NCBI GenBank assembly: GCA_016776605.1
Contig: JADHTB010000001.1
Span: forward strand, 62,001 to 126,000
Length of the DNA stretch: 64,000 nt
DNA from: Alphaproteobacteria bacterium
Lineage (GTDB): Bacteria > Pseudomonadota > Alphaproteobacteria > GCA-2731375
Direction of reading: 5' to 3'
Both the position numbers and the translations under genes were made by a program. The notes under the pieces are model-generated. The model was not told where the DNA came from and made no database searches. It was given only the letters and a program-made list of their open reading frames with translations. This document shows, in pieces, positions 1 through 64,000 of this stretch (positions are counted from its first letter, which is position 1; each line of letters opens with the position of its first letter).

Positions 1-16
1 CTGGAAATATATCTGC

Positions 17-51
17 CCATGGATTAGCGCATATGGCATTCTTATCCATGG
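17..51. promoter_or_regulatory. 8-bp inverted repeat upstream of greB
   Basis: Arms 'ccatggat' (17-24) and 'atccatgg' (44-51) are a perfect inverted repeat ending 13 bases before the greB ATG. It could be an operator or a leader hairpin. No function is shown and the arms are short. Confidence 0.25.
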
Positions 52-64
52 AGAATATTCGCGC

Positions 65-628
65 ATGAGCAAGGCGTTCACAAAAGAGACCGATGGCGCA
101 GAGGACGAGGACCTGCCGGAGCTGGCGGCCCCGCTGCCCCCTGGCGCCAAAAATTATCTGACGCCGGAGGGGCATGCCCGCCTGACGGAAGAGTTGCGCC
201 AATTGCGCCGGGAGGAACGGCCAAAGGTCGTCAACGTTGTTTCCTGGGCCGCCGGCAACGGTGATCGTTCGGAAAACGGCGATTACCTGTATGGCAAAAA
301 AAGGTTGCGGGAGATCGACCGGCGGGTCCGCTATTTGATGAAGCGGATCGAAATTGCCGAAGTGGTGGATCAAAGCCGGCAAAAAAACCGCGATCAGGTC
401 TTCTTTGGCGCCACCGTGACCTACCTGGATGGTAACGAGGTGGAACGCACCGTGCGCATCGTTGGCGCCGACGAGGCCCGCCACGATCATGGCGAGGTCA
501 GTTGGGTCGCTCCCATCGCGCGCGCCCTGCACAAAGCCAGCGAGGGCGACATCGTCAAACTGCGCACCCCCTCGGGCGTCGAGGAGATCGAAGTGTTGGA
601 GATTACCTACGCCGCACCATCGTCATAG
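65..628 (+). CDS. greB: Transcription elongation factor GreB/GreA family
   Basis: A 187-residue Gre factor. It would bind the RNA polymerase secondary channel and stimulate cleavage of backtracked transcripts. The N-terminal coiled coil follows 'YLTPEGHARL' and carries the acidic tip in 'NGDRSENGDYLYGKKRL', the form typical of GreB rather than GreA. The C-terminal FKBP-like domain ends with the 'HKASEGDIVKLRTPSG' type segment. About 30 residues precede the conserved start, an acidic extension longer than in E. coli GreB. It stands alone on the plus strand ahead of a CoA-transferase with which it shares no obvious function. Confidence 0.93.
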   Translation: MSKAFTKETDGAEDEDLPELAAPLPPGAKNYLTPEGHARLTEELRQLRREERPKVVNVVSWAAGNGDRSENGDYLYGKKRLREIDRRVRYLMKRIEIAEVVDQSRQKNRDQVFFGATVTYLDGNEVERTVRIVGADEARHDHGEVSWVAPIARALHKASEGDIVKLRTPSGVEEIEVLEITYAAPSS

Positions 629-685
629 TGCGCAATCCCAGCCGCTCAAATCAGGGCCAAGTGCTGTAACCCAGGAGTAAAGATC

Positions 686-1807
686 ATGAACCAGCCCCTT
701 CCCATCCAGCTACCATTGGCCGGTATCCGTGTCCTTGAGTTGGGCAGCAATGTTTCCGGCCCCTATGGCACCTGGATATTGGCGGCCTTGGGCGCCGATG
801 TGGTGAAAGTGGAACGGCCGGGGGGCGGCGATGACGCGCGCGGCTGGGGCCCGCCGTTCTGGCGCGGGGCGGCGACGGTTTTTCAAACCATTAATCGGGA
901 CAAATCCTCGATCACCGTCGATTTCAAGGACGCGGACGCCCTGGCGGAACTGCGCCAGCGAATTGCCACCGACACGGACGTGGTATTGCAAAACCTTCGC
1001 CCCGGCGTGGCCGACAAACTGGGTCTGGGCGCCGCGGCCATGACAGCGGCAAGTCCCCGCCTGATTTACTGTAATCTTTGGGCCTTTGGCGCCAAGGGGC
1101 CGCTGGCGGACCGGCCCGGTTTCGATGCCCTGATGCAGGCCTTTGGCGGCATTATGGCAGTCACCGGCGAGGAAGGCCGGCCACCGGTCCGGGCCGGTGT
1201 TTCGATCGTCGATATGGGCACGGGCATGTGGAGCGCCATCGGCATTCTGGCGGCCCTGAACCGGCGTCACGAAAGCGGCCGGGGCGGCGTCATCGATACG
1301 TCGCTATACGAAACCGCCCTGGGCTGGACGGCCTATTACAGCGCGGATGTGCAGGTAAACGGTCAAATTCCGCAACGCCACGGTTCTGGCGTACGCGGTA
1401 TCATGCCCTATCAGGCCTATGATTGCGCCGACGGCTATCTGGTGGTGGCCGCTTCCAACGACCGGCTATTCCATAATCTAGCCGCTGAATTGGGCCATGG
1501 CGAATGGCTGGATGATCCGCGCTTTGTCGATAATCCCGCCCGCTCCAGCCACCGCGAGGAACTGAACGCCCTGCTGATACCGATCTTCAAGGCGGAGACA
1601 AGGGCCCATTGGCAGGAGCGTCTGGACGTGGCTGGCGTTCCCAACGCACCGATCCAGCATGCCGGCGAGGTTGTCGCCCATCCACAGACCCAGGCCCTGG
1701 ATATCTTGCAAGACACCGGCCACGGCGTCTCCCTGGTCGGTTTGCCGCTGTCATTCGACGGCGAACGGCCACCACTGCGCAACATCGCGCCGGAACTAAA
1801 AGAATAG
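686..1807 (+). CDS. CaiB/BaiF family CoA-transferase
   Basis: A 373-residue class III CoA-transferase, which moves CoA between organic acids in the cytoplasm. It opens with the family's 'LAGIRVLELG' and 'GPYGTWILAALGADVVKVE' block and has 'NLRPGVADKLGLG'. The aspartate near residue 176 in 'SIVDMGTGMW' fits the catalytic Asp that forms the aspartyl-CoA intermediate. It has no CoA-ligase or dehydratase partner beside it, so its substrate cannot be assigned. The preceding 'ccaggagtaaagatc' gives a good ribosome-binding site. It converges with the MFS gene on the opposite strand. Confidence 0.9.
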   Translation: MNQPLPIQLPLAGIRVLELGSNVSGPYGTWILAALGADVVKVERPGGGDDARGWGPPFWRGAATVFQTINRDKSSITVDFKDADALAELRQRIATDTDVVLQNLRPGVADKLGLGAAAMTAASPRLIYCNLWAFGAKGPLADRPGFDALMQAFGGIMAVTGEEGRPPVRAGVSIVDMGTGMWSAIGILAALNRRHESGRGGVIDTSLYETALGWTAYYSADVQVNGQIPQRHGSGVRGIMPYQAYDCADGYLVVAASNDRLFHNLAAELGHGEWLDDPRFVDNPARSSHREELNALLIPIFKAETRAHWQERLDVAGVPNAPIQHAGEVVAHPQTQALDILQDTGHGVSLVGLPLSFDGERPPLRNIAPELKE

Positions 1808-1819
1808 CCCGGAAATGCT

Positions 1820-3052
1820 CTAATCACCGCTTCCCGCCGTGACGATCAAGGTTGGCCGTTCGTTGGGCAAGGCGGCGGCAGCCAGAAAGCTCAAACCAGC
1901 GGCCACTCCCAGCAGTATAAACAGACCATCCAGACTGCCCGTTGCAGCATGGATCAACGGCACCAGCGATAGACCGATAGAGGAGACCCCCAGGGTCAAC
2001 AGAAACTTCACCCCAAACACTTTGCCCCGCCAGCTCAACGGTGTGTAACGGGCCAACAGGGCGTTCTCGGCCGGTTGGGCCATCAGGTTCAGGCTGATCA
2101 TCACGGCGGCCACCGGTATCAGGGCCGGGCCGATAATGGCAAAGGCCAGGGCATAGGTGGGCACTTGTAAAAACTGACTGGCCACATAGACCGTCTTGCG
2201 CGACATCCGGTCGGCCAATTCACCGCCCAATATCTGGCTGGCCGAGGACACCAGGTAGCACAGACTGACGATGCCGCCGATGCCCCATATGGAATCGCCA
2301 ACGAAATCAATCAGCCGCTCGGCGAAGACCTTGGGTAGGGCGTAGGCGGTCACTTGATAAATCAGCCCGCTGCAGACCACGGTAATAGCCAGCATGGCAA
2401 AGGCGCGGCGACGGTCGCCCGCATCGGCCGGCGGGGCGGGCGAGGCCTCGCCTTCCCCTTCGATGATCAGGCCCATGCGCAAGGCGACGACAAAGGCCGC
2501 GCCGGTGGCCAGGCAGATCAATCCGGGCACCATAAAAGCGGCCCGCCAACCCCATAGATCAGCCAACCCGCCGGCCACGATGGCCGCAATGGCCGTACCG
2601 GCCGACCCGAACACCCCATTGATGCCCAGGGCACGGCCATGATTGCGGCTGTGCTTGATTAACCAGGGCACGCCGACCGGGTGATAGATGGCGGAAAAAG
2701 TGCCGATAGCAGTCAGCCCGGCAGCCAGTTCCCAGGGACCTCTGGCCAGCCCGGTTAGAATAGAGGCCACACCGGTGCCAATGAAAAAAATCGCAATCAT
2801 GCCGGCGGCGCTCCAGCGGTCCGCCAGCCAACCAGCCGGCAGCGCGGCCAGGCCATACATCACGGCACCGGGAATGGATAGAGCGAACAGTTCAGCGTAG
2901 GGCAGTTCCCACACCCGCTCCAATACCAGGACGACCGTGGCGAAGAACAATACGAACATGTGGGAATAGGTATGGGCCGCGCTGGCAAATCCAAGCGCCA
3001 CCCTGGCCGTCGGCGCGGCCATCGGTGGGGCCATCGGTGCGGACTGTGTCAT
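1820..3052 (-). CDS. MFS transporter
   Basis: A 410-residue major facilitator protein with about 12 hydrophobic segments. The loop 2-3 signature is seen in 'GWLADRWSAAGMI' and again in the second half as 'GGELADRMSRKTVYV'. The segment 'IGTFSAIYHPVGVPWL' recalls the fosmidomycin-resistance-like branch of the superfamily. Substrate unknown. It lies 6 bases downstream of cutA on the same strand and may be cotranscribed with it. Confidence 0.85.
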   Translation of the reverse strand: MTQSAPMAPPMAAPTARVALGFASAAHTYSHMFVLFFATVVLVLERVWELPYAELFALSIPGAVMYGLAALPAGWLADRWSAAGMIAIFFIGTGVASILTGLARGPWELAAGLTAIGTFSAIYHPVGVPWLIKHSRNHGRALGINGVFGSAGTAIAAIVAGGLADLWGWRAAFMVPGLICLATGAAFVVALRMGLIIEGEGEASPAPPADAGDRRRAFAMLAITVVCSGLIYQVTAYALPKVFAERLIDFVGDSIWGIGGIVSLCYLVSSASQILGGELADRMSRKTVYVASQFLQVPTYALAFAIIGPALIPVAAVMISLNLMAQPAENALLARYTPLSWRGKVFGVKFLLTLGVSSIGLSLVPLIHAATGSLDGLFILLGVAAGLSFLAAAALPNERPTLIVTAGSGD

Positions 3053-3058
3053 CTAGGA

Positions 3059-3376
3059 TCAATCGACCTCGCGGTGTAGCCAGGCCAGAAAATCAGGGTT
3101 GCCACCCTGGATCGGCAGGCCGATGACACACGGTATATCATAGGAATGCATGCTCTTGATCCGTTCCGCCACATGCACGGTCATGTCGCGGCGGGTTTTC
3201 AATATCATTGCCACTTCCTCCTGCTCGGCCACCCCGCCCTCCCAATGATAGATCGAACTGATGGGACCCAGAATGTTGGCGCAGGCGACCAGGCGATCAC
3301 CGACCAGGGCACGGGCGATCGCCCTGGCCTCGTCGGTATTGGCGCAAGTCACATACAACAGGGTCAATTCTTCCAT
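3059..3376 (-). CDS. cutA: Divalent-cation tolerance protein CutA
   Basis: A 105-residue protein of normal CutA length. It keeps the opening 'LLYVTCANTDEARAIARALV', the 'VACANI' block, 'VAMILKTRRDM' and the C-terminal 'MHSYDIPCVIGLPI' signature. The family forms trimers of ferredoxin-like domains and is linked to copper and other divalent-cation tolerance, though its molecular role is unsettled. It sits between ctaA and the MFS transporter, all on the minus strand. A link to copper handling near a haem-copper oxidase assembly gene is only an inference. Confidence 0.93.
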   Translation of the reverse strand: MEELTLLYVTCANTDEARAIARALVGDRLVACANILGPISSIYHWEGGVAEQEEVAMILKTRRDMTVHVAERIKSMHSYDIPCVIGLPIQGGNPDFLAWLHREVD

Positions 3377-3397
3377 GACATGCCCATCCCCTTAGGC

Positions 3398-4459
3398 TTA
3401 TTGCAGGCGCAAGGTGAAATGCAGCGCAGCAGCGAACAACAACAAGGCGCCGCCCTGATGCAACACGGCCAGCGGCACCGGTATGACCAGCAGCAAGGTT
3501 GATATGCCCAGCGCCAACTGGATGGCCAGCGCCACCAGCAGCAGATTGAGAGCCAGACGGGCCGGCGGGCCAAGCGCCAGGGACCGCGCCTTAAACCAAA
3601 GTCCAAGCAACAGCGCGGTACATAGATAGGCGCCGATGCGGTGTTCAAATTGGACCGTCACCACATTTTCGAACATATTCAACCACCAGGGCGACAGTTG
3701 GCCCAGTTCCGGTGGCAGCCAATATTCGTTCATCATGGGAAAACTGTTATAGACAAAACCGGCATCCAGCCCCGCCACCAAGCCCCCGGACAAGGCCTGT
3801 ATAAATACCAACGCCACTGCCGCCCAGGACCAGGCGCGCAGGCTTTTAACCGCCGCCCCCCCGGCAACCACCGCCGTGGATTTAGAGAGCAGATCAAGTA
3901 CCAACCAGATCAATGCGCCGAAAATCAGGAACGCCACTCCCAAATGCACGGTCAGGCGGTAATGGCTGACGTCCGGTCGGTCCACCAGTCCGCTTTTTAC
4001 CATCCACCACCCGATAAGCCCCTGCAGCCCACCCAGCAAAAACAAACCGAACAGGGCCTTTCGGCGGCGGCGCTCTATCCGCCCGGTCAACAGAAACCAC
4101 AAAAACGGCAGCGCAAAGACCAACCCGATACTGCGGCCGAGCACCCGATGGCTATATTCATAATAGAAAATGTCTTTGAATTCCGACAGGCTCATACCCC
4201 GGTTGATTTTTTGATATTCCGGGTACTGCTTGTACTTTTCGAAGGTTTCCTGCCAGGCCGCCTCGCCCCGGGGCGGCAAGGTGCCCATTAAGGGCTGCCA
4301 CTGCACCATGGACAGACCCGAATGGGTTAGCCGGGTCGCGCCACCAAGCATCACCATGGCCGTAACCATCGCCGCGAGCAGCAGCAACCACCCCGCCACC
4401 ATGGGACGGGCCCGGAGCGCGCGCCCTTCGCCACTTGCGGCTTGACCAGAATCTGTCAT
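3398..4459 (-). CDS. ctaA: Haem A synthase (CtaA/COX15 type)
   Basis: A 353-residue inner-membrane protein with eight predicted helices. It hydroxylates the C8 methyl of haem O to make haem A for cytochrome c oxidase. Haem-ligand histidines fall in the expected helices: 'YYEYSHRVLGR', 'HYRLTVHLG', 'QFEHRIGAYL' and 'LHQGGALLLF'. The loop 'GLSMVQWQPLMGTLPP' and the length fit the mitochondrial/alphaproteobacterial COX15-like group. No oxidase subunit genes lie in the window. Confidence 0.95.
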   Translation of the reverse strand: MTDSGQAASGEGRALRARPMVAGWLLLLAAMVTAMVMLGGATRLTHSGLSMVQWQPLMGTLPPRGEAAWQETFEKYKQYPEYQKINRGMSLSEFKDIFYYEYSHRVLGRSIGLVFALPFLWFLLTGRIERRRRKALFGLFLLGGLQGLIGWWMVKSGLVDRPDVSHYRLTVHLGVAFLIFGALIWLVLDLLSKSTAVVAGGAAVKSLRAWSWAAVALVFIQALSGGLVAGLDAGFVYNSFPMMNEYWLPPELGQLSPWWLNMFENVVTVQFEHRIGAYLCTALLLGLWFKARSLALGPPARLALNLLLVALAIQLALGISTLLLVIPVPLAVLHQGGALLLFAAALHFTLRLQ

Positions 4460-4549
4460 AAAATTTCCAATTTATATGTATATTACAGACGGTTATATAA
4501 ATTATTTAATTTATTAGATAAGATATTTGGTAGCAATAGACTAGCACAG

Positions 4550-4580
4550 AAAAAGGGGTCGGCCCAGCAGGACCGACCCC
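4550..4580 (-). terminator. Rho-independent terminator of tRNA-Pro
   Basis: The stem 'ggggtcgg'/'ccgacccc' is a perfect 8-bp inverted repeat around a 10-base loop. On the minus strand it is followed at once by TTTTT (the plus-strand 'aaaaa'). It begins 8 bases past the tRNA 3' end. Confidence 0.85.
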
Positions 4581-4588
4581 CAATTCAA

Positions 4589-4665
4589 TGGTCGGAGCGA
4601 GAGGATTCGAACCTCCGACCCCCACACCCCCAGTGTGATGCGCTACCAGGCTGCGCTACGCTCCG
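4589..4665 (-). tRNA. tRNA-Pro (anticodon GGG), CCA encoded
   Basis: On the minus strand a 77-nt cloverleaf runs from CGGAGCG to CGCTCCGACCA. The acceptor arms pair, the D-arm reads 'AGCGCAGCCTGGTAGCGC', and the T-arm contains 'GGTTCGAATCC'. The anticodon stem TCACA/TGTGG flanks the loop CT-GGG-GG, so the anticodon is GGG. The terminal CCA is encoded. Confidence 0.96.
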
Positions 4666-4696
4666 ACAATCACCAAACCAGCCTATCCGCCGATCC

Positions 4697-4749
4697 GGTA
4701 TTCACGATCTAGTATTCAGTATCTGGTATTGAGGATCTGATATTGAGGG
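4697..4749. repeat. Imperfect 14-bp tandem repeat (about 3.8 units)
   Basis: Units 'ggtattcacgatct', 'agtattcagtatct', 'ggtattgaggatct' and the partial 'gatattgaggg' follow each other without gaps. They lie between the tRNA-Pro 5' end and the 3' end of the MerR-like gene. AT-rich relative to the neighbours. Confidence 0.7.
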
Positions 4750-4796
4750 AATATAGCGACCACCACCTCAGGAAACAAACGCAATCGCGGCGGTGT

Positions 4797-5375
4797 TTAG
4801 CTTTTTGTGGTGAGGCGCCGCAGAATTTGTTGAATTTCGCCTAATTCAGCCGCAAGGCCGGACAATTTGCCGCGCTGAGCCAACGTCAGACCAGAATGCG
4901 CGCCTGCCGCGCCGCCATCGGCGCCCTTGGCCAAGTCGCCTTGGTCGATGCCCGGCGCGGTATGATCCGCCCCCTGTGGGCCCGCCTGACGCTCCAGCGC
5001 ACCGCTTTGACGCCGGGTACGGGCGGCCGCGACGCCAGCGGCGCCGATCGTGCCATGAGATGACAGGTCCCGCCCGGATTCCATGATCGTTTTCGAGCCG
5101 ATGTCGCGCATCAGCTTCTGTACGCCCTTGATCGTGTAGCCATCGGAATAGAGAAGATGACGAATGCCGCGCAGCAAGTCTACATCTTCGGGCCGGTAAT
5201 AGCGCCGGCCCCCGCCCCGTTTCAACGGCTTCACCTGGGTAAACTTGCTTTCCCAGAAACGCAGAACATGCTGTGGAACCTCAAGCGCCGTGGCGACCTC
5301 ACTGATGGTACGAAATGCACCAGCTGCCTTGGTCTTTCCACGTGTCTGAGGCGCACCGCCCGCAACATCTACCAT
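4797..5375 (-). CDS. MerR-family transcriptional regulator
   Basis: A 192-residue protein with an N-terminal MerR winged helix at about residues 23-90. The helix-turn-helix is '[22 protein letters not shown]' in outline and is followed by the wing '[19 protein letters not shown]'. The remaining 100 residues are low-complexity and charged, with no metal-binding cysteines, so it is not a classical metal sensor. It follows ihfA by 8 bases, the usual order in alphaproteobacteria. Effector unknown. Confidence 0.9.
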
Positions 5376-5383
5376 AATCCCGG

Positions 5384-5713
5384 TCAGCCGACCGAGCCAA
5401 CGTCCGCAGCAGAGCCGCTCAGATGCCGGTTAACCTGCTCTTTCAACACGTGGCTGGGTCGAAAGACCAGAACCCGGCGCGGCGCGATCGGCACCTCTTC
5501 ACCGGTTTTGGGATTGCGGCCGATGCGTCCGCCTTTTTGGCGGCACGAAAAACTGCCAAAAGATGAAACTTTTACAGTTTCCCCTTGAACCAGACTGTCA
5601 CAAATCTCGGCCAGTACGGATTCCACCAATTGGGCGGATTCATTGCGCGACAGTCCCACCTCTTGGTACACAGCCTCGCTCAATTGTGCGCGCGTCACGG
5701 TATTGCCTGTCAC
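5384..5713 (-). CDS. ihfA: Integration host factor subunit alpha
   Basis: A 109-residue DNA-bending histone-like protein that pairs with IhfB. The HU/IHF fold is complete: '[20 protein letters not shown]', '[20 protein letters not shown]', and the DNA-intercalating arm '[20 protein letters not shown]'. A short 15-residue tail follows. It lies between fabH and the MerR-like gene, an arrangement known across alphaproteobacteria. The gap of 155 bases upstream can hold its own promoter. Confidence 0.95.
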
Positions 5714-5885
5714 GTCTCTTCCCCTCGGTCCGCCAGGGGTGGAAACCTAGCAAATTGCAAGTTTACAGTCAATATCAAAGGGATGCGGGGCAGAGTTTAA
5801 GTAAATTAACGATTCGCACTAAAAAAAGGCGTCTTGCCCAACCGGGGTAGCTACCTACAGGTGAGTAAAACAGCCCCCTGCCCAC

Positions 5886-6869
5886 TCACCACCGGGCCAA
5901 CACGGCCCCCCAGGTGAAGCCGCCACCCATGGCCTCCATCAAGATCATATCGCCTTGTTTAATGCGACCGTCCTTAACCGCCTCGTTTAACGCCAGAGGC
6001 ACCGAGGCCGCCGATGTATTGCCGTGCTCGGCCACTGTCAAGACGACCTTTTCGGCGGGCAATTTCAGCTTCTTGGCGGTGTGATCAATAATCCGCCGGT
6101 TGGCCTGATGGGGCACCAACCAATCAATATCGTCAGGCGACAGGTCATTGGCCTCCAGCGCTTCTTTGACAACGCTGGTGAGATTATTGACCGCGTGGCG
6201 AAATACCTCGCGCCCACGCATGCGCAAAAAGCCCGCCGTTCCGGTGGATGAGGGTCCGCCATCGACATATAACATATCGTGCTGGCGTCCATCCGCATGC
6301 AGGTGGGTCGACATAATGCCGCGTTGGTCTATGGCGGGCATGTTATCGTCCGGGTTGTCCTCTGCCCGCAGCACGACGGCACCGGCGCCATCACCAAACA
6401 GTACGCAGGTGGTCCGGTCTTCCCAGTCCAAAATGCGCGAGAAGGTCTCGGCGCCGATTACCAGCACATTGCGGGCCTGTCCGGCCTTGATAAAATTATC
6501 CGCGACCGCCAAGGCATAGATGAAGCCGGAGCAGACTGCCTGCACATCGAAGGCAGGGATACCGGCAACGCCCAGGCGGGCCTGCACCATGGTTGCGGTG
6601 GCGGGAAAGGTTTCGTCCGGCGTCGCGGTGGCCAGGACAATCAGATCCAACTCGCTGGCGGCCATGCCGGCCGAGGCCAGGGCATCGACCGCCGCCGCAA
6701 AGGCCAGATCCGAGGTCATCTCGTCATCCGCGGCGATATGGCGGTTGGAAATACCAGTACGCGAGACGATCCATTCGTCGGATGTATCGACTTTCGTGGC
6801 CAATTCTTCGTTGCTGACCCTGCGTTGTGGCAAATACGCGCCACAGCCTATGAATACAGATTTTATCAT
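5886..6869 (-). CDS. fabH: Beta-ketoacyl-ACP synthase III
   Basis: FabH condenses acetyl-CoA with malonyl-ACP to start fatty-acid synthesis. The listed ORF is 352 residues, but the family start is the internal '[14 protein letters not shown]', giving 327 residues and a one-base gap after the plsX stop; I use that start. The catalytic triad is present: Cys113 in '[12 protein letters not shown]', His in 'VPHQANRRI' and Asn in '[10 protein letters not shown]'. It is cotranscribed with plsX, coupling fatty-acid initiation to phospholipid synthesis. Confidence 0.96.
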
Positions 6870-6870
6870 T

Positions 6871-7920
6871 TTACTGGGCCGCCGCCCGATCCCGTACTTT
6901 ATCGTGGTCGGAGAATTGTGCCATATCGGCTGTGATCCGGCCAATCAGGTCGTCCGCCACCATATCTACCGCCAGACCAATAGCCGTGGCGAAACCAACA
7001 TCATCCATGCCACCGTGACTTTTTACACTGATGCCATTCAATCCCAGAAAGACGCCGCCGTTGTGATGCCGGGGGTCGATCCGTTCCCGCAAGGCCATTA
7101 TCGCCGGCTTGGCCAGCATATAGCCAACCTTTGACATCAGGGACTGGCTGAAGGCAGTCCGCAGGAACTGGGAAAACAGCGTTGCCGTCCCTTCCATCGT
7201 CTTGAGCGCCACGTTGCCGCTGAAGCCATCGGTCACGACCACGTCCGTGGTGCCCTTGGCGATATCATTGCCTTCAATGAAGCCATGAAAGCGCAAAGGC
7301 AAGGCCGCCGCGTTCAGGATCGCCGCAGCACCCTTTACGGCTTCGTTACCCTTTAACTCTTCCTCGCCCACATTCAACAGCCCTACCGTAGGGCGCGGCA
7401 AGCCCAGGATAGTCCGGGCAAAGGCGGCCCCCATGATCGCGAATTGAACCAGATTATCTTCGTCGCATTCCACATTGGCGCCAAGATCGAGCATGACGCT
7501 TTCACCGCGCAAGGTGGGCAGAAAGCCACATAAGGCAGGCCTGTCGATCCCCTTCATGGGTTTCAACACGAATTTCGACATGGCCATCAATGCACCGGTA
7601 TTACCGGCCGAAACGACACCGCCCGCCTCGCCGCTGGCAACCGCATCGATGGCCAGGCGCATGCTGGTTTGCCGGCCCTGGCGCAAAGCCTGACTGGGCC
7701 GGTCGGTCGATTTTACCTGCTGGTCCGTATGGCGCACACTCACGGCATCACGCAAGCTGCGGTGACGAGACAACAGGGGGGTTATCCTGGCTTCGTCACC
7801 AAACAACAAGAACCGCACGTTGGGATGCCTCTCGCGCGCCAACGCAGCGCCGCCGACAACCATACCGGGGGCCGCATCACCGCCCATAGCATCCAACGAA
7901 ATCGTGATTTCAGGAGTCAC
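6871..7920 (-). CDS. plsX: Phosphate acyltransferase PlsX
   Basis: A 349-residue soluble enzyme that turns acyl-ACP into acyl-phosphate for PlsY. Family blocks are '[19 protein letters not shown]', '[20 protein letters not shown]', '[20 protein letters not shown]' and '[21 protein letters not shown]' (in parts). It lies directly upstream of fabH and downstream of rpmF, the conserved rpmF-plsX-fabH order. Confidence 0.96.
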
Positions 7921-7950
7921 GCGACGGGACCAGGCGTTGCTATGTCAAGA

Positions 7951-8136
7951 TCATGCGGCACTTGACGGTTCGCTGACCTCGCGGTCGTTGTAATAGCCGC
8001 AGGCAGCGCAGACATGATGCGGCCGCTTCAATTCGCCGCAATTCGGGCATTCGGCGTAAGCCGAAGCTTTCAAGGCATCGTGGGAACGGCGCTGACCGCG
8101 ACGGGCCACTGAGATTTTTTTCTTAGGTACAGCCAT
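7951..8136 (-). CDS. rpmF: 50S ribosomal protein L32
   Basis: A 61-residue ribosomal protein. It begins '[20 protein letters not shown]' and has the zinc-ribbon cysteines in '[20 protein letters not shown]' (CxxC...CxxC), so this is the zinc-binding form. It precedes plsX by 30 bases. Confidence 0.97.
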
Positions 8137-8263
8137 AGCTTCACATTTTCATCCAAGTTGTCCGGGACTTAATCTAACCGATCACGACGGTCACAGCCCG
8201 ATTTCACCACACAAATTCGTCACTAAACTTCATCAAACTAAATCTTCGTACCGCTTACGCGGC

Positions 8264-9031
8264 TTAAGCAGCGCCGCCTTCGGAGCCACCGTCGCCCTGC
8301 CCGCCGGACTTTCCGTCAGACTGCCATCTTCCAAGCACGGCGAATGGGTTCACACCCTCTCGCCTGGGGCCTGCCTGGGCCCCAGCATCGTTTATTTCCG
8401 GGTCCGGCATCGCCACCCCGGCTTTAATCCCTCGTGCACGCGGATACGGATTAAGGGAAAGCGACAAATGCTGCGCGACCAACTCGCCAACATCGATTCG
8501 ACCTTCGTCCAACGGTTCGACCGGATCCTCACCGAAAGGATCCACGAACACCTCCCCCTCCGTATCGCCCTTTTTTCCCCGCTTTTGTTCGCCTTCACAG
8601 AGAAGAGAAAAGCGATCCCTAACCCTTGCCGCCACAGGTTCAAGCGTCACGACACACGATTGTACCACATCCGCCAAAAAATCAACATTCAACCGCACCA
8701 GACCAACCGCCGTCCGGCGAAACGAAACGTCCACCTGCAAATCCGCGATACTTTGCAGGTCCAACCGTTGAGCCAATGCGGCACGTTCCGCCGCGTCAGC
8801 CCGCATCTCGATATCCGCGCCGTCGGCGCCAATGGCGTCGACCTGCACTAAGCGACTAAATTCCGGCATTGCCCGCAAATCGGTCAACGCAAACTCTCCA
8901 ACTTCATGAATGATCGAGACGGGCGCCGCCACTTCGTTGCGAAGACGGAGCAAATGCCAAAGCCGGCGCAAAATAGGGACATAGAATTCACCGGTCAATG
9001 CCTTTTCCGGGCCATGGCGCGAATTCCACAT
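8264..9031 (-). CDS. DUF177/YceD family protein
   Basis: Conserved protein linked to rpmF and 23S rRNA processing in other bacteria. The reading frame is open upstream, but the upstream part only shadows the bc1-chaperone gene. The ATG at 9031 ('MWNSRHGPEK') overlaps that gene by 44 bases; a TTG at 8998 would give an 11-base overlap and fits the conserved start better. The core includes 'VSIIHEVGEFALTDLRAM' and the 'EPVAARVRDRFSLL' region, and the end has the family's 'NPFAVLGRW' before a Gly/Ser-rich tail. Confidence 0.85.
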   Translation of the reverse strand: MWNSRHGPEKALTGEFYVPILRRLWHLLRLRNEVAAPVSIIHEVGEFALTDLRAMPEFSRLVQVDAIGADGADIEMRADAAERAALAQRLDLQSIADLQVDVSFRRTAVGLVRLNVDFLADVVQSCVVTLEPVAARVRDRFSLLCEGEQKRGKKGDTEGEVFVDPFGEDPVEPLDEGRIDVGELVAQHLSLSLNPYPRARGIKAGVAMPDPEINDAGAQAGPRREGVNPFAVLGRWQSDGKSGGQGDGGSEGGAA

Positions 9032-9566
9032 CGCCGGACAAAATCCGCGCCTCGGAGACCGACGCCATATGCCCCGCCTGGCAACGAAGATAATCCGCCA
9101 TCGCCGCCACATGGGCCGGCGTCGGTTCGACCGTGCCAAATAAATTTCTGCGCAATGCCTCGCCCAAAAGCTCGTCCGGCCCGGCCAAACCTTCATCATA
9201 GGCCGTCGCGCGGCCATAAAAGGCCTTTGCCATATGCTTCACCCGCTTGCCTACGGCAATATCCGAGACGCCCATTTCGCGCAGCGAGCGATCCATGTCG
9301 CCGAACATGGTATCGAATAAAGCCTGGGCAATCTCGCCGGCCCGGCCGCTAACTTCCGAGGCATCGACCTGGCGGGCCAAATTATTCAAAGGCCCCAGCA
9401 GCAGAAAAACATGCATGACGATCAGATCAAAGCGCCCGTCCACCGAATCGGGGATGCCATGGTCGCTATAAAACAGCGGCTGCCGGGCCTGCGCCACGGC
9501 CGTAAGGTACAGCGCATGGGCCTGATCCTGCCCCCTATCGCGCTTGCGAAACCAGTTTCTCAACAC
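8988..9566 (-). CDS. Ubiquinol-cytochrome c chaperone (CBP3/UQCC1 family)
   Basis: A 192-residue protein matching the Ubiq_cyt_C_chap family, needed for cytochrome bc1 assembly in mitochondria and alphaproteobacteria. Typical pieces are 'LYLTAVAQARQPLFYSDHG', 'PDSVDGRFDLIVMHVFLLL' and 'DMDRSLREMGVSDIAVGKRV'. It is divergent from bamE, with 45 bases between their listed starts, and overlaps the DUF177 gene, as in other alphaproteobacteria. Confidence 0.92.
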   Translation of the reverse strand: MLRNWFRKRDRGQDQAHALYLTAVAQARQPLFYSDHGIPDSVDGRFDLIVMHVFLLLGPLNNLARQVDASEVSGRAGEIAQALFDTMFGDMDRSLREMGVSDIAVGKRVKHMAKAFYGRATAYDEGLAGPDELLGEALRRNLFGTVEPTPAHVAAMADYLRCQAGHMASVSEARILSGDVEFAPWPGKGIDR

Positions 9567-9611
9567 TTATCCATTCCTTGCTACGCCTAGATTGACTCGG
9601 CTCTGGCAACG

Positions 9612-10103
9612 GTGGCATGTTCCGTGCCGATGAACATGACAGTTATACACCAAAGACATTCTTTCCGGTCGCGCTTACGTTTGCCCCTGGCAGCCCTGGC
9701 GATGGCCGCCGTGCTTGGCTGTTCGCCGATGCAAAGCAGCCACGGTTATATTCCCGATGACGCCCTGGTGGCCAAGCTGCGCCCTGGTGTACACGACCGC
9801 GACTCGGTCACGTCTCTCTTCGGGTCGCCCACCAGCATCGCCAATTTCAACGGCGAGACATGGCTGTATGTGAAACAGGAATCCGAACATATCGCCTTCT
9901 TTGACGAGAAAATACTGGAACAGGACGTCTTGGCGGTGCATTTCAACAAGGCGGGTGTGGTCAGTGAAATCCAGCGCTACGCCATGGCCGACGGCAAGGC
10001 CCTGGTGCTTGTGGAGCGGAAAACCCCGACCAGGGGCAAGGAAATGACCGTGCTGGAACAACTGTTCGGCAATATCGGCCGGTTTTCAAGCAAAGCCGAA
10101 TAG
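9612..10103 (+). CDS. bamE: Outer-membrane assembly lipoprotein BamE (SmpA/OmlA)
   Basis: A BAM-complex lipoprotein that helps fold outer-membrane beta-barrels. The N-terminus has a signal peptide with lipobox 'AAVLGC', so the mature protein starts at that Cys. The SmpA/OmlA domain follows, with 'LRPGVHDRDSVTSLFGSPT' and 'WLYVKQES'. The listed start at 9612 has two in-frame ATGs close behind (9630, 9636); one of those is as likely. A strong terminator follows the stop. Confidence 0.92.
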   Translation: MACSVPMNMTVIHQRHSFRSRLRLPLAALAMAAVLGCSPMQSSHGYIPDDALVAKLRPGVHDRDSVTSLFGSPTSIANFNGETWLYVKQESEHIAFFDEKILEQDVLAVHFNKAGVVSEIQRYAMADGKALVLVERKTPTRGKEMTVLEQLFGNIGRFSSKAE

Positions 10104-10115
10104 AGGTTGGGAAAA

Positions 10116-10148
10116 GAAACCCCGCCGGCAACCGCCGACGGGGGTTTC
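10116..10148 (+). terminator. Hairpin terminator after bamE
   Basis: 'gaaaccccgccggc' pairs with 'gccgacgggggtttc' (one bulge and one G-T pair) around an AACC loop, starting 12 bases past the bamE stop. It ends in TTTCCTATT rather than a pure T run. It may serve both bamE and, less well, the convergent hppA. Confidence 0.7.
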
Positions 10149-10176
10149 CTATTCCAACTCTGATCGCGGACGACTA

Positions 10177-10275
10177 GAGCATTTTGACTCTGAAAATGCC
10201 CAAATCTTTAGAATTAGAGCAATTTTTCCAATCACTTAGAATCGCTTCGCGATTCTCATTAATTCGGAATTGCTC
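10177..10275 (+). mobile_element. 99-bp palindromic element, copy 1 (A-B orientation)
   Basis: Flanked by TA on both sides (C-TA-[GAGC...GCTC]-TA-A). Structure: module A (25 bp, 'gagcattttgactctgaaaa...'), a 15-bp spacer, and module B (59 bp) with inner hairpin 'gaatcgcttcgcgattc'. Module A here ends 'tgcccA' instead of 'tgctcA', a substitution. It lies between the convergent bamE and hppA genes. Confidence 0.9.
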
Positions 10276-10300
10276 TAACGGCCCAGATCAGTTCCACAAA

Positions 10301-12409
10301 TCAATTCCAGTGGGCCAGAACACCCAACAACAGCAAAGCCATGATGTTGGTGATCTTGATCATCGGATTGATGGCCGGGCCGGAGGTGTCCTTGTAAGGA
10401 TCGCCGACCGTGTCGCCGGTAATCGCCGCCTTGTGGGTTTCTGATCCCTTGCCGCCAAGATTGCCATCCTCGATATACTTCTTGGCATTGTCCCAGGCGC
10501 CGCCGCCAACGGTCATGGAGATCGCCAGAAACAGCCCCGTTACGATAACGCCCAGCAACATGGCGCCAACCGCGGCGAATGCCTCGCCCTTGCCGGCGAT
10601 TGTCAGCATGACAAAATACAGCACTATGGGCGCCAGCACCGGCAGCAGGGACGGCAGGATCATTTCCCTGATCGCGGCCTTGGTCAGCAGATCGACGGCG
10701 CGGCTATAATTCGGCTTTGAAGTACCCGCCATGATGCCCGGATCCTCGCGGAACTGCCGGCGCACTTCTTCCACCACCGTACCGGCGGCTCGGCCTACCG
10801 CCGTCATTGACATGGCGCTAAAGAGAAATGGCAACAGACCGCCAAAAATCAGACCAACCACCACATAAGGATTGGACAAGGCAAAATCCACCACGACATC
10901 TTTGAAATAGGTGTATTGGTCAGAATTGGCGGCGAAGAATTTCAGATCCTCCGTATAGGCCGCAAACAGCACCAGCGCACCAAGCCCGGCCGAGCCAATG
11001 GCATAGCCCTTGGTGACGGCCTTGGTGGTGTTGCCAACGGCGTCCAGGGCGTCCGTGGTTTTGCGCACGTCCTCATCCATCTTCGCCATCTCGGCGATGC
11101 CGCCGGCGTTATCGGTTACCGGACCATAAGCATCCAGCGCCACCACCATGCCGGCCAGGGCCAGCATCGTGGTTACCGCGATGGCGATGCCCATCAGACC
11201 GGCCAGTTTAAAGGTGATCAGAATTCCGGCAATGATGACGATGGCGGGTATCGCGGTCGATTCCATACCAATGGCCAGCCCCTGAATAACGTTGGTGCCA
11301 TGCCCCGTGGTCGAGGCCTGGGCAACGCTGCGCACCGGGCGGTATTCGGTTGCGGTGTAATATTCGGTGACCCAAATCAACAGGCCCGTAACCACCAGGC
11401 CGGTAAGGCCACAAAAGAACAGGTCCTGTCCGGAGAAACCCTTATTACCAATCGGGCCCATGCCGATGATCCAATCGGTCACTGGCCATAGGACCGCGGC
11501 CGACAGCACGGCGGAAACGATGAAGCCTTTGTACATCGCGCCCATGATGCTCTGGCTGCGACCCAACTTCACGAAAAAGGTGCCGATGACCGAGGTGATG
11601 ATGCAAGCGCCACCAATGGCCAGGGGATACAACATCATTTGACCCGATAGGACCGCATCGCCCGCGAAAAAGATCGAGGCCAGGACCATGGTCGCCACCA
11701 CGGTCACCGCATAGGTCTCGAACAGATCGGCGGCCATGCCGGCGCAATCACCCACGTTATCGCCCACGTTATCAGCGATGGTAGCCGGGTTGCGCGGGTC
11801 ATCCTCGGGAATGCCGGCTTCCACCTTGCCAACCAGATCACCGCCAACATCCGCACCCTTGGTGAAAATGCCGCCGCCCAAACGGGCAAAGATTGAAATT
11901 AACGAAGCACCAAAGCCGAGGCCCACCAGCGGATCGATCAGATCGCGTCCCTGGACACCCATTTTTAGCAATACCGCATAGGTAACCGAAACAGCCAACA
12001 GGGCGAGACCAGCCACCAGCATGCCGGTGATGGCCCCCGATTTAAAGGCGATCTCCAGGCCCTTGCCCAGGCTTTTACGCGCGCCCTCCGCGGTGCGCAC
12101 ATTAGCCCGCACCGAAACGTTCATGCCGATGTAGCCCGCCGCGCCCGAAAGCACCGCGCCGACCAGGAAGGCCAGGGCGACAGATATATTGAAGAGCAGA
12201 AACAGGATGACAAAAATTACCGCGCCAACCGCGCCGATCGTCAAGTATTGACGATTCAAATAGGCCCTGGCGCCAACCTGAATGGCTGCCGCGATTTCCT
12301 GCATGCGCTCGTTACCGGCGCTTTCCGATAAAACCGAGCGTACCGCCCAGATACCGTAAACTAATGCGATCAAACCGCATACGATGGCAAAAGCCAATCC
12401 TGATGACAT
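10301..12409 (-). CDS. hppA: K+-independent proton-pumping membrane pyrophosphatase
   Basis: A 702-residue integral membrane enzyme with about 16 helices that couples pyrophosphate hydrolysis to proton export. The substrate signature '[20 protein letters not shown]' is followed by '[20 protein letters not shown]'. The segment '[20 protein letters not shown]' has Lys where K+-dependent enzymes have Ala, so this is the K+-independent class, as in Rhodospirillum rubrum. The gene stands alone between repeat copies 1 and 2. Confidence 0.97.
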
Positions 12410-12720
12410 AGGTCACATCCTCTTTGCTGGATCTCTTCGATGATCGTGGGGTCAAAATTTGACGCTCGCCCCTGCTATTCCGCCAGGGGCGAAAATGCGG
12501 GGGATAAATGCCAGAGAAGTTTCCGAAACGCAACCGATGCCTTTGATATGGGTTTCGCCACATCGGTCCTGGAGCATGACCATATCGCCGCAAGGCTGGT
12601 AACAGTGCGGAAGCTGGCAATTCGTCTATCGCAATAGCCGACGATGTGAGGCACTACATTATTCGATTGCTGAAACGCCCGACGGGTTTTCCGGAGCGAT
12701 TCTCTGGTGGTCCGATTCTA
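12410..12720. other. hppA leader region without a convincing gene
   Basis: About 310 bases with no ORF I believe. It holds a 13-bp palindrome 'gtcaaaatttgac' (12451-12463) and a perfect 8-bp hairpin 'cgcccctg'/'caggggcg' (12467-12491), both upstream of hppA and so probably in its leader or promoter. The 65-residue plus-strand ORF at 12440 has no family features. Confidence 0.45.
12451..12491 (-). promoter_or_regulatory. Palindrome and hairpin upstream of hppA
   Basis: The 13-bp palindrome 'gtcaaaatttgac' is 3 bases from a stem of 8 GC-rich pairs with a 9-base loop. Read toward hppA (minus strand), the hairpin comes first and the palindrome second, 42 bases before the start codon. It may be a regulator site or a leader attenuator. 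This is seen structure with no known match. Confidence 0.35.
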
Positions 12721-12819
12721 GAGCAATTCCGAATCACTTAGAATCGCGAAGCAATTCTAAGTGATTGGAAAAATTGCTCTAATTTTAAAGATCTGAGCAT
12801 TTTCAGAATGAAAATGCTC
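12721..12819 (-). mobile_element. 99-bp palindromic element, copy 2 (B-A orientation)
   Basis: C-TA on the left and TA-A on the right. Module B comes first. Unlike the other copies, both arms of B are matched: 'aatcacttagaat' pairs perfectly with 'attctaagtgatt', giving an almost uninterrupted 59-bp hairpin. Module A and spacer are well kept. It lies downstream of the MFS gene and upstream of hppA. Confidence 0.9.
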
Positions 12820-12910
12820 TAACGTATGCTTCCCACCCCTGAGCATCAAAAGACCACGAGACTCTGAAAAACATGGTGCGCAACCGATTTCGATGTGCAC
12901 CGGTTCGCCG

Positions 12911-14110
12911 TCAGATTAAGGGCAGCGCCTGTGCCTGGTTGCGGCGGACAAAGGCGTACCAGGTAATCAGCATGGTGACGGCAATGACAAGCGGCAGCGC
13001 CGCCAGATTGACGGTTTCCCAGCCAAAATTGAACAGCAATTGACCTGATAGAAACGAGCCCGACGCCGTGGTGGCGAAAACCATGAAATCGTGCGCGGCT
13101 TGGGTCTTGGCCCGCTCGGCCGGCGTATAGACCTCGGTCAACAGGGTCGAACCGCCGATAAACAGAAAATTCCAGCCTAGACCAACAAGGAACATCGCGA
13201 CCATATAATGTTGAACCAAAACACCCGACAGGGCGGCGGAAATGGCAAACAGCATCAGCACGGCGCCGCTCAGCATAATCTTGATCAAGCCGAAGCGGTT
13301 GATCAAATGGCCGGTAAAAAATGACGGCCCAAACATCCCCACCACATGCCATTGAATGACCAGGCCGGCGTCGCTGACCGGATGATGAGAGGAAACCATC
13401 GCCAAGGGCGTGGCTGTCATCAAAAACGCCATGACGCCATATCCAATCATCGAGGAACCCGCCGCCGCGATGAAGCCTGGCTGCCGCATGATTTGTAGCA
13501 GGGGACGGCCCGTCTGGCGCAACTCCGCCGCCGACTGCCGCGGAATCCGTACGAACGAAACCAGCATGAAGACACTGGCCGTCATGGTCGCCAGCAGCAG
13601 ATAACTGGCCAGATATTCAATGTCGGGCAACCAATCGCGGGAATGCACGGCGAGAGAGGGGCCTATCACACCGGCAACGACGCCCCCGGCCATCACCAGG
13701 GAAATTGCCTTGGGCCGAAACAAAGGGGTCGCGGCATCGGCGGCCGCGAAACGGTAATATTGGCAAAAGGCATTGTAGAAACCGACCGTCAGCGCGCCCA
13801 GGCACAACAACCAGAACATGGAATAAAATAGGGCCAGGGCGCAGGTCAACAGGCCGCAAACGCCAACCATCGCCGCCCCCATGAAACCGGCACGCCGGCC
13901 CAGCCGCCGCATCACCAACGAAGCTGGAATCGTCATCAAGGCGGTGCCGAGGATCACCGCGCTAACAGGCAGCGTGGCAAGCGTCTTGTCCAACGCCAGC
14001 TTGTAGCCGATTAAACCACCCACGAAAAACAGGGTGGTCTGGCCACAGACAAAAATCGATTGGCAAATTGCCAAAAGCGTAACGTTGCGATATTGGAAAT
14101 GGGTAGACAC
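12911..14110 (-). CDS. MFS transporter
   Basis: A 399-residue protein with 12 predicted helices. The loop 2-3 motif is seen as 'VMRRLGRRAGFMGAAMVG', and the second half begins near 'PGFIAAAGSSMIGYGVMAFL'. Late in the protein 'LVGLGWNFLFIGGSTLLTEV' is typical of drug/metabolite exporters. Substrate unknown. It is bracketed by repeat copies 2 and 3, with no regulator beside it. Confidence 0.85.
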   Translation of the reverse strand: MSTHFQYRNVTLLAICQSIFVCGQTTLFFVGGLIGYKLALDKTLATLPVSAVILGTALMTIPASLVMRRLGRRAGFMGAAMVGVCGLLTCALALFYSMFWLLCLGALTVGFYNAFCQYYRFAAADAATPLFRPKAISLVMAGGVVAGVIGPSLAVHSRDWLPDIEYLASYLLLATMTASVFMLVSFVRIPRQSAAELRQTGRPLLQIMRQPGFIAAAGSSMIGYGVMAFLMTATPLAMVSSHHPVSDAGLVIQWHVVGMFGPSFFTGHLINRFGLIKIMLSGAVLMLFAISAALSGVLVQHYMVAMFLVGLGWNFLFIGGSTLLTEVYTPAERAKTQAAHDFMVFATTASGSFLSGQLLFNFGWETVNLAALPLVIAVTMLITWYAFVRRNQAQALPLI

Positions 14111-14201
14111 GCGGGCAATCTAGTCGGTTGGTGACGACGCGACAAGCCGGGACTGAGAGGCTGTAGCGCGTCGGATCATCGTGGATTTCAACCGTGCGCT
14201 A

Positions 14202-14300
14202 GAGCAATTCCGAATTAATGAGAATCGCGAAGCGATACTAAGTGATTGGAATAATTGCTCTAATTCTAAATATCTGAGCATTTTCAGAATGAAAATGCTC
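14202..14300 (-). mobile_element. 99-bp palindromic element, copy 3 (B-A orientation)
   Basis: Flanks are C-TA (left) and TA-G (right). Module B carries 'gagaatcgcgaagcgatact', then the spacer 'taattctaaatatct' and module A. Its right boundary, together with the TA, forms the TAG stop of the fliL-like gene. Confidence 0.9.
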
Positions 14301-14797
14301 TAGCCACCCATGCGCAGAATATTTAGAATCAAAATGTCCTCTATACCCTTGTCGCCCACCATGCCCCGAATCAAAAGCAGCATCCGCTTTTTTAAATCAG
14401 GTAAATCTATGGCGCCGGTGTCGTCATTGACCAGTATGGGGTTGGTGAATAGTTCCGTGTGCATGGCATCCCGCAAACGAGGCAGAACCGCCTGAACATC
14501 ATTCTTTGAACCAATCCCAGCCACTTGCAGGCTCAGGGTCATTATGACCTGATATTGAACCCGTCCCCCGCTGATGATTGGCGCCGAAATAGGATCGAAC
14601 TGCACAAACTGCGATGCATCGGCCTGTTCGGCGTCTGTGCCTTGCCCGCTCGCCGCGCCCTCACCCTCTTTACCATCCGCCCCGGCATCGTGGGTAAGGC
14701 CCAAGAGTTCGTCAAGCATACCCATGGCATACAATCCACCGCCCGCACCGCCAAGCAACACGATCAACGCCAGGACACCTATGATAACTTTCTTCAC
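14300..14797 (-). CDS. fliL: Flagellar basal-body-associated FliL-like protein
   Basis: FliL-family proteins are single-pass membrane proteins around the flagellar stator. The ORF opens at 14851, but 'GTG' at 14797 directly before 'KKVIIGVLALIVLLGGAGGG' gives the usual FliL layout: a cytoplasmic tip, one membrane helix, then an acidic linker and the FliL domain ('VQFDPISAPIISGGRVQYQV', 'LPRLRDAMHTELFTN'). 165 residues. No other flagellar gene is near, so it is an isolated paralogue. Its TAG stop is shared with repeat copy 3. Confidence 0.78.
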   Translation of the reverse strand: MKKVIIGVLALIVLLGGAGGGLYAMGMLDELLGLTHDAGADGKEGEGAASGQGTDAEQADASQFVQFDPISAPIISGGRVQYQVIMTLSLQVAGIGSKNDVQAVLPRLRDAMHTELFTNPILVNDDTGAIDLPDLKKRMLLLIRGMVGDKGIEDILILNILRMGG

Positions 14798-14925
14798 GTC
14801 ACGCCCCGCATAAATTCCGCGAGCCCATTCAGAGCAATTCCGAACGGGCAATGCATCAGCACGCAGTATGGCAAAAATTGGTTATAAGAAGGTTACGACG
14901 ATGACAATGAAGACGCCGTCCATGC

Positions 14926-15930
14926 TCAAAAATGGCGATAGCCACCGTGGTCCAAAACGACGGCGTTGCCCAGATGGTCAAAAACTTCGGCACCTTGCCC
15001 TTTCAGGACCTGGCCGATACAGGTGACCGCTACCTCAGCTTCCCGGGCGGCGGCAAACAAGCGTGTTTCATTTGCCGGCGCCGCTGTAAAAAGCAACTCA
15101 TAGTCATCGCCAGCCACGATCGCGCCGGCGGCCCCGCCAATCAAGCTCGCCAGGGGTGAGATGGGCACCCGTTCCAGTTCAATCCTCATGCGGGCGCCGG
15201 ATTGTTCCGCCAGATGCGCCAAATCGGCCACCAAGCCATCCGAAACATCGATACACGCGGTGGCCAGGCCGCGTAAGCATCGGCCCAGTGCCAACCGCGG
15301 CTTCGGCCGTCGATAGCGTTCAATTGCCTGTTCCCGATCCGCCGGCTCACCGCCCGTCAGACCGTCGCGCAGAATGCGCAGGCCGACGCCGGCATCGCCA
15401 ATCCGGCCCGAGACATAGATATTATCACCGACATGGGCGCCATTTCGGCGCAGGGCAGTATTAGCGGGTAGCTCGCCAATTGCTGTCAACGACAGGCTCA
15501 ATGGTCCCCCCGTCGCCACCGTATCGCCGCCCAGCAAAACCACGGAATATGCCGCTTGCCCCTCGGCCAGCCCCTGGGCAAATGCGGCAATCCAGGCTTC
15601 ATCCAGCTTGCGGGGCCAGGCTGTGGTGATCAGATAGCCCACCCCTTCGGCCCCCATGGCGGCCAGATCGGACAGGTTAACCGCCAGCAGCTTTATCGCT
15701 ACGTCGCCGGCCGGATCATCATCAAGGAAATGTACACCCGAGATTATGGCATCGGCGGTAAAGACAAGTTGCCGGCCCGGCGTGGGCGTCAAGACAGCCG
15801 CATCGTCGCCTAGACCAAACGCGCCCGGTCCGGCTAAGGGCGCGAAATAACGGCTGATTAGATCAAATTCACCATGCCCCTGCCCCGAAATCGAATCCGG
15901 TGGCGGGTCAACTGGAGTTCGCGCGCTCAT
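14926..15930 (-). CDS. thiL: Thiamine-monophosphate kinase
   Basis: A 334-residue ATP-dependent kinase of the PurM/AIRS fold making thiamine diphosphate. Metal and substrate motifs are 'GLGDDAAVLTPTPG', 'VNLSDLAAMGAEGVGYL', 'VVLLGGDTVATGG' and 'VAGDDYELLFTA'. It is the last gene of the glyA-nrdR-rib-nusB run and overlaps nusB by 23 bases, indicating translational coupling. Confidence 0.95.
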   Translation of the reverse strand: MSARTPVDPPPDSISGQGHGEFDLISRYFAPLAGPGAFGLGDDAAVLTPTPGRQLVFTADAIISGVHFLDDDPAGDVAIKLLAVNLSDLAAMGAEGVGYLITTAWPRKLDEAWIAAFAQGLAEGQAAYSVVLLGGDTVATGGPLSLSLTAIGELPANTALRRNGAHVGDNIYVSGRIGDAGVGLRILRDGLTGGEPADREQAIERYRRPKPRLALGRCLRGLATACIDVSDGLVADLAHLAEQSGARMRIELERVPISPLASLIGGAAGAIVAGDDYELLFTAAPANETRLFAAAREAEVAVTCIGQVLKGQGAEVFDHLGNAVVLDHGGYRHF

Positions 15931-16435
15931 TCTTGTGCTCCAGGACTTCCTCAGCCCGAAGCTTCTGCGCGACCTCCTGCAACACGCCGTTGATAAAGCC
16001 GCCCTCGTTGCCGTCGTAGAAAGCCTTGGTGATCTCTATGTATTCATTGATGATTACGGCAACCGGCACGTCTGCGCGGTAGCGTAGTTCGTAGCTGGCA
16101 CAGCCTAGAATTTCGGCTAAAATGCGGTCCAGGCGTTTAAATTTCCAGCGCTGTGGCAGGACACTATCCAGAATTTCCACCAGATGTTCGTAGTGGCGGC
16201 GCGTACCCCGTACCAGATCAGAGAACAGATCGTCATCCACTTTAGCATAGGCGTCTTCAGGCAGCTCGGCGCCTGGCCGGTGGGTTAGAAACTCGATAAT
16301 CGCATCCTCGACCTCGCCGTCGCCCGCATCCGGGCTGCTTAAGGTCAATTGATACAGTGCCTGTACCGCCGCCAAACGCGAAGCCCGGCGCAGCGCGCCA
16401 GCCGAATTTCCTGCTGTACCCGTCTGCCGGCTCAT
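15908..16435 (-). CDS. nusB: Transcription antitermination factor NusB
   Basis: A 175-residue all-helical protein that binds boxA RNA with NusE. Family segments are 'RLAAVQALYQLTLSSPDAGD', 'LDSVLPQRWKFKRLDRILAE' and 'VAVIINEYIEITKAFYDGNEG'. The start overlaps the ribH stop by 4 bases and the end overlaps thiL. The ribH-nusB-thiL order is common. Confidence 0.95.
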   Translation of the reverse strand: MSRQTGTAGNSAGALRRASRLAAVQALYQLTLSSPDAGDGEVEDAIIEFLTHRPGAELPEDAYAKVDDDLFSDLVRGTRRHYEHLVEILDSVLPQRWKFKRLDRILAEILGCASYELRYRADVPVAVIINEYIEITKAFYDGNEGGFINGVLQEVAQKLRAEEVLEHKNERANSS

Positions 16436-16896
16436 CGTGGAAAATACCCAAATTCGCGTTTCACTTCGATCATGCGCAGGGCGGCACGGGCAACCACCCC
16501 ACCTTTGTCCGCCTGATCAACCGACGCCCGCGCCCAGGCCTGCGCCTCGTTCTCCACCGTCAGCACGCCAAACCCCACGGCAATGGAAAATTCGAGGGTC
16601 AGCTCCATGAGACCGCGGGCACATTCGCCGCAAACATAGTCATAGTGTGATGTCTCACCGCGAATGACGCAGCCCAAGGCAACATAGCCATCATAGCGCC
16701 GGCGGCCGCCCACCAATTCCATGGCTTTGATGTTCATACGAATAGCGGCTGGAATTTCAAACGCACCAGGCACGGCCAATCGATCACAGGTGGCCCCGGC
16801 CGCATCCAGTGCCGCCAGGGCGCCTTTCGCCAATTCGTCAGAGATCTGCTCGTAGTAGCGGGCCTCAATGACCAGGAGATGGGGTGCATCGCTCAT
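16432..16896 (-). CDS. ribH: 6,7-dimethyl-8-ribityllumazine synthase
   Basis: A 154-residue enzyme for the penultimate riboflavin step. It shows 'LAVPGAFEIPAAIRMN', 'YVALGCVIRGETSHYDYVCG' (substrate loop and catalytic His) and 'EARYYEQISDELAKGALAAL' at the start. It is 6 bases from ribBX and coupled to nusB by an ATGA overlap. Confidence 0.96.
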   Translation of the reverse strand: MSDAPHLLVIEARYYEQISDELAKGALAALDAAGATCDRLAVPGAFEIPAAIRMNIKAMELVGGRRRYDGYVALGCVIRGETSHYDYVCGECARGLMELTLEFSIAVGFGVLTVENEAQAWARASVDQADKGGVVARAALRMIEVKREFGYFPR

Positions 16897-16902
16897 CTGT
16901 GT

Positions 16903-18033
16903 CTACAAATCCTCGATTGGTATGCGGCGGGTTCCGGTAATGGTCAAGCCATAGCCTTCGATACCGACGATATCATAATCGGAATTCGTCAATAATTCCA
17001 TTTCCCGCACCCCAAGATCGAACAGGATCTGCGCCCCGATGCCATAGTCGCGCAATTCGACCCGATGGGGCACGTGCTCACCCGCTTTGCGGCGGATCTT
17101 ATCCGAGACTGCCGTGGGCAAGGCTTCGCGGATCAATACCACCACGCCCCGGTCTTCGCTGGCGATCAGCCGCATCGCTGATTGCAACATGCCCGCCTTG
17201 CCCGCCGTATCTCCCAGGGTGTCGCTCAGCACATCCAAGGCATGCATACGCACCGGCACCGCACCCGGCGCGGTCACATCCCCTTTGACCAGAGCGATAT
17301 GTTCGGAATAGGCAATTTTATTAACGTAGACCACCGCACGGAATTTACCGCCGTGGGAGCTATCCAATTCCGCCTCGGCGCGGCGCTCTACATAGGTTTC
17401 CGTACGCCGGCGATACTCGATCAAATCCGCTATGGTGCCGATCTTCAGGCCATGGAACTGGGCAAACTTTATTAAATCGCCCATCCGCGCCATGGTGCCG
17501 TCATCATTCATGATCTCGCAGATCACGCCGGCGGGCTGCAGGCCGGACAGGCGCGCCACATCCACCGCCGCTTCCGTATGGCCGGCACGTACCAAAACGC
17601 CACCGTCACGGGCCATCAGGGGAAAGATGTGACCCGGCGTCGCGATATCCCTGGCGTCACTTTCCGGAGCGATTGCAACAGCCACCGTGCGGGCCCGATC
17701 AGCCGCGGAAATACCCGTGGAAATGCCCTGCCGTGCCTCGATAGAGACGGTAAAGGCGGTACCGTGCCGGGATTCATTACGTTGCGCCATCAACGGCAGA
17801 CCCAGTTGCTGCACCCGCTCGCTCGTCAGGGACAGGCAGATCAGGCCACGGCCATAGCGGGCCATGAAGTTGATCGCCTCCGGCGTCGCCATGGAAGCGG
17901 GTATAATCAGGTCACCTTCGTTCTCCCGGCCTTCATCATCAACCAGGATAAACATCCGGCCCTGCCGGGCGTCTTCCAAAATATCTTCGATACTCGAAAG
18001 ATAATTTTGATCTTCAACTATAATTTCGTTCAC
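16903..18033 (-). CDS. ribB: DHBP synthase fused to degenerate GTP cyclohydrolase II domain (RibBX type)
   Basis: A 376-residue two-domain protein. The N-terminal ~205 residues are an intact 3,4-dihydroxy-2-butanone-4-phosphate synthase ('[17 protein letters not shown]', '[12 protein letters not shown]', '[13 protein letters not shown]'). The C-terminal half has the GTP cyclohydrolase II fold, but the zinc site 'C..GD..GS.RCDCG' is replaced by '[19 protein letters not shown]' and the 'RQEGRGIGL' loop by '[13 protein letters not shown]'. So it should make only DHBP; GTP cyclohydrolase II must be encoded elsewhere. This matches the RibBX proteins described in rhizobia. Confidence 0.93.
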
Positions 18034-18623
18034 AATTTCTCCTTTTGAGCCAACCGCGCCACGTACCGGGCCAGCACATCAATTTCCAAATTAACCCGGT
18101 CACCGGCCTCTGCCCTACCAAAGGTGGTCATCTCCTGGGTGTGCGGAATAATATTGATGCCAAAGCCACTCTCATCCACTTCGTTCACGGTCAAGGATAC
18201 ACCGTTCAGACAGACAGAGCCTTTCGGCGCGATATAGGGCGCCAGTTGGTCGGGCAGTGTAAAGCGAAAACGCAAAGAATCCCCGTCCTGCTGAATTCCG
18301 GCGATTTCCACGACCCCGTCCACATGGCCCGAAACGATATGCCCGCCCAGCTCGTCCCCCACCTTCAGGGCCCGCTCCAGATTGATAGAGGTGTCAACCC
18401 GCCAATCCGACAAATTGCTACAGGCCAGTGTTTCCGCCGATGCAGTGACGGAAAACCAACCCGGCGCCTTATCCACCACCGTCAGGCAAACCCCTGAACA
18501 ACAGATTGAGGCACCGATGGCGATTGAGGCGCTATCGTATTGCGAGGCGATTACAAATTTTGTATCGCCGGCGGGTTCGACCTTTTCGATCCGGCCGATA
18601 TCAGTGATTATACCAGTAAACAT
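18030..18623 (-). CDS. ribE: Riboflavin synthase alpha subunit
   Basis: A 197-residue enzyme converting two lumazines into riboflavin. It begins 'MFTGIITDIGRIEKVEPAG' and contains two lumazine-binding repeats; the first has 'DSASIAIGASICCSGVCLTV', the second 'IAPKGSVCLNGVSLTVNEV'. It overlaps ribBX by 4 bases and follows ribD by 8. I see no FMN riboswitch anywhere in the operon. Confidence 0.96.
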   Translation of the reverse strand: MFTGIITDIGRIEKVEPAGDTKFVIASQYDSASIAIGASICCSGVCLTVVDKAPGWFSVTASAETLACSNLSDWRVDTSINLERALKVGDELGGHIVSGHVDGVVEIAGIQQDGDSLRFRFTLPDQLAPYIAPKGSVCLNGVSLTVNEVDESGFGINIIPHTQEMTTFGRAEAGDRVNLEIDVLARYVARLAQKEKL

Positions 18624-18631
18624 ACTCTTTA

Positions 18632-19804
18632 TTACGCCCGATGGACGTAGCTTTCCAGTACATCATCGCCGAGCGTCTCAATTCGTTGTCGATGAAAGCG
18701 CGGCATCTTCTCCAGCGCGGCTACACCCAGATCACCGATGGCCGCTAATCCGTCATCCCCGATCAGCCCTGGTGCCCGAAACCAGGCGAGATTATCGACC
18801 AGGCCAGCGGCTAGAAAAGCGGTCGTAACGCCGCTGCCGCCCTCCACCAAAACCCTGGTAATTCCGCGCTCCGACAGGGCTGCCAAGGCAGTGCCGAGAT
18901 CGATCCGGCCCTGTCCATCCAGTGGCACGCCGATAATTTCCACGCCGCGTTCCGCCAAGGCATCGCTGTTTTGTTCCGGTGCGGCGAGCAGCCACAGTGG
19001 GTGCGACTTGGCGCTCCGGGCCAGCCGGCTGTCGCTTGGCAAGCGCAAACGGCTGTCCAGCACGACCCGAACCGGAGACCGCCCGAGCATGCCCGGCAGG
19101 CGGCAGGTCAATTCCGGATCATCCAGCAGGGCGGTGCCAATGCCGACCAGGATGGCGTCATGTTCAGCCCGCAACAGATGTCCCCGGGCGCGGGCCTGCG
19201 GCCCCGTAATCCATTGACTTTCACCACTGCGAAGGGCGATGCGGCCATCCAAGGTCGAGGCCAGCTTCAACGTTACCAGGGGCCGGCCCTGGTTGACCGT
19301 CGACAGGAAACCGGCGTTCAGCGCCTCGGCCGCCGCGCTGTCCGCCCAATCCACAATGATGCCGGCGGCGCGCAACATATCCGCACCCCGGCCATTGACC
19401 CGGCTGTCGGGATCTGCGGCGGCCATGACCACGCGGGCGATATTGGCCGTGATTAAGGCCTCGGCGCATGGCGGGGTCTGGCCATGATGGGCGCAAGGCT
19501 CCAGGGTGACGTAGGCGGTAGCGCCATTGGCCTTAGGCCCCGCCTGTTCCAGGGCCATTGTTTCAGCATGCGGGCGTCCGCCTGGCTGGGTCCAGCCCCG
19601 GCCCACGATCAGGTCGCCAGCCGCTTCGCCGGCCAAATCTCCGTCGTCGCCCCGCCCCGGTTGCACCACGACACAACCCACCGCCGGGTTTGGCCAAACG
19701 TTGCCCAGACCACGGCAGGCCAGCGCCAGGGCCACGGCTAGATAATCATCATCCGAACGTTTTGGCCGCCTGGCGTCAATCGTCCTCGATCTCCTCGTCG
19801 CCAC
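18632..19804 (-). CDS. ribD: Bifunctional deaminase/reductase RibD
   Basis: It performs riboflavin steps two and three. The N-terminal deaminase has '[16 protein letters not shown]', '[11 protein letters not shown]' and the zinc site '[15 protein letters not shown]'. The C-terminal reductase begins '[18 protein letters not shown]' and includes '[14 protein letters not shown]'. The listed ORF starts at 19867 inside nrdR. The conserved domain begins only at '[13 protein letters not shown]', so I place the start at the GTG at 19804; an ATT overlapping the nrdR stop is another option. Confidence 0.93.
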
Positions 19805-20255
19805 CGATCCCACCAACGAAATCTTCAAAATCGCGGGCTTCACGGAAATTCTTGTAAACCGAGGCAAACCGTACGTAGGCCACGGAATCCAAGTTGGACA
19901 GTGCCTCCATCACTAATTCACCGACAGCCTCCGAACGGATTTCGCTCTCGCCCGAACTTTCCAGGCGGCGCTGAATACCGTTCACCACCCTTTCGACACG
20001 TTCTTCGTCCACCGGCCGTTTGCGCGTCGCCAATTGAATGGAGCGGATCAATTTGTCCCGGTCGAAGGCCACCCGTTGGCCATTCTTTTTGAGGATTGTC
20101 AGATCCCGCAATTGCACCCTCTCGAACGTGGTGAAGCGCGAACCGCAATCAGCGCAAAAGCGCCGCCGGCGTATCGCCGCGTTATCTTCGGTGGGGCGGG
20201 AATCCTTCACCTGAGTATCGTTATGACCGCAAAATGGGCAACGCATCAGAGCCAT
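19776..20255 (-). CDS. nrdR: Transcriptional repressor NrdR
   Basis: A 159-residue repressor of ribonucleotide reductase genes that senses ATP/dATP. The zinc ribbon is '[10 protein letters not shown]' with '[16 protein letters not shown]'. The ATP-cone follows: '[20 protein letters not shown]' to '[17 protein letters not shown]'. It lies between glyA and ribD, the usual alphaproteobacterial order. An acidic tail ends the protein. Confidence 0.96.
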
Positions 20256-20346
20256 CTATCCTTGTCTACAGTGGTTTCGAAGCGACTTCGCAACGGGTTC
20301 GCAAAGCACTTTATTCGCGGGCGCACAGCCCCTCAAACGCAACCTC

Positions 20347-21651
20347 TCAGTAAATCGGAAACGCCGCACACATGTCCCGGACCTTTGCCCGCGTCTCCGC
20401 CTCAACCGCATCGTTACCATCCGCGCCATTGCTGGCCACGCCATCCAGGACATCGGCAATCAAATGGCCAATGGCCTGAAATTCACCGATCCCAAAGCCC
20501 CGGGTAGTGCCCGCCGGCGTACCCAGCCGAACGCCGGAAGTCACGGTCGGTTTTTCCGGATCAAAGGGCACGCCATTCTTGTTGCAGGTAATCGCCGCCC
20601 GCTCCATTGCCGCCTCGGCAATATCACCTGTCAGCCCCTTGGGGCGCAAATCGACGAGCATCAAATGGGTGTCCGTGCCGCCCGAGACGATATCCAGGCC
20701 ACGTTCCTGCAAGACCAGCGCCAGGGCGCGGGCATTGTCCACTACCGCGTGCGCATATACCTTGAAGGCAGGCGTCATAGCCTCCTTGAAGGCGACCGCC
20801 TTGCCCGCGATTGCATGCATCAATGGGCCACCTTGCATACCTGGGAAAACGGCCGAATTTATCTTCTTGCCCAGATCGTCGTCGTTGGACAACACCATGC
20901 CGCCACGGGCGCCGCGCAGGGTTTTGTGCGTGGTCGTGGTGACCACATCCGCATGTGGCAAAGGACTGGGATGGCTGCCGCCGGCGACCAGACCGGCGAA
21001 ATGCGCCATATCGACCATCAGCTTGGCCCCGACCTCGTCGGCGATTTGGCGAAAAGCGGCAAAATCTATCACCCGCGGATAGGCAGAACCGCCGGCAATG
21101 ATCAATTTCGGACGATGTTCCCTGGCCAGCCGCGCCACTTCTTCAAAATCGATCTGGGCATCCTCGCGGCGCACGCCATATTGCACCGCATTGAACCATT
21201 TACCCGATTGATTGGGCGGCGCGCCGTGGGTCAAATGCCCCCCCGCCGCCAACGACATACCCAGCACCGTATCTCCGGGTTTCAGGATGGCCATAAAGGC
21301 CGCCTGATTGGCTTGCGAGCCGGAATTAGGTTGCACGTTGGCATATGTGCAATCAAAAATTGCCTTGGCCCGCTCAATGGCCAGCCGTTCCGCTACATCG
21401 ACATACTCGCAGCCGCCGTAATAACGCCGTCCGGGATAACCCTCGGCATATTTGTTCGTCATAACGGAGCCCTGCGCCTGCAAGACCGCGCGCGAGACGA
21501 TATTTTCCGATGCAATCAGCTCGATCTGTTCTTGTTGGCGCCGCAATTCACTGGCCAGAGAGGCGAATAACTCCGGGTCCCGCTCCGACACATCCTGGGT
21601 GAAAAACCCATCCTCGGCAGGTGTTTCCATGAGGGAACTGGTCCGCGGCAT
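20347..21651 (-). CDS. glyA: Serine hydroxymethyltransferase
   Basis: A PLP enzyme of 434 residues that converts serine and tetrahydrofolate to glycine and methylene-THF. The PLP lysine is in '[16 protein letters not shown]'. Other blocks are '[19 protein letters not shown]', '[18 protein letters not shown]' and '[16 protein letters not shown]'. ATG at 21630 ('[10 protein letters not shown]') is an alternative start. First gene of the rib operon run. Confidence 0.96.
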
Positions 21652-21989
21652 TCAACAATCCTTCTCATTCATGCATTCAGATCGGGCAAGATCGGAGCAG
21701 CGGCCAGGACCAACGCCCGGAGTGGGCGACCCCGCCCCCAGCGAAATCGGCCTTTGCGTACGCTTGCATACCATATGTAGATGTCAGTGCCAACGCATCA
21801 CAGTCCGAGATTCAGCGATTCCAACACAAAAAGATGCCCTGTCCTTTTTGTTCGCGACGTTTGCCGCGTATTAAAAACGTATGGAACGGTAAACGCTTCA
21901 ATTGAATAAAATATCCAAAATTCACATTATCTTGACGATTGTTGCTTATCCTGAAAATAAATTCGAACAACAATTCGTGGACGAGACTG
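21652..21989. other. Divergent intergenic region glyA / mucR-like
   Basis: 338 bases with no convincing gene. It must hold promoters for both directions. A 'TTGACG' hexamer at 21932 followed by AT-rich sequence could be the mucR -35 box, but no good -10 at 17 bases is seen. No riboswitch or terminator recognised. Confidence 0.4.
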
Positions 21990-22418
21990 ATGAACCAGGA
22001 AACGGAAGCCGAATTGCCAAGCGATGAGTTAAGGCAAATCGTCGCCGATATCGTATCCGCATACGTGAGTTATAATACTTTGCCGAATTCCGAGCTGCCG
22101 GCGCTTATTCGAACAGTGCACGGCGCTCTTACCGATGTCGATAAATACACCCGTAAAGAAGTTGAACAAAAGCCGCTGACACCAGCGGTGCCCATCCGCC
22201 GATCTGTTCAGAACGACTACATCGTCTGTTTGGAAGATGGCAAAAAGCTGAAGATGCTGAAGCGTTATTTGCGAACCCGTTACAATTTGACTCCGGATGA
22301 ATACCGGCGCAAATGGGGCCTTGCCTCCGATTACCCCATGGTCGCGCCCAGCTATTCCAATTTACGCTCTAACTTCGCCAAGAACATTGGCCTGGGACGC
22401 CAGCGGCGGCAAAGCTGA
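21990..22418 (+). CDS. MucR/Ros family transcriptional regulator lacking zinc ligands
   Basis: A 142-residue global-regulator type protein. The ORF opens at 21939, but the family start is 'MNQETEAELP' at 21990. The N-terminal oligomerisation part has 'LRQIVADIVSAYVSYNTLP'. The zinc-finger-like domain reads 'YIVCLEDGKKLKMLKRYLRT' then 'YNLTPDEYRRKWGL'. Of the Ros Cys2His2 ligands only Cys80 remains; the others are Asp83, Tyr93 and Tyr98. It likely folds without structural zinc, as reported for some Mesorhizobium Ros homologues. Confidence 0.9.
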   Translation: MNQETEAELPSDELRQIVADIVSAYVSYNTLPNSELPALIRTVHGALTDVDKYTRKEVEQKPLTPAVPIRRSVQNDYIVCLEDGKKLKMLKRYLRTRYNLTPDEYRRKWGLASDYPMVAPSYSNLRSNFAKNIGLGRQRRQS

Positions 22419-22441
22419 AGCAAAGCCGGCGTTAAATCATA

Positions 22442-22462
22442 GCCCGGTGCCACGCGCCGGGC
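22442..22462 (+). terminator. Possible terminator of the mucR-like gene
   Basis: 'gcccgg' and 'ccgggc' form a 6-bp GC stem around 9 bases, 23 bases past the stop. It is followed by 'cttggtattt', a weak T tract. Confidence 0.45.
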
Positions 22463-22493
22463 CTTGGTATTTCGCGCCTTAGTTTTTGGCGCC

Positions 22494-23642
22494 TTAGTTT
22501 TTGGGGCCTTGTTGCGCATTTTCGGGTTGTTTCAGCGGAACCGATTTTTCTACAAATTTGCCATCATGCCATTCGTACCAGACATAAGCAGTCTGCTTAA
22601 CATCGCCTTTTCCATTGAAAGTGATATCGCCCAGAACCGTCTGAAAGGTATTGCTGTACAAAAATTTGCTCATCTTGGCGAGGTCCGTGCTGCCGGCCTT
22701 GGTCGCGGCCTGGGCCCAGACTTGAATGGCCGCATAGGCGTAGAGGGTATTGCCTTCCGGCTCGAAACCAGCCTTGCGCATGGTCTCGACCACTGATTTC
22801 GCATACGCGGACTTACGGGGATCCGGGCTGTAGGTCAGCAAAGTGCCTTCGCCCGCCGCCCCGGTGATCAGCCAATATTTTCTAGTCCCCAAGTCGTCGC
22901 CGGACAGCAATACGGTTGACATGCCCTGTGCGCGCATCTCACGCACGATCAAGCCAGCCTCGGCGTGGTATCCGCCATAATACAAGACGTCGATTCTGTT
23001 CCGCTTCACCTTGGCGACAAATGCGGCATAGTCCTTCTCGCCCGCGTTAACGGTCTCGTACATGTTTTCGTTGATGCCACGCTTGTTCAATTGCACTTTG
23101 GCGGCATCCGCCAGGCTTTTGGAATAGGTCTGCTTGTCATGTGCGATGGCTACTCTTTTGCCGCCGAAATTATCGGCCAGAAAATTGCCGGCGATGGTGC
23201 CCTGCTGGTCATCGCGGCCACAGACCCGAAAGACGTTGTCCAAACCACGCTCGGTCAGCTTGGGGTTGGTGGACGCCGGCGAGATCAGCAGAATACGTTC
23301 CGCACTGTAGACATCGGAAGCGGGAATGGACGAGCCGGAACAGAAATGCCCGACGATGAAGCTGATGCCCTTGATGGCCATGGAATTGGCCACCGCCACG
23401 GCCTGTTTTGGATCGCAGACATCGTCGCCGATCACGATTTTAACTCGTTGACCCAACACACCGCCCGCGGCGTTCAGGTCGGCGACCGCCTGTTCGGCGC
23501 CGCGTTTCATCCGTTCGCCGAAAATGGCGAAAGGACCCGTCATCGGTCCAGCCGCGCCGATGGTGATTTCGGCCTGGGCCGCGCCAGCCATAAATCCCAA
23601 GGCCACAAGCAGGCCACCAAGAGTGATAATTAGTTTTTTCAT
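22494..23642 (-). CDS. Branched-chain amino-acid ABC transporter substrate-binding protein (LivK-like)
   Basis: A 382-residue periplasmic binding protein. The internal start 'MKKLIITLGG' (23642) begins a clear signal peptide ending 'AGAAQA'; the upstream extension in the ORF is not needed. The mature protein starts 'EITIGAAGPMTGPFAIFGE' and has 'GVLGQRVKIVIGDDVCDPKQ' and 'GHFCSGSSIPASDVY', as in LivK/Leu-Ile-Val binding proteins. No permease or ATPase genes are adjacent, so it is an orphan component. Confidence 0.92.
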   Translation of the reverse strand: MKKLIITLGGLLVALGFMAGAAQAEITIGAAGPMTGPFAIFGERMKRGAEQAVADLNAAGGVLGQRVKIVIGDDVCDPKQAVAVANSMAIKGISFIVGHFCSGSSIPASDVYSAERILLISPASTNPKLTERGLDNVFRVCGRDDQQGTIAGNFLADNFGGKRVAIAHDKQTYSKSLADAAKVQLNKRGINENMYETVNAGEKDYAAFVAKVKRNRIDVLYYGGYHAEAGLIVREMRAQGMSTVLLSGDDLGTRKYWLITGAAGEGTLLTYSPDPRKSAYAKSVVETMRKAGFEPEGNTLYAYAAIQVWAQAATKAGSTDLAKMSKFLYSNTFQTVLGDITFNGKGDVKQTAYVWYEWHDGKFVEKSVPLKQPENAQQGPKN

Positions 23643-23809
23643 TCGCAATGAAACCCCCAGGCAAAAAGCCCCTTTTCCGCCCGCAGAAGTAAAGTTTGAT
23701 GCTTCACCCCTGAAACCATCCCCAAATCGCATTATTACTTGAAACCAACCAGGCTTGGCGTCAAACCCCCCGTCCGCGAAGGCCGCGCGGCACGAGACTG
23801 CGCCTTGCT

Positions 23810-24040
23810 CTATACCTTAATGCCACGACCGGTGTCCGGCTGCTCGGTCCGCTTGCGCAACATGTATTCCAGCTTCCGCACGGCGAGCCGTGACAACTCC
23901 GCTTCCGAAACACTGGTCGGACCAACGATGGAAACCTCGACCAAGGTTACGGGGTCAATGGCGGAAACCTTGACCGACGAGCCAATAGCGCGAAACTCCA
24001 CCAGATAACTTCGCCGTTTTTCCATGCCGCGCGAAGCCAT
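23810..24040 (-). CDS. Small conserved alphaproteobacterial protein (DUF6898-like)
   Basis: A 70-80 residue protein after trimming. The ORF opens at 24106 within hemA, but 'MASRGMEKRRSYLVEFRAIG' (24040) or 'MEKRRSYLVEF' (24025) are better starts. The core 'VKVSAIDPVTLVEVSIVGP' and 'LSRLAVRKLEYMLRKR' resembles a small alphaproteobacterial family I recall as DUF6898; function unknown. It follows hemA by about 32 bases and is probably cotranscribed. Confidence 0.7.
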   Translation of the reverse strand: MASRGMEKRRSYLVEFRAIGSSVKVSAIDPVTLVEVSIVGPTSVSEAELSRLAVRKLEYMLRKRTEQPDTGRGIKV

Positions 24041-24072
24041 TGTCGTGAACGGGATGCCAGACGGGTTCCGCT

Positions 24073-25284
24073 TTAAGCGGCCCGCCGCAGCTCCAACCGC
24101 GCCCAAACTACTTTCAACGCCGCGACCAGATCAGTCATCATGGCTTCGTCATGAAACGGTGTCGGGGTAAAGCGCAACCGTTCCAGGCCACGGGGCACCG
24201 TGGGGTAATTGATGGGCTGTACATAAATACCGAACTCATCCAACAGTTCGTCGGAGACCTGTTTGCACAGGGCGGCATCACCCACCAACAGAGGTACGAT
24301 ATGACTGACCGAGGACATCAAAGGTAGATCCGCTTCGCAAAACAGCCTCTTCAGCGCCGCGGCCCGTTCTTGATGCGTATGCCGTTCCTTGTCGGACACC
24401 TTCAGGTGCCGCACGCTCGCCAGGGCGCCGGCGGCGATCACCGGTGCGATGGAGGTGGTGAAGATGAAGGAGGAGGCATAACTGCGGATCACATCGACCA
24501 GATCGGCGGAGGCTGTGATATAGCCTCCCATCACGCCGAACGCCTTGGCCAGGGTACCTTCGATGATATCCACTTGATCCATGACGTCATCACGCGCCGC
24601 AACGCCGGCGCCACGCGGGCCATACATGCCCACTGCGTGGACTTCATCAAGATAGGTCAGAGCGCCAAATTTTTTAGCAATCTCGCAAATTTCGCCAATG
24701 GGCGCGATGTCGCCATCCATCGAATAAACCGATTCGAAAGCCACGATCTTTGGCGCCTTGGGGTCGGCCTGGGCCAGCAATTCGGCCAGATGATCCGGAT
24801 CATTGTGGCGCCAAATCTGCTTCGCGCCGCCGCCGTGGCGTATACCATCAATCATGGAGGCATGGTTCAGGGCATCGGAAAAAATTATCAGACCGGGCAG
24901 CGCCTTGACCAGGGTAGATAAAGTAGCCTCGTTGGATATGTAGCCGGACGTGAATAACAAGGCGGCTTCCTTGCCGTGCAGATCCGCCAATTCCTCTTCC
25001 AACAGAACATGATAATGATTGGTGCCGGAAATATTGCGCGTGCCGCCAGAGCCCGCGCCCACTTTATCCAAGGCCTCGTGCATGGCAGTCAGAACTTTTT
25101 CGTTCTGCCCCATGCCCAGATAATCATTCGAGCACCAGACAGTGACGTCCTGTTGCTCGCCATTATGGTGCCGGGTCGCCTTGGGAAATTTACCTGCCTG
25201 TCGTTCCAACTCGGCAAAAACACGATAGCGCCCTTCGTTGCGAAGGTCCGTCAGTCGGTCGGCAAATAGTTTATCGTAATCCAT
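24073..25284 (-). CDS. hemA: 5-aminolevulinate synthase
   Basis: A PLP enzyme joining glycine and succinyl-CoA, the first step of haem synthesis in alphaproteobacteria. The start is '[11 protein letters not shown]' (25284), preceded by 'ggggaatt'; 403 residues. The conserved blocks are '[17 protein letters not shown]', '[20 protein letters not shown]', '[18 protein letters not shown]' and the PLP lysine in '[15 protein letters not shown]'. It is divergent from gcdH. Confidence 0.97.
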
Positions 25285-25559
25285 AGCTAATTCCCCTTTC
25301 CGCCCGAACCATATCGCTCCCGGTTGGCGGCGAACTTGATCAGTATCAATCAGACGCATTACGGAATTATTAACTACGGTAGTTTGCCGTCTATGGCGTC
25401 GTTTTCAAGATTATTTATCGTCAACGGACGAAATGTCGCAGAAGTATAATTTGTATCCGAGGGGCGCCGTGGCGGTTGTCGCGGCGGCGTTCCTTAGCTA
25501 ATAAGATCGCTGACAACAGGCAGCGCCACGTCAACGGCGCACATGGGAGTTTAGGCACA

Positions 25560-26771
25560 ATGAGCATGGATCGGGCAAAGAGCCAATCGGATTATCTCGC
25601 AACCGGGTCTTTTGCCTGGGAGGATCCCTTCCTGTTGGATGACCAGTTGAACGAGGATGAAAAACTGGTCCGCGACAGCACCCGTGATTATTGCCAGGAC
25701 AAGCTGATGCCCCGGATCATCGAGGCCACCCGGCAGGAACATTTTCATCGCGAAATCATGACCGAGATGGGCGAGTTGGGTTTATTGGGCGCGACCATCG
25801 AAGGCTATGGCTGCGCCGGCGTCAGCTATGTCTGCTATGGCCTGATCGCGCGGGAAATCGAAAAGGTGGATAGCGGCTACCGCTCGGCCGCCTCCGTGCA
25901 ATCCAGCCTGGTAATGCACCCCATCAACGCCTATGGCAGCGAAGAACAGCGGCAGAGGTTCCTGCCCAAGCTGGCCACCGGCGAGCATGTGGGCTGCTTT
26001 GGCCTGACCGAGCCGGACCACGGCTCTGATCCAGGCTCCATGGTGACCAAGGCCAGGAAAGTCGACGGCGGCTGGATTCTGAATGGCGCCAAGATGTGGA
26101 TTACCAATTCGCCCATCGCGGACGTAGCCGTAATCTGGGCCAAGGATGACCAGGGCGATATCCGCGGTTTCGTGGTGGAGCGCGGCTTCAAAGGCTTCTC
26201 GACCCCGAAGATCGAGGGCAAGATGAGCCTGAAGGCGTCCATTACCGGGGGCATCGTTCTGGAAGACGTCTTCGTGCCGGACGAAAACTATTTGCCCGAA
26301 GCCAAGGGCCTGTCCGGCCCGTTCGGCTGCCTGAACCGGGCCCGCTATGGCATCGCGTGGGGCGTCATGGGCGCGGCGGAATTCTGTTGGCAGGCAGCCC
26401 TGACCTACACCATGGACCGCAAGCAGTTCCGTAAACCCCTGGCGGGCACCCAGTTGGTGCAAAAAAAGCTGGCGGATATGCAGACCGAGATTGCCTTGGG
26501 CCTGCAATCCTGCCTGCGCGTCGGCCGCCTGATCGACGAACACCGGGCGGCGCCTGAAATGATTTCGATCATCAAGCGCAACTGTTGCGGCAAGGCGTTG
26601 GATATCGCCCGCACCGCCCGCGACATGCACGGCGCCAACGGCATCTCGGACGAATATCACGTCATGCGCCATATGGTGAATTTGGAAACCGTGAATACCT
26701 ATGAAGGCACCCACGACATCCATGCCCTGATCCTGGGCCGCGCCATGACCGGCCTGCAGGCCTTCGCGTAG
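25560..26771 (+). CDS. gcdH: Glutaryl-CoA dehydrogenase
   Basis: A 403-residue FAD-dependent acyl-CoA dehydrogenase that oxidises and decarboxylates glutaryl-CoA to crotonyl-CoA in lysine/tryptophan and aromatic breakdown. It closely follows human GCDH, with '[20 protein letters not shown]', '[16 protein letters not shown]', '[17 protein letters not shown]' and the catalytic Glu in '[18 protein letters not shown]'. The ORF begins at 25476; the ATG at 25560 ('[10 protein letters not shown]') fits the family. No electron-transfer flavoprotein genes nearby. Confidence 0.95.
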
Positions 26772-26790
26772 GGGTTCTTGCGGCGCGACC

Positions 26791-27123
26791 TTAAATTTCG
26801 CGGGATGGACGCGGCATGTTAGCTTCAGACCAGGCGTGCAATGGCAACAGCAGTCCGGCCAGGTTCAGGCCCGCCTCGGTAAGCTGATAACCGTCACTTG
26901 TGAGCTCCACAAGGCCGGCTCGCTTGAGTTCGCCCAACCGCGTATTCAGCACACTTGGGTTGGTTTCCGCCGCGGCCTGAAGGGCGCGAAATTTCAGGCT
27001 GGTCTCCCGCAACTCCCATAAAATCCGCAAACACATGCGGCGCCCTAATAGATCCAGCAACGCCATGACCGGCCTGCCGGTTTCCGAACCGCGAACCGGC
27101 GTGCCGGGAGTGGGAAAATTCAT
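26791..27123 (-). CDS. HxlR/MarR-like winged-helix regulator
   Basis: A 110-residue protein with a winged helix-turn-helix: 'ALLDLLGRRMCLRILWELRE', 'LKFRALQAAAETNPSVLNTR' and the wing 'GLVELTSDGYQLTEAG'. The layout is closest to HxlR-type regulators, without their conserved N-terminal Cys. It is divergent from the CMD-family gene, with an inverted repeat between them, so it probably controls that gene and itself. Confidence 0.85.
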   Translation of the reverse strand: MNFPTPGTPVRGSETGRPVMALLDLLGRRMCLRILWELRETSLKFRALQAAAETNPSVLNTRLGELKRAGLVELTSDGYQLTEAGLNLAGLLLPLHAWSEANMPRPSREI

Positions 27124-27158
27124 GCTATTGATTCCGTAGCAAAAGAATTCTATTAATC

Positions 27159-27175
27159 GCTATGTTATTCATAGC
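27159..27175. promoter_or_regulatory. Inverted repeat, likely operator of the winged-helix/CMD pair
   Basis: 'gctatg-ttatt-catagc' is a perfect 6-bp inverted repeat 15 bases before the CMD start and 36 bases from the regulator start. A partial repeat 'catgctattg' lies near 27121. The place and size suit a dimeric winged-helix repressor. Confidence 0.55.
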
Positions 27176-27189
27176 ATCGGAAACTTAAC

Positions 27190-27744
27190 ATGACCGCACG
27201 CATAAAACCAATGGCACCACCGTTCACCAGTTCCGTACAAGCCGTATTCGACAAACTAATGCCCGATGGCGTCCCACCGTTAAGCCTTTTCACAATGCTT
27301 GCCAGAGACCCCAGGCTATTCGGCAAATTCATGGCTGGCGGCCTGCTGGACAAGGGACACCTAACCCTTAGGCAAAGAGAAATCGTAATCGACCGGGTCA
27401 CCGCGCAATGCGGCTCGGAATATGAATGGGGTGTTCACATCGCATTCTTTGCGGTCAAGGTTGGCTTCACGGAAGCGGAAATCGCCTCTCTGGTCCATGG
27501 CACCGCGGACGATCCGTGCTGGAGCGAGAGCGACGAACGTCTGCTTATTCAATTGTGCGACGCCCTACATTCAGATTGCCAAATCAGCGATGCGCTTTGG
27601 AATAAGCTCGCAAAATTATTTTCCGAGGACGCAATGCTTGAATTGATGTTGTTGTGTGGTTTTTACCGAACAGTTTCATATCTCACCAATGGAGCGCGAT
27701 TACCCCTGGAATCCTTTGCTGCCCGTTTTCCCGCCATGGCGTAG
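27190..27744 (+). CDS. Carboxymuconolactone decarboxylase (CMD/AhpD) family protein
   Basis: A 184-residue protein of the AhpD-like fold. The family block is 'LTLRQREIVIDRVTAQCGSE' followed by 'YEWGVHIAFFAVKVGFTEAE', then 'WSESDERLLIQLCDALH'. The AhpD CxxC pair is absent, so a thiol peroxidase-reductase role is unlikely; many members of this CMD subgroup have no known substrate. Regulated most probably by the divergent winged-helix protein. Confidence 0.85.
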   Translation: MTARIKPMAPPFTSSVQAVFDKLMPDGVPPLSLFTMLARDPRLFGKFMAGGLLDKGHLTLRQREIVIDRVTAQCGSEYEWGVHIAFFAVKVGFTEAEIASLVHGTADDPCWSESDERLLIQLCDALHSDCQISDALWNKLAKLFSEDAMLELMLLCGFYRTVSYLTNGARLPLESFAARFPAMA

Positions 27745-27846
27745 CGTGCCTTATCAACGGTAACCCCATCAACTGTAACCCTTGGCGGGGGATGGACGGG
27801 GCTGCTATCCTGGCCGTTCTGAACAATTCACCTGGGGAGACATGGG

Positions 27847-28716
27847 ATGACTGACGTGGCGGAAATTGATCGGCGCGGCTATTCGGTCGCGGACTTCGAG
27901 GCGCAGTACAACCCGCGCCAGGCGGTCCCCGATCACCAGGGCAAGATTGATGCCCGGGTTGTGGCCTCGGCCGAGGCACGTTGCCGGATCGAAGGGATCT
28001 ATGATCTGCGCTATGGCCCCGGCCCGCTGGAAGTGTTGGATATTTTCCCGGCCGAAGCGGAGGCAGCCCCGGTACAGCTTTACATTCATGGCGGCTATTG
28101 GCGGGCCCAGGACAAGTCGGACGTCAGCTTCTTCGCCGAACCTTTCACCGCCGCCGGCGCCACGGTGGTGGTGCTTAATTATGATCTGTGCCCCAACGTC
28201 ACCCTGCCCGAAATTATGGCTGAGATCGTCCGCGCCATCACCTGGACCCATGGCAAAATCGCCGAATGGGGTGGTGATCCCAACCGCATCTTTATCTCCG
28301 GCAACTCCGCTGGAGCGCACCTGGGCGCCATGATGCTGGCCCACGACTGGCAGGCCGAAGGGCTGCCGACGGATGTCATCAAGGGCGCCGCGTTGCTGAC
28401 TGGCGTCTACGACCCCGAACCGGTGCTGGGCATCAGTGTCAACGAGGTCATCGGGCTGACCCCGGACATGCTGACGACGGTATCGCCCATGCGGAACCTG
28501 CCGCGCCGGAACTTACCCTTGCTGCTGCCGGTTGGCGGTGGCGAGACCCCGGAATGGATCAAACAAACCCGCGCCTACGCGGACCTGTGTCAGGCCAACG
28601 GGATCGGCGCGGAATACCTGGAAGTCCCCGGCGCCGATCACTTTGACATGACCGCCGCCATGGGCGATCCCGATGGGCCGGTGCTGCCGGCGATCCTGGC
28701 GCAAATGGGACTATAA
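27847..28716 (+). CDS. Alpha/beta hydrolase, kynurenine formamidase-like
   Basis: A 289-residue serine hydrolase. The oxyanion motif 'YIHGGYWRAQDKSD' and the nucleophile elbow 'FISGNSAGAHLGAMML' (Ser) match the HGGXW esterase/arylformamidase group; acid and base are likely in 'PVGGGETPEW' and 'EVPGADHFDMT'. It starts with 'MTDVAEIDRRGYSVADFE' after a 'ggggagacatggg' ribosome-binding site. No tryptophan-pathway gene is adjacent, so the substrate is uncertain. Confidence 0.87.
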   Translation: MTDVAEIDRRGYSVADFEAQYNPRQAVPDHQGKIDARVVASAEARCRIEGIYDLRYGPGPLEVLDIFPAEAEAAPVQLYIHGGYWRAQDKSDVSFFAEPFTAAGATVVVLNYDLCPNVTLPEIMAEIVRAITWTHGKIAEWGGDPNRIFISGNSAGAHLGAMMLAHDWQAEGLPTDVIKGAALLTGVYDPEPVLGISVNEVIGLTPDMLTTVSPMRNLPRRNLPLLLPVGGGETPEWIKQTRAYADLCQANGIGAEYLEVPGADHFDMTAAMGDPDGPVLPAILAQMGL

Positions 28717-29058
28717 CCGCCGCGCGCTGACGAACAGATAGTCGCCCAGGTCGGTTTGGTCGGATTGGTACATTTGCCGCACCTGGGCAAAGCGCCCGGC
28801 GGTGATATCCGCCTCCAGCCGCGCCAGCCCTTGCCGGGTTTCAACCGAGTCGCCATGCTTGGCAAAGGTGGAGATGGCGGCACGGGCCCGCTTGTCCAGG
28901 TAAAAGCCAGGATCATGTTTGCCGCTGCCACAAGCCAGATCCAGATAGGGGCCAGCCCTGGGCGCGCGCAATCCCCGGGCGAGTGTTTCGGCGATACCCG
29001 GATCAGCGCGGCGCTGACGATCATAGCCGGCGCCAATTTTATTGTAGACCGCGGTCAT
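28711..29058 (-). pseudogene. Methyltransferase with internal deletion
   Basis: The 115-residue product from 'MTAVYNKIGAGYDRQRRADP' begins like a class I SAM-dependent methyltransferase, including the SAM motif 'YLDLACGSGKH'. It then jumps directly to the C-terminal segment 'FYLDKRARAAISTFAKHGDS' and 'GDYLFVSARRL'. Full proteins of this type have roughly 110 more residues in between. The reading frame remains open, so it is probably a decayed in-frame deletion. It overlaps the hydrolase stop by 6 bases. Confidence 0.7.
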
Positions 29059-29116
29059 GCATCGGATATGCCACGATCGATCGGAAATAGATATATCCGT
29101 GGGAAAGCTATAGCGC

Positions 29117-30061
29117 CTATAGCTTCGTTGGATCTTCCGTGGGGCTGATGCCATGGATACGGTGCAAGGTGATGCCGCCTGCATCCAGCGCGTCGAATGT
29201 GCGGGCCCAGTATTCCACCTCCCACATTACCCATTCCTGCAATTCGCGTGGCAATGCATCTTTTTGAATCGTTTCGCCAAAGCGGCGGATATCATTCAAA
29301 AGCATGGCCTTGTACGACTTGGTTTCGTCCTTGGCGACGCGAACATCAAAACCCACCTTTTTCATGCCGTCGCAAATTTCTTCCAGCTCAAACAGTTGCG
29401 GGGCGGCCGGATGTAGCATATTCCATTCCCCACGTTCATCCTTGCCTTCGCTTGGAACCGTAAGAAATTCGGTAATCACCAAATGACTGCTGGGCTTTAG
29501 CAGGCCGCACAGAGACTTGAACAACTGGTCTCGGTCTTCGAATAGATGCAGCGTCTCCCGCGCGATGATGGCGTCGCGCTTGTGCGCCTTGACATCAGCG
29601 TGGTTCAAAGCCAGCTTTCGGATCACTACTTTTTTGGCAAGGCCCTCCATCGTCGAAAGCCGTGCGGCCTCTTCCACCAACGCGTCATTCTGTTCGATGC
29701 CATCGACCCAGGCACCGGTCTCCTTGGCGATGACCCGCGCCGCCGTACCCAGACGCGCACCGATATCCAGAACCGTCATCTTTTCGTTCAGACCAACCGG
29801 ACTGATCAGTGCCCGGGTCCGTTCACGGCCCGAGGGACTATCAACGCCGTCGCCATAGAGGCATTGAATGGCGGCGATCCGCTGTGGAGTCCATTCCGCG
29901 ACACCGCTGGGAGATGGGAAGTCCTGAACCGTTTCTTTTCCATTGGGCCGGTCTTCGGCCGACCTATCCGCCTGCCCAGGCGCGATCTCTTCGCCATTCC
30001 ACCAGGCCTTCAGGCGGCCGCCAATTTTTCCGGATATTGGGTTGCTTAGAGCTTGTAGCAT
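29117..30061 (-). CDS. SAM-dependent methyltransferase
   Basis: A 314-residue protein. Motif I is 'MTVLDIGARLGTAARVIAKE', followed by 'WVDGIEQNDALVEEAARLS' and 'DAIIARETLHLFEDRDQLFK', typical of Methyltransf_11/25 enzymes. The N-terminal 60 residues, with 'AWWNGEEI', are unlike common methyltransferases. It ends about 58 bases upstream of the deleted methyltransferase; the two do not look like copies of one gene. Substrate unknown. Confidence 0.82.
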   Translation of the reverse strand: MLQALSNPISGKIGGRLKAWWNGEEIAPGQADRSAEDRPNGKETVQDFPSPSGVAEWTPQRIAAIQCLYGDGVDSPSGRERTRALISPVGLNEKMTVLDIGARLGTAARVIAKETGAWVDGIEQNDALVEEAARLSTMEGLAKKVVIRKLALNHADVKAHKRDAIIARETLHLFEDRDQLFKSLCGLLKPSSHLVITEFLTVPSEGKDERGEWNMLHPAAPQLFELEEICDGMKKVGFDVRVAKDETKSYKAMLLNDIRRFGETIQKDALPRELQEWVMWEVEYWARTFDALDAGGITLHRIHGISPTEDPTKL

Positions 30062-30071
30062 GGCGTCACCA

Positions 30072-30512
30072 TCAACTCCGAGAACGGCGGGACGCCGCCA
30101 TCATGGCTGTGGCGGTGGTGCCCCGGCTCCAACCGGCGATCATGACGCCGATATTCGGATTGACAAATTGAACACCGGCGCTGCCATCGGATGATCGTTT
30201 GACCAGCGCCTGCACGCGGCCAGGCATGTTTGGCAGTTCCAGTTCTAATTCGGCGCCAACGCGCATGCCGCAATCGGGCACCAGCATGGCGCCGGATATG
30301 GATACATCGCGCATCCGCGCCTCAAAGGTCTGACTTTCGAAAAACACAGTAACCCTGGCGTCCACTTCCGCACGCGAAAAATCCCGCTGCCAATCCAAGG
30401 CGTTTTCCCTTGGCGCGGCAGTAAGATTTTTCAGGCCAAGTAATAACCGCCGTAGTGGCGCAACCATCATCTCCGTCCCAACATCGAGCGAGTCCAAATC
30501 GGTCTTGATCAA
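30072..30512 (-). CDS. PilZ-domain protein
   Basis: A 146-residue protein with a single PilZ fold from about residue 48. The c-di-GMP motif D/NxSxxG is seen as 'MRDVSISGAMLVPD', preceded by 'FSRAEVDARVTVFFES'; the RxxxR box is only partly kept. It may bind c-di-GMP. It lies 10 bases before the methyltransferase, so the two may be coexpressed. Confidence 0.8.
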   Translation of the reverse strand: MIKTDLDSLDVGTEMMVAPLRRLLLGLKNLTAAPRENALDWQRDFSRAEVDARVTVFFESQTFEARMRDVSISGAMLVPDCGMRVGAELELELPNMPGRVQALVKRSSDGSAGVQFVNPNIGVMIAGWSRGTTATAMMAASRRSRS

Positions 30513-30579
30513 GATGGTAGGGATGCTAGGGTTTTTAGCTTAGTAAATGGTTAAAAAATGGGTTCAATAGTGCGTAAAT

Positions 30580-31392
30580 CTAACAGCCCTTGAAATTCGC
30601 CTTGCGCCGTTCCAGAAGGGCGCGCACGCCTTCCGCGTAATCTTCGCTATCGATCAGCATTCCTTGAACGTAGACACTATGTTCCCATTCGGCCGCCAGG
30701 GTTGATTCCAGGCCCCGGCGGATACCCTCTTTCATCGCCCGCAATGCCAGTGGCGGACCGTCGGCCAGGCGCCCGGCCAGCTTTGTTGCCGTTGCATCCA
30801 ATTCTTCCGGCGCGACCGTCTCGTTGACCAGGCCCATGGCCGCGGCCTCCTCGCCATTGACCCGCCGGCCCAGCAGCAAAATTTCATTGGCGCGGGTCAG
30901 ACCCACCAAACGTGGCAACAGGTACATTCCGCCCAGGGGCGAGATCAGGCCAAGATGGATCCAGGATTGATGGAACAAGGCTTTGGACGAGGCAATACGA
31001 AAATCGCAGGCCAAGGCAATCTCAAATCCCGCGCCAGCAGCTGGGCCATTGACCACCGCCACGGTGGGCTTGGAAAATAGTTTTAGGTTTCGCACCCCTT
31101 TGCCAAAAAAGGCATACACAGTGTCTTTTATTTCGAAGGGCCGGTAATCAATCAATTTTTCCAGAAAGCCCGCATCGCCACCGGCCGAAAAGCCGCGCCC
31201 GGCCCCGGTAATCAAAAGCACACGGACCCCAATATCCGCCTCTAACAATTCAAGGGCGGCAATGATTTCGCCCATCATTTCCGGGGTCAGGGCATTCAAG
31301 ACATCGGGCCGGTTCAAGACCAGGCGCCCAATGCCATCGCTGACCGAAACCTGGATAAATTCATAGGTCGGATAAGGAACTGAATCAGGCAT
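30580..31392 (-). CDS. Enoyl-CoA hydratase/isomerase family protein
   Basis: A 270-residue crotonase-fold enzyme. The ORF opens at 31491; the family start is 'MPDSVPYPTYEFIQ' (31392). The oxyanion-hole blocks are 'LLITGAGRGFSAGGDAGFLE' and 'VAVVNGPAAGAGFEIALACD'. The active-site acid region is 'HLGLISPLGGMYLLPRLV'. The first catalytic Glu position of true hydratases is not clear, so it may be an isomerase or act on a special acyl-CoA. Confidence 0.88.
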   Translation of the reverse strand: MPDSVPYPTYEFIQVSVSDGIGRLVLNRPDVLNALTPEMMGEIIAALELLEADIGVRVLLITGAGRGFSAGGDAGFLEKLIDYRPFEIKDTVYAFFGKGVRNLKLFSKPTVAVVNGPAAGAGFEIALACDFRIASSKALFHQSWIHLGLISPLGGMYLLPRLVGLTRANEILLLGRRVNGEEAAAMGLVNETVAPEELDATATKLAGRLADGPPLALRAMKEGIRRGLESTLAAEWEHSVYVQGMLIDSEDYAEGVRALLERRKANFKGC

Positions 31393-31556
31393 TTTTTTGC
31401 ACTCCACCGTGCTGCGAAACACGCCGTTCGCCAAAACCCGGCCACGGCGCCCAAACCATACGAGATCGTCGACTCGTCGAGTCCGAACCATAGTCGCAGT
31501 GAAGCAGGTTTAACGGAAGCCGGAAAATATTGTCTGGTTTTCCGGTTATATGAAGG

Positions 31557-33098
31557 TTAGAGCAGTTCCGGGATATTCTGGTCCGAGGTAAGCTCTGAAA
31601 ATGATTTGGGGTTTTTACCGATGAAGCGGTCGGGCGGGAAGCTGACCGTGGCGGTCGTACCAACGCCAACTTTACTGCGCAGGCACAGACTGCCAGCATG
31701 ACTTTCCACCAACCGTTTTGTGATGGCCAGGCCAAGGCCGGTGCCTTCCTCGGAACTGGTCTGAGCTCCCGCCAGGCGGATAAAAGGTTCTTGCACCCGC
31801 ACAATGTCATCGGCGGCCATGCCTTCGCCGCAATCGCCGACCCGGAAGCACATCGCGCCGCCATCACTGGTTTCCGCCGCCACGGTGACGACGGTGTTCC
31901 GGCGGGTAAACTTCACCGCGTTCGACAGCAAGTTTAACAGGATCTGCCGAAATTGCCGCTCGTCCGCATTGAGCCACAGCTCCATTTCGGGTAACCGCAA
32001 TTCGATCGTGACACCCTTTTCATCCGCCCGGCCGCACAGCAGACGGACACATTCCTCCGTCGCCGTGCCGGCATTGAAGACTTGTTCATCACGCTCGAAT
32101 TCGCCGGCCTCGATGCGCGAGAGATCGAGAATATCGGATATCAGGGCCAGCAAATGTTTGCCGCTTCGATGAATATCGCCAGCATATTCACCGTAACGCT
32201 TGTCACCCATGGGGCCAAAAATTTCCCCCTGCATAATTTCGGAGAAGCCGATAATGGCGTTCAATGGGGTGCGCAACTCATGGCTGAAATGGGCCAGAAA
32301 CTCGGTTTTGGCCCGATTGGCATGTTCGGCATCGTCCTTTGCCGCCAGCAGCGCCGCCTCGGCCTCCTTACGTTTTGAAATGTTAACGATTGAAACCTGA
32401 GCCGCAGTGCGACCGTACCATTGCACCGACTGCACCAACATTGCGACCCAAACCCCATGTCCGTCCCGGTGCCGAAGCTGCAGATCGTACTTCGCGGGTT
32501 GCGGTTCGCCGCGCAGGCGCTGGTCGCGGCGCTCGACCACCAATGCTTGGTATTCCGGCATGACCAAATCGAAGGTCGGGCGGTGGAGGATTTCTTCGGG
32601 CTGATAACCCAGCATTTCAGCAAAGGCGCCATTAGCGAAGCCAACACATTGGTCCTGGATAATGCCGATGCCCTGAAGCGAGCCCTCGGTCAAGGCGCGG
32701 TATCGTGCCTCGCTCTCCTTCAATTCGGCGGTACGCTGTAACACGCGCTGTTCCAGTTCGGCCTGGGCCATATCGAGAGCAGCCCGCGCCCGCATCCGAT
32801 GCGCCACCAGGATCGCGGTCGTCCAGATGGCAAAAATCGCCAGCCCGCGGTTGGCGAGGACCACCCACCATATCCCCCCCACCGGCGAGAAAAAATAACC
32901 CGCGACCGTCAGAATGGTGCCGACGCAGGCAAGAATTATGATGGGCCGCGCTCCAACGGCCCACAAACCAACAAGTACAAGTGCGACGTAGGGAACGCCG
33001 CCCGCGATCCCCAGTGGCAACAATAGATCAAAGGCAAATATCGCAGCCGCGACGACAGCGCTTAGCAGAAAAAACCGATGGCAGGGTTTCTCAAGCAC
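31557..33098 (-). CDS. Membrane sensor histidine kinase with PAS domain
   Basis: A 513-residue kinase. Residues 1-105 hold about four helices with no large periplasmic loop, then a coiled linker. A PAS domain spans about 130-245 ('EARYRALTEGSLQGIGIIQD'). The dimerisation helix has the phospho-His in 'FLAHFSHELRTPLNAIIGFS', and the ATPase domain shows 'QILLNLLSNAVKFT' and 'GTGLGLAITKRLVESHAG'. No response regulator is adjacent, so the partner is unknown. Confidence 0.93.
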   Translation of the reverse strand: MLEKPCHRFFLLSAVVAAAIFAFDLLLPLGIAGGVPYVALVLVGLWAVGARPIIILACVGTILTVAGYFFSPVGGIWWVVLANRGLAIFAIWTTAILVAHRMRARAALDMAQAELEQRVLQRTAELKESEARYRALTEGSLQGIGIIQDQCVGFANGAFAEMLGYQPEEILHRPTFDLVMPEYQALVVERRDQRLRGEPQPAKYDLQLRHRDGHGVWVAMLVQSVQWYGRTAAQVSIVNISKRKEAEAALLAAKDDAEHANRAKTEFLAHFSHELRTPLNAIIGFSEIMQGEIFGPMGDKRYGEYAGDIHRSGKHLLALISDILDLSRIEAGEFERDEQVFNAGTATEECVRLLCGRADEKGVTIELRLPEMELWLNADERQFRQILLNLLSNAVKFTRRNTVVTVAAETSDGGAMCFRVGDCGEGMAADDIVRVQEPFIRLAGAQTSSEEGTGLGLAITKRLVESHAGSLCLRSKVGVGTTATVSFPPDRFIGKNPKSFSELTSDQNIPELL

Positions 33099-33592
33099 CC
33101 GCGCGCACCACCAAGTGGCCGGACGAGACTTGGCATCTCGTTACGGCGTATTCGTTTAGGTGGTCCATGCCTCAGGTCTCACATTCTCTCCGGTTGGATC
33201 ATTTCGATACCATGGCCATAAATTCACCTTCAATCCGAGCATCCAGTTTGGAATTTTCCGGGCCGATGGTCGTGCCCTCGATAAAGCGACGGGAAGACAT
33301 GATGATATGAGAAGATTTTAATTACGTTAATAACGCGAGCCAGTTATGACGCAACCCGATTATTACAAATATCAATTTTTCATGGATATCGACTTGCCAT
33401 GGTGGCAGGCCGTCGGTAGGTTGCGCGCCATGAGCAATTGCAGCCATAATATCGCTTCCCGACGCCGCGCCTTCAACTAGGCGGTCGGCGGCTCTTTCCT
33501 TTACTCTGAATTTCAACCAGTCGCGACTGTCGCCGAGAGGCGGGGGCGCGTAAATTCATGTCCTTGTCCTCGACGATAAAATCCAAGGGGAC
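33099..33592. other. Intergenic region between sensor kinase and argD-like gene
   Basis: 494 bases with no recognised gene. A 44-codon plus-strand ORF (33346-33480) and a 33-codon minus-strand ORF near 33200-33298 are both open but match nothing I know, and neither has a clear ribosome-binding site. No repeat copy here. Confidence 0.4.
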
Positions 33593-34807
33593 ATGACCAT
33601 GACGACAAACACAGCGCAAAATAAGCCTATAGGCCAGGACGGCTACGCCGCTCTGATGGAAATCACCAACCGGCCGGGCATAATCTTTAACCGTGGCGAA
33701 GGCGCGTGGCTGTGGGACAGCGAGGGCAAGCGCTATCTGGATTTTATCCAGGGCTGGGCGGTCAACTGCCTCGGCCATTGTCCAACCGTGATTTCCGACG
33801 CCTTGGCGGCGCAATCCCGGCAGTTAATAAATTGCAGCCCGGCCTATTACAACGATCCGATGATCCGTTATGCCCAGGCCCTGGCGGGAGCCAGCGGCCT
33901 GGAACGCTGCTTCCTGGCCAACAGCGGCGCCGAGGCGAACGAAGGCGCGATCAAGCTGGCGCGGAAATGGGGCGCGCTGCATCGCGGTGGCGCCTACGAG
34001 ATCATCACCACCGCGCATGGCTTCCACGGCCGGACGCTGGCCACGATGTCAGCCTCGGGCAAAACCGGTTGGGATCGGTTGTTCGAACCTAAGGTACCGG
34101 GTTTCCCGAAAGTACCGCTGAACGATCTGGATGCAGTGGCGGCGGCGATCAACGGCAAAACCGCCGCCGTCATGTTGGAGCCGATCCAGGGAGAGGCCGG
34201 TGTCTGGCCGGCCACGGATAGCTATCTGAAAGGCTTACGGGAATTGACCGAGCGTCACGGTATTCTGCTGATCCTGGACGAAATTCAGACCGGCATGGCG
34301 CGGACAGGCAAGATGTTCTGCTTTGAACATACGGGCATCCGGCCCGATATCATGACCCTGGGCAAGGGCATTGGCGCGGGTACGCCGCTGGCGGCATTGA
34401 TGGCGCGCGAAGATGTCTGCTGCTTCGAACCAGGCGACCAGGGCGGCACCTATAACGGCAACGCCCTGATGGCGGCGGTCGGCCTCGCGGTGTTCCAGGC
34501 ATTATCGGCGCCGGGCTTCCTGGATCAGGTCAATGCGGCCTCCCGCCATCTTATCCAAGGGCTGGAAGCACTTTCGGCAAAACACGGCCTGGGCGGCGTG
34601 CGGGGCAAGGGCCTGCTGCTGGCCCTGGATATGGGCCAACAGCAAAATCCACCGGCCAACGCCATCGCCACTGCCGAACGGGCGCTGCAAAATGGCCTGC
34701 TCTTAAATGCCCCCGGCCCCACCTGTCTGCGCTTTATCCCGGCCCTCAACGTCAGCGTGGCGGAGATCGACGCGATGCTGGCGATATTGGACGCTAGCCT
34801 GCGATAG
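33593..34807 (+). CDS. argD: Acetylornithine aminotransferase (class III, ArgD-like)
   Basis: A 404-residue PLP enzyme for arginine synthesis, or a related ornithine/succinylornithine transaminase. It shows '[20 protein letters not shown]', '[20 protein letters not shown]', '[19 protein letters not shown]', '[17 protein letters not shown]' and the PLP lysine in '[17 protein letters not shown]'. No argF or other arg genes lie beside it. Confidence 0.9.
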
Positions 34808-34989
34808 TTGCAGCAACCGGGTTGGCAAACACTCGCAAATCATCTTAGTCTATCGGCTCGTCGGTCGGACTGGCCGGTTCGGTTTCTCTATTCTTGAGAA
34901 TCCGGGCATGTTTCGAAGCAATATGCTCTGGCGCCGGCGACAAGTTGAAATCTGCTCAACGACGATGCAGGTTCGAGAGGTAAGGGCGC

Positions 34990-35286
34990 ATGGCGGAACA
35001 TCAACATCACGCGACTTTGGGCGTGATCAGCCTGGGACTGGCCATCGGCGTGACCTGGGGGCTGTTTGTCTTCCTGCTTGGTATCATGGCGACATTCTTC
35101 GGCTGGGGGGCGCCGCTGGCACTGATACTTTCGTCAGTCTATGTCGGTTTCACGCCAACCGTGGCCGGCACCGTTGCCGGTGCGGTTTGGGGCTTCGCCG
35201 AGGGCTTTATCGCCGGCTGCATGATTGCCTGGCTGTATAACCTTTTCCTGGGGATGCGGCGTGCAGCTCCAAAGCCCGACGCATGA
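34990..35286 (+). CDS. Small membrane protein, holin-like
   Basis: A 98-residue protein with two or three predicted helices: 'VTWGLFVFLLGIMATFF', 'LALILSSVYVGFTPTVAGTV' and 'FAEGFIAGCMIAWLYNLFL'. The pattern W-G-L...SSVYxGxxPTxxGxxxGAxWGFxxGFIxGxxIAWLYN fits a family often annotated 'bacteriophage holin', although no phage genes are near. It is probably an ordinary chromosomal membrane protein. Function unknown. Confidence 0.75.
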   Translation: MAEHQHHATLGVISLGLAIGVTWGLFVFLLGIMATFFGWGAPLALILSSVYVGFTPTVAGTVAGAVWGFAEGFIAGCMIAWLYNLFLGMRRAAPKPDA

Positions 35287-35463
35287 CCCGGATCTGGCGC
35301 CCACTACCAGCCAACAGGGGCCGGCTTCATGCGATTGCAAGGCTTTTGGCGCCTCAGCATTTGGCATTTTCGGGCATATAAAACACCGCTTCGTCAGCCT
35401 GCATCAAGGCCGCAGGGCCGCAGCCATGCACAAAAAGCGCGAGTCTTAGCTTTGATAAGGAAA

Positions 35464-35540
35464 TGGTGGGCCCGGCTGGACTCGAACCAGCGACCAGACC
35501 GTTATGAGCGGCCGGCTCTAACCAACTGAGCTACGGGCCC
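35464..35540 (-). tRNA. tRNA-Ile2 (anticodon CAT), CCA encoded
   Basis: A 77-nt cloverleaf on the minus strand from GGGCCCG to CGGGCCCACCA. The anticodon loop is CT-CAT-AA in a GGCCG/CGGTC stem. The part 'CTCATAACGGTCTGGTCGCT' and 'GGTTCGAGTCC' resembles E. coli tRNA-Ile(k2CAU) more than elongator tRNA-Met, so the wobble C should be changed to lysidine by TilS. Met remains possible. Confidence 0.9.
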
Positions 35541-35620
35541 TGAACGCCTTTTCTAGTGGCGCGTCCCTGACATTTCAATCTCTCAATGCCGGGCCGCGCC
35601 GCTTTTTTCAAAATGCGCTA

Positions 35621-35719
35621 GAGCATTTTCATTCTGAAAATGTTCAGATCTTTAGAATTAGAGCAATTTTTCCAATCACTTAGAATCGCTTCGCGATTCT
35701 CATTAATTCGGAATTGCTC
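35621..35719 (+). mobile_element. 99-bp palindromic element, copy 4 (A-B orientation)
   Basis: Flanked by C-TA on the left and TA-G on the right. Module A is 'gagcattttcattctgaaaa...' followed by the spacer and module B with 'gaatcgcttcgcgattc'. Its right boundary and the adjoining TA make the rpoD TAG stop codon. Confidence 0.9.
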
Positions 35720-37860
35720 TAGGTATCCAGGAAGCTGCGCAGTTTGCGCGAGCGGGAGGGGTGTTTCAATTTGCGCAGGGCCTTGGCTTCGATCTGGCGT
35801 ATGCGTTCCCGGGTGACCGAGAATTGCTGGCCCACCTCTTCCAAGGTGTGATCGGTGTTCATGCCGATGCCAAAGCGCATGCGCAGCACCCGTTCCTCGC
35901 GCGGCGTCAACGAGGCCAGAACCCGGGTGGTGGTTTCGCGCAGGTTGGAATGGATCGCCGCATCCACGGGCAGGATCGCGTTCTTGTCCTCGATGAAATC
36001 GCCCAGGTGGGAATCTTCCTCGTCGCCAATGGGGGTTTCCAGGGAAATCGGCTCCTTGGCGATCTTCATCACCTTGCGGACCTTTTCCAACGGCATGCCC
36101 AGTTTTTCCGCCATTTCCTCCGGCGTCGGCTCACGGCCGATTTCGTGCAGCATCTGGCGCGAGGTGCGCACCAGCTTGTTGATGGTTTCGATCATGTGCA
36201 CCGGAATACGGATGGTGCGGGCCTGATCGGCGATGGAGCGGGTAATCGCCTGGCGGATCCACCAGGTGGCGTAGGTGGAGAATTTATAGCCCCGGCGGTA
36301 TTCAAACTTGTCCACCGCCTTCATCAGGCCGATGTTGCCTTCCTGGATCAGATCCAGGAATTGCAGGCCCCGGTTGGTGTATTTCTTGGCGATGGAGATC
36401 ACCAGACGCAGGTTGGCCTCGACCATTTCCTTTTTGGCCTGGCGCGCCTCGCGCTCACCTTTTTGTACGGTGGCGACTATGCGCTTGTATTCCAGGATCG
36501 GCAGGCCGGTCTCGGAGGCGACGGTGGAGATGCCGGTGCGGATATCCCTGATCTCGTCCCGGTCCTTGGTCGCGAAATCTCCCCAGCCCTTGCCCTTCAG
36601 GCGGCGCACGCGGGAAATCCAGCGTGGATCCGTTTCATGGCCGGAATAATGCTTCAGGAATTCCAGCCGTGGGACCCGGCGGGATTCCGCCAGACGCAAC
36701 AGCCGGCCTTCCAGGCCCAGCAGACGGCGGTTGATACCATAAAGCTGGTCGACCAGCGCCTCGATCCGGTTGTTATTCAGGTGCACGCCGGTGACCAACA
36801 AGATCAATTCGTCGTGCAGCTTAAAATAACGCTTTTCCTGCTGATCGGTCAGTTCCTGATGCTTCAGGGCAGCTTCGACCCGTAGATCCTGTACCTTTTT
36901 GAAGCGCTTGTAGACCTTGGCGATTTTTTCGAAAGTCTCGATCACCACGGGCTTCAGCGACTCTTCCATCGCGGAAAGAGACACCGTGACTTCATCCTCT
37001 TCCTCGTCGTCGCCATCGGCGTCGTCGGATGTCTCGCCATTTTCGCCCTTGGCTTCATGGTCGTCGTTGGCAGCCGGGACGGCGCCTTTTCCATTGGTTG
37101 CGCCGGGGCTGGTCGCGTCGGGGGCCGCGCTGCCATTCGCCCCCGGCGCCGTGGCACCATTCGCGCCAGTGGCATGATTGGCCATGCCCGCGTTCTTTTT
37201 GCCATCGGGGCCGGCGCCATAGGTTGCGTCTAAATCAATGATATCGCGCAGCAGGACATTGCCGGCCATCAACATATCGTGCCATTCAATCACCGCGCGG
37301 ATGGTCAGCGGGCTTTCACAAATACCGGCGATCATCGCTTCGCGGCCAGCTTCAATCCGTTTCGCGATGGCGATCTCGCCCTCGCGGGAAAGCAATTCGA
37401 CGCTGCCCATTTCACGCAGATACATGCGCACGGGATCGTCGGTACGCTCTAAAGTTTCGGTGACTTTTTCGGACGTTTTTGCGACTGCCGTGCCTTTGCT
37501 GGGTTCGGCTGCGTCGGAGTCGATGGCCGCGACCTCGACGACCTCGTCCTGATCATCATCGTCATCGGCATCGGTGGCCGCGCCATTAACCGATGCGCCA
37601 TCAGTGGTTTGCTCTTCGGCGTCATCCGCCTCGATCAAGTTCACGCCCATTTCCGACAACAAGGTCATGAAGTCCTCGATCTGTTCGGACGAGACCTGTT
37701 CCTGTGGCAATGTTGCATTCAGTTCATCATAGGTGATGTAGCCGCGCTCTTTACCCTGCGCGATCAATTTTTTCAGGTTCGCCTCGGCCTGAGAATCAAT
37801 CAGCGGACGATCGCCGCCTTCTTCCCGCTCTGTCTTTTCGACTACCTGTGCTTTCGCCAT
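35719..37860 (-). CDS. rpoD: RNA polymerase primary sigma factor RpoD
   Basis: A 713-residue sigma-70 from '[11 protein letters not shown]' (37860); the ORF's extra 28 residues are not family-like. Region 1.1 is followed by '[20 protein letters not shown]' (1.2), the non-conserved region, '[20 protein letters not shown]' (2), '[20 protein letters not shown]' (2.4) and region 4.2 near '[20 protein letters not shown]'. The non-conserved region carries an unusual Gly/Ala/Asn-rich insert ending in a stretch of acidic residues. The TAG stop is formed at the edge of repeat copy 4. Confidence 0.96.
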
Positions 37861-38177
37861 GAATGTCCGCCTATGTCTGTAATCGGCGCGGAACGCCGGT
37901 ACAATCCCGCCACAAATTTCATCGCCCCAAAATCCGCGCCGCAATAAACGCCGCCGCTCAACAGCGGCCGTTTCTCGGGCGCAGCCCGGTCTGATCGAAA
38001 TCAGCCGTAATCCCGCGTCCTATTATAACCGCTACATAGCCCATGGGGCATTACAATTGCCAGATTTTAATTGCCACATCGTTAAATATCGCAAATTGGG
38101 TAATGCAATTGAAATACCGCCGCCTAGGCACCATGGCCGCACAACGACCACAACGCGACCGTAATGCGGCAAATCAG
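37861..38177. other. dnaG-rpoD intergenic region
   Basis: 317 bases between dnaG (upstream, minus strand) and rpoD. It has short AT-rich stretches around 38050-38130 that could hold an rpoD promoter. No gene, hairpin terminator or repeat copy recognised. Confidence 0.4.
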
Positions 38178-40061
38178 CTATGTATCCTCTATACCAACCG
38201 CTTCCGCCGTTGCCGCGTCAACCGCCTCTTGCAGTGCCGTACGGCGCGCCAGCTTTTCCTCGGTCATGTCGCGGCCCAAATCATCCGTCGCCACCTCAAG
38301 GTCGCGGCGCAAATCTTCCAGGCGATGCCATCGAAATACACCCGTCCAGCCCTTAATCACCGCTTCCAGCGACGCCTCCGGGCGCGCGAAGGGATCAAGC
38401 TTGGCAATACCCGGACCAGTCAATTCCGCAACCACCCGCAAGGCGGCATCAGCCATCGCCCCGTTATGAAGATTGTCTCTCAAGCCTTCAAGATCAAGGG
38501 GGGCACCGGACGTGGCCGTCTCAATTATTGCGCCGCGGATATTATCAAGTTCCGGACTTGATAGGCGCAACTCGCCAACCTCTTCAAAAATCTCATGAAT
38601 TAGCTCCGGATGGTTCAGCAGGGCAGCAATCAAAAGCCGCTCCCGCGGCGAACTATCGGCATTTTTTCCTCGGCCCAGGCCCCGATGGGCGGGAATGGGC
38701 GGCGTATAGAGCGGCCCCCGGCGCCAGCCACCGCCGCCGCCGCCCCAACGGGCAAAGCCCTGCTCCTTGCCCTGACGCTGCGGACTGCCAGGCCTGGGCG
38801 AAAAGGCGGTCTGCAATCGGGTTTTGTAATGTTCGCCATAATAGGCCCGCACCGTGCTATCGGCGATTTCCCCCACCAGATCACGCAGATCCTTGCGCAG
38901 GCCGGCCAACTGTTCCGGGGTCTCCAGGTTTTTGCCCTGCACCTGCATGCGCCACAGCATCTCGGACAGCGGCACCGCCGCGCCCAGCAGATCCATAAAC
39001 GCCGCCATCCCTTTTGCGCGCACCAGACTATCGGGGTCCTCCGCCGGCGGCAGGGCAATGAAACGCAGGGAATGGCCCGGCTGTAACAGCGGCAGGGCGC
39101 GCAGGGCGGCACGGTGGGCGGCGCGTTGTCCGGCGGCGTCGCCATCAAAACACAGGGTCGGTTCGGCCACCAGCCGCCAGGACGCCGTCATTTGGTTCTC
39201 GGTCAGGGCGGTGCCCAGGGGCGCCACGGCACAGGTTAGACCGGCCTGATCCAGGGCGATGACATCCATATAACCCTCGACCACCACCAGGCGGTCTTCA
39301 TCGCGGGCCGGACCCCGCGCGTTGGCCAGATTATACAACAGATCGCCCTTGTGAAAGATCGGCGTTTCCGGCGAATTCAGATACTTCGCCCGCTGTTCGC
39401 CCAGCGCCCGGCCGCCAAAGGCCACGACCCGGTCGCGGGTATCGGTAATGGGGAACATCAGGCGGTTGCGGAACCGATCATAACTTTCGCCGCCATCCTC
39501 AGGCGCGATCAGCAAGCCGGCCTCGATCAATTGCCCTTCTTCGATGCCACGGGACAGCAGGGTCCGTTTCATCAGATCCCGCTGTTCCGGCGCATAGCCT
39601 AAATGGAAACGCTCAATGCTCGCCTTTGTCAGGCCGCGCCCCTGAAGGTAATCCCGCGCCCCGGCCCCCGCCATGCCGATCAATTGACCGGCAAACCAGT
39701 CGGCCGCGATCTGCATGACGTCATACAGGTTTTTCCGGCGCTCCTCCGCCTCCCGGTCCCTGGGGGCGGAACGGGGCGCTTCCATACCGGCCTCGGCCGC
39801 CAGCCGCTCCACCGCCTCCGGAAAGGACAAACCTTCGGTCGCAATCACGAAATCAATGGCGCCGCCATGGGCCTGGCAGCCAAAGCAATGGTAAAAGCCC
39901 TTATCCTCGTTGACCGTGAAGGATGGCGATTTTTCATTATGGAACGGGCACAGCCCCGTGTGTTCGCGGCCGCGCTTGACCAGTTTGACCCGGCGCGCCA
40001 CCAGATCAACCAACCCGACACGGCTGCGAAGTTCAGCCAGAAAATGTTCCGGTATAGCCAT
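38178..40061 (-). CDS. dnaG: DNA primase
   Basis: A 627-residue primase making RNA primers at replication forks. The N-terminal zinc ribbon is 'GLCPFHNEKSPSF' with 'GFYHCFGCQAHGGAIDF'. The TOPRIM core has 'RLVVVEGYMDVIALDQAGL' and 'PTLCFDGDAAGQRAAHRAA'. The C-terminal helicase-binding domain is weaker, as is normal. It sits in the yqeY-dnaG-rpoD macromolecular-synthesis order of alphaproteobacteria. Confidence 0.96.
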   Translation of the reverse strand: MAIPEHFLAELRSRVGLVDLVARRVKLVKRGREHTGLCPFHNEKSPSFTVNEDKGFYHCFGCQAHGGAIDFVIATEGLSFPEAVERLAAEAGMEAPRSAPRDREAEERRKNLYDVMQIAADWFAGQLIGMAGAGARDYLQGRGLTKASIERFHLGYAPEQRDLMKRTLLSRGIEEGQLIEAGLLIAPEDGGESYDRFRNRLMFPITDTRDRVVAFGGRALGEQRAKYLNSPETPIFHKGDLLYNLANARGPARDEDRLVVVEGYMDVIALDQAGLTCAVAPLGTALTENQMTASWRLVAEPTLCFDGDAAGQRAAHRAALRALPLLQPGHSLRFIALPPAEDPDSLVRAKGMAAFMDLLGAAVPLSEMLWRMQVQGKNLETPEQLAGLRKDLRDLVGEIADSTVRAYYGEHYKTRLQTAFSPRPGSPQRQGKEQGFARWGGGGGGWRRGPLYTPPIPAHRGLGRGKNADSSPRERLLIAALLNHPELIHEIFEEVGELRLSSPELDNIRGAIIETATSGAPLDLEGLRDNLHNGAMADAALRVVAELTGPGIAKLDPFARPEASLEAVIKGWTGVFRWHRLEDLRRDLEVATDDLGRDMTEEKLARRTALQEAVDAATAEAVGIEDT

Positions 40062-40087
40062 ATTCGTCCGTCTACAGAAAGCGCGGT

Positions 40088-40543
40088 CTAGCCGCCCAAC
40101 AGGCCTTTAACCTGGCTCGCCGCCTTGGCAAAATCCATCTGGCCGGCGAAACGTTCCTTCAACACCGCCATGACGCCGCCCATATCCTTCAGGCTGGCGG
40201 CGCCGGTTTCCGCGACCACGGCATCCACCGCCGCTTTCATTTCCTCGGCGCTGATCTGTTGGGGCAGGAATTCCTGGATGATGGCGATTTCTTCTTCTTC
40301 CTGCGCCGCCAGTTCCAACCGTCCGCCTTCCTCATACAAAACCATCGATTCGCGGCGTTGCTTCACCATCTTTTGCAGGATCGCCAGGATCTCCTCGTCG
40401 CTAACAAGATCGGCGCTGCCATCCGACCGGTTGGCGATGTCGCGGTCCTTGATCGCAGCCAAAATCAGACGAATTGTACCGACCCGGCGCTTGTCCCCGG
40501 CCTTCATCGCGGTGGTAAGCATTTCCTTCAAACGGTCACGCAT
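40088..40543 (-). CDS. GatB/YqeY domain protein
   Basis: A 151-residue protein from 'MRDRLKEMLTTAMKAGDKRR' (40543). It contains the YqeY tail domain: 'RVGTIRLILAAIKDRDIANR', 'LAILQKMVKQRRESMVLYEE' and 'EIAIIQEFLPQQISAEEMKA'. The domain also ends GatB amidotransferases and may bind tRNA. In many alphaproteobacteria it precedes dnaG, replacing the rpsU of E. coli. It is divergent from carA. Confidence 0.92.
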   Translation of the reverse strand: MRDRLKEMLTTAMKAGDKRRVGTIRLILAAIKDRDIANRSDGSADLVSDEEILAILQKMVKQRRESMVLYEEGGRLELAAQEEEEIAIIQEFLPQQISAEEMKAAVDAVVAETGAASLKDMGGVMAVLKERFAGQMDFAKAASQVKGLLGG

Positions 40544-40752
40544 CACACTGCCCCCTCGTGCAGTTTGCAGGGGGGGCAAGGATAATGGATAATGCGGCGG
40601 ATAGCAATCCGCATCGCCTGGAAGCGGTTTTCATAACCTATTGATTTTGCTTTATTTTTTGACGCGCCAATAAGTGTGGCAAAGGCTTGACGAAAGCTTG
40701 ACGGTAAACTGGCTTTTGCTTAAGGTCCGCGCCAATTTGCCCGCCCGGAGCC

Positions 40753-41928
40753 GTGAATTTTATGAACAAGCAGGATAACAGTCATACCACGGCGCCAGAC
40801 TGGGCGACGGCGGCCCTGGTATTGGCCGATGGCCAAATTTTCTGGGGCCAGGGCATCGGCGCCCCCACCCAGGCCGTGGGCGAGGTCTGTTTCAATACTT
40901 CCATGACCGGTTATCAGGAAATTTTGACCGATCCCAGCTATGCCGGCCAGATTATCACCTTCACCTTTCCCCATATTGGCAATGTCGGGGCCAATGACGA
41001 AGATATCGAGACCTTGAGCCCGGCCGCCCGTGGCCTGGTCCTGCGCGCCGAAATCACCCAGCCCTCCAACCACCGCGCTCTTGAGCATCTGGACGCCTGG
41101 CTGGTCAAACACAATCTGCCCGGTATTTGCGGCATCGACACCCGGCGTCTGACCCGGCTGATCCGCGACGGCGGCGCCCCCAGCGGGGTTATCTGCCACC
41201 GCCCCGACGGTACATTTGATTTACCCGGCCTGGGCAAGACGGCCGGCGCCTGGCCCGGCCTGGAAGGCATGGATCTGGCGGCCGAGGTCACCTGCCGGCA
41301 AAACTACACCTGGGATGAAACCCAATGGCAAATAGGCCAAGGCCATGGCCATCTGGCGCAGGCAAAATATCACGTGGTCGCCGTGGATTTTGGTATCAAG
41401 CGCAATATTCTGCGTTGTCTGGCCTCGGCGCAATGCCGGGTCACGGTGGTGCCGGCCTCCACCAGCGCCGAGGATATTCTGGCCCTGAAACCGGACGGCA
41501 TCTTCCTTTCGAACGGGCCGGGTGATCCGGCGGCCACGGGCGCCTACGCGGTGGCGGCAATCCAGGGTCTGATCAAATCCGGCAAGCCGATATTTGGCAT
41601 CTGCCTGGGCCACCAGATCCTGGCGCTGGCCCTGGGCGCGGCAACGGAAAAAATGCACCACGGCCATCGCGGCGCCAACCAGCCGGTCAAGGATCTGGCC
41701 ACCGGCAAGGTCGAGATCACCTCGCAAAACCATGGCTTTGTCGTGCGTCGGGAAAGCCTGCCCAGGGGCGTGGTGGAAACCCATACCTCGCTGTTCGATG
41801 GTTCCCTGGAAGGCATCCGGGTCGAAGGGCAGCCGATTTTTTCGGTGCAATATCATCCCGAAGCCTCCCCCGGCCCCCAGGACAGTCATTATCTGTTCCA
41901 GCGCTTCATAGATTTGCTGGCAGCATAA
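40753..41928 (+). CDS. carA: Carbamoyl-phosphate synthase small chain
   Basis: The glutaminase subunit supplying ammonia to CarB for pyrimidine and arginine synthesis. The listed start is a GTG at 40753; the ATG at 40762 ('MNKQDNSH') is an equal choice. The N-terminal domain has 'GEVCFNTSMTGYQEILTDPS'. The class I amidotransferase domain has the Cys nucleophile in 'PIFGICLGHQILALALGA' and the His/Glu in 'FSVQYHPEASPGPQD'. carB is not in the window. Confidence 0.95.
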   Translation: MNFMNKQDNSHTTAPDWATAALVLADGQIFWGQGIGAPTQAVGEVCFNTSMTGYQEILTDPSYAGQIITFTFPHIGNVGANDEDIETLSPAARGLVLRAEITQPSNHRALEHLDAWLVKHNLPGICGIDTRRLTRLIRDGGAPSGVICHRPDGTFDLPGLGKTAGAWPGLEGMDLAAEVTCRQNYTWDETQWQIGQGHGHLAQAKYHVVAVDFGIKRNILRCLASAQCRVTVVPASTSAEDILALKPDGIFLSNGPGDPAATGAYAVAAIQGLIKSGKPIFGICLGHQILALALGAATEKMHHGHRGANQPVKDLATGKVEITSQNHGFVVRRESLPRGVVETHTSLFDGSLEGIRVEGQPIFSVQYHPEASPGPQDSHYLFQRFIDLLAA

Positions 41929-41940
41929 GGGAGCGGTTCA

Positions 41941-43395
41941 ATGACCAGCGCTGATCTCGTCATCCGCAACGGCACCGTGATCGATGGCAGCGGGGCAGCC
42001 GGATTTCAGGCGGATGTGGCGGTTTCAGGCGACCGCATCAGCGCGGTCGGCGATCTGGGCGCCATGGCCGGCGCCCGAGAGATCGATGCCCAGGGCCAGG
42101 TGGTCGCACCGGGCTTCATCGATGTGCATACCCACGACGACCGTTATCTTTTTACCCACCCGGAAATGGCGCCAAAAGCCAGCCAGGGCGTAACCTCGGT
42201 TGTGGTGGGCAATTGCGGCTTTTCCCTGGCGCCATGGAAAAATCAGGGCAAGGATCAGTTTCCCATGTCCCTGTGGCAGGATCGGGAAGATTTGATCTTC
42301 GAGAGCGCCGGCGGCTATTTGGCGCAGTTGGAACGCACCCCCCCTGCCCTGAACGCGGCCATGCTGGTGGGGCATTCCTCGCTGCGCTATGGCGCCATGG
42401 ACGATGTGCACCGCGCCGCCACGGATGGCGAAATCGCCGCCATGCAGGACAGTCTGCGCGATTGCATCGATGAAGGCGCCATTGGCATGTCATCGGGATT
42501 ATTCTATCCCCCGGCCCAGGCGGCGAAAACCGAGGAAGTGACGGCGGTGGCGGCGGTCATGGCGGCGAAGGACGGTATCTACACCGCCCATATCCGCGAC
42601 GAAGCCGATCATTTGCTGGAGGCGCTGGAAGAGGTTGCGCAAATCGGCCGCGAGGCGGGAGTGCAGGTGGTAATCTCGCATCATAAGGCCGCCGGCCTGA
42701 GCAATTTTGGCATGACGAAACAGAGCCTGCCCAGGATCGAGGAATTTCAGAAGCAACAGCGCCTGACCCTGGACGTTTACCCCTATCATGCGTCTTCCAC
42801 CATGATCCTGCCGCATCTGGTTAGCCGCTGCCGCAAGGTGTTGATTACCTGGTCAAAGCCCCGGCCCGATGTGCGCGGCCGGGATCTGGCCGAACTGGCG
42901 GTGGAGATGGGAATGACGGCGGAGGACGCGGCCAGGGCCCTCTCGCCCGGCGGGGCGATCTATTTCCAACTGGACGAGGAAGATGTGCAACGGGTGCTGT
43001 CCTACCCCGGCGCCATGATCGGTTCCGACGGCATACCCGATGACCAACATCCCCATCCGCGCCTGTGGGGGACATTTCCCAGGGTACTGGGGCATTATGC
43101 GCGGGATTTGGGGCTGATGACCCTGGAAAGCGCCGTGCACCGCATGACCGGCCTGCCGGCGGCGCAATTCGGCTTCACGGGCCGCGGCGAACTGCGCCCT
43201 GGCAACTTCGCCGATCTGGTTATTTTTAATCCCAAGACCATACTGGATAGCGCCACTTTCGAGGCGCCGACCGAACCGGCTATCGGCATCGACAGCGTTT
43301 TCGTCAACGGCCTGCCCGTATGGCGGCTGGGGAAAGCCACCGGCGAGCGCCCCGGCCGGCCCATTCGCCTTGGCGATACCAGCCGTGGCGGTTAG
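41941..43395 (+). CDS. N-acyl-D-amino-acid deacylase (D-aminoacylase family)
   Basis: A 484-residue amidohydrolase that removes acyl groups from D-amino acids. It has 'DLVIRNGTVIDGSGAAGF', the metal motif 'PGFIDVHTHDDRYLF', the D-aminoacylase signature 'SVVVGNCGFSLAPW', and 'QVVISHHKAAGLSNFG' near the second metal site. It starts 12 bases after carA. Its position next to rhodanese and thioesterase genes does not reveal the substrate. Confidence 0.92.
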   Translation: MTSADLVIRNGTVIDGSGAAGFQADVAVSGDRISAVGDLGAMAGAREIDAQGQVVAPGFIDVHTHDDRYLFTHPEMAPKASQGVTSVVVGNCGFSLAPWKNQGKDQFPMSLWQDREDLIFESAGGYLAQLERTPPALNAAMLVGHSSLRYGAMDDVHRAATDGEIAAMQDSLRDCIDEGAIGMSSGLFYPPAQAAKTEEVTAVAAVMAAKDGIYTAHIRDEADHLLEALEEVAQIGREAGVQVVISHHKAAGLSNFGMTKQSLPRIEEFQKQQRLTLDVYPYHASSTMILPHLVSRCRKVLITWSKPRPDVRGRDLAELAVEMGMTAEDAARALSPGGAIYFQLDEEDVQRVLSYPGAMIGSDGIPDDQHPHPRLWGTFPRVLGHYARDLGLMTLESAVHRMTGLPAAQFGFTGRGELRPGNFADLVIFNPKTILDSATFEAPTEPAIGIDSVFVNGLPVWRLGKATGERPGRPIRLGDTSRGG

Positions 43396-43446
43396 AGCGG
43401 TTGCGGGCTATTCTGTCGTCATAAATATCTTTTATAGGAGACAGCC

Positions 43447-43857
43447 ATGATTACCAAAGGCGTCAAGGAACTCTGCGCCCACGCGGAAACCATTATCGAG
43501 ACCTGGACCGTGGAACAGGCCATGGAACATTATGGCGACGACGACGTGGTCTTTGTCGATATCCGCGATATCCGCGAATTATGGCGCGAAGGAGCGATCC
43601 CCGGCGCCATGCACTCGCCACGTGGCATGTTGGAATTCTGGGTCGACCCAAACAGCCCCTATGCCAAGGAGGCTTTCCAGTCCGGCAAGCGCTTTTGCTT
43701 CTTCTGTGCCGGTGGCCTGCGCTCGGCCCTGGCTGCCCTGGCCGTGCATGATATGGGGCTGGCCCCGGTCTGCCACATGCGGGGCGGCTATGCCGCCTGG
43801 CGCGAGGCGGGGGGCGCCACGGAAGAAAAAATCCAACGGCCACCGAAACAGGCGTGA
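43447..43857 (+). CDS. Rhodanese-like sulfurtransferase
   Basis: A 136-residue single rhodanese domain that may move sulfur between thiols. The CH2A-like motif is 'VFVDIRDIRELWREGAIPGA' and the catalytic Cys87 sits in 'CFFCAGGLRSALAALAV' (C-x-x-G-x-R-S). It has a good ribosome-binding site, 'ataggagacagcc'. It is followed at once by the thioesterase gene. Confidence 0.92.
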   Translation: MITKGVKELCAHAETIIETWTVEQAMEHYGDDDVVFVDIRDIRELWREGAIPGAMHSPRGMLEFWVDPNSPYAKEAFQSGKRFCFFCAGGLRSALAALAVHDMGLAPVCHMRGGYAAWREAGGATEEKIQRPPKQA

Positions 43858-43861
43858 CGCC

Positions 43862-44356
43862 TTGACCGAACGCAGCCGGACCTACACCTGGGCCGATCCA
43901 AGCCAGACCGCCCAGGCGGGACGCTCGATGGCCGGCATCGATTATTTGCGCGCCATGATGGACGGCAGCCTGCCCCTGGCCGCCTTTCAAACCACCCTGG
44001 ATTATGTTCTGGTCGAGGTGACCGAAGGCCGGGTCGTGTTTGAAGGCAGGCCGGGAGAATATCTGGCCAACCCATTGGGCACGGTGCACGGCGGCTATTA
44101 TGCCGGCATGCTGGACTCCGCATTGGGCTGCGCCATCCACAGCCTGCTGCCGCTGGGCCATTCCTACACCACCCTGGAATTCAAGCTGAACATGGTCCGC
44201 GCCCTGCCCATGGACGGCAGTCCCATCCGCGCCATCGGCGAAGTCGTCCACCCCGGCCGCAAGATCGCCACCTCGGAGGCCCGTCTGGTGGATGCCAACG
44301 ACAAGCTGTACGCCCACGCCACCTGTTCCTGCCTGATATTTTCCGGCGACGGCTAA
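43862..44356 (+). CDS. PaaI/YbgC-type hotdog thioesterase
   Basis: A 164-residue hotdog-fold acyl-CoA thioesterase. The ORF is open from 43532, but that part shadows the rhodanese gene. The first plausible start is TTG at 43862, 4 bases past the rhodanese stop ('LTERSRTYTWADPSQ'); ATG at 43928 is the alternative. The PaaI motif is 'YLANPLGTVHGGYYAGMLDS', with Asp/Ser nearby, and 'YTTLEFKLNMVRAL'. Confidence 0.85.
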   Translation: MTERSRTYTWADPSQTAQAGRSMAGIDYLRAMMDGSLPLAAFQTTLDYVLVEVTEGRVVFEGRPGEYLANPLGTVHGGYYAGMLDSALGCAIHSLLPLGHSYTTLEFKLNMVRALPMDGSPIRAIGEVVHPGRKIATSEARLVDANDKLYAHATCSCLIFSGDG

Positions 44357-45708
44357 CCGCCGCTGTTTGATCCAGCGACGCGCAGGATAGCGGCCAAGGT
44401 TTTCGCCACGTCGGCGTCTTTCGTGGCGTGGGAGGAGAAGCTGATGCGCATGGCGGCGCGGCCGTGCCAGACAGTACCGCCGCACCAGGCGGTGCCGTCG
44501 GCCTGAACACCGGCAATGATCCGTTCGGTTACGCTGTCACCGCCGAACGAGACCATGACCTGATTTAATCTGACATCATTCAGGATCTCAAAACCGGCCG
44601 CCGCCAGACCTTCCGCTATCATGGTCGCGTGGCGGCAACAGGTTTCGATCAGTTCCGCCAGACCAACCCGGCCCAGGCTGGCCAGGGCGGCCCAGATTTC
44701 AACCGCGCGCATGCGGCGGCTGCATTCGGGCGTGTAGTCATAGGGCTCCCGTGTATCCGCATCCGGCAAATAGGCCGCGCTGATGGACATGGCCGCATGC
44801 AGGCTGCCAGGGTCGCGGACCAGGGTCACACCGCTGTCGTAAGGGACATTCAGCCATTTGTGGCCATCGACCGCCAGGGAATCCGCCAATTCATAACCTG
44901 CCGCCAGGGCCGCCCGTTCCGGCGCCGCCTTGGCCCAGATACCAAAGGCGCCATCGACATGTACCCAGGCACCGGCATCCTGGGCAGCAGGGATCAGTTC
45001 GACAGCGGGATCGAAGGCGCCGGAGTTCACATTGCCCGCCTGCAGGCACAGGATGGTCGGGCCCTTAATCAGCGGCAGGGCATCGGCCCGAATGGCACCC
45101 TGGCCGTCCACCGCCAGGCGTTGCACCCTGCCCTCTCCCAGGCCCAACATCCGCACCGCCTTCAACATGGCGGCATGGCCCTCGTCGCCAATCAGAACCG
45201 TTATCGGCGGGGCGCCGAACAGGCCATCGCGCTCCACATTCCAGCCGACTTGCGCCAGCACCGCGTGGCGGGCGGCGGCCAGGGCGGTAAAATTCGCCAT
45301 GGTGGCGCCGGTGACAAAGGCGCCGCCGGCAGCATCGGGAAAGCCGAAGATGTCCCGCAACCATTCCAGACAGTTCATTTCCAGGGCCGCGCCCAAGGGC
45401 GACGAAGTGGTGGAAAAGGCATTCTGATCCCAGGCACCGGCCAGCCAGTTGGCCGCCAGGGCCACGGGCAAACTGCCGCCCGTCACGAACCCAAAATAGC
45501 GCGGACCGGCACTGGCAATGGTCGCGGGACTGCCCAGGCGGTCCAATTTCGCCAGGATATCGTCCGCCGCTTCACCCTGCTGGGGAAACGGCGCGGCCAG
45601 TTCCGAGAGTGCCGCCAGTGCCTTTGTGCTGGGTGCTACGTCCCGGCGGTCCAGGCCGTCGAGATAGGCCAAGGCCCGCACGGCGGCATCTTGCAGAATG
45701 TCGTCCAT
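44353..45708 (-). CDS. Pyridoxal-dependent decarboxylase (group II)
   Basis: A 451-residue protein like aromatic L-amino-acid or tyrosine/glutamate decarboxylases. It shows 'PRYFGFVTGGSLPVALAANW', 'GGAFVTGATMANFTALAAAR', 'GAWVHVDGAFGIWAKAAPER' and the PLP lysine in 'DSLAVDGHKWLNVPYDSG'. It is convergent with the thioesterase (4-base overlap). Substrate cannot be told from sequence alone. Confidence 0.9.
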   Translation of the reverse strand: MDDILQDAAVRALAYLDGLDRRDVAPSTKALAALSELAAPFPQQGEAADDILAKLDRLGSPATIASAGPRYFGFVTGGSLPVALAANWLAGAWDQNAFSTTSSPLGAALEMNCLEWLRDIFGFPDAAGGAFVTGATMANFTALAAARHAVLAQVGWNVERDGLFGAPPITVLIGDEGHAAMLKAVRMLGLGEGRVQRLAVDGQGAIRADALPLIKGPTILCLQAGNVNSGAFDPAVELIPAAQDAGAWVHVDGAFGIWAKAAPERAALAAGYELADSLAVDGHKWLNVPYDSGVTLVRDPGSLHAAMSISAAYLPDADTREPYDYTPECSRRMRAVEIWAALASLGRVGLAELIETCCRHATMIAEGLAAAGFEILNDVRLNQVMVSFGGDSVTERIIAGVQADGTAWCGGTVWHGRAAMRISFSSHATKDADVAKTLAAILRVAGSNSGG

Positions 45709-45895
45709 CTATTCCCCCGCAGAATTGTCGAAATATTTTGGCAGCGCCGGTTGGTATTACTATACAGCCCGCCACATCAGTGGCGGGTAAAGCGTGTTGA
45801 ATTGCAATTATAATTTGCCTTCGCGCTTCGTAATATTTAATGTTACATTCGAATCAGGCGCCGTTCAATTGGCGACGCTGGTGCGGGAGAGCGGC

Positions 45896-46252
45896 ATGGC
45901 CACCTTAGCATATGCCATCATGTGGTTCATGTTCGCGTGGCTGGCGGCGCTGGCGGCGATCGTGTTGTTGCGATTACTTGGCAACGGACGGCTCGGCGAA
46001 CTCTTGTACACGTCGAAGCCCGGCGGCGCGGCCGGCAATGACATAGACCCAGAGCGCGTGCAGTTGATCGTCGTCTCCCTCGGTGCCATCGGCTACTACT
46101 TCGTGCAAGGCATTCAGGCGGCGGCCACGGGCCCAATTTCCAGCTTGCCGGAGGCATCGGCGGCGTTGAACGCCGTGCTCGCCGGCAGCAACACCCTTTA
46201 TCTGAGCGGTAAGCTTCTGCGGCACTCCACCGCCGGAGCCACCGGGCGCTGA
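45896..46252 (+). CDS. Small two-helix membrane protein, cassette gene 1
   Basis: I do not recognise a named family. The best start is 'MATLAYAIMW' (45896), after 'gggagagcggc'. The 118-residue product has a helix at about 3-28, a short soluble loop 'KPGGAAGNDIDPERVQLI', and a second helix near 55-72. The end 'LPEASAALNAVLAGSNTLYL' plus 'SGKL' resembles the corresponding end of the next gene. It begins a tight run of three plus-strand genes ending with a nuclease. Confidence 0.75.
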   Translation: MATLAYAIMWFMFAWLAALAAIVLLRLLGNGRLGELLYTSKPGGAAGNDIDPERVQLIVVSLGAIGYYFVQGIQAAATGPISSLPEASAALNAVLAGSNTLYLSGKLLRHSTAGATGR

Positions 46253-46266
46253 CAGGAGAAAATATT

Positions 46267-46647
46267 ATGGATAGCTTAATCTCTCCCATCGATATCGCGA
46301 TGCTCGTAGCGCTCGTTATCTCTGTCATCATCCTCGGCTTCGCTTCCGTGATTTTGTACAAGATACTCAAGGGCGATATAAAAATGGAGGGCATCATTTC
46401 CGAGCCTGATGGGATTAAAGCCAGCCTGTCGCGCTTCCAGTACCTGATATTCACCTTCGTAATCGCCGGCTTGTATCTGGTCCTGTCATTGGAAAGCGGT
46501 ACCCTCATCGATATTCCGGAAAGCGTTCTGGTGCTTCTTGGGATCAGTGGTGGCAGTTATCTGATTTCCAAGCAGATCGGCGGCAAACCGGAGCCAAAAG
46601 GCGAACCCCCGGAAAGTACCGACAAACCCAAGAGCAAATCCAAATAG
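46267..46647 (+). CDS. Small two-helix membrane protein, cassette gene 2
   Basis: A 126-residue protein, 14 bases after gene 1, with ribosome-binding site 'caggagaaaatatt'. Helices at about 8-32 and 58-75; between them 'DGIKASLSRFQYLIFTFVIA'. The end 'IPESVLVLLGISGGSYLISK' parallels gene 1 (Q-L-I..., P-E-..., G-S-..YL-..-K), so both seem related. The Lys/Pro/Ser-rich tail is probably cytoplasmic. Function unknown. Confidence 0.78.
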   Translation: MDSLISPIDIAMLVALVISVIILGFASVILYKILKGDIKMEGIISEPDGIKASLSRFQYLIFTFVIAGLYLVLSLESGTLIDIPESVLVLLGISGGSYLISKQIGGKPEPKGEPPESTDKPKSKSK

Positions 46648-46677
46648 GCGGCACGGCATCAATCGGGAGGCAGCCTC

Positions 46678-47631
46678 ATGGATAAGCAACGACGGATCCC
46701 AGCCCGGCGGGCAGGCTTGATCGGCCTCATTCTTGCCGGCTTCGCCACAGTGGCGTTGGTGGCGGAGGTATCGGCCGCCGCGATGTTGATGGCGGGGGCA
46801 TCGGTTGCCGTGGGAACCAACGATCCCAGCGAAAAATACTGCAAAACATTCAAAAGATACCGGCCCGTTAGCCGCGGCGATGCCGATCCTGACCAATTGA
46901 AACAGGTTTGCCGGCCGGGTTATGCCATCCTGCACAACGCCAAGACAAAAAATCCCGACTGGGTGATAGAGGTATTATTAGAAGAAGACCTGACGGGAGA
47001 GCCGGACCAAAGGGCAAAACGTAAGAATAACTTCAAGGCGGAGCCCGCGATTAAAGAAGACAAAGCGCAAAAATGGACCCGGCGCGCCGGTTTATGCCAT
47101 TACAAGTACAGCGGCTTCGCACGCGGCCACCAATCGCCCGCGGCCGACTACAAGTTCAACCAGAAACGCATGAATGACAGTTTCTATCTTTCCAATATGT
47201 CACCCCAGGTCGGTCCGGGTTTTAACAGCGGCATCTGGGCCCGCCTGGAAGAAAGGGTGCGGGACCTGGTGATTACCCGAAAGAAACTGGTGGTCTTCAC
47301 CGGGCCCATCTATGACGCTTCCGACAAGGATGACCCGGACTGGATCGCCCCCGAAAAAGCCTACATATGGGGTAATTGTCCCGTAGAGAAAAAAGCCCGC
47401 ACCGGCGTTGCCGTCCCCGATGGTTTTTACAAGATCATCTATGACCCCAGGCGCCGCCGCGTCCTGGCATTCGCCCTTCCCAACCGCCGGCTTTCCGGCC
47501 GCAAGATCGGCGAATTCCGCGCCACGGTGCGCGAGATCGAAGAACTGACCGGCATCAACTTTTTCCCCCGTTTTAAACGCCGCACCCAGAACATCCTGGA
47601 GCTAAACGAAGGCGAAATGTGGCGCTGGTGA
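46678..47631 (+). CDS. DNA/RNA non-specific endonuclease, membrane-anchored or exported
   Basis: A 317-residue NUC1/EndoG-type (beta-beta-alpha-metal) nuclease. Residues 12-45 form a hydrophobic helix or signal peptide, placing the enzyme outside the inner membrane. The active site reads 'SGFARGHQSPAADYKFNQKR', with general-base His151; the usual DRGH Asp is Ala. 'FYLSNMSPQVGPGFNSGIWA' supplies the metal Asn183, and 'RLEERVRDL' the Glu. Strong 'cgggaggcag' ribosome-binding site; 30 bases after gene 2. Probably degrades or processes external nucleic acid, but its role beside two membrane proteins is unknown. Confidence 0.9.
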   Translation: MDKQRRIPARRAGLIGLILAGFATVALVAEVSAAAMLMAGASVAVGTNDPSEKYCKTFKRYRPVSRGDADPDQLKQVCRPGYAILHNAKTKNPDWVIEVLLEEDLTGEPDQRAKRKNNFKAEPAIKEDKAQKWTRRAGLCHYKYSGFARGHQSPAADYKFNQKRMNDSFYLSNMSPQVGPGFNSGIWARLEERVRDLVITRKKLVVFTGPIYDASDKDDPDWIAPEKAYIWGNCPVEKKARTGVAVPDGFYKIIYDPRRRRVLAFALPNRRLSGRKIGEFRATVREIEELTGINFFPRFKRRTQNILELNEGEMWRW

Positions 47632-47652
47632 TATCTCCGCCGATGCGTCCGT

Positions 47653-49308
47653 CTATTCCGCCGCGTCCGCCTGTAGGCCAGCCCGGCTCATGAAACCCTC
47701 GCGCAGATCCCGTTCGATATCGCCCGCGGCCCGCTCGCCCGGTTCGCCATAGCCCGCGCCGCCGCCCGTCCGCGCCACCAGGATATCGCCCTTTTGCAGG
47801 GGAAAACTGACCTTCGACGGCAGCTCGATCACCTGATCGCCGCGCAACACCTGGGTCGATGCGCAGACGCCATCGTCGCCGCCGAATAGCCCTTCGGGCG
47901 CCAGGCGAAAACGGTCTGAATAAGTCGCGAAGGTTACGTCATCCCCTAGAATATGATAGCGGCGTTGGAAGCCCAGGCCGCCGCGATGCCGGCCCGCTCC
48001 GCCCGAATCCGGCACCAGGGAGTAATCCTCCACCCGGAAATAGTCATATTCCATGTCCATGGCCTCAATAGGCACATTGGAACAGTTGGAGAGCGGGCTA
48101 TCGACGGCATCACAGCCGTCGCCGTGACTGGAGGCGCCGTAGCCGCCCCCCAAGATCTCCAGATAGATGGCGTAGCCGTCCTGCTTCAACTGGCTCAAGA
48201 CGATAATTTCCGTGGAATCGAAGCCCGCCGCGATAACCTTGTCCGGCGCCGATGGCGCCAAGGCCTTCATCACCGCATTGTAGGCCCGGTAGGCCGACAG
48301 CATGCGCGCCCGCACCGGCGCCGGCCGGCGGGGGTTCAACAGGCTGCCATAAGGCGCACGCACCTCTATGGGCCGTTTGCTGCCCTCGTTAAAGGGAATA
48401 TCGGGGCTGGTCAGCACCGATTTCACGCATGACAACCCCGCCGCCACGGTTGAGGCATAGGGGCAATTGACGTTAGATTTGACCTGATCGCAGGTGCCTT
48501 CGTAATCGACAATGACGCTGTCACCCTTAATCTCCACCCGGGCCCGCACGCGCAATGGCTGGTCCGTGATGCCGTCGTCGTCCAAAAAATCCTCACCCTC
48601 GTAGACCCCATCGGGAAATTCACGGATTGCGGCGCGCATGCGGCGTTCGGAATAATCCAGCAATTCGTTCATGGCCTCCTGCACCACGCCCTCGCCAAAT
48701 CGGGTGCACAAATCCTGCACCCGGCGGCCGCCGATGCCGTTGGCGGCGAACTGGGCATTAAAATCACCAATGGTCTGGTCCGGTACGCGAATATTGGCGC
48801 GGATCAGACGTTCCAACGGGCCGCCGTGCCAATCGTGGTTCATGTTGTATTTACTGGGGGGAAAGATGATGCCTTCCTGATGCACGTCGGAGGCGTCCGG
48901 GTTCAGCCCCGCCGCGCCGCCGCCCAGATCCAGGTGATGGGCCACGGTGGCGCCGAATCCCACCAGAATACCCTCGAAAAAAATCGGCGAGAACAAAAAG
49001 ACGTCCTGCAGATGCTGGCCGCCCTGGAAGGGGTCGTTGTTGATGTAGAAGTCACCCTCCACCAGGGTGTCGGTGGGGAATAGATCGGCACAGGGGCGAA
49101 ATGTCGCGCCAATGGGCCCCAACTGCATGGGGATCAATTCCGCCTGGGCCACCACGTTGCCATAGCGGTCCATCAGCGCGGCGGAGCAGTCATTGGCCTC
49201 CCGCACCACGGGAGAATAGGCGGAGCGGACCAGCTTGACCCCCATTTCCCGGGCCGCGGCGATCAGCCCCTGGCTGATTACGGCTTGATCAACAGCGTTC
49301 ACGGCCAT
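47653..49308 (-). CDS. hyuB: Hydantoinase B/oxoprolinase family protein
   Basis: A 551-residue subunit of ATP-dependent N-methylhydantoinase/5-oxoprolinase-type enzymes. It shows 'LVRSAYSPVVREANDCSAAL', 'DFYINNDPFQGGQHLQDVFL', 'SSHGDGCDAVDSPLSNCSNV' and 'SGGAGRHRGGLGFQRRYHIL'. It starts 4 bases after hyuA stops. The exact cyclic-amide substrate is not determined. Confidence 0.92.
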   Translation of the reverse strand: MAVNAVDQAVISQGLIAAAREMGVKLVRSAYSPVVREANDCSAALMDRYGNVVAQAELIPMQLGPIGATFRPCADLFPTDTLVEGDFYINNDPFQGGQHLQDVFLFSPIFFEGILVGFGATVAHHLDLGGGAAGLNPDASDVHQEGIIFPPSKYNMNHDWHGGPLERLIRANIRVPDQTIGDFNAQFAANGIGGRRVQDLCTRFGEGVVQEAMNELLDYSERRMRAAIREFPDGVYEGEDFLDDDGITDQPLRVRARVEIKGDSVIVDYEGTCDQVKSNVNCPYASTVAAGLSCVKSVLTSPDIPFNEGSKRPIEVRAPYGSLLNPRRPAPVRARMLSAYRAYNAVMKALAPSAPDKVIAAGFDSTEIIVLSQLKQDGYAIYLEILGGGYGASSHGDGCDAVDSPLSNCSNVPIEAMDMEYDYFRVEDYSLVPDSGGAGRHRGGLGFQRRYHILGDDVTFATYSDRFRLAPEGLFGGDDGVCASTQVLRGDQVIELPSKVSFPLQKGDILVARTGGGAGYGEPGERAAGDIERDLREGFMSRAGLQADAAE

Positions 49309-49312
49309 GCTT

Positions 49313-51331
49313 CTAGTCCTTCCACTTTAACAGGATGTTGTCCTGGTCATCGACGGTGGCTGTCCAATCGTGCGGGACAAAAATTGTCGAGGTGCCATCC
49401 TCCACCAGGGCCGGGCCGGGGATACCCGCCGCCTCTGCGGCAATAGCGGCGCGGCTTAGCAACAGGCATTTGCGCCATTCCCCACGGTCGAATATCTGGC
49501 TTTCCGAACGCAGCGCCGTATCGTCCATGCCTTCGTTGAGCGCCGGCATCACCTCCGGCGGGGCCGATGCGCCCAGGCGAAAGGACACAATTTCGGCCCG
49601 GTTCAAACCGGATTCGCCAAAGGCAAAGACCCGGTTATGGGCCTCGTTGAACAAGCCCAACAGATCATCCGCGTCTAGGTTCGGCAAGGCATCGCCATCG
49701 ATATCAACTGCTATTTCAAAGGCTTGTCCAATAAACCTCATGTCCAGACTATAGCTGATCGCCAATTCACCTGGGACCCCAAGCGCCTGGAAAGAGCTGA
49801 CAGCCTGTGCCTGCAAGTCCGCGAATACCGCCCGCACCTGCTCCGCCGCGCCCGCGGCCAGCGGGATACGCCGGGTCAGGGTTTCGTATTGTTTGAAGTC
49901 CGAGGCCAGCAGGCCATAGGCCGACAGCACCCCCGCGTTCGGTGGCACCAGGATGGTGGAGATGCCCAGTTCCTCGGCCACCCGGGCCGCATGCAAGGGC
50001 CCGGCACCGCCAAAGGGTACCAGCACGTAATCGCGGGGATCCCGGCCCCGTTCGGTGGAGACAATCTGTATGGCGCCAACGATATTGGCGTCCGCCACGC
50101 GCACGGCGCTGTCCGCCGTTTCCTCAACTGACATATCAAGATTTTTTGATAACTCATTGAAAACGCTTGATGCAACAGATAAATCTACGTTCATTTTGCC
50201 GCCGAGAAAAGTCTCCGCCCGAATGGTGCCACGTACCATATGGGCATCGGTGATGGCAGGCCGCGCGCCGCCCCTGCCGTAACAGGCGGGCCCTGGATCA
50301 GCGCCGGCTGACTCTGGCCCGACGCGCAGCATACCGCCGTCATCCTGCCAGCAGATGGAACCGCCGCCCGCCCCCACGGTGACGATATCCAATACCGGGG
50401 TGCGGATAGGCAGACCGTCTACTTCCGTCTCGCCGGACAGGTTCGGTTTGCCATCAGCCACCAGACAGACATCCGTGGAGGTACCGCCCATATCCAGCGT
50501 GATGATGTCGCCATGGCCTGACAGGCCGGCCTGGCGCACCGCCCCCATGACGCCGGCCGCGGGGCCGGAGAATAACGAGGTGATGGCGTTACGCGACATT
50601 CCCGCCACGGGCAGGCGCCCGCCGTTGGACTGCATGATGGAAAAACGCCCCTTGAAACCCTGCTCTCCCAACTGGCTTTCGAAGCGGCGCAAATAGCTGT
50701 CGATCACCGGCTGAACATAGGCTGCCAAGGTAGTGGTGGAGGTGCGTTCGTATTCGCGAAATTCACGGGTGACGTCGGCGGAACAGGTCACGGTAAGGTC
50801 GGGGAATTTTTCGCTGACCAGGGCGGCCAGTTGACGTTCGTGCCTGGGCTCCGCATAGCCGTTCAACAAACAGATCGCGACGGATTTATAACGCCCGGTG
50901 CCCAAAAACGCTGCCAATTGTACCGCCGTCGCCGCCTCGTCCAGGGCCTGGACCACTTCGCCCTGGGCGCTCATACGCTCGTCGATTTCCAAGATATCCT
51001 GGCGGGCCAGCACCGGCACGGGCTTGCGATAGAACAGATCGTAAATTTGTGTGCGGCTGTGGCGCTGCAGGAACAACACATCGCGAAAGCCCCGCGTGGT
51101 CAGCAAGGCGACCGGGGCGCCCTTACGCTCCAATATGGCATTTGTGGCCACGGTGGAGCCATGCACCAGATCATCCACCGTCGCGAGGTCGATCGCGCCC
51201 GCCACCAGGGACGCCATTGCGCCCTCGTCCGGACGGGCCGGCACCGACGGCACCTTGGCCACGCGCACCCGGCCATCCTCGATCGCCACCAGATCAGTGA
51301 ATGTTCCGCCAACCTCAACACCAACGCGCAT
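49313..51331 (-). CDS. hyuA: Hydantoinase A/oxoprolinase family protein
   Basis: A 672-residue subunit that binds ATP. It begins 'MRVGVEVGGTFTDLVAIEDG' (the phosphate loop of the family), has 'RDVLFLQRHSRTQIYDLFYR', 'FSGPAAGVMGAVRQAGL', 'ITLDMGGTSTDVCLVADGKP' and 'VPFGGAGPLHAARVAEELG'. It pairs with HyuB. No specific transporter is adjacent. Confidence 0.93.
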   Translation of the reverse strand: MRVGVEVGGTFTDLVAIEDGRVRVAKVPSVPARPDEGAMASLVAGAIDLATVDDLVHGSTVATNAILERKGAPVALLTTRGFRDVLFLQRHSRTQIYDLFYRKPVPVLARQDILEIDERMSAQGEVVQALDEAATAVQLAAFLGTGRYKSVAICLLNGYAEPRHERQLAALVSEKFPDLTVTCSADVTREFREYERTSTTTLAAYVQPVIDSYLRRFESQLGEQGFKGRFSIMQSNGGRLPVAGMSRNAITSLFSGPAAGVMGAVRQAGLSGHGDIITLDMGGTSTDVCLVADGKPNLSGETEVDGLPIRTPVLDIVTVGAGGGSICWQDDGGMLRVGPESAGADPGPACYGRGGARPAITDAHMVRGTIRAETFLGGKMNVDLSVASSVFNELSKNLDMSVEETADSAVRVADANIVGAIQIVSTERGRDPRDYVLVPFGGAGPLHAARVAEELGISTILVPPNAGVLSAYGLLASDFKQYETLTRRIPLAAGAAEQVRAVFADLQAQAVSSFQALGVPGELAISYSLDMRFIGQAFEIAVDIDGDALPNLDADDLLGLFNEAHNRVFAFGESGLNRAEIVSFRLGASAPPEVMPALNEGMDDTALRSESQIFDRGEWRKCLLLSRAAIAAEAAGIPGPALVEDGTSTIFVPHDWTATVDDQDNILLKWKD

Positions 51332-51412
51332 ACAAGCCTCCCAACCGTCGAACTGCCCGCATACTATAGGGCGGTGCGCCGGTCAGGAAGGGCTAGATTT
51401 GTATCTTGGTGG

Positions 51413-51981
51413 CTACGAGTCCTGGATCAGGCGCAGGCGTCTGGTCGCCAGTTCGACCTGGGCATAGACATCGCTAGGCGATTTGCCGCTGGTAACGGGG
51501 ACATCGAAATATTTGCCAAGGGAGGCGTCCGGCTTGTTCAAGGCAATGTGAAAGGCTTCCACAAGGCCATCAAGGCCGTAGGCGGCATTGACGAAACCAC
51601 CCCCGGCGTCACCGCACGCCCCTGGGGGTCCTTGTAGACCTGGACCTTGCCAAGGTTCAACTGGCCGCGAATGGCCTCCAACAGGTGGTGAAATTCCCCT
51701 CCCTGCCGCAGCACATCACCGGGTTTCTTGCCGAATGCGGGCTCGACTGCCAGACCTTCGACCTGGGCCCGCAACCCAGCCCCGCCCTTCAAGGCGGCAT
51801 AATCAGGCAGCACGCTATTGATGGCCGCCCAGAGGCGATAGGGACCGTTGGGCGAAATTTTTCCCAACTTCGCATATGTCGCCTTCGCGCCCATCGCCGG
51901 CGCCGGTGTTTCCGCGGCAAGCGCGGGTACAGCAAGGGTCGTCATCAGCAGTAAAGAGCTGGCTATTTTCAGTAATTTCAT
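51413..51981 (-). pseudogene. Exported protein broken by a one-base frameshift
   Basis: The 147-residue ORF (51538-51981) starts with a signal peptide 'MKLLKIASSLLLMTTLAVPA' and ends abruptly after 'TPGVVSSMPP'. In another frame the sequence continues without a stop to 51413: 'AAYGLDGLVEAFHIALNKP', then 'YFDVPVTSGKSPSDVYAQVE' to 'LRLIQDS'. One additional G in the run of five (51600-51604, minus strand) restores a single protein of about 189 residues. Either the gene is decayed or the run is misread. Family unknown. Confidence 0.8.
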
Positions 51982-52005
51982 GATCTTACTCGGTTTTTTT
52001 TACTA

Positions 52006-52073
52006 GAGTACATGCATTTTGAATGTGCTCTAACGCTTGAACAGGTAGAGCAATTGAATCAATTAATTAGCTC
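52006..52073 (+). repeat. Possible degenerate relic of the 99-bp element
   Basis: The 25-base 'gagtacatgcattttgaatg...' is flanked by C-TA and TA-A, as full copies are, and agrees with module A at 18 of 25 positions. After 17 bases comes 'gagcaattgaatcaatta' to 'agctc' (52048-52073), which could be a shrunken module B. The match is partial. Confidence 0.45.
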
Positions 52074-52308
52074 GCGACAGCGGCTAAAATTAGTTGCAAA
52101 TTTCTCTAAGTTTGCGGCTACCAGCATGACATACGGCGGGCGACCGACTTTATGTAGACCAAAGGCATAGTCCCAATTTGCGAATAATGGCTTAAAGTTT
52201 GAAAATCGAAAATGCAGCGATACACCAGCCCGCTCCCCGCCATCGGCGTTGGCGCATGAATTTTCTCGAACCTCTGGCCAGCACGGCAGCAATGACGCAA
52301 ACTGCAGT

Positions 52309-52350
52309 CCCGACAAGAGAGGCCCGACAAGAGAGGCCCGACAAGAGAGG
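52309..52350 (+). repeat. Perfect 14-bp tandem repeat, three copies
   Basis: 'cccgacaagagagg' occurs three times in a row, ending 10 bases before the TIGR03084-type gene's ATG. The last copy provides the 'agagagg' that acts as ribosome-binding site, so copy number could alter expression. Confidence 0.85.
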
Positions 52351-52360
52351 ATTGATATTT

Positions 52361-53161
52361 ATGGTGATGGCGCGGCTGGCGGACGATTTACGGGCCGAGG
52401 GGAGCGAGTTTCACGCCTTGCTTGAAACTTTGTCCGAACAGAATTGGCGCCGGGCAACGCCATTCAAGGGCTGGACCGTGGATTACGTTTTGCAGCATCT
52501 GGTCTTTGGCGATTGGCTGAATACGCTTTCCCTCACCGATCCGGAGCAATTTAGCGCGGTGATGGCCCGGCGCATGGCGGCACGGGCCGAAGGCCGGAAA
52601 ACCATGGGCCTGGAAGGCACCGGTCTGCAGGTTGGTCAGGGCCCTGAATTGCTGGCCCAATGGTATGACCGCCTGGGCCGGCTGTGCGATCTGTTCGCCG
52701 GCTCCGACCCCAAGGCGCGGATGCAATGGGTGGGGCCGGATATGAGCGTCCGCTCCGCCGCCACGGCCCGGTTGATGGAGACCTGGGCCCATGGCCAGGA
52801 CGTCTATGACCTGTTGCGCCAACCCCGTGTCGCCACGGACCGCATCCGCAACATCGCCACGTTGGGGGTGAACACCTTTGGTTGGAGTTTCCAAATCCAT
52901 GGCCTGGAACCACCCGGACCGGCGCCGCATGTGGCCCTGACCGCGCCATCGGGCGCGATCTGGACCTGGAATGAAGCCAACCCGGACAACCGCATCGAAG
53001 GCCCGGCGCTGGATTTCTGTCATGTGGTCACCCAGGGCCGCAATATCGCCGACGTCAATCTAACAGTTACCGGAGAAACCGCCCGGTACTGGATGGCCAT
53101 TGCGCAATGCTTCGCCGGCGCTCCAGAAACCCCGCCCCCGCCCGGAGCGCGGAGCTGGTAG
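52361..53161 (+). CDS. TIGR03084-type DinB/maleylpyruvate isomerase-fold protein
   Basis: A 266-residue protein from 'MVMARLADDLRAEGSEFHAL' (52361). It has the mycothiol-dependent isomerase-like N-terminal helical bundle with likely metal ligands in 'GWTVDYVLQHLVFGDW' and 'METWAHGQDVYDLL'. This matches the family I know as TIGR03084, metal-binding but of unknown function. The longer ORF from 52199 adds a non-conserved stretch. It is followed after 31 bases by a dehydratase gene. Confidence 0.82.
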   Translation: MVMARLADDLRAEGSEFHALLETLSEQNWRRATPFKGWTVDYVLQHLVFGDWLNTLSLTDPEQFSAVMARRMAARAEGRKTMGLEGTGLQVGQGPELLAQWYDRLGRLCDLFAGSDPKARMQWVGPDMSVRSAATARLMETWAHGQDVYDLLRQPRVATDRIRNIATLGVNTFGWSFQIHGLEPPGPAPHVALTAPSGAIWTWNEANPDNRIEGPALDFCHVVTQGRNIADVNLTVTGETARYWMAIAQCFAGAPETPPPPGARSW

Positions 53162-53192
53162 ACCGCGCGCAATTTTTTGAGGTAGACGCGAC

Positions 53193-54911
53193 ATGAGTGA
53201 CGACAAAAAATTATCTAACAATGCCAAAGGCTTCTCCCGTGGCCTGACGAATTACGGTGACAAGGATTTTTCCCTGTATCTGCGGCGTTCGTTCGCCAAA
53301 TCCATGGGTTATTCCAACGAAATGCTGGAGCGGCCCATTGTCGGTATCGTCAACACGGCATCGGGCTATAACAACTGCCATCGCGGCGTGCCGGAACTGG
53401 TGGAGGCGGTCAAACGCGGGGTGTTGATCCGTGGCGGTCTGCCCATTGATTTTCCCACCATATCCCTGGGCGAAGTGTTCCTGAACCCTACCTCGCTGAT
53501 GTTCCGCAATCTGATGTCAATGGATACGGAGGAGATGATCCGGGCCCAGCCCATGGATGCGGTTGTACTGGTGGGGGGCTGTGACAAAACCGTACCAGCC
53601 CAGTTGATGGGTGCGGCCTCGGCCGATCTACCCACGATCCAGCTGGTCGTCGGGCCGATGATGACAGGCCGATACGAGGGCGCGCGCCTGGGTGCCTGCA
53701 CCGATTGCCGGCGCTTTTGGGCCGATTATCGGGCGGGCCGGGTGGATACGGCGCAGATCAGCGCGATCGAGGGCAATCTGGCCACCACCATGGGCACCTG
53801 CGCGGTGATGGGCACCGCCTCGACCATGGCCTGTATCGCCGAAACCCTCGGGCTCACCCTGCCCGGCACCGCCGCCATTCCCGCCGTACATGCCGACCGT
53901 CTGCGCGCGGCCGAGGCGACCGGCGCCCAGGCGCTGGAAACCGCGCGGCTTGGCCTGACGCCTTCGCGCCTGATAACGGAAAAATCAGTGGAAAACGCCC
54001 TGCGCGTGCTGCTCGCCCTGGGCGGTTCCACCAACGGCATTCTGCATCTGACGGCCATTGCCGGGCGGCGCGGCATCGCGATCCCGTTACAGCGCCTGAA
54101 CGAGTTGAGCGACAGCACGCCGGTGCTGATCAATCTAAAGCCCACGGGCGATGGCTATATGGAGGATTTCCATAGCGCCGGCGGCATGGGCGCCTTGTTG
54201 CGGGAACTGTCGCCTCTACTGCACCTGGACTGTTTGACCGTGACCGGCGCGACCCTGGGTGAACGGCTGGCCGCCGCGCCGGGCTATGTGGACAGGGCGA
54301 TAATCCGGGGCCGGGAGGAACCATTCGAGGCCGTGGGCGGTCTGGTCGCGCTGTTCGGTAATCTGGCCCCCGGCGGCGCCATTCTGAAACGCTCCGCCGC
54401 CGATGCCAGTCTGTTCGAAACCACGGGCCGGGCGGTGGTCTTCACCTCGCTAGAGGATCTGGCGGATCGCATTGACGCAGAGGATCTGGATGTAAAGGCG
54501 GACGATATTTTGGTGCTGCAAAACGCCGGCCCGAAAAGCCCATCCGGCATGCCCGAAGCGGGCTATATCCCTATTCCAAAAAAACTGGCCCAGGCCGGGG
54601 TCAAGGACATGATCCGTATCTCCGATTGCCGTATGAGCGGCACCGCCTTTGGCACCATTGTTTTGCATGTCACGCCGGAGGCCGCCACGGGCGGGGCCAT
54701 TGGCTTGGTGCAAAATGGCGATGAAATCAGATTAAGCATATCAAATAAGTCATTGGAATTGCTTGTTGACGATACTGAACTGGAGCGGCGACGCCTGAGC
54801 ACCCCTGCCCGGCCCGCAAGGCCCAGCCGTGGCTATGCCAAGCTTTACGCCGATCATGTCACACAGGCGGATCAAGGCGCGGATTTCGATTTTCTGATGG
54901 CGTCGGAATAG
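53193..54911 (+). CDS. IlvD/Edd-family dehydratase
   Basis: A 572-residue iron-sulfur dehydratase. Cluster cysteines are in 'GYNNCHRGVPEL', 'VVLVGGCDKTVPAQLMGAA' and 'TTMGTCAVMGTASTMACIAE'. The C-terminal domain has 'RISDCRMSGTAFGTIVLHV'. The branch resembles sugar-acid dehydratases (arabonate/xylonate type) as much as dihydroxy-acid dehydratase IlvD; no ilv genes are adjacent, so a sugar-acid role is favoured. Its 3' end overlaps the convergent GT87-like gene by 53 bases. Confidence 0.9.
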   Translation: MSDDKKLSNNAKGFSRGLTNYGDKDFSLYLRRSFAKSMGYSNEMLERPIVGIVNTASGYNNCHRGVPELVEAVKRGVLIRGGLPIDFPTISLGEVFLNPTSLMFRNLMSMDTEEMIRAQPMDAVVLVGGCDKTVPAQLMGAASADLPTIQLVVGPMMTGRYEGARLGACTDCRRFWADYRAGRVDTAQISAIEGNLATTMGTCAVMGTASTMACIAETLGLTLPGTAAIPAVHADRLRAAEATGAQALETARLGLTPSRLITEKSVENALRVLLALGGSTNGILHLTAIAGRRGIAIPLQRLNELSDSTPVLINLKPTGDGYMEDFHSAGGMGALLRELSPLLHLDCLTVTGATLGERLAAAPGYVDRAIIRGREEPFEAVGGLVALFGNLAPGGAILKRSAADASLFETTGRAVVFTSLEDLADRIDAEDLDVKADDILVLQNAGPKSPSGMPEAGYIPIPKKLAQAGVKDMIRISDCRMSGTAFGTIVLHVTPEAATGGAIGLVQNGDEIRLSISNKSLELLVDDTELERRRLSTPARPARPSRGYAKLYADHVTQADQGADFDFLMASE

Positions 54912-56055
54912 CGCTGGACCAGACCTGCCAGGCAAACAAGGCGATAACCAGCGGCGCCACGGGCATCAGGTACAGGTTCAGGCTCAACCCCCACAGGGGC
55001 AACATCCAGAGCAGGCCGCAAGCAACGCTCCGCGGCCAGGTCGCCAACCATGTGGGCTGGGCCGCCAGCAGCAACAGGCCGGCCCCGGTCAGGAGCACCA
55101 GATCGTAGGCCATGGCATAGGGCGTAGCCAGAAAAGTGACGGCGAGGGTAAAGACCATGGCCAACAGGGGCGGCCCCCGCCGGCCAACGCGATAGACCCC
55201 GAAGGCGCATAGCAAGGTAATAGCCAGTTGCAGCGCATAGAGTAGGGGAACCGGCAGGCCCAGGATTTTGCCCGCCATGAACGGGGTGACCGTCAACAGC
55301 ATGAAAAAGCCGATCGCGGTTTCCAGAAACATCTGTTGGACGGGCAAGGTAAGTTCGAAATATTGCCGCCAGACCGCAATGCCATCCAGGGCGATGCTTA
55401 TAGCAATCAGCGTCAACGCGGTCACTGCGGCCACCGCCATGGCGGACCACTGCCGTTGCGCCAGCAACAGGACCGGCAGCAACAGACCCAATTGCGGCTT
55501 TATGGTCGCCAGCCCCAGCAGCAGGCCCGCCAACAACGGTCGCTGGTCAGCCTGGGAAAGACCGCCAATCAACAGCCCGGCGAGGAGGAAACCATACTGA
55601 CCGAAGAATAAATTCACCGCCGCCGCCGGCAGCAATAGCCCCGCCAGCAGCCACCAGCCCCGCAACCCGGCCAAACACAGACCGCCCAGATAAATGCCCA
55701 GAGTGGCAATCGTCCACAGGCCGAAGGCGGGCAGATAAGGTAATCCGGCAAACAGCCTGGCCGGCATCAGCATAGTCGGCGGATAGGACCAGACGTAGTG
55801 ATATGGGGGCATTTCTGTCTTGAATAACTCTGTGAGAAACACCGAATAACTTTTTGAATTAAAAATAATATCTAAATTCAATGCCTGAGCATAAGCTTGC
55901 CCGACCGCATACAAATTGATGAAGTCCTTACCGGTCGGAAAAGCCAGTATAAAAAGCAGAGGATCAGACAGGTCCCAGTCATGGAGCCAGAAGGCAAAGA
56001 TGCCACCATAGAGCAACGCGCCCGCGATCGAGGTGATTATGAATAGCTTCCGCAT
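54859..56055 (-). CDS. GT87/DUF2029-like polyprenol-sugar glycosyltransferase
   Basis: A 398-residue membrane protein with about ten helices. The catalytic-like Asp is in the first periplasmic loop, 'PTGKDFINLYAVGQ', and 'YPPTMLMPARLFAGLPYLPA' and 'GLATIKPQLGLLLPVLLLA' are GT87 hallmarks. Enzymes of this family transfer sugars from a lipid carrier. Its last 17 codons overlap the dehydratase gene on the other strand. Confidence 0.82.
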   Translation of the reverse strand: MRKLFIITSIAGALLYGGIFAFWLHDWDLSDPLLFILAFPTGKDFINLYAVGQAYAQALNLDIIFNSKSYSVFLTELFKTEMPPYHYVWSYPPTMLMPARLFAGLPYLPAFGLWTIATLGIYLGGLCLAGLRGWWLLAGLLLPAAAVNLFFGQYGFLLAGLLIGGLSQADQRPLLAGLLLGLATIKPQLGLLLPVLLLAQRQWSAMAVAAVTALTLIAISIALDGIAVWRQYFELTLPVQQMFLETAIGFFMLLTVTPFMAGKILGLPVPLLYALQLAITLLCAFGVYRVGRRGPPLLAMVFTLAVTFLATPYAMAYDLVLLTGAGLLLLAAQPTWLATWPRSVACGLLWMLPLWGLSLNLYLMPVAPLVIALFAWQVWSSAIPTPSENRNPRLDPPV

Positions 56056-56153
56056 TGCGCTGTCCCTGCCGCCCCGCGCCCTGACTTATTTGCTATCATA
56101 GTCTATAGAATCGACCACCAGGAGTATGAGCAAAAATTCCATGCGGCCAAATC

Positions 56154-57314
56154 ATGGACAACAATAGGCCGAGCCATTGGCGCGGCACGTTTTCGGCCCT
56201 CTGCGCCTTGCTGGTCGGGATCGGTCTGGCCCGCTTTGCCTATACACCTTTGATGCCCGCCCTGGTCACGGAAGGCTGGTTTTCGGCCTCTCAGGCGGCG
56301 TATCTGGGCGCGGCCAATTTGGCGGGTTATCTGGCCGGCGCGCTCCTGGCGCGAAACCTGGCGGCGCGCACCTCCACCCGGTTCGCCCTGCGCGCGGGCA
56401 TGCTGTTGGCCTGCGCGGCGCTTTTTGCCTGCGCCTCGCCCTTGTCATTCGCCTGGTTTTTCAGCTGGCGCTTTGCCGCCGGGCTTTCAGGTGGCGTCTT
56501 GATGGTTCTGGCGGCCCCCACCGTGCTGCCGTTCGTGCCGGCCCATCGGCTGGGTCTGGCCGGCGGCGTCATTTTCACCGGCGTTGCCCTGGGGATCGCC
56601 ATATCCGGCACCCTGGTCCCTGTGACCCTGGAACTGGGCCTGATGGAAACCTGGGTTTGCCTGGGCGCCCTGGCGGCGCTGTTGACAGCCCTGTCATGGC
56701 GCGGTTGGCCGGATGCCGCCAGCGGCAATAAAACCGCCAAAATTTCCCTGCCCGCCACTAGCCTGGCCCTGAAATCACTGTATCTGGAATATGGCCTGAA
56801 CGCCTTTGGCCTGGTGCCGCATATGGTGTTTTTGGTGGTCTTCATCGCCCAGGGCCTGGAACAGGGCCTGACCGTTGGGGCGCACTATTGGGTATTGTTC
56901 GGCCTGGGGGCGGTGATCGGGCCGGTCACGGTGGGCTATCTGGCTGATCGGATTGGTTTTTTACGGGCCCTGCGCCTGGGCTATGGGCTACAGGCGATCT
57001 TTGTCGGGGTGCTGATTTTCACCGATCAGACAATGGTTCTGGTGCTGTCCAGTCTGATCATGGGCGCCTTCGTGCCGGCCAGCACGACCCTGGTTCTGGG
57101 CCGGTTGCGGGAATTGCTGGCCCATGATCCAGCCGGCCAAACCAGCGGCTGGCGGCTGGCCACCATAGCCTTTGCCGTAGGCCAGGCGGCGGGCGCCTAT
57201 GGCCTGTCCTATCTGTTTGACCTTGGCGGCAATTACACCCTGCTGTTCGGCATTGGCGGCGCCGTGCTGCTGCTGGCCCTGGGCCTTAACCTACTGGCCG
57301 GGCGGCGGACCTAG
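56154..57314 (+). CDS. YbfB/YjiJ-family MFS transporter
   Basis: A 386-residue transporter with 12 helices. The start 'LLVGIGLARFAYTPLMPALV' followed by 'FSASQAAYLGAANLAGYLAG' is characteristic of YbfB/YjiJ. The loop 'GYLADRIGFLRALRLGYG' is also seen. Substrate unknown. Its TAG stop is formed by the left border of repeat copy 5. Confidence 0.88.
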   Translation: MDNNRPSHWRGTFSALCALLVGIGLARFAYTPLMPALVTEGWFSASQAAYLGAANLAGYLAGALLARNLAARTSTRFALRAGMLLACAALFACASPLSFAWFFSWRFAAGLSGGVLMVLAAPTVLPFVPAHRLGLAGGVIFTGVALGIAISGTLVPVTLELGLMETWVCLGALAALLTALSWRGWPDAASGNKTAKISLPATSLALKSLYLEYGLNAFGLVPHMVFLVVFIAQGLEQGLTVGAHYWVLFGLGAVIGPVTVGYLADRIGFLRALRLGYGLQAIFVGVLIFTDQTMVLVLSSLIMGAFVPASTTLVLGRLRELLAHDPAGQTSGWRLATIAFAVGQAAGAYGLSYLFDLGGNYTLLFGIGGAVLLLALGLNLLAGRRT

Positions 57315-57412
57315 AGCGTTTTCATTCTGAAAATGCTCAGATCTTTAGAATTAGTGCAATTTTTCCAATCACTTAGAATCGCTTCGCGATTCTCATTAAT
57401 TCGGAATTGCCC
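57314..57412 (+). mobile_element. 99-bp palindromic element, copy 5 (A-B orientation)
   Basis: C-TA on the left, TA-A on the right. Left end 'gagcgttttcattctgaaaa', spacer, then module B ending 'ttgccc' instead of 'ttgctc'. The left border forms the TAG of the MFS gene and the right border the TAG of the PrpB-like gene on the other strand. Both genes converge on it. Confidence 0.9.
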
Positions 57413-58347
57413 TAATCAGGATTTTCCGGAACCACGCTGCGGGCCACTGAATCGTCCAGAGCCTCGAATTCGTGATAGCGGATGGTATCATACAGTTCCG
57501 CCCTGGTTTGCATCTGGTCCAGCTTGCCCTGGGCGCTGCCCGTCTCAGCCAGCTCCGTATACAAATCCGCCACGGCGCGCGCGGCGACCCGCAACGAGGA
57601 TGCGGGCCAAATGACGATCTTGCAACCCAACGCCTCCAACTGCGCCGCCGTTCGTTGCGGGGTGCGGCCGAATTCGGTCATGTTGGCCAGCACCGGCGCC
57701 TTGACGGCGGCGCTGAAGCGGTGGAAATCATCATCGGAAATCAACGCATCGGGGAAGATGATATCGGCGCCCGCGGCCACGTACAGATTGGCCCGGCGGA
57801 TCGCCTCATCCAAACTCTCGGCGGCGGCATCCGTGCGCGCCACGACCAGCAGATGCCGCCGGGCCGCGACGGCAGCCGCGATCTTGCGGGCCGCATCCTC
57901 GGCCGTGGCCAATTGCTTGTCGTTCAGATGGCCGCACTTTTTGGGCAGTACCTGATCCTCGATCTGCACGGCGGCGGCGCCCGCATCCTCCAACTCGCGG
58001 ACCAGACGCATGACGTTCAGGGCTTCGCCATAGCCCGTATCGCCATCCACGATCAGCGGCAGATCCGTGGCCCTGGACAAGGTCCTGGTGGCGCCACACA
58101 GCTCTTCCATGGTCATCACGCCCAGATCAGGCAGCCCCATGCCTGCCGTCAGCGCGGCGCCCGAAACATACAGGCACTCGAACCCGGCCTTTTTCGCCAA
58201 CAGCCCTGACAGCCCATCGTGCGCGCCGGGCACACCAAGGATACCGGGCCGTTCCAACAACGCCGCCAGCCTTTGCCCCGCCGGCCTTGCATCGGCCCCG
58301 CCTGTAAACCAGATCGGATTTTGCGCGGATTGATCACCGTTTACCAT
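57412..58347 (-). CDS. prpB: Methylisocitrate lyase-like (isocitrate lyase/PEP mutase family)
   Basis: A 311-residue TIM-barrel enzyme. It shows 'PLIVDGDTGYGEALNVMRLV', 'AAVQIEDQVLPKKCGHLNDK' with the catalytic Cys of the KKCGH motif, and 'VLANMTEFGRTPQRTAAQ'. These match 2-methylisocitrate lyase (PrpB) of the propionate cycle best, though an oxaloacetate- or dimethylmalate-cleaving relative is possible, since prpC and prpD are not here. Its TAG stop lies on repeat copy 5. Confidence 0.83.
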   Translation of the reverse strand: MVNGDQSAQNPIWFTGGADARPAGQRLAALLERPGILGVPGAHDGLSGLLAKKAGFECLYVSGAALTAGMGLPDLGVMTMEELCGATRTLSRATDLPLIVDGDTGYGEALNVMRLVRELEDAGAAAVQIEDQVLPKKCGHLNDKQLATAEDAARKIAAAVAARRHLLVVARTDAAAESLDEAIRRANLYVAAGADIIFPDALISDDDFHRFSAAVKAPVLANMTEFGRTPQRTAAQLEALGCKIVIWPASSLRVAARAVADLYTELAETGSAQGKLDQMQTRAELYDTIRYHEFEALDDSVARSVVPENPD

Positions 58348-58365
58348 TACGCACTCCCTTGGATT

Positions 58366-59073
58366 CTATCTCTGTTTCGATTCGTTCAGAATACAGCGAA
58401 AGATCGCGGAAAGCGGCTTTCGCGTTTGTGGATCGGTTGGTTCCTGGAAATCCGCCACGATGAATCCGGCCGCGTCGATCACTCTGAACCATGACCCCAG
58501 GGTTCTGTAAAACCAAGGCATCGCCGCCCAATCGCCGGTTTCGAAAGTGGCGAAAGTTTCATTTCGCCAGCCGTCTGAATATTCGTTCTCTCCGCAACCG
58601 GTCCATGGATGCAGGGTTTGGATCAACAAGGAACCATTCGCCGCCAGCGACTGACCCACCGCAGCGAGAATTGGCGAGAGATCTTCGCCCAAAAGAGAGA
58701 AATTGCAGATCGCCACATCAAAGAGGCCACCAAGTTGGTCCGGTTGGGCGATCAAAGCCTCGTATGTCAGCACCGTATAGCTGCCGCTTGCGTGTGCCGC
58801 TAAGGCGTCGGCGACAAGCTGGGCGCTGCCGTCGATGCCCACGACATCGCAACCAAAGTCGTTGACCAGACGGCGGACGAGCCAGCCTTCCCCGCAGCCG
58901 ATGTCTACAACCCGCCGTGGCTTCAAACCCCCGACGGCATCAACGATCGCCTGATCGGTCCCCGCGGCTCTGCTGGGAATGCCGCCCCCCCGTACCACGA
59001 CCGTCCACGGTTTGGCATTCGCATCCCAACTGCATTTTAGATCCTGGTTCCGGTCCTGTTCAGTCTTTGCCAT
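58366..59073 (-). CDS. Class I SAM-dependent methyltransferase
   Basis: A 235-residue enzyme with motif I 'RRVVDIGCGEGWLVRRLVND', then 'CDVVGIDGSAQLVADALAAH', 'GGLFDVAICNFSLLGEDLSP' and 'SLLIQTLHPWTGCGENEYSD'. Substrate unknown. Convenient neighbours are the PrpB-like lyase (18 bases away) and the epoxide-hydrolase-like gene. Confidence 0.87.
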   Translation of the reverse strand: MAKTEQDRNQDLKCSWDANAKPWTVVVRGGGIPSRAAGTDQAIVDAVGGLKPRRVVDIGCGEGWLVRRLVNDFGCDVVGIDGSAQLVADALAAHASGSYTVLTYEALIAQPDQLGGLFDVAICNFSLLGEDLSPILAAVGQSLAANGSLLIQTLHPWTGCGENEYSDGWRNETFATFETGDWAAMPWFYRTLGSWFRVIDAAGFIVADFQEPTDPQTRKPLSAIFRCILNESKQR

Positions 59074-59123
59074 ATCTCAATATACGTTTTTTCAGCCTCA
59101 CCAGGTCATTCGCCGTATTCGTT

Positions 59124-60281
59124 TCAAGCCGACCGTTGCAGGAATTGTAATAATAGCGCGCTGACCGCAGCTGCCTGCTCTTGCTGCACCCAATGCCCGG
59201 CACCATCCAGCAGATGCACATCCAACATATTGGTGCAGGCAACGTCTTGCATGGCCTCCAGGGCGCCGGGCACCTGGCGAACGCCCCAATCCGAGACGCC
59301 GGCGATAAAGCATGCGGGCACATCGATGGTGCAGCCGGAGAATATTTCCAGTTCGGCGTTATAGCGGTCCACGCCACGGCAACGGTACCATTGCAAGCCA
59401 CCCTGGAAGCCGGTGCGGGCGAATTCTCCGGCATAGACCGCCAATTCCGCCTCGGTCAGCCATTGGCAGGCGGCAATTTCCCCCGCCGTTGGCATTTCAT
59501 CCGCCACGGTCTCGGCCATGCTCTGGCTCTGGTTCATAATGTAATAGGTGGGCATTCTGGCCAGTTCATCCGCGGTCCATGCGGCCAGTGGGAAAGGCTT
59601 GTTCCAAGCCCAATCGGCGCTTTTATGATGATAGTAGGCGCGCAAAAACGCGTGCAGGCCCTGTGCGCTGTGGCGCATGTCGCCATTCGCCCTGCGGCTC
59701 GAATAATACCGATGATAATGCTTGCGCGGCTGCGGCAACGCCGCCAATGCCGCGTGAATATCAGGCACCGCCATGGCATCGCCTTCGGGGCGGTTGGCGG
59801 TATTGAATGGCAGCGCCGGCGGCCCGCCAAAGGGTGCGCTCATCAACGCCACGGCGCGGAATACCTGGGGCCGGATCAATGCACAATAGGCCGCCAGGGG
59901 CGAGCCGAAATCATGCCCGATCACGGCGGCGACCGAGCGATAACCAAGGGCGGCGACCAAACCCAGGGTATCCCGGACCAGGTTCAACATTCGGAACGAG
60001 CCCAGATCGCCATCATAATTATCGTCCCAGCCGGTGGTGCGGCCATAGCCCCGCTGGTCCGGCGCGACGACATGAAAGCCAGCGGCGGCCAGGGGCAGCA
60101 TGATTTTTCGCCAGCTATAGGCCAGTTCGGGAAAGCCATGCAGCAGCAGGACGCAGGGGCGCCCGGCAGCTTCATAGCCAGCCTCCAACACATGCATGTT
60201 CAGGCCGTTCACCCCGGCCACGAAACGGGAACGGATGCCCTCGGGCAGAATAGCGACGTCGTAGGTGGCGGGCTCGGGCAT
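59124..60281 (-). CDS. Epoxide-hydrolase-like alpha/beta hydrolase
   Basis: A 385-residue hydrolase from 'MPEPATYDVAILPEGIRSRF' (60281). Oxyanion motif 'LLLHGFPELAYSWRKIM', cap and 'VVAPDQRGYGRTTGWDDN', the nucleophilic Asp in 'AAVIGHDFGSPLAAYCALI' and the final His in 'HLLDGAGHWVQQEQAA' fit soluble epoxide hydrolases. A haloalkane dehalogenase role is less likely. It is divergent from the MoxR gene. Confidence 0.87.
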   Translation of the reverse strand: MPEPATYDVAILPEGIRSRFVAGVNGLNMHVLEAGYEAAGRPCVLLLHGFPELAYSWRKIMLPLAAAGFHVVAPDQRGYGRTTGWDDNYDGDLGSFRMLNLVRDTLGLVAALGYRSVAAVIGHDFGSPLAAYCALIRPQVFRAVALMSAPFGGPPALPFNTANRPEGDAMAVPDIHAALAALPQPRKHYHRYYSSRRANGDMRHSAQGLHAFLRAYYHHKSADWAWNKPFPLAAWTADELARMPTYYIMNQSQSMAETVADEMPTAGEIAACQWLTEAELAVYAGEFARTGFQGGLQWYRCRGVDRYNAELEIFSGCTIDVPACFIAGVSDWGVRQVPGALEAMQDVACTNMLDVHLLDGAGHWVQQEQAAAVSALLLQFLQRSA

Positions 60282-60445
60282 CAATAACTCCAACGTCGAT
60301 GGGACAGCATGGATCGCCGAATAATAGCTATTTGCCGCGTCAGGTCAGCCTTATCTTGCCCCCCACTTGAGTTATCCGCGCGGGGGCCCTAAATTGTCGC
60401 GAGATATTCCTCCAGCATCCCCCACTAAATATGGCGTAGCAAACG

Positions 60446-61294
60446 ATGAAATTTACCGGTACCGACTCCTATGTAGCGACTGACGACTTGATGATCGCGG
60501 TCAACGCGGCCATTACCCTGCAACGGCCCTTGTTGGTAAAGGGGGAGCCGGGCACCGGTAAGACGGTCCTGGCCCATGAAGTCGCCAAGGCGCTGGATCG
60601 GCCGTTGATCGAATGGCACGTCAAATCCACCACCAAGGCAGCCCAGGGCCTGTACGAGTACGATGCGGTATCCCGTCTGCGGGATTCTCAGCTGGGCGAT
60701 GAAAAGGTCAAGGATATCTCGAACTACATCGTCAAGGGCAAGTTATGGGATGCCTTCACGGCGGACCAGTCCCCGGTGCTGTTGATCGACGAGGTGGACA
60801 AGGCGGATATCGAGTTTCCCAACGATTTACTGTTGGAACTGGACCGCATGCAGTTCTTTGTCTACGAGACCCAGGAAACCGTTACCGCCGTCAACCGGCC
60901 CATTGTCATGATCACCTCGAACAATGAAAAGGAATTGCCGGATGCCTTCCTGCGCCGCTGTTTCTTTCACTACATCCGCTTTCCCGAGCGCGATACCATG
61001 CAGGAAATTATCGATGTGCATTATCCCGAAATTCAGAAAACCCTGGTGCGGGAAGCCCTCAATGTTTTCTATGAAGTGCGTGAGGTGCCCGGCCTGAAGA
61101 AAAAGCCATCAACCTCGGAATTGCTGGATTGGCTGAAACTGTTGATGTCCGACGATATTTCGCCGGAGGTCCTGCGCAACAAGGATCCAAAAAAATTGAT
61201 ACCGCCCCTGCACGGCGCCCTGTTGAAGAATGAACAGGACGTGCATCTGTTCGAACGGCTGGCATTTCTGGCCCGCCGCGAGCAGGGCAGTTAA
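60446..61294 (+). CDS. MoxR-family AAA+ ATPase (CoxD type)
   Basis: A 282-residue AAA+ protein thought to act as a chaperone in metal-cofactor assembly. Walker A is 'LLVKGEPGTGKTVLAHEVAK', Walker B 'PVLLIDEVDKADIEFPNDLL', sensor 1 'RPIVMITSNNEKELPDAFLR', and the arginine finger region 'RRCFFHYIRFPERD'. It has the usual partner, a VWA protein, 35 bases downstream. Confidence 0.93.
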   Translation: MKFTGTDSYVATDDLMIAVNAAITLQRPLLVKGEPGTGKTVLAHEVAKALDRPLIEWHVKSTTKAAQGLYEYDAVSRLRDSQLGDEKVKDISNYIVKGKLWDAFTADQSPVLLIDEVDKADIEFPNDLLLELDRMQFFVYETQETVTAVNRPIVMITSNNEKELPDAFLRRCFFHYIRFPERDTMQEIIDVHYPEIQKTLVREALNVFYEVREVPGLKKKPSTSELLDWLKLLMSDDISPEVLRNKDPKKLIPPLHGALLKNEQDVHLFERLAFLARREQGS

Positions 61295-61328
61295 GCTGAA
61301 GGCCCAATAGAGAGCTGGGATAGAGCGC

Positions 61329-62507
61329 ATGTTCTTCAATCTGTTTTTCGAGTTGAAAGCCGCCAGGGTTCCGGTCAGCCTGAAGGAATATCTGACCCTT
61401 CTGGAGGCCATGTCCCTCAATGTGGCCGAATACAACGTCGAGAATTTTTATTATCTCTCGCGCTCCTGTCTGGTGAAGGACGAACGCAACCTGGATAAGT
61501 TCGATCGGGTTTTCGGCTCGGTCTTCAAGGGGTTGGAGCCACCCGACAACCCGGACACGGCGGAAATCCCAGAGGAATGGCTGCGCAAGCTGACCGAATT
61601 GCACCTCTCGGAGGAGGAAAAGGCCAAGATCGAAGCCCTGGGCGGCTGGGAAAAGATCATGGAGGAGCTGAAAAAGCGCCTCGAAGAACAGGAAAAACGC
61701 CACCAGGGCGGCAGCAAATGGATTGGCACGGGCGGCACCTCGCCCTTTGGCGCGCACGGCTACAACCCCGAAGGCGTGCGCATCGGCCAGGAAAAATCCC
61801 GCCACCGCCGCGCGGTCAAGGTCTGGGACAAGCGGGAATACCGCAATTTCGATGACAGCGTCGTTCTCGGCACGCGCAACATCAAGGTCGCCTTGCGCCG
61901 CCTGCGCCAGTTCGCCCGCCAGGGCGCACCCGACGAACTGGATCTGGACGGCACCATCAAATCCACCGCCAAGAACGGCGGCTGGATCGATATTCAGATG
62001 CGGGCCGAACGGCGCAATACGGTCAAAGTGCTGTTGTTACTGGATGTGGGCGGCTCCATGGACGACCATATCCGCACCATGGAAGAATTGTTCTCGGCCA
62101 CGCGGACGGAATTCAAGCATCTGGAATCCTACTATTTCCACAATTGCATGTACGAGAAGGTCTGGAAGGACAACCGCCGTCGTCATACCGAACACATCCC
62201 AACCGCGCAGTTAATCAACACCTATGGCCCGGACTGGAAGCTGATATTCGTCGGCGATGCGACCATGAGCCCCTATGAAATCGTCTATCCGGGCGGCAGC
62301 GTGGAGCATTGGAACGAAGAAGCCGGCCAGGTGTGGATGGAACGCATGCTGGATCATTTCAAACATTCCTGCTGGTTAAATCCAGTACCGGAACGGCATT
62401 GGGAATACACCCCGTCCCTGCAGATGCTGCAACAGGTCATGGGGCAACGGATGTACGGATTGACCCTGGACGGCCTGGACAAGGGCATGCGCAGCCTGAA
62501 CCGATAG
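61329..62507 (+). CDS. VWA-domain protein (CoxE-like)
   Basis: A 392-residue protein. The N-terminal region has 'LFFELKAARVPVSLKEYLTL', the central part is charged with 'GGTSPFGAHGYNPEGVRIGQ', and the C-terminal VWA domain has the metal site 'LLLLDVGGSMDDHIRTMEEL', a DxGxS variant of DxSxS common in CoxE. With MoxR it resembles the CoxD/CoxE pair of carbon-monoxide dehydrogenase assembly, but no coxSLM genes are in the window. Confidence 0.92.
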   Translation: MFFNLFFELKAARVPVSLKEYLTLLEAMSLNVAEYNVENFYYLSRSCLVKDERNLDKFDRVFGSVFKGLEPPDNPDTAEIPEEWLRKLTELHLSEEEKAKIEALGGWEKIMEELKKRLEEQEKRHQGGSKWIGTGGTSPFGAHGYNPEGVRIGQEKSRHRRAVKVWDKREYRNFDDSVVLGTRNIKVALRRLRQFARQGAPDELDLDGTIKSTAKNGGWIDIQMRAERRNTVKVLLLLDVGGSMDDHIRTMEELFSATRTEFKHLESYYFHNCMYEKVWKDNRRRHTEHIPTAQLINTYGPDWKLIFVGDATMSPYEIVYPGGSVEHWNEEAGQVWMERMLDHFKHSCWLNPVPERHWEYTPSLQMLQQVMGQRMYGLTLDGLDKGMRSLNR

Positions 62508-62529
62508 GGTCAAGACCGCTAAAGCGGGC

Positions 62530-62629
62530 CGCGGCCGAGCTGGCCCAGACGGATATCATCGCGGGCATTGTGCATCCCTTTGCTGGCCCCATCCGCGATC
62601 AGATGGGTCTGGAAAAGCTGCCGAAATAG
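62530..62629 (+). pseudogene. C-terminal scrap of a BMP-type substrate-binding protein
   Basis: The frame ending at 62629 reads 'AELAQTDIIAGIVHPFAGPI' and 'RDQMGLEKLPK', which looks like the end of basic-membrane-protein (PnrA/BMP) ABC lipoproteins ('HPFTGPIKDQ'). Upstream the frame merges with a shadow of the CoxE-like gene, so the rest of the gene is lost. The identity is my own reading; no search was run. Confidence 0.5.
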
Positions 62630-62765
62630 CTGTTAATTTTGCGATCCCCCCTCCCCGGCAGCAATTAATGGCGCCTGCCATCAAGCTTCGCCGGGGGAAG
62701 GGCTTCCCAGTCAGAGCAACAGGGGTTAGATTTCCCACCTACGGCAAAACGGGAGGGAGCAGACC

Positions 62766-63683
62766 ATGGGCGTGCTAGACGGCAAGATAATTCTGATCAC
62801 CGGGGCAGGCCGGGGGATCGGGCGCGAACATGCCCTGTTGGCAGCCCGCGAGGGCGCCAAGGTGGTGGTCAACGATTTGGGCGGCTCGATCTCGGGCGAT
62901 GACGAGGGCGCGGTTGGCCCGGCCCAGGAAGTGGTCAACGAGATCAAGGCGGCGGGCGGCGAGGCCGTGGCCAATTCCGACAGCGTCGCCCTGATGTCCG
63001 GCGCCAAGGCGATGTTCGAACAGGCCATGGATACTTTCGGCGGCCTGCACGGCGTTATCTCACCCGCCGGCATCCTGCGCGACACCATGTTCCACAAAAT
63101 GTCCGAGGACGACTGGGATGCGGTGATCAACGTCCACCTAAAGGGCTCGTTCAACGTCACCCGCGCCACCATCAATCATTTCCGCGATCAGGAGGATGGT
63201 GCCTATGTGCTGTTTACCTCCACCTCCGGGCTGATCGGCAATATTGGCCAAACCAACTATGCCGCCGCCAAAATGGGCATTGTCGGCCTGTCCCGGGTCA
63301 TCGCCATGGAGAACGAGCGCAAGAACGTGCGCAGCAATATCCTCTCGCCATCGGCCTGGACCCGCATGATCGGCACCATCCCCATCAAGGACGAGGCCAC
63401 CGCCAAGCGCATGGAACTGACCAAGGCGCGCATGCGGCCCGACCAGATCGCCCCCCTGGGCGTGGCTCTGGTCGCGGACGGCGCCAAGGATCTGACCGGG
63501 CAGATTTTTTCGATCCGAGGCAATGAAGTCTATATCTGGAACCAGCCCCGGCCTATTCGCGGCATCGCCAATACCGAGGGCTGGACGCCATCAACGATGC
63601 TGGACAATGCCTTTCCCGCCTTCCGCTCGAACCTGACGGATCTGGGTAACGCGCGTACTGTTTTTACCTCGGAGCCGCTTTAG
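62766..63683 (+). CDS. Short-chain dehydrogenase/reductase (3-hydroxyacyl-CoA dehydrogenase-like)
   Basis: A 305-residue SDR close to the dehydrogenase unit of peroxisomal multifunctional enzyme 2. The cofactor motif is 'ILITGAGRGIGREHALLAAR', followed by 'VVVNDLGGSISGDDEG'; 'SPAGILRDTMFHKMSEDDWD', the Ser in 'STSGLIGNIGQTNYAAAK' and the Tyr/Lys of YxxxK complete the active site. It is followed by a MaoC-type gene, as in a beta-oxidation pair. Confidence 0.92.
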   Translation: MGVLDGKIILITGAGRGIGREHALLAAREGAKVVVNDLGGSISGDDEGAVGPAQEVVNEIKAAGGEAVANSDSVALMSGAKAMFEQAMDTFGGLHGVISPAGILRDTMFHKMSEDDWDAVINVHLKGSFNVTRATINHFRDQEDGAYVLFTSTSGLIGNIGQTNYAAAKMGIVGLSRVIAMENERKNVRSNILSPSAWTRMIGTIPIKDEATAKRMELTKARMRPDQIAPLGVALVADGAKDLTGQIFSIRGNEVYIWNQPRPIRGIANTEGWTPSTMLDNAFPAFRSNLTDLGNARTVFTSEPL

Positions 63684-63721
63684 GCCGCGCATTTGTTGCA
63701 TTTATATAGGAGCCTTTGGCC

Positions 63722-64000
63722 ATGGCCATGAACTACGATCATCTGATGTCCTTGAAAGACGAAGGCAGGGAATTCTCCTATGGCGACCGGGAAACCATGC
63801 TGTACGCTCTGGGCGTCGGTTTCGGGCGGGACCCCTTGGATAACAAAGAGCTGGACTATGTCTTTGAACGCCAGCCGCTGAAGACCGTGGCGACCATGGC
63901 GGCGGTGCTGACCCGGGGCCGCCTGCTGGCCGACTGCGGCTGGGACTACACACAGGTTCTGCATGGCGAGCAGCGCCTGGAGTTATACCGCCCCCTGCCC
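63722..64000 (+). CDS. MaoC-like enoyl-CoA hydratase, 5' part
   Basis: Open to the window end (93 codons), starting at the ATG at 63722 after 'ataggagcctttggcc'. The start 'MAMNYDHLMSLKDEGREFSY' with 'DRETMLYALGVGFGRDPLDN' resembles the N-terminal hotdog half of MFE2-type (R)-specific hydratases, which fits the SDR upstream. The catalytic region lies beyond the window. Confidence 0.78.
   Translation, partial: MAMNYDHLMSLKDEGREFSYGDRETMLYALGVGFGRDPLDNKELDYVFERQPLKTVATMAAVLTRGRLLADCGWDYTQVLHGEQRLELYRPLP

Follow-up and report, generated by a model that had tools for sequence, protein, structure and literature searches.

A TA-targeting IS630-type MITE in an alphaproteobacterial genome for which stop codons are probably tolerated and rebuilt landing sites

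Introduction

The closest described relatives of the element analysed here are IS630/Tc1-mariner-type insertion sequences, exemplified by IS630 and ISY100, with which it shares the TA target, the TA duplication, the preference for CTAG and ends in terminal inverted repeats. ISY100 duplicates TA (PMC2170065), and IS630 targets TA in CTAG, as stated by the title of Tenzen and Ohtsubo 1991 in the reference list of PMC2170065. Unlike these elements, ours is a MITE of 103 bp without a transposase, and no DDE_3 transposase was found in its own draft genome. It resembles, as compared by description, the IS630-Spn1-related MITE RUP of Streptococcus pneumoniae (107 bp, about 100 copies), which uses TA sites, has IS630-related ends and folds (PMC3049150, PMC2229807). 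RUP has been described within IS elements or close to them, whereas about half of the intact copies of our MITE lie on stop codons, mostly at CTAG. In length (about 100 bp) and target (CTAG or YTAA) it is similar to the IS5-type MITEPsy1 of Pseudomonas syringae (PMC3189936), with the difference that MITEPsy1 duplicates 4 bp and our element TA alone.

Short elements with hairpins that sometimes sit at the 3' ends of genes are also known from enterobacteria (the RU elements, which likewise duplicate TA) and from Coxiella (QMITE2). In the case of RU-1 (PMC2759123) and QMITE2 (PMC5896051), fusions that remove stop codons or extend genes are reported, whereas the border of the element described here rebuilds the stop. 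Our literature search brought up no measurement showing that a bacterial MITE prefers stop codons.

Results

A MITE family with IS630-type ends

The window (the whole 64-kb stretch of DNA analysed) contains five copies of the element with a mutual identity of 91–96% (Table 1). Searching the genome with a 32-nt core and up to 3 mismatches returned at least 147 copies, while the reversed control pattern yielded 0 matches in the same search; taken together with the five copies in the window, this shows that the repeat is not a chance occurrence. Relatives of the element were found in 10/10 congeners searched, at ~73–90% identity, and in none of 50 more distant genomes outside the genus. An Rfam scan of the window detected tRNAs only, and the copies match no family. 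With a length of 103 bp (that is, below 400 bp), no coding capacity, high copy number and the ends TA-GAGC[A/G]TTTTC and TA-GAGCAATTCC, the element is a MITE with IS630-type ends (TA-GAGC...GCTC-TA). Within the reach of our searches the family is new, although its kind, the IS630-type MITE, is already known.

The element folds far better than its shuffled versions (z of -4.7) and consists of two palindromic modules, the second of which has a TAGAGC-like end of its own and is also found as a stand-alone module of ~65 bp at C2:81034. The left hairpin is kept across the subfamilies: 96% of cells are paired across 20 copies, and 4 of 9 pairs show changes on both sides. For the inner right stem, in which 57% of cells are paired and the alignment has subfamilies A and B shifted against each other, covariation is unconvincing. 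The copies at C1:490457 and C2:32218 join an old-subfamily left part (GCGCATTCGAAG) to a young-subfamily right part.

The genome also carries a second MITE family of ~263 bp with the ends TAGAGCATTTCCGGGATATT (Table 1), which occupies CTAR sites, some of them on stop codons, and has shorter forms of 141 and 161 bp at C1:236416 and C32:85942. At C1:420989-421034 a stop codon is occupied by a 46-bp element whose inverted ends (TAGAGCAACTTGTCTGCGTT) are perfect over 20 bp.

Table 1. Positions of the element copies, their parts and the adjoining genes (positions without a contig prefix are those of the window)
Feature	Position	Strand	Remark
MITE copy	57312..57414	+	103 bp counting the TA on either side, 99 bp without them
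Left target TA	57312..57313		followed by element base G, yields the MFS gene's TAG stop
Right target TA	57413..57414		read on the minus strand, TA followed by element base G yields the PrpB-like gene's TAG stop
Left hairpin module GAGC...GCTC	57314..57338	+	pairing across 20 copies
Right palindromic module TAG(A/T)GCAATT...AATTGC(T/C)CTA	57352..57414	+	own internal TAGAGC-like end
MFS transporter gene	56154..57314	+	Pfam MFS_4; closed by TAG 57312-57314, the left border
PEP mutase/isocitrate lyase-type (PrpB-like) gene	57412..58347	-	closed by TAG 57412-57414, the right border
MITE copy	10175..10277	+	intergenic, site CTAA
MITE copy	12719..12821	-	intergenic, site CTAA
MITE copy	14200..14302	-	site CTAG; overlaps the stop codon of the 183-aa ORF 14300-14851(-)
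MITE copy	35619..35721	+	site CTAG; overlaps the stop codon of rpoD 35719-37944(-)
Second MITE family, ~263 bp	C2:14634-14896, C32:175125-175387, C25:387469-387730, C25:337372-337635

A related IS630-type element encodes a candidate mobiliser

A complete 1052-bp IS630-type element, inserted in CTAG, is present in congener G009 (L091 58-1109). It has the ends TAGAGCATTTCCGAC / TAGAGCGTTTCCGAC, encodes a DDE_3 transposase (E=3e-34) that is read in two frames, and carries the same TAGAGC ends as the MITE: its left end matches the right end of the MITE at 17/22 bases, and 12/22 positions match between its end and the left end of the MITE, i.e. the two elements have terminal inverted repeats in common. 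The frame of the transposase is split where several A follow one another, either a possible frameshift site or a possible sign that the gene has decayed.

DDE_3 matches were obtained in 9/10 congeners. The MITE's own draft genome gave no DDE_3 transposase, although, at 44 contigs and 93% completeness, this is weak as an absence. Mobilisation in trans is therefore inferred, most likely by an IS630-family transposase.

The borders of the 57312 copy close both neighbouring genes

The sequence across the copy at 57312-57414 reads ...GGCGGACC-TA-GAGC...GCCC-TA-ATCAGG. As the earlier note had claimed, the open reading frames and the sequence agree in placing the TAG of the MFS gene on the left border and that of the PrpB-like gene on the right one. 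In silico loss of 57314-57412 together with one TA gives GGACCTAATC, in which both reading frames would stop on one common TA, as TAA and TAG.

All five window sites are CTAR on one strand, in agreement with the earlier note. Two further copies had been assigned to the TAG codons of fliL and rpoD; while both do overlap a stop and rpoD is borne out by its sigma-70 domains, the name fliL is not, the Pfam search with the 183-aa reading frame having given no match.

The element targets TA, prefers CTAG and duplicates TA alone

For statistics we sampled contigs C1, C2, C25 and C32 in full, which together amount to 1.56 Mb or 34% of the genome. This sample contains 116 non-redundant matches, of which the 65 with both ends intact form the set analysed. 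Their sites are CTAG (39), CTAA (13), TTAG (7), CTAT (3), ATAG (2) and TTAC (1), with TTAA not used at all; in the background of the same sample, CTAG makes up 730 of 40,239 TA sites. A strong CTAG/CTAR preference is thus supported, with the qualification that 6/65 copies of this wider set sit at ATAG, CTAT and TTAC. Flanks rich in G+C are also favoured at occupied sites (logistic p=1e-5), as, perhaps, are the gaps between convergent genes (p=0.05).

The sites that are not CTAG are informative as to the duplication. In all 26 the two 4-mers flanking the element differ and have TA alone in common; the G and C beside TA are therefore the element's own, and the duplication is TA, neither CTA nor CTAR. 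Of the two duplications suggested earlier, TA or CTA, only the former is retained. The identical target words, together with the presence of CTAG on both sides at 38 of the 39 CTAG sites, would also fit an IS5-type MITE with a 4-bp duplication of CTAR or YTAR, similar to MITEPsy1 (CTAG or YTAA, 4 nt). This is extremely unlikely: an IS5-type 4-bp duplication is rejected by the differing side 4-mers of the non-palindromic sites, and the ends of our element match an IS630 DDE_3 element.

Stop codons are over-represented among the occupied sites

Elements were removed in silico before genes were called with a home-made gene caller, and occupied and empty sites were therefore judged alike. Of the 65 intact copies, 35 lie exactly on a stop codon, 29 are intergenic and one is gene-interior; four of the 35 sit on two convergent stops with one common TA. 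At CTAG, CTAA and TTAG sites outside gene overlap, the ratio of stop to intergenic positions is 31:26 for occupied sites vs 352:1017 for empty ones, that is, stops are enriched in comparison with empty non-coding sites with an odds ratio (OR) of 3.4 (p=1e-5). The OR is 3.3 when remnants are masked or when only well-supported genes are considered. The tabulation over 1.56 Mb that the earlier note had called for thus places stop overlap above chance (OR 3.3–3.4, p about 1e-5). Within this sampled third of the genome, 31/361 stops of the CTAG/CTAA/TTAG type without second-gene overlap carry an element border. Orientation at stops is unbiased (14:17), which argues against a strand-specific terminator role.

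How much of this excess is specific to stops? Matching for target word CTAG, flank G+C and gene arrangement lowers the OR: a logistic model with flank G+C and gene arrangement gave a stop OR of 2.1 (p=0.01), and a stratified (Mantel-Haenszel) estimate was 1.95 (p=0.048). With an OR of ~2 after matching, CTAG target preference and tolerance account for most of the stop excess, and the residual stop preference is possible but weak. The stop-codon preference put forward earlier is therefore upheld as an excess over non-coding YTAR sites, while being mostly a by-product (matched OR ~2, p 0.01–0.05).

It is quite unlikely that stops are favoured beyond sequence preference and tolerance, whether through active targeting by the transposition machinery or through selection for the 3' hairpin that a copy adds. 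Occupancy is 8.6% on the stop vs 2.3% at 1–20 bp downstream, matching leaves an OR of about 2 (p=0.010 in the logistic model, p=0.048 by Mantel-Haenszel), and the left hairpin is conserved, with changes on both sides, all of which would be expected if stops were sought out or the hairpin were of benefit. However, matching for flank G+C and arrangement removes much of the excess, no orientation is favoured, and the share of copies on stops is similar for young (23/44) and older (12/21) ones, so that there is no sign of longer retention at stops.

Over C1, C2 and three stretches of 20 kb, stop codon use is 278 TGA, 269 TAG and 192 TAA. This seems a high proportion of TAG, of which the element accounts for a minority only.

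In the two nearest congeners most orthologues stop at the same codon, mostly without the element

We searched for the gene ends of 34 stop-sited copies in the two nearest congeners, G007 and G002. The identical stop position is shared by the orthologue in about 26/30 cases in G007 and 25/29 in G002, as counted by eye, and most of these same-stop sites are element-free, with a few carrying degenerate copies on that stop. At C2:103314 and C2:265695 the relatives' flanks align over a single TA or stop, which makes them exact empty sites, and at C1:369924 the empty site is near-exact. The comparison with close relatives, which the earlier note had proposed for finding uninserted sites, was in this way answered in its favour at loci other than 57312, by stops at the identical codon in most cases and by these three exact or near-exact sites.

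The same data bear on whether the element instead landed inside genes and truncated them, its border creating new premature stops. At 57312 the C-terminus of the MFS protein differs by 5 codons from that of G007, and the relatives' stop (G002 and G007) is TGA; at a few other sites (e.g. C2:32218 and C32:63569) the relatives' stop is located 4–10 codons further. As a general account truncation is nevertheless very unlikely: a YTAR site whose TA lies in the stop frame was a stop codon already before insertion, most orthologues in the relatives stop at the identical codon, and only 1/65 copies is gene-interior after in silico removal.

Some stops appear to have been hit more than once. On the stop of C2:70443, G007 has a different TAGAGC-type remnant of ~31–33 bp, and the genome's own site at C2:167379 retains an additional TAGAGC end; we read both as repeated insertion on one stop. 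Copies placed end to end at a spacing of ~101 bp are found at C13:210725-210929 (starts 210725/210826) and C5:4071-4275 (starts 4071/4172), as expected from insertion into the border CTAG of an older copy.

A deletion has also shaped the 57312 locus

In both G007 and G002 the MFS and PrpB stops are separated by a 21-bp spacer that is absent here. The relatives' PrpB stop, TTAATC, matches the right flank of the element, and their MFS end matches the left flank. Since the spacer is present in both nearest relatives, simple excision fails to restore the ancestral sequence, and a deletion accompanied, preceded or followed the insertion. The rebuilt 'ggacctaatc' with its single shared TA is consequently correct as an excision product, while the relatives show a different state.

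One possible, if doubtful, route is that two copies had inserted on the neighbouring convergent stops and that recombination between them deleted the 21-bp spacer, so that a single copy with a stop at each border was left. The spacer kept in both relatives, with its matching stop flanks, and the existence of near end-to-end tandem copies (the C13 and C5 pairs above) are compatible with such a history; a simple loss of 21 bp, either preceding or following one insertion, however, explains the locus equally well. Moreover, 13 empty CTAA/CTAG/TTAG sites with two convergent stops on one TA are present in the 1.56 Mb, so sites of this kind do occur.

Discussion

We propose, with a probability of roughly 85%, that the element is a non-autonomous MITE of the IS630/Tc1-mariner type that targets TA and for which stop codons are tolerated, rebuilt landing sites. 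An IS630-family transposase acting in trans would cut the MITE out and insert it at TA, preferably at CTAG with G+C-rich flanks, and insertion duplicates TA alone. As both ends, read inwards, begin with TA-GAGC, a TAA or TAG stop that is hit becomes TAG regardless of which end adjoins the gene, and where convergent stops lie on one TA, a TAG is rebuilt on both sides. In the stop frame YTAR necessarily spells a stop codon, and insertions at stops therefore leave the protein unchanged. Gene-interior insertions, near-absent, would presumably have been purged by purifying selection acting as a filter (or avoided), so that the tolerated CTAG sites remaining would be stop codons and gene-end gaps. 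Furthermore, because an insertion at CTAG recreates CTAG at both borders, the same stop can be hit again without harm. Further MITE families with TAGAGC ends in this genome also occupy YTAR sites, 4/7 of them on stops.

Several points count against our proposal: no DDE_3 transposase was found in the MITE's own draft genome, the left end of the MITE matches the L091 end at only 12/22 positions, the 21-bp spacer of both nearest relatives is missing at 57312, genes were called with a home-made caller, and the matched stop enrichment (OR ~2, p 0.01–0.05) is not fully accounted for by target and flank. In a bolder reading the element would be drawn to or selectively kept at stops beyond its CTAG preference, its ends having evolved to read TAG both ways and so to provide a renewable harmless site, and it would possibly also supply a 3' hairpin to the mRNA. 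We consider this unlikely.

Taken as a tolerated and rebuilt landing site, the stop codon provides a measured example of how a CTAG target, GAGC ends and the tolerance of genes together turn stops into a niche that is safe for a MITE and renews itself, and any genome that carries IS630-type MITEs lends itself to the same stop-overlap test.
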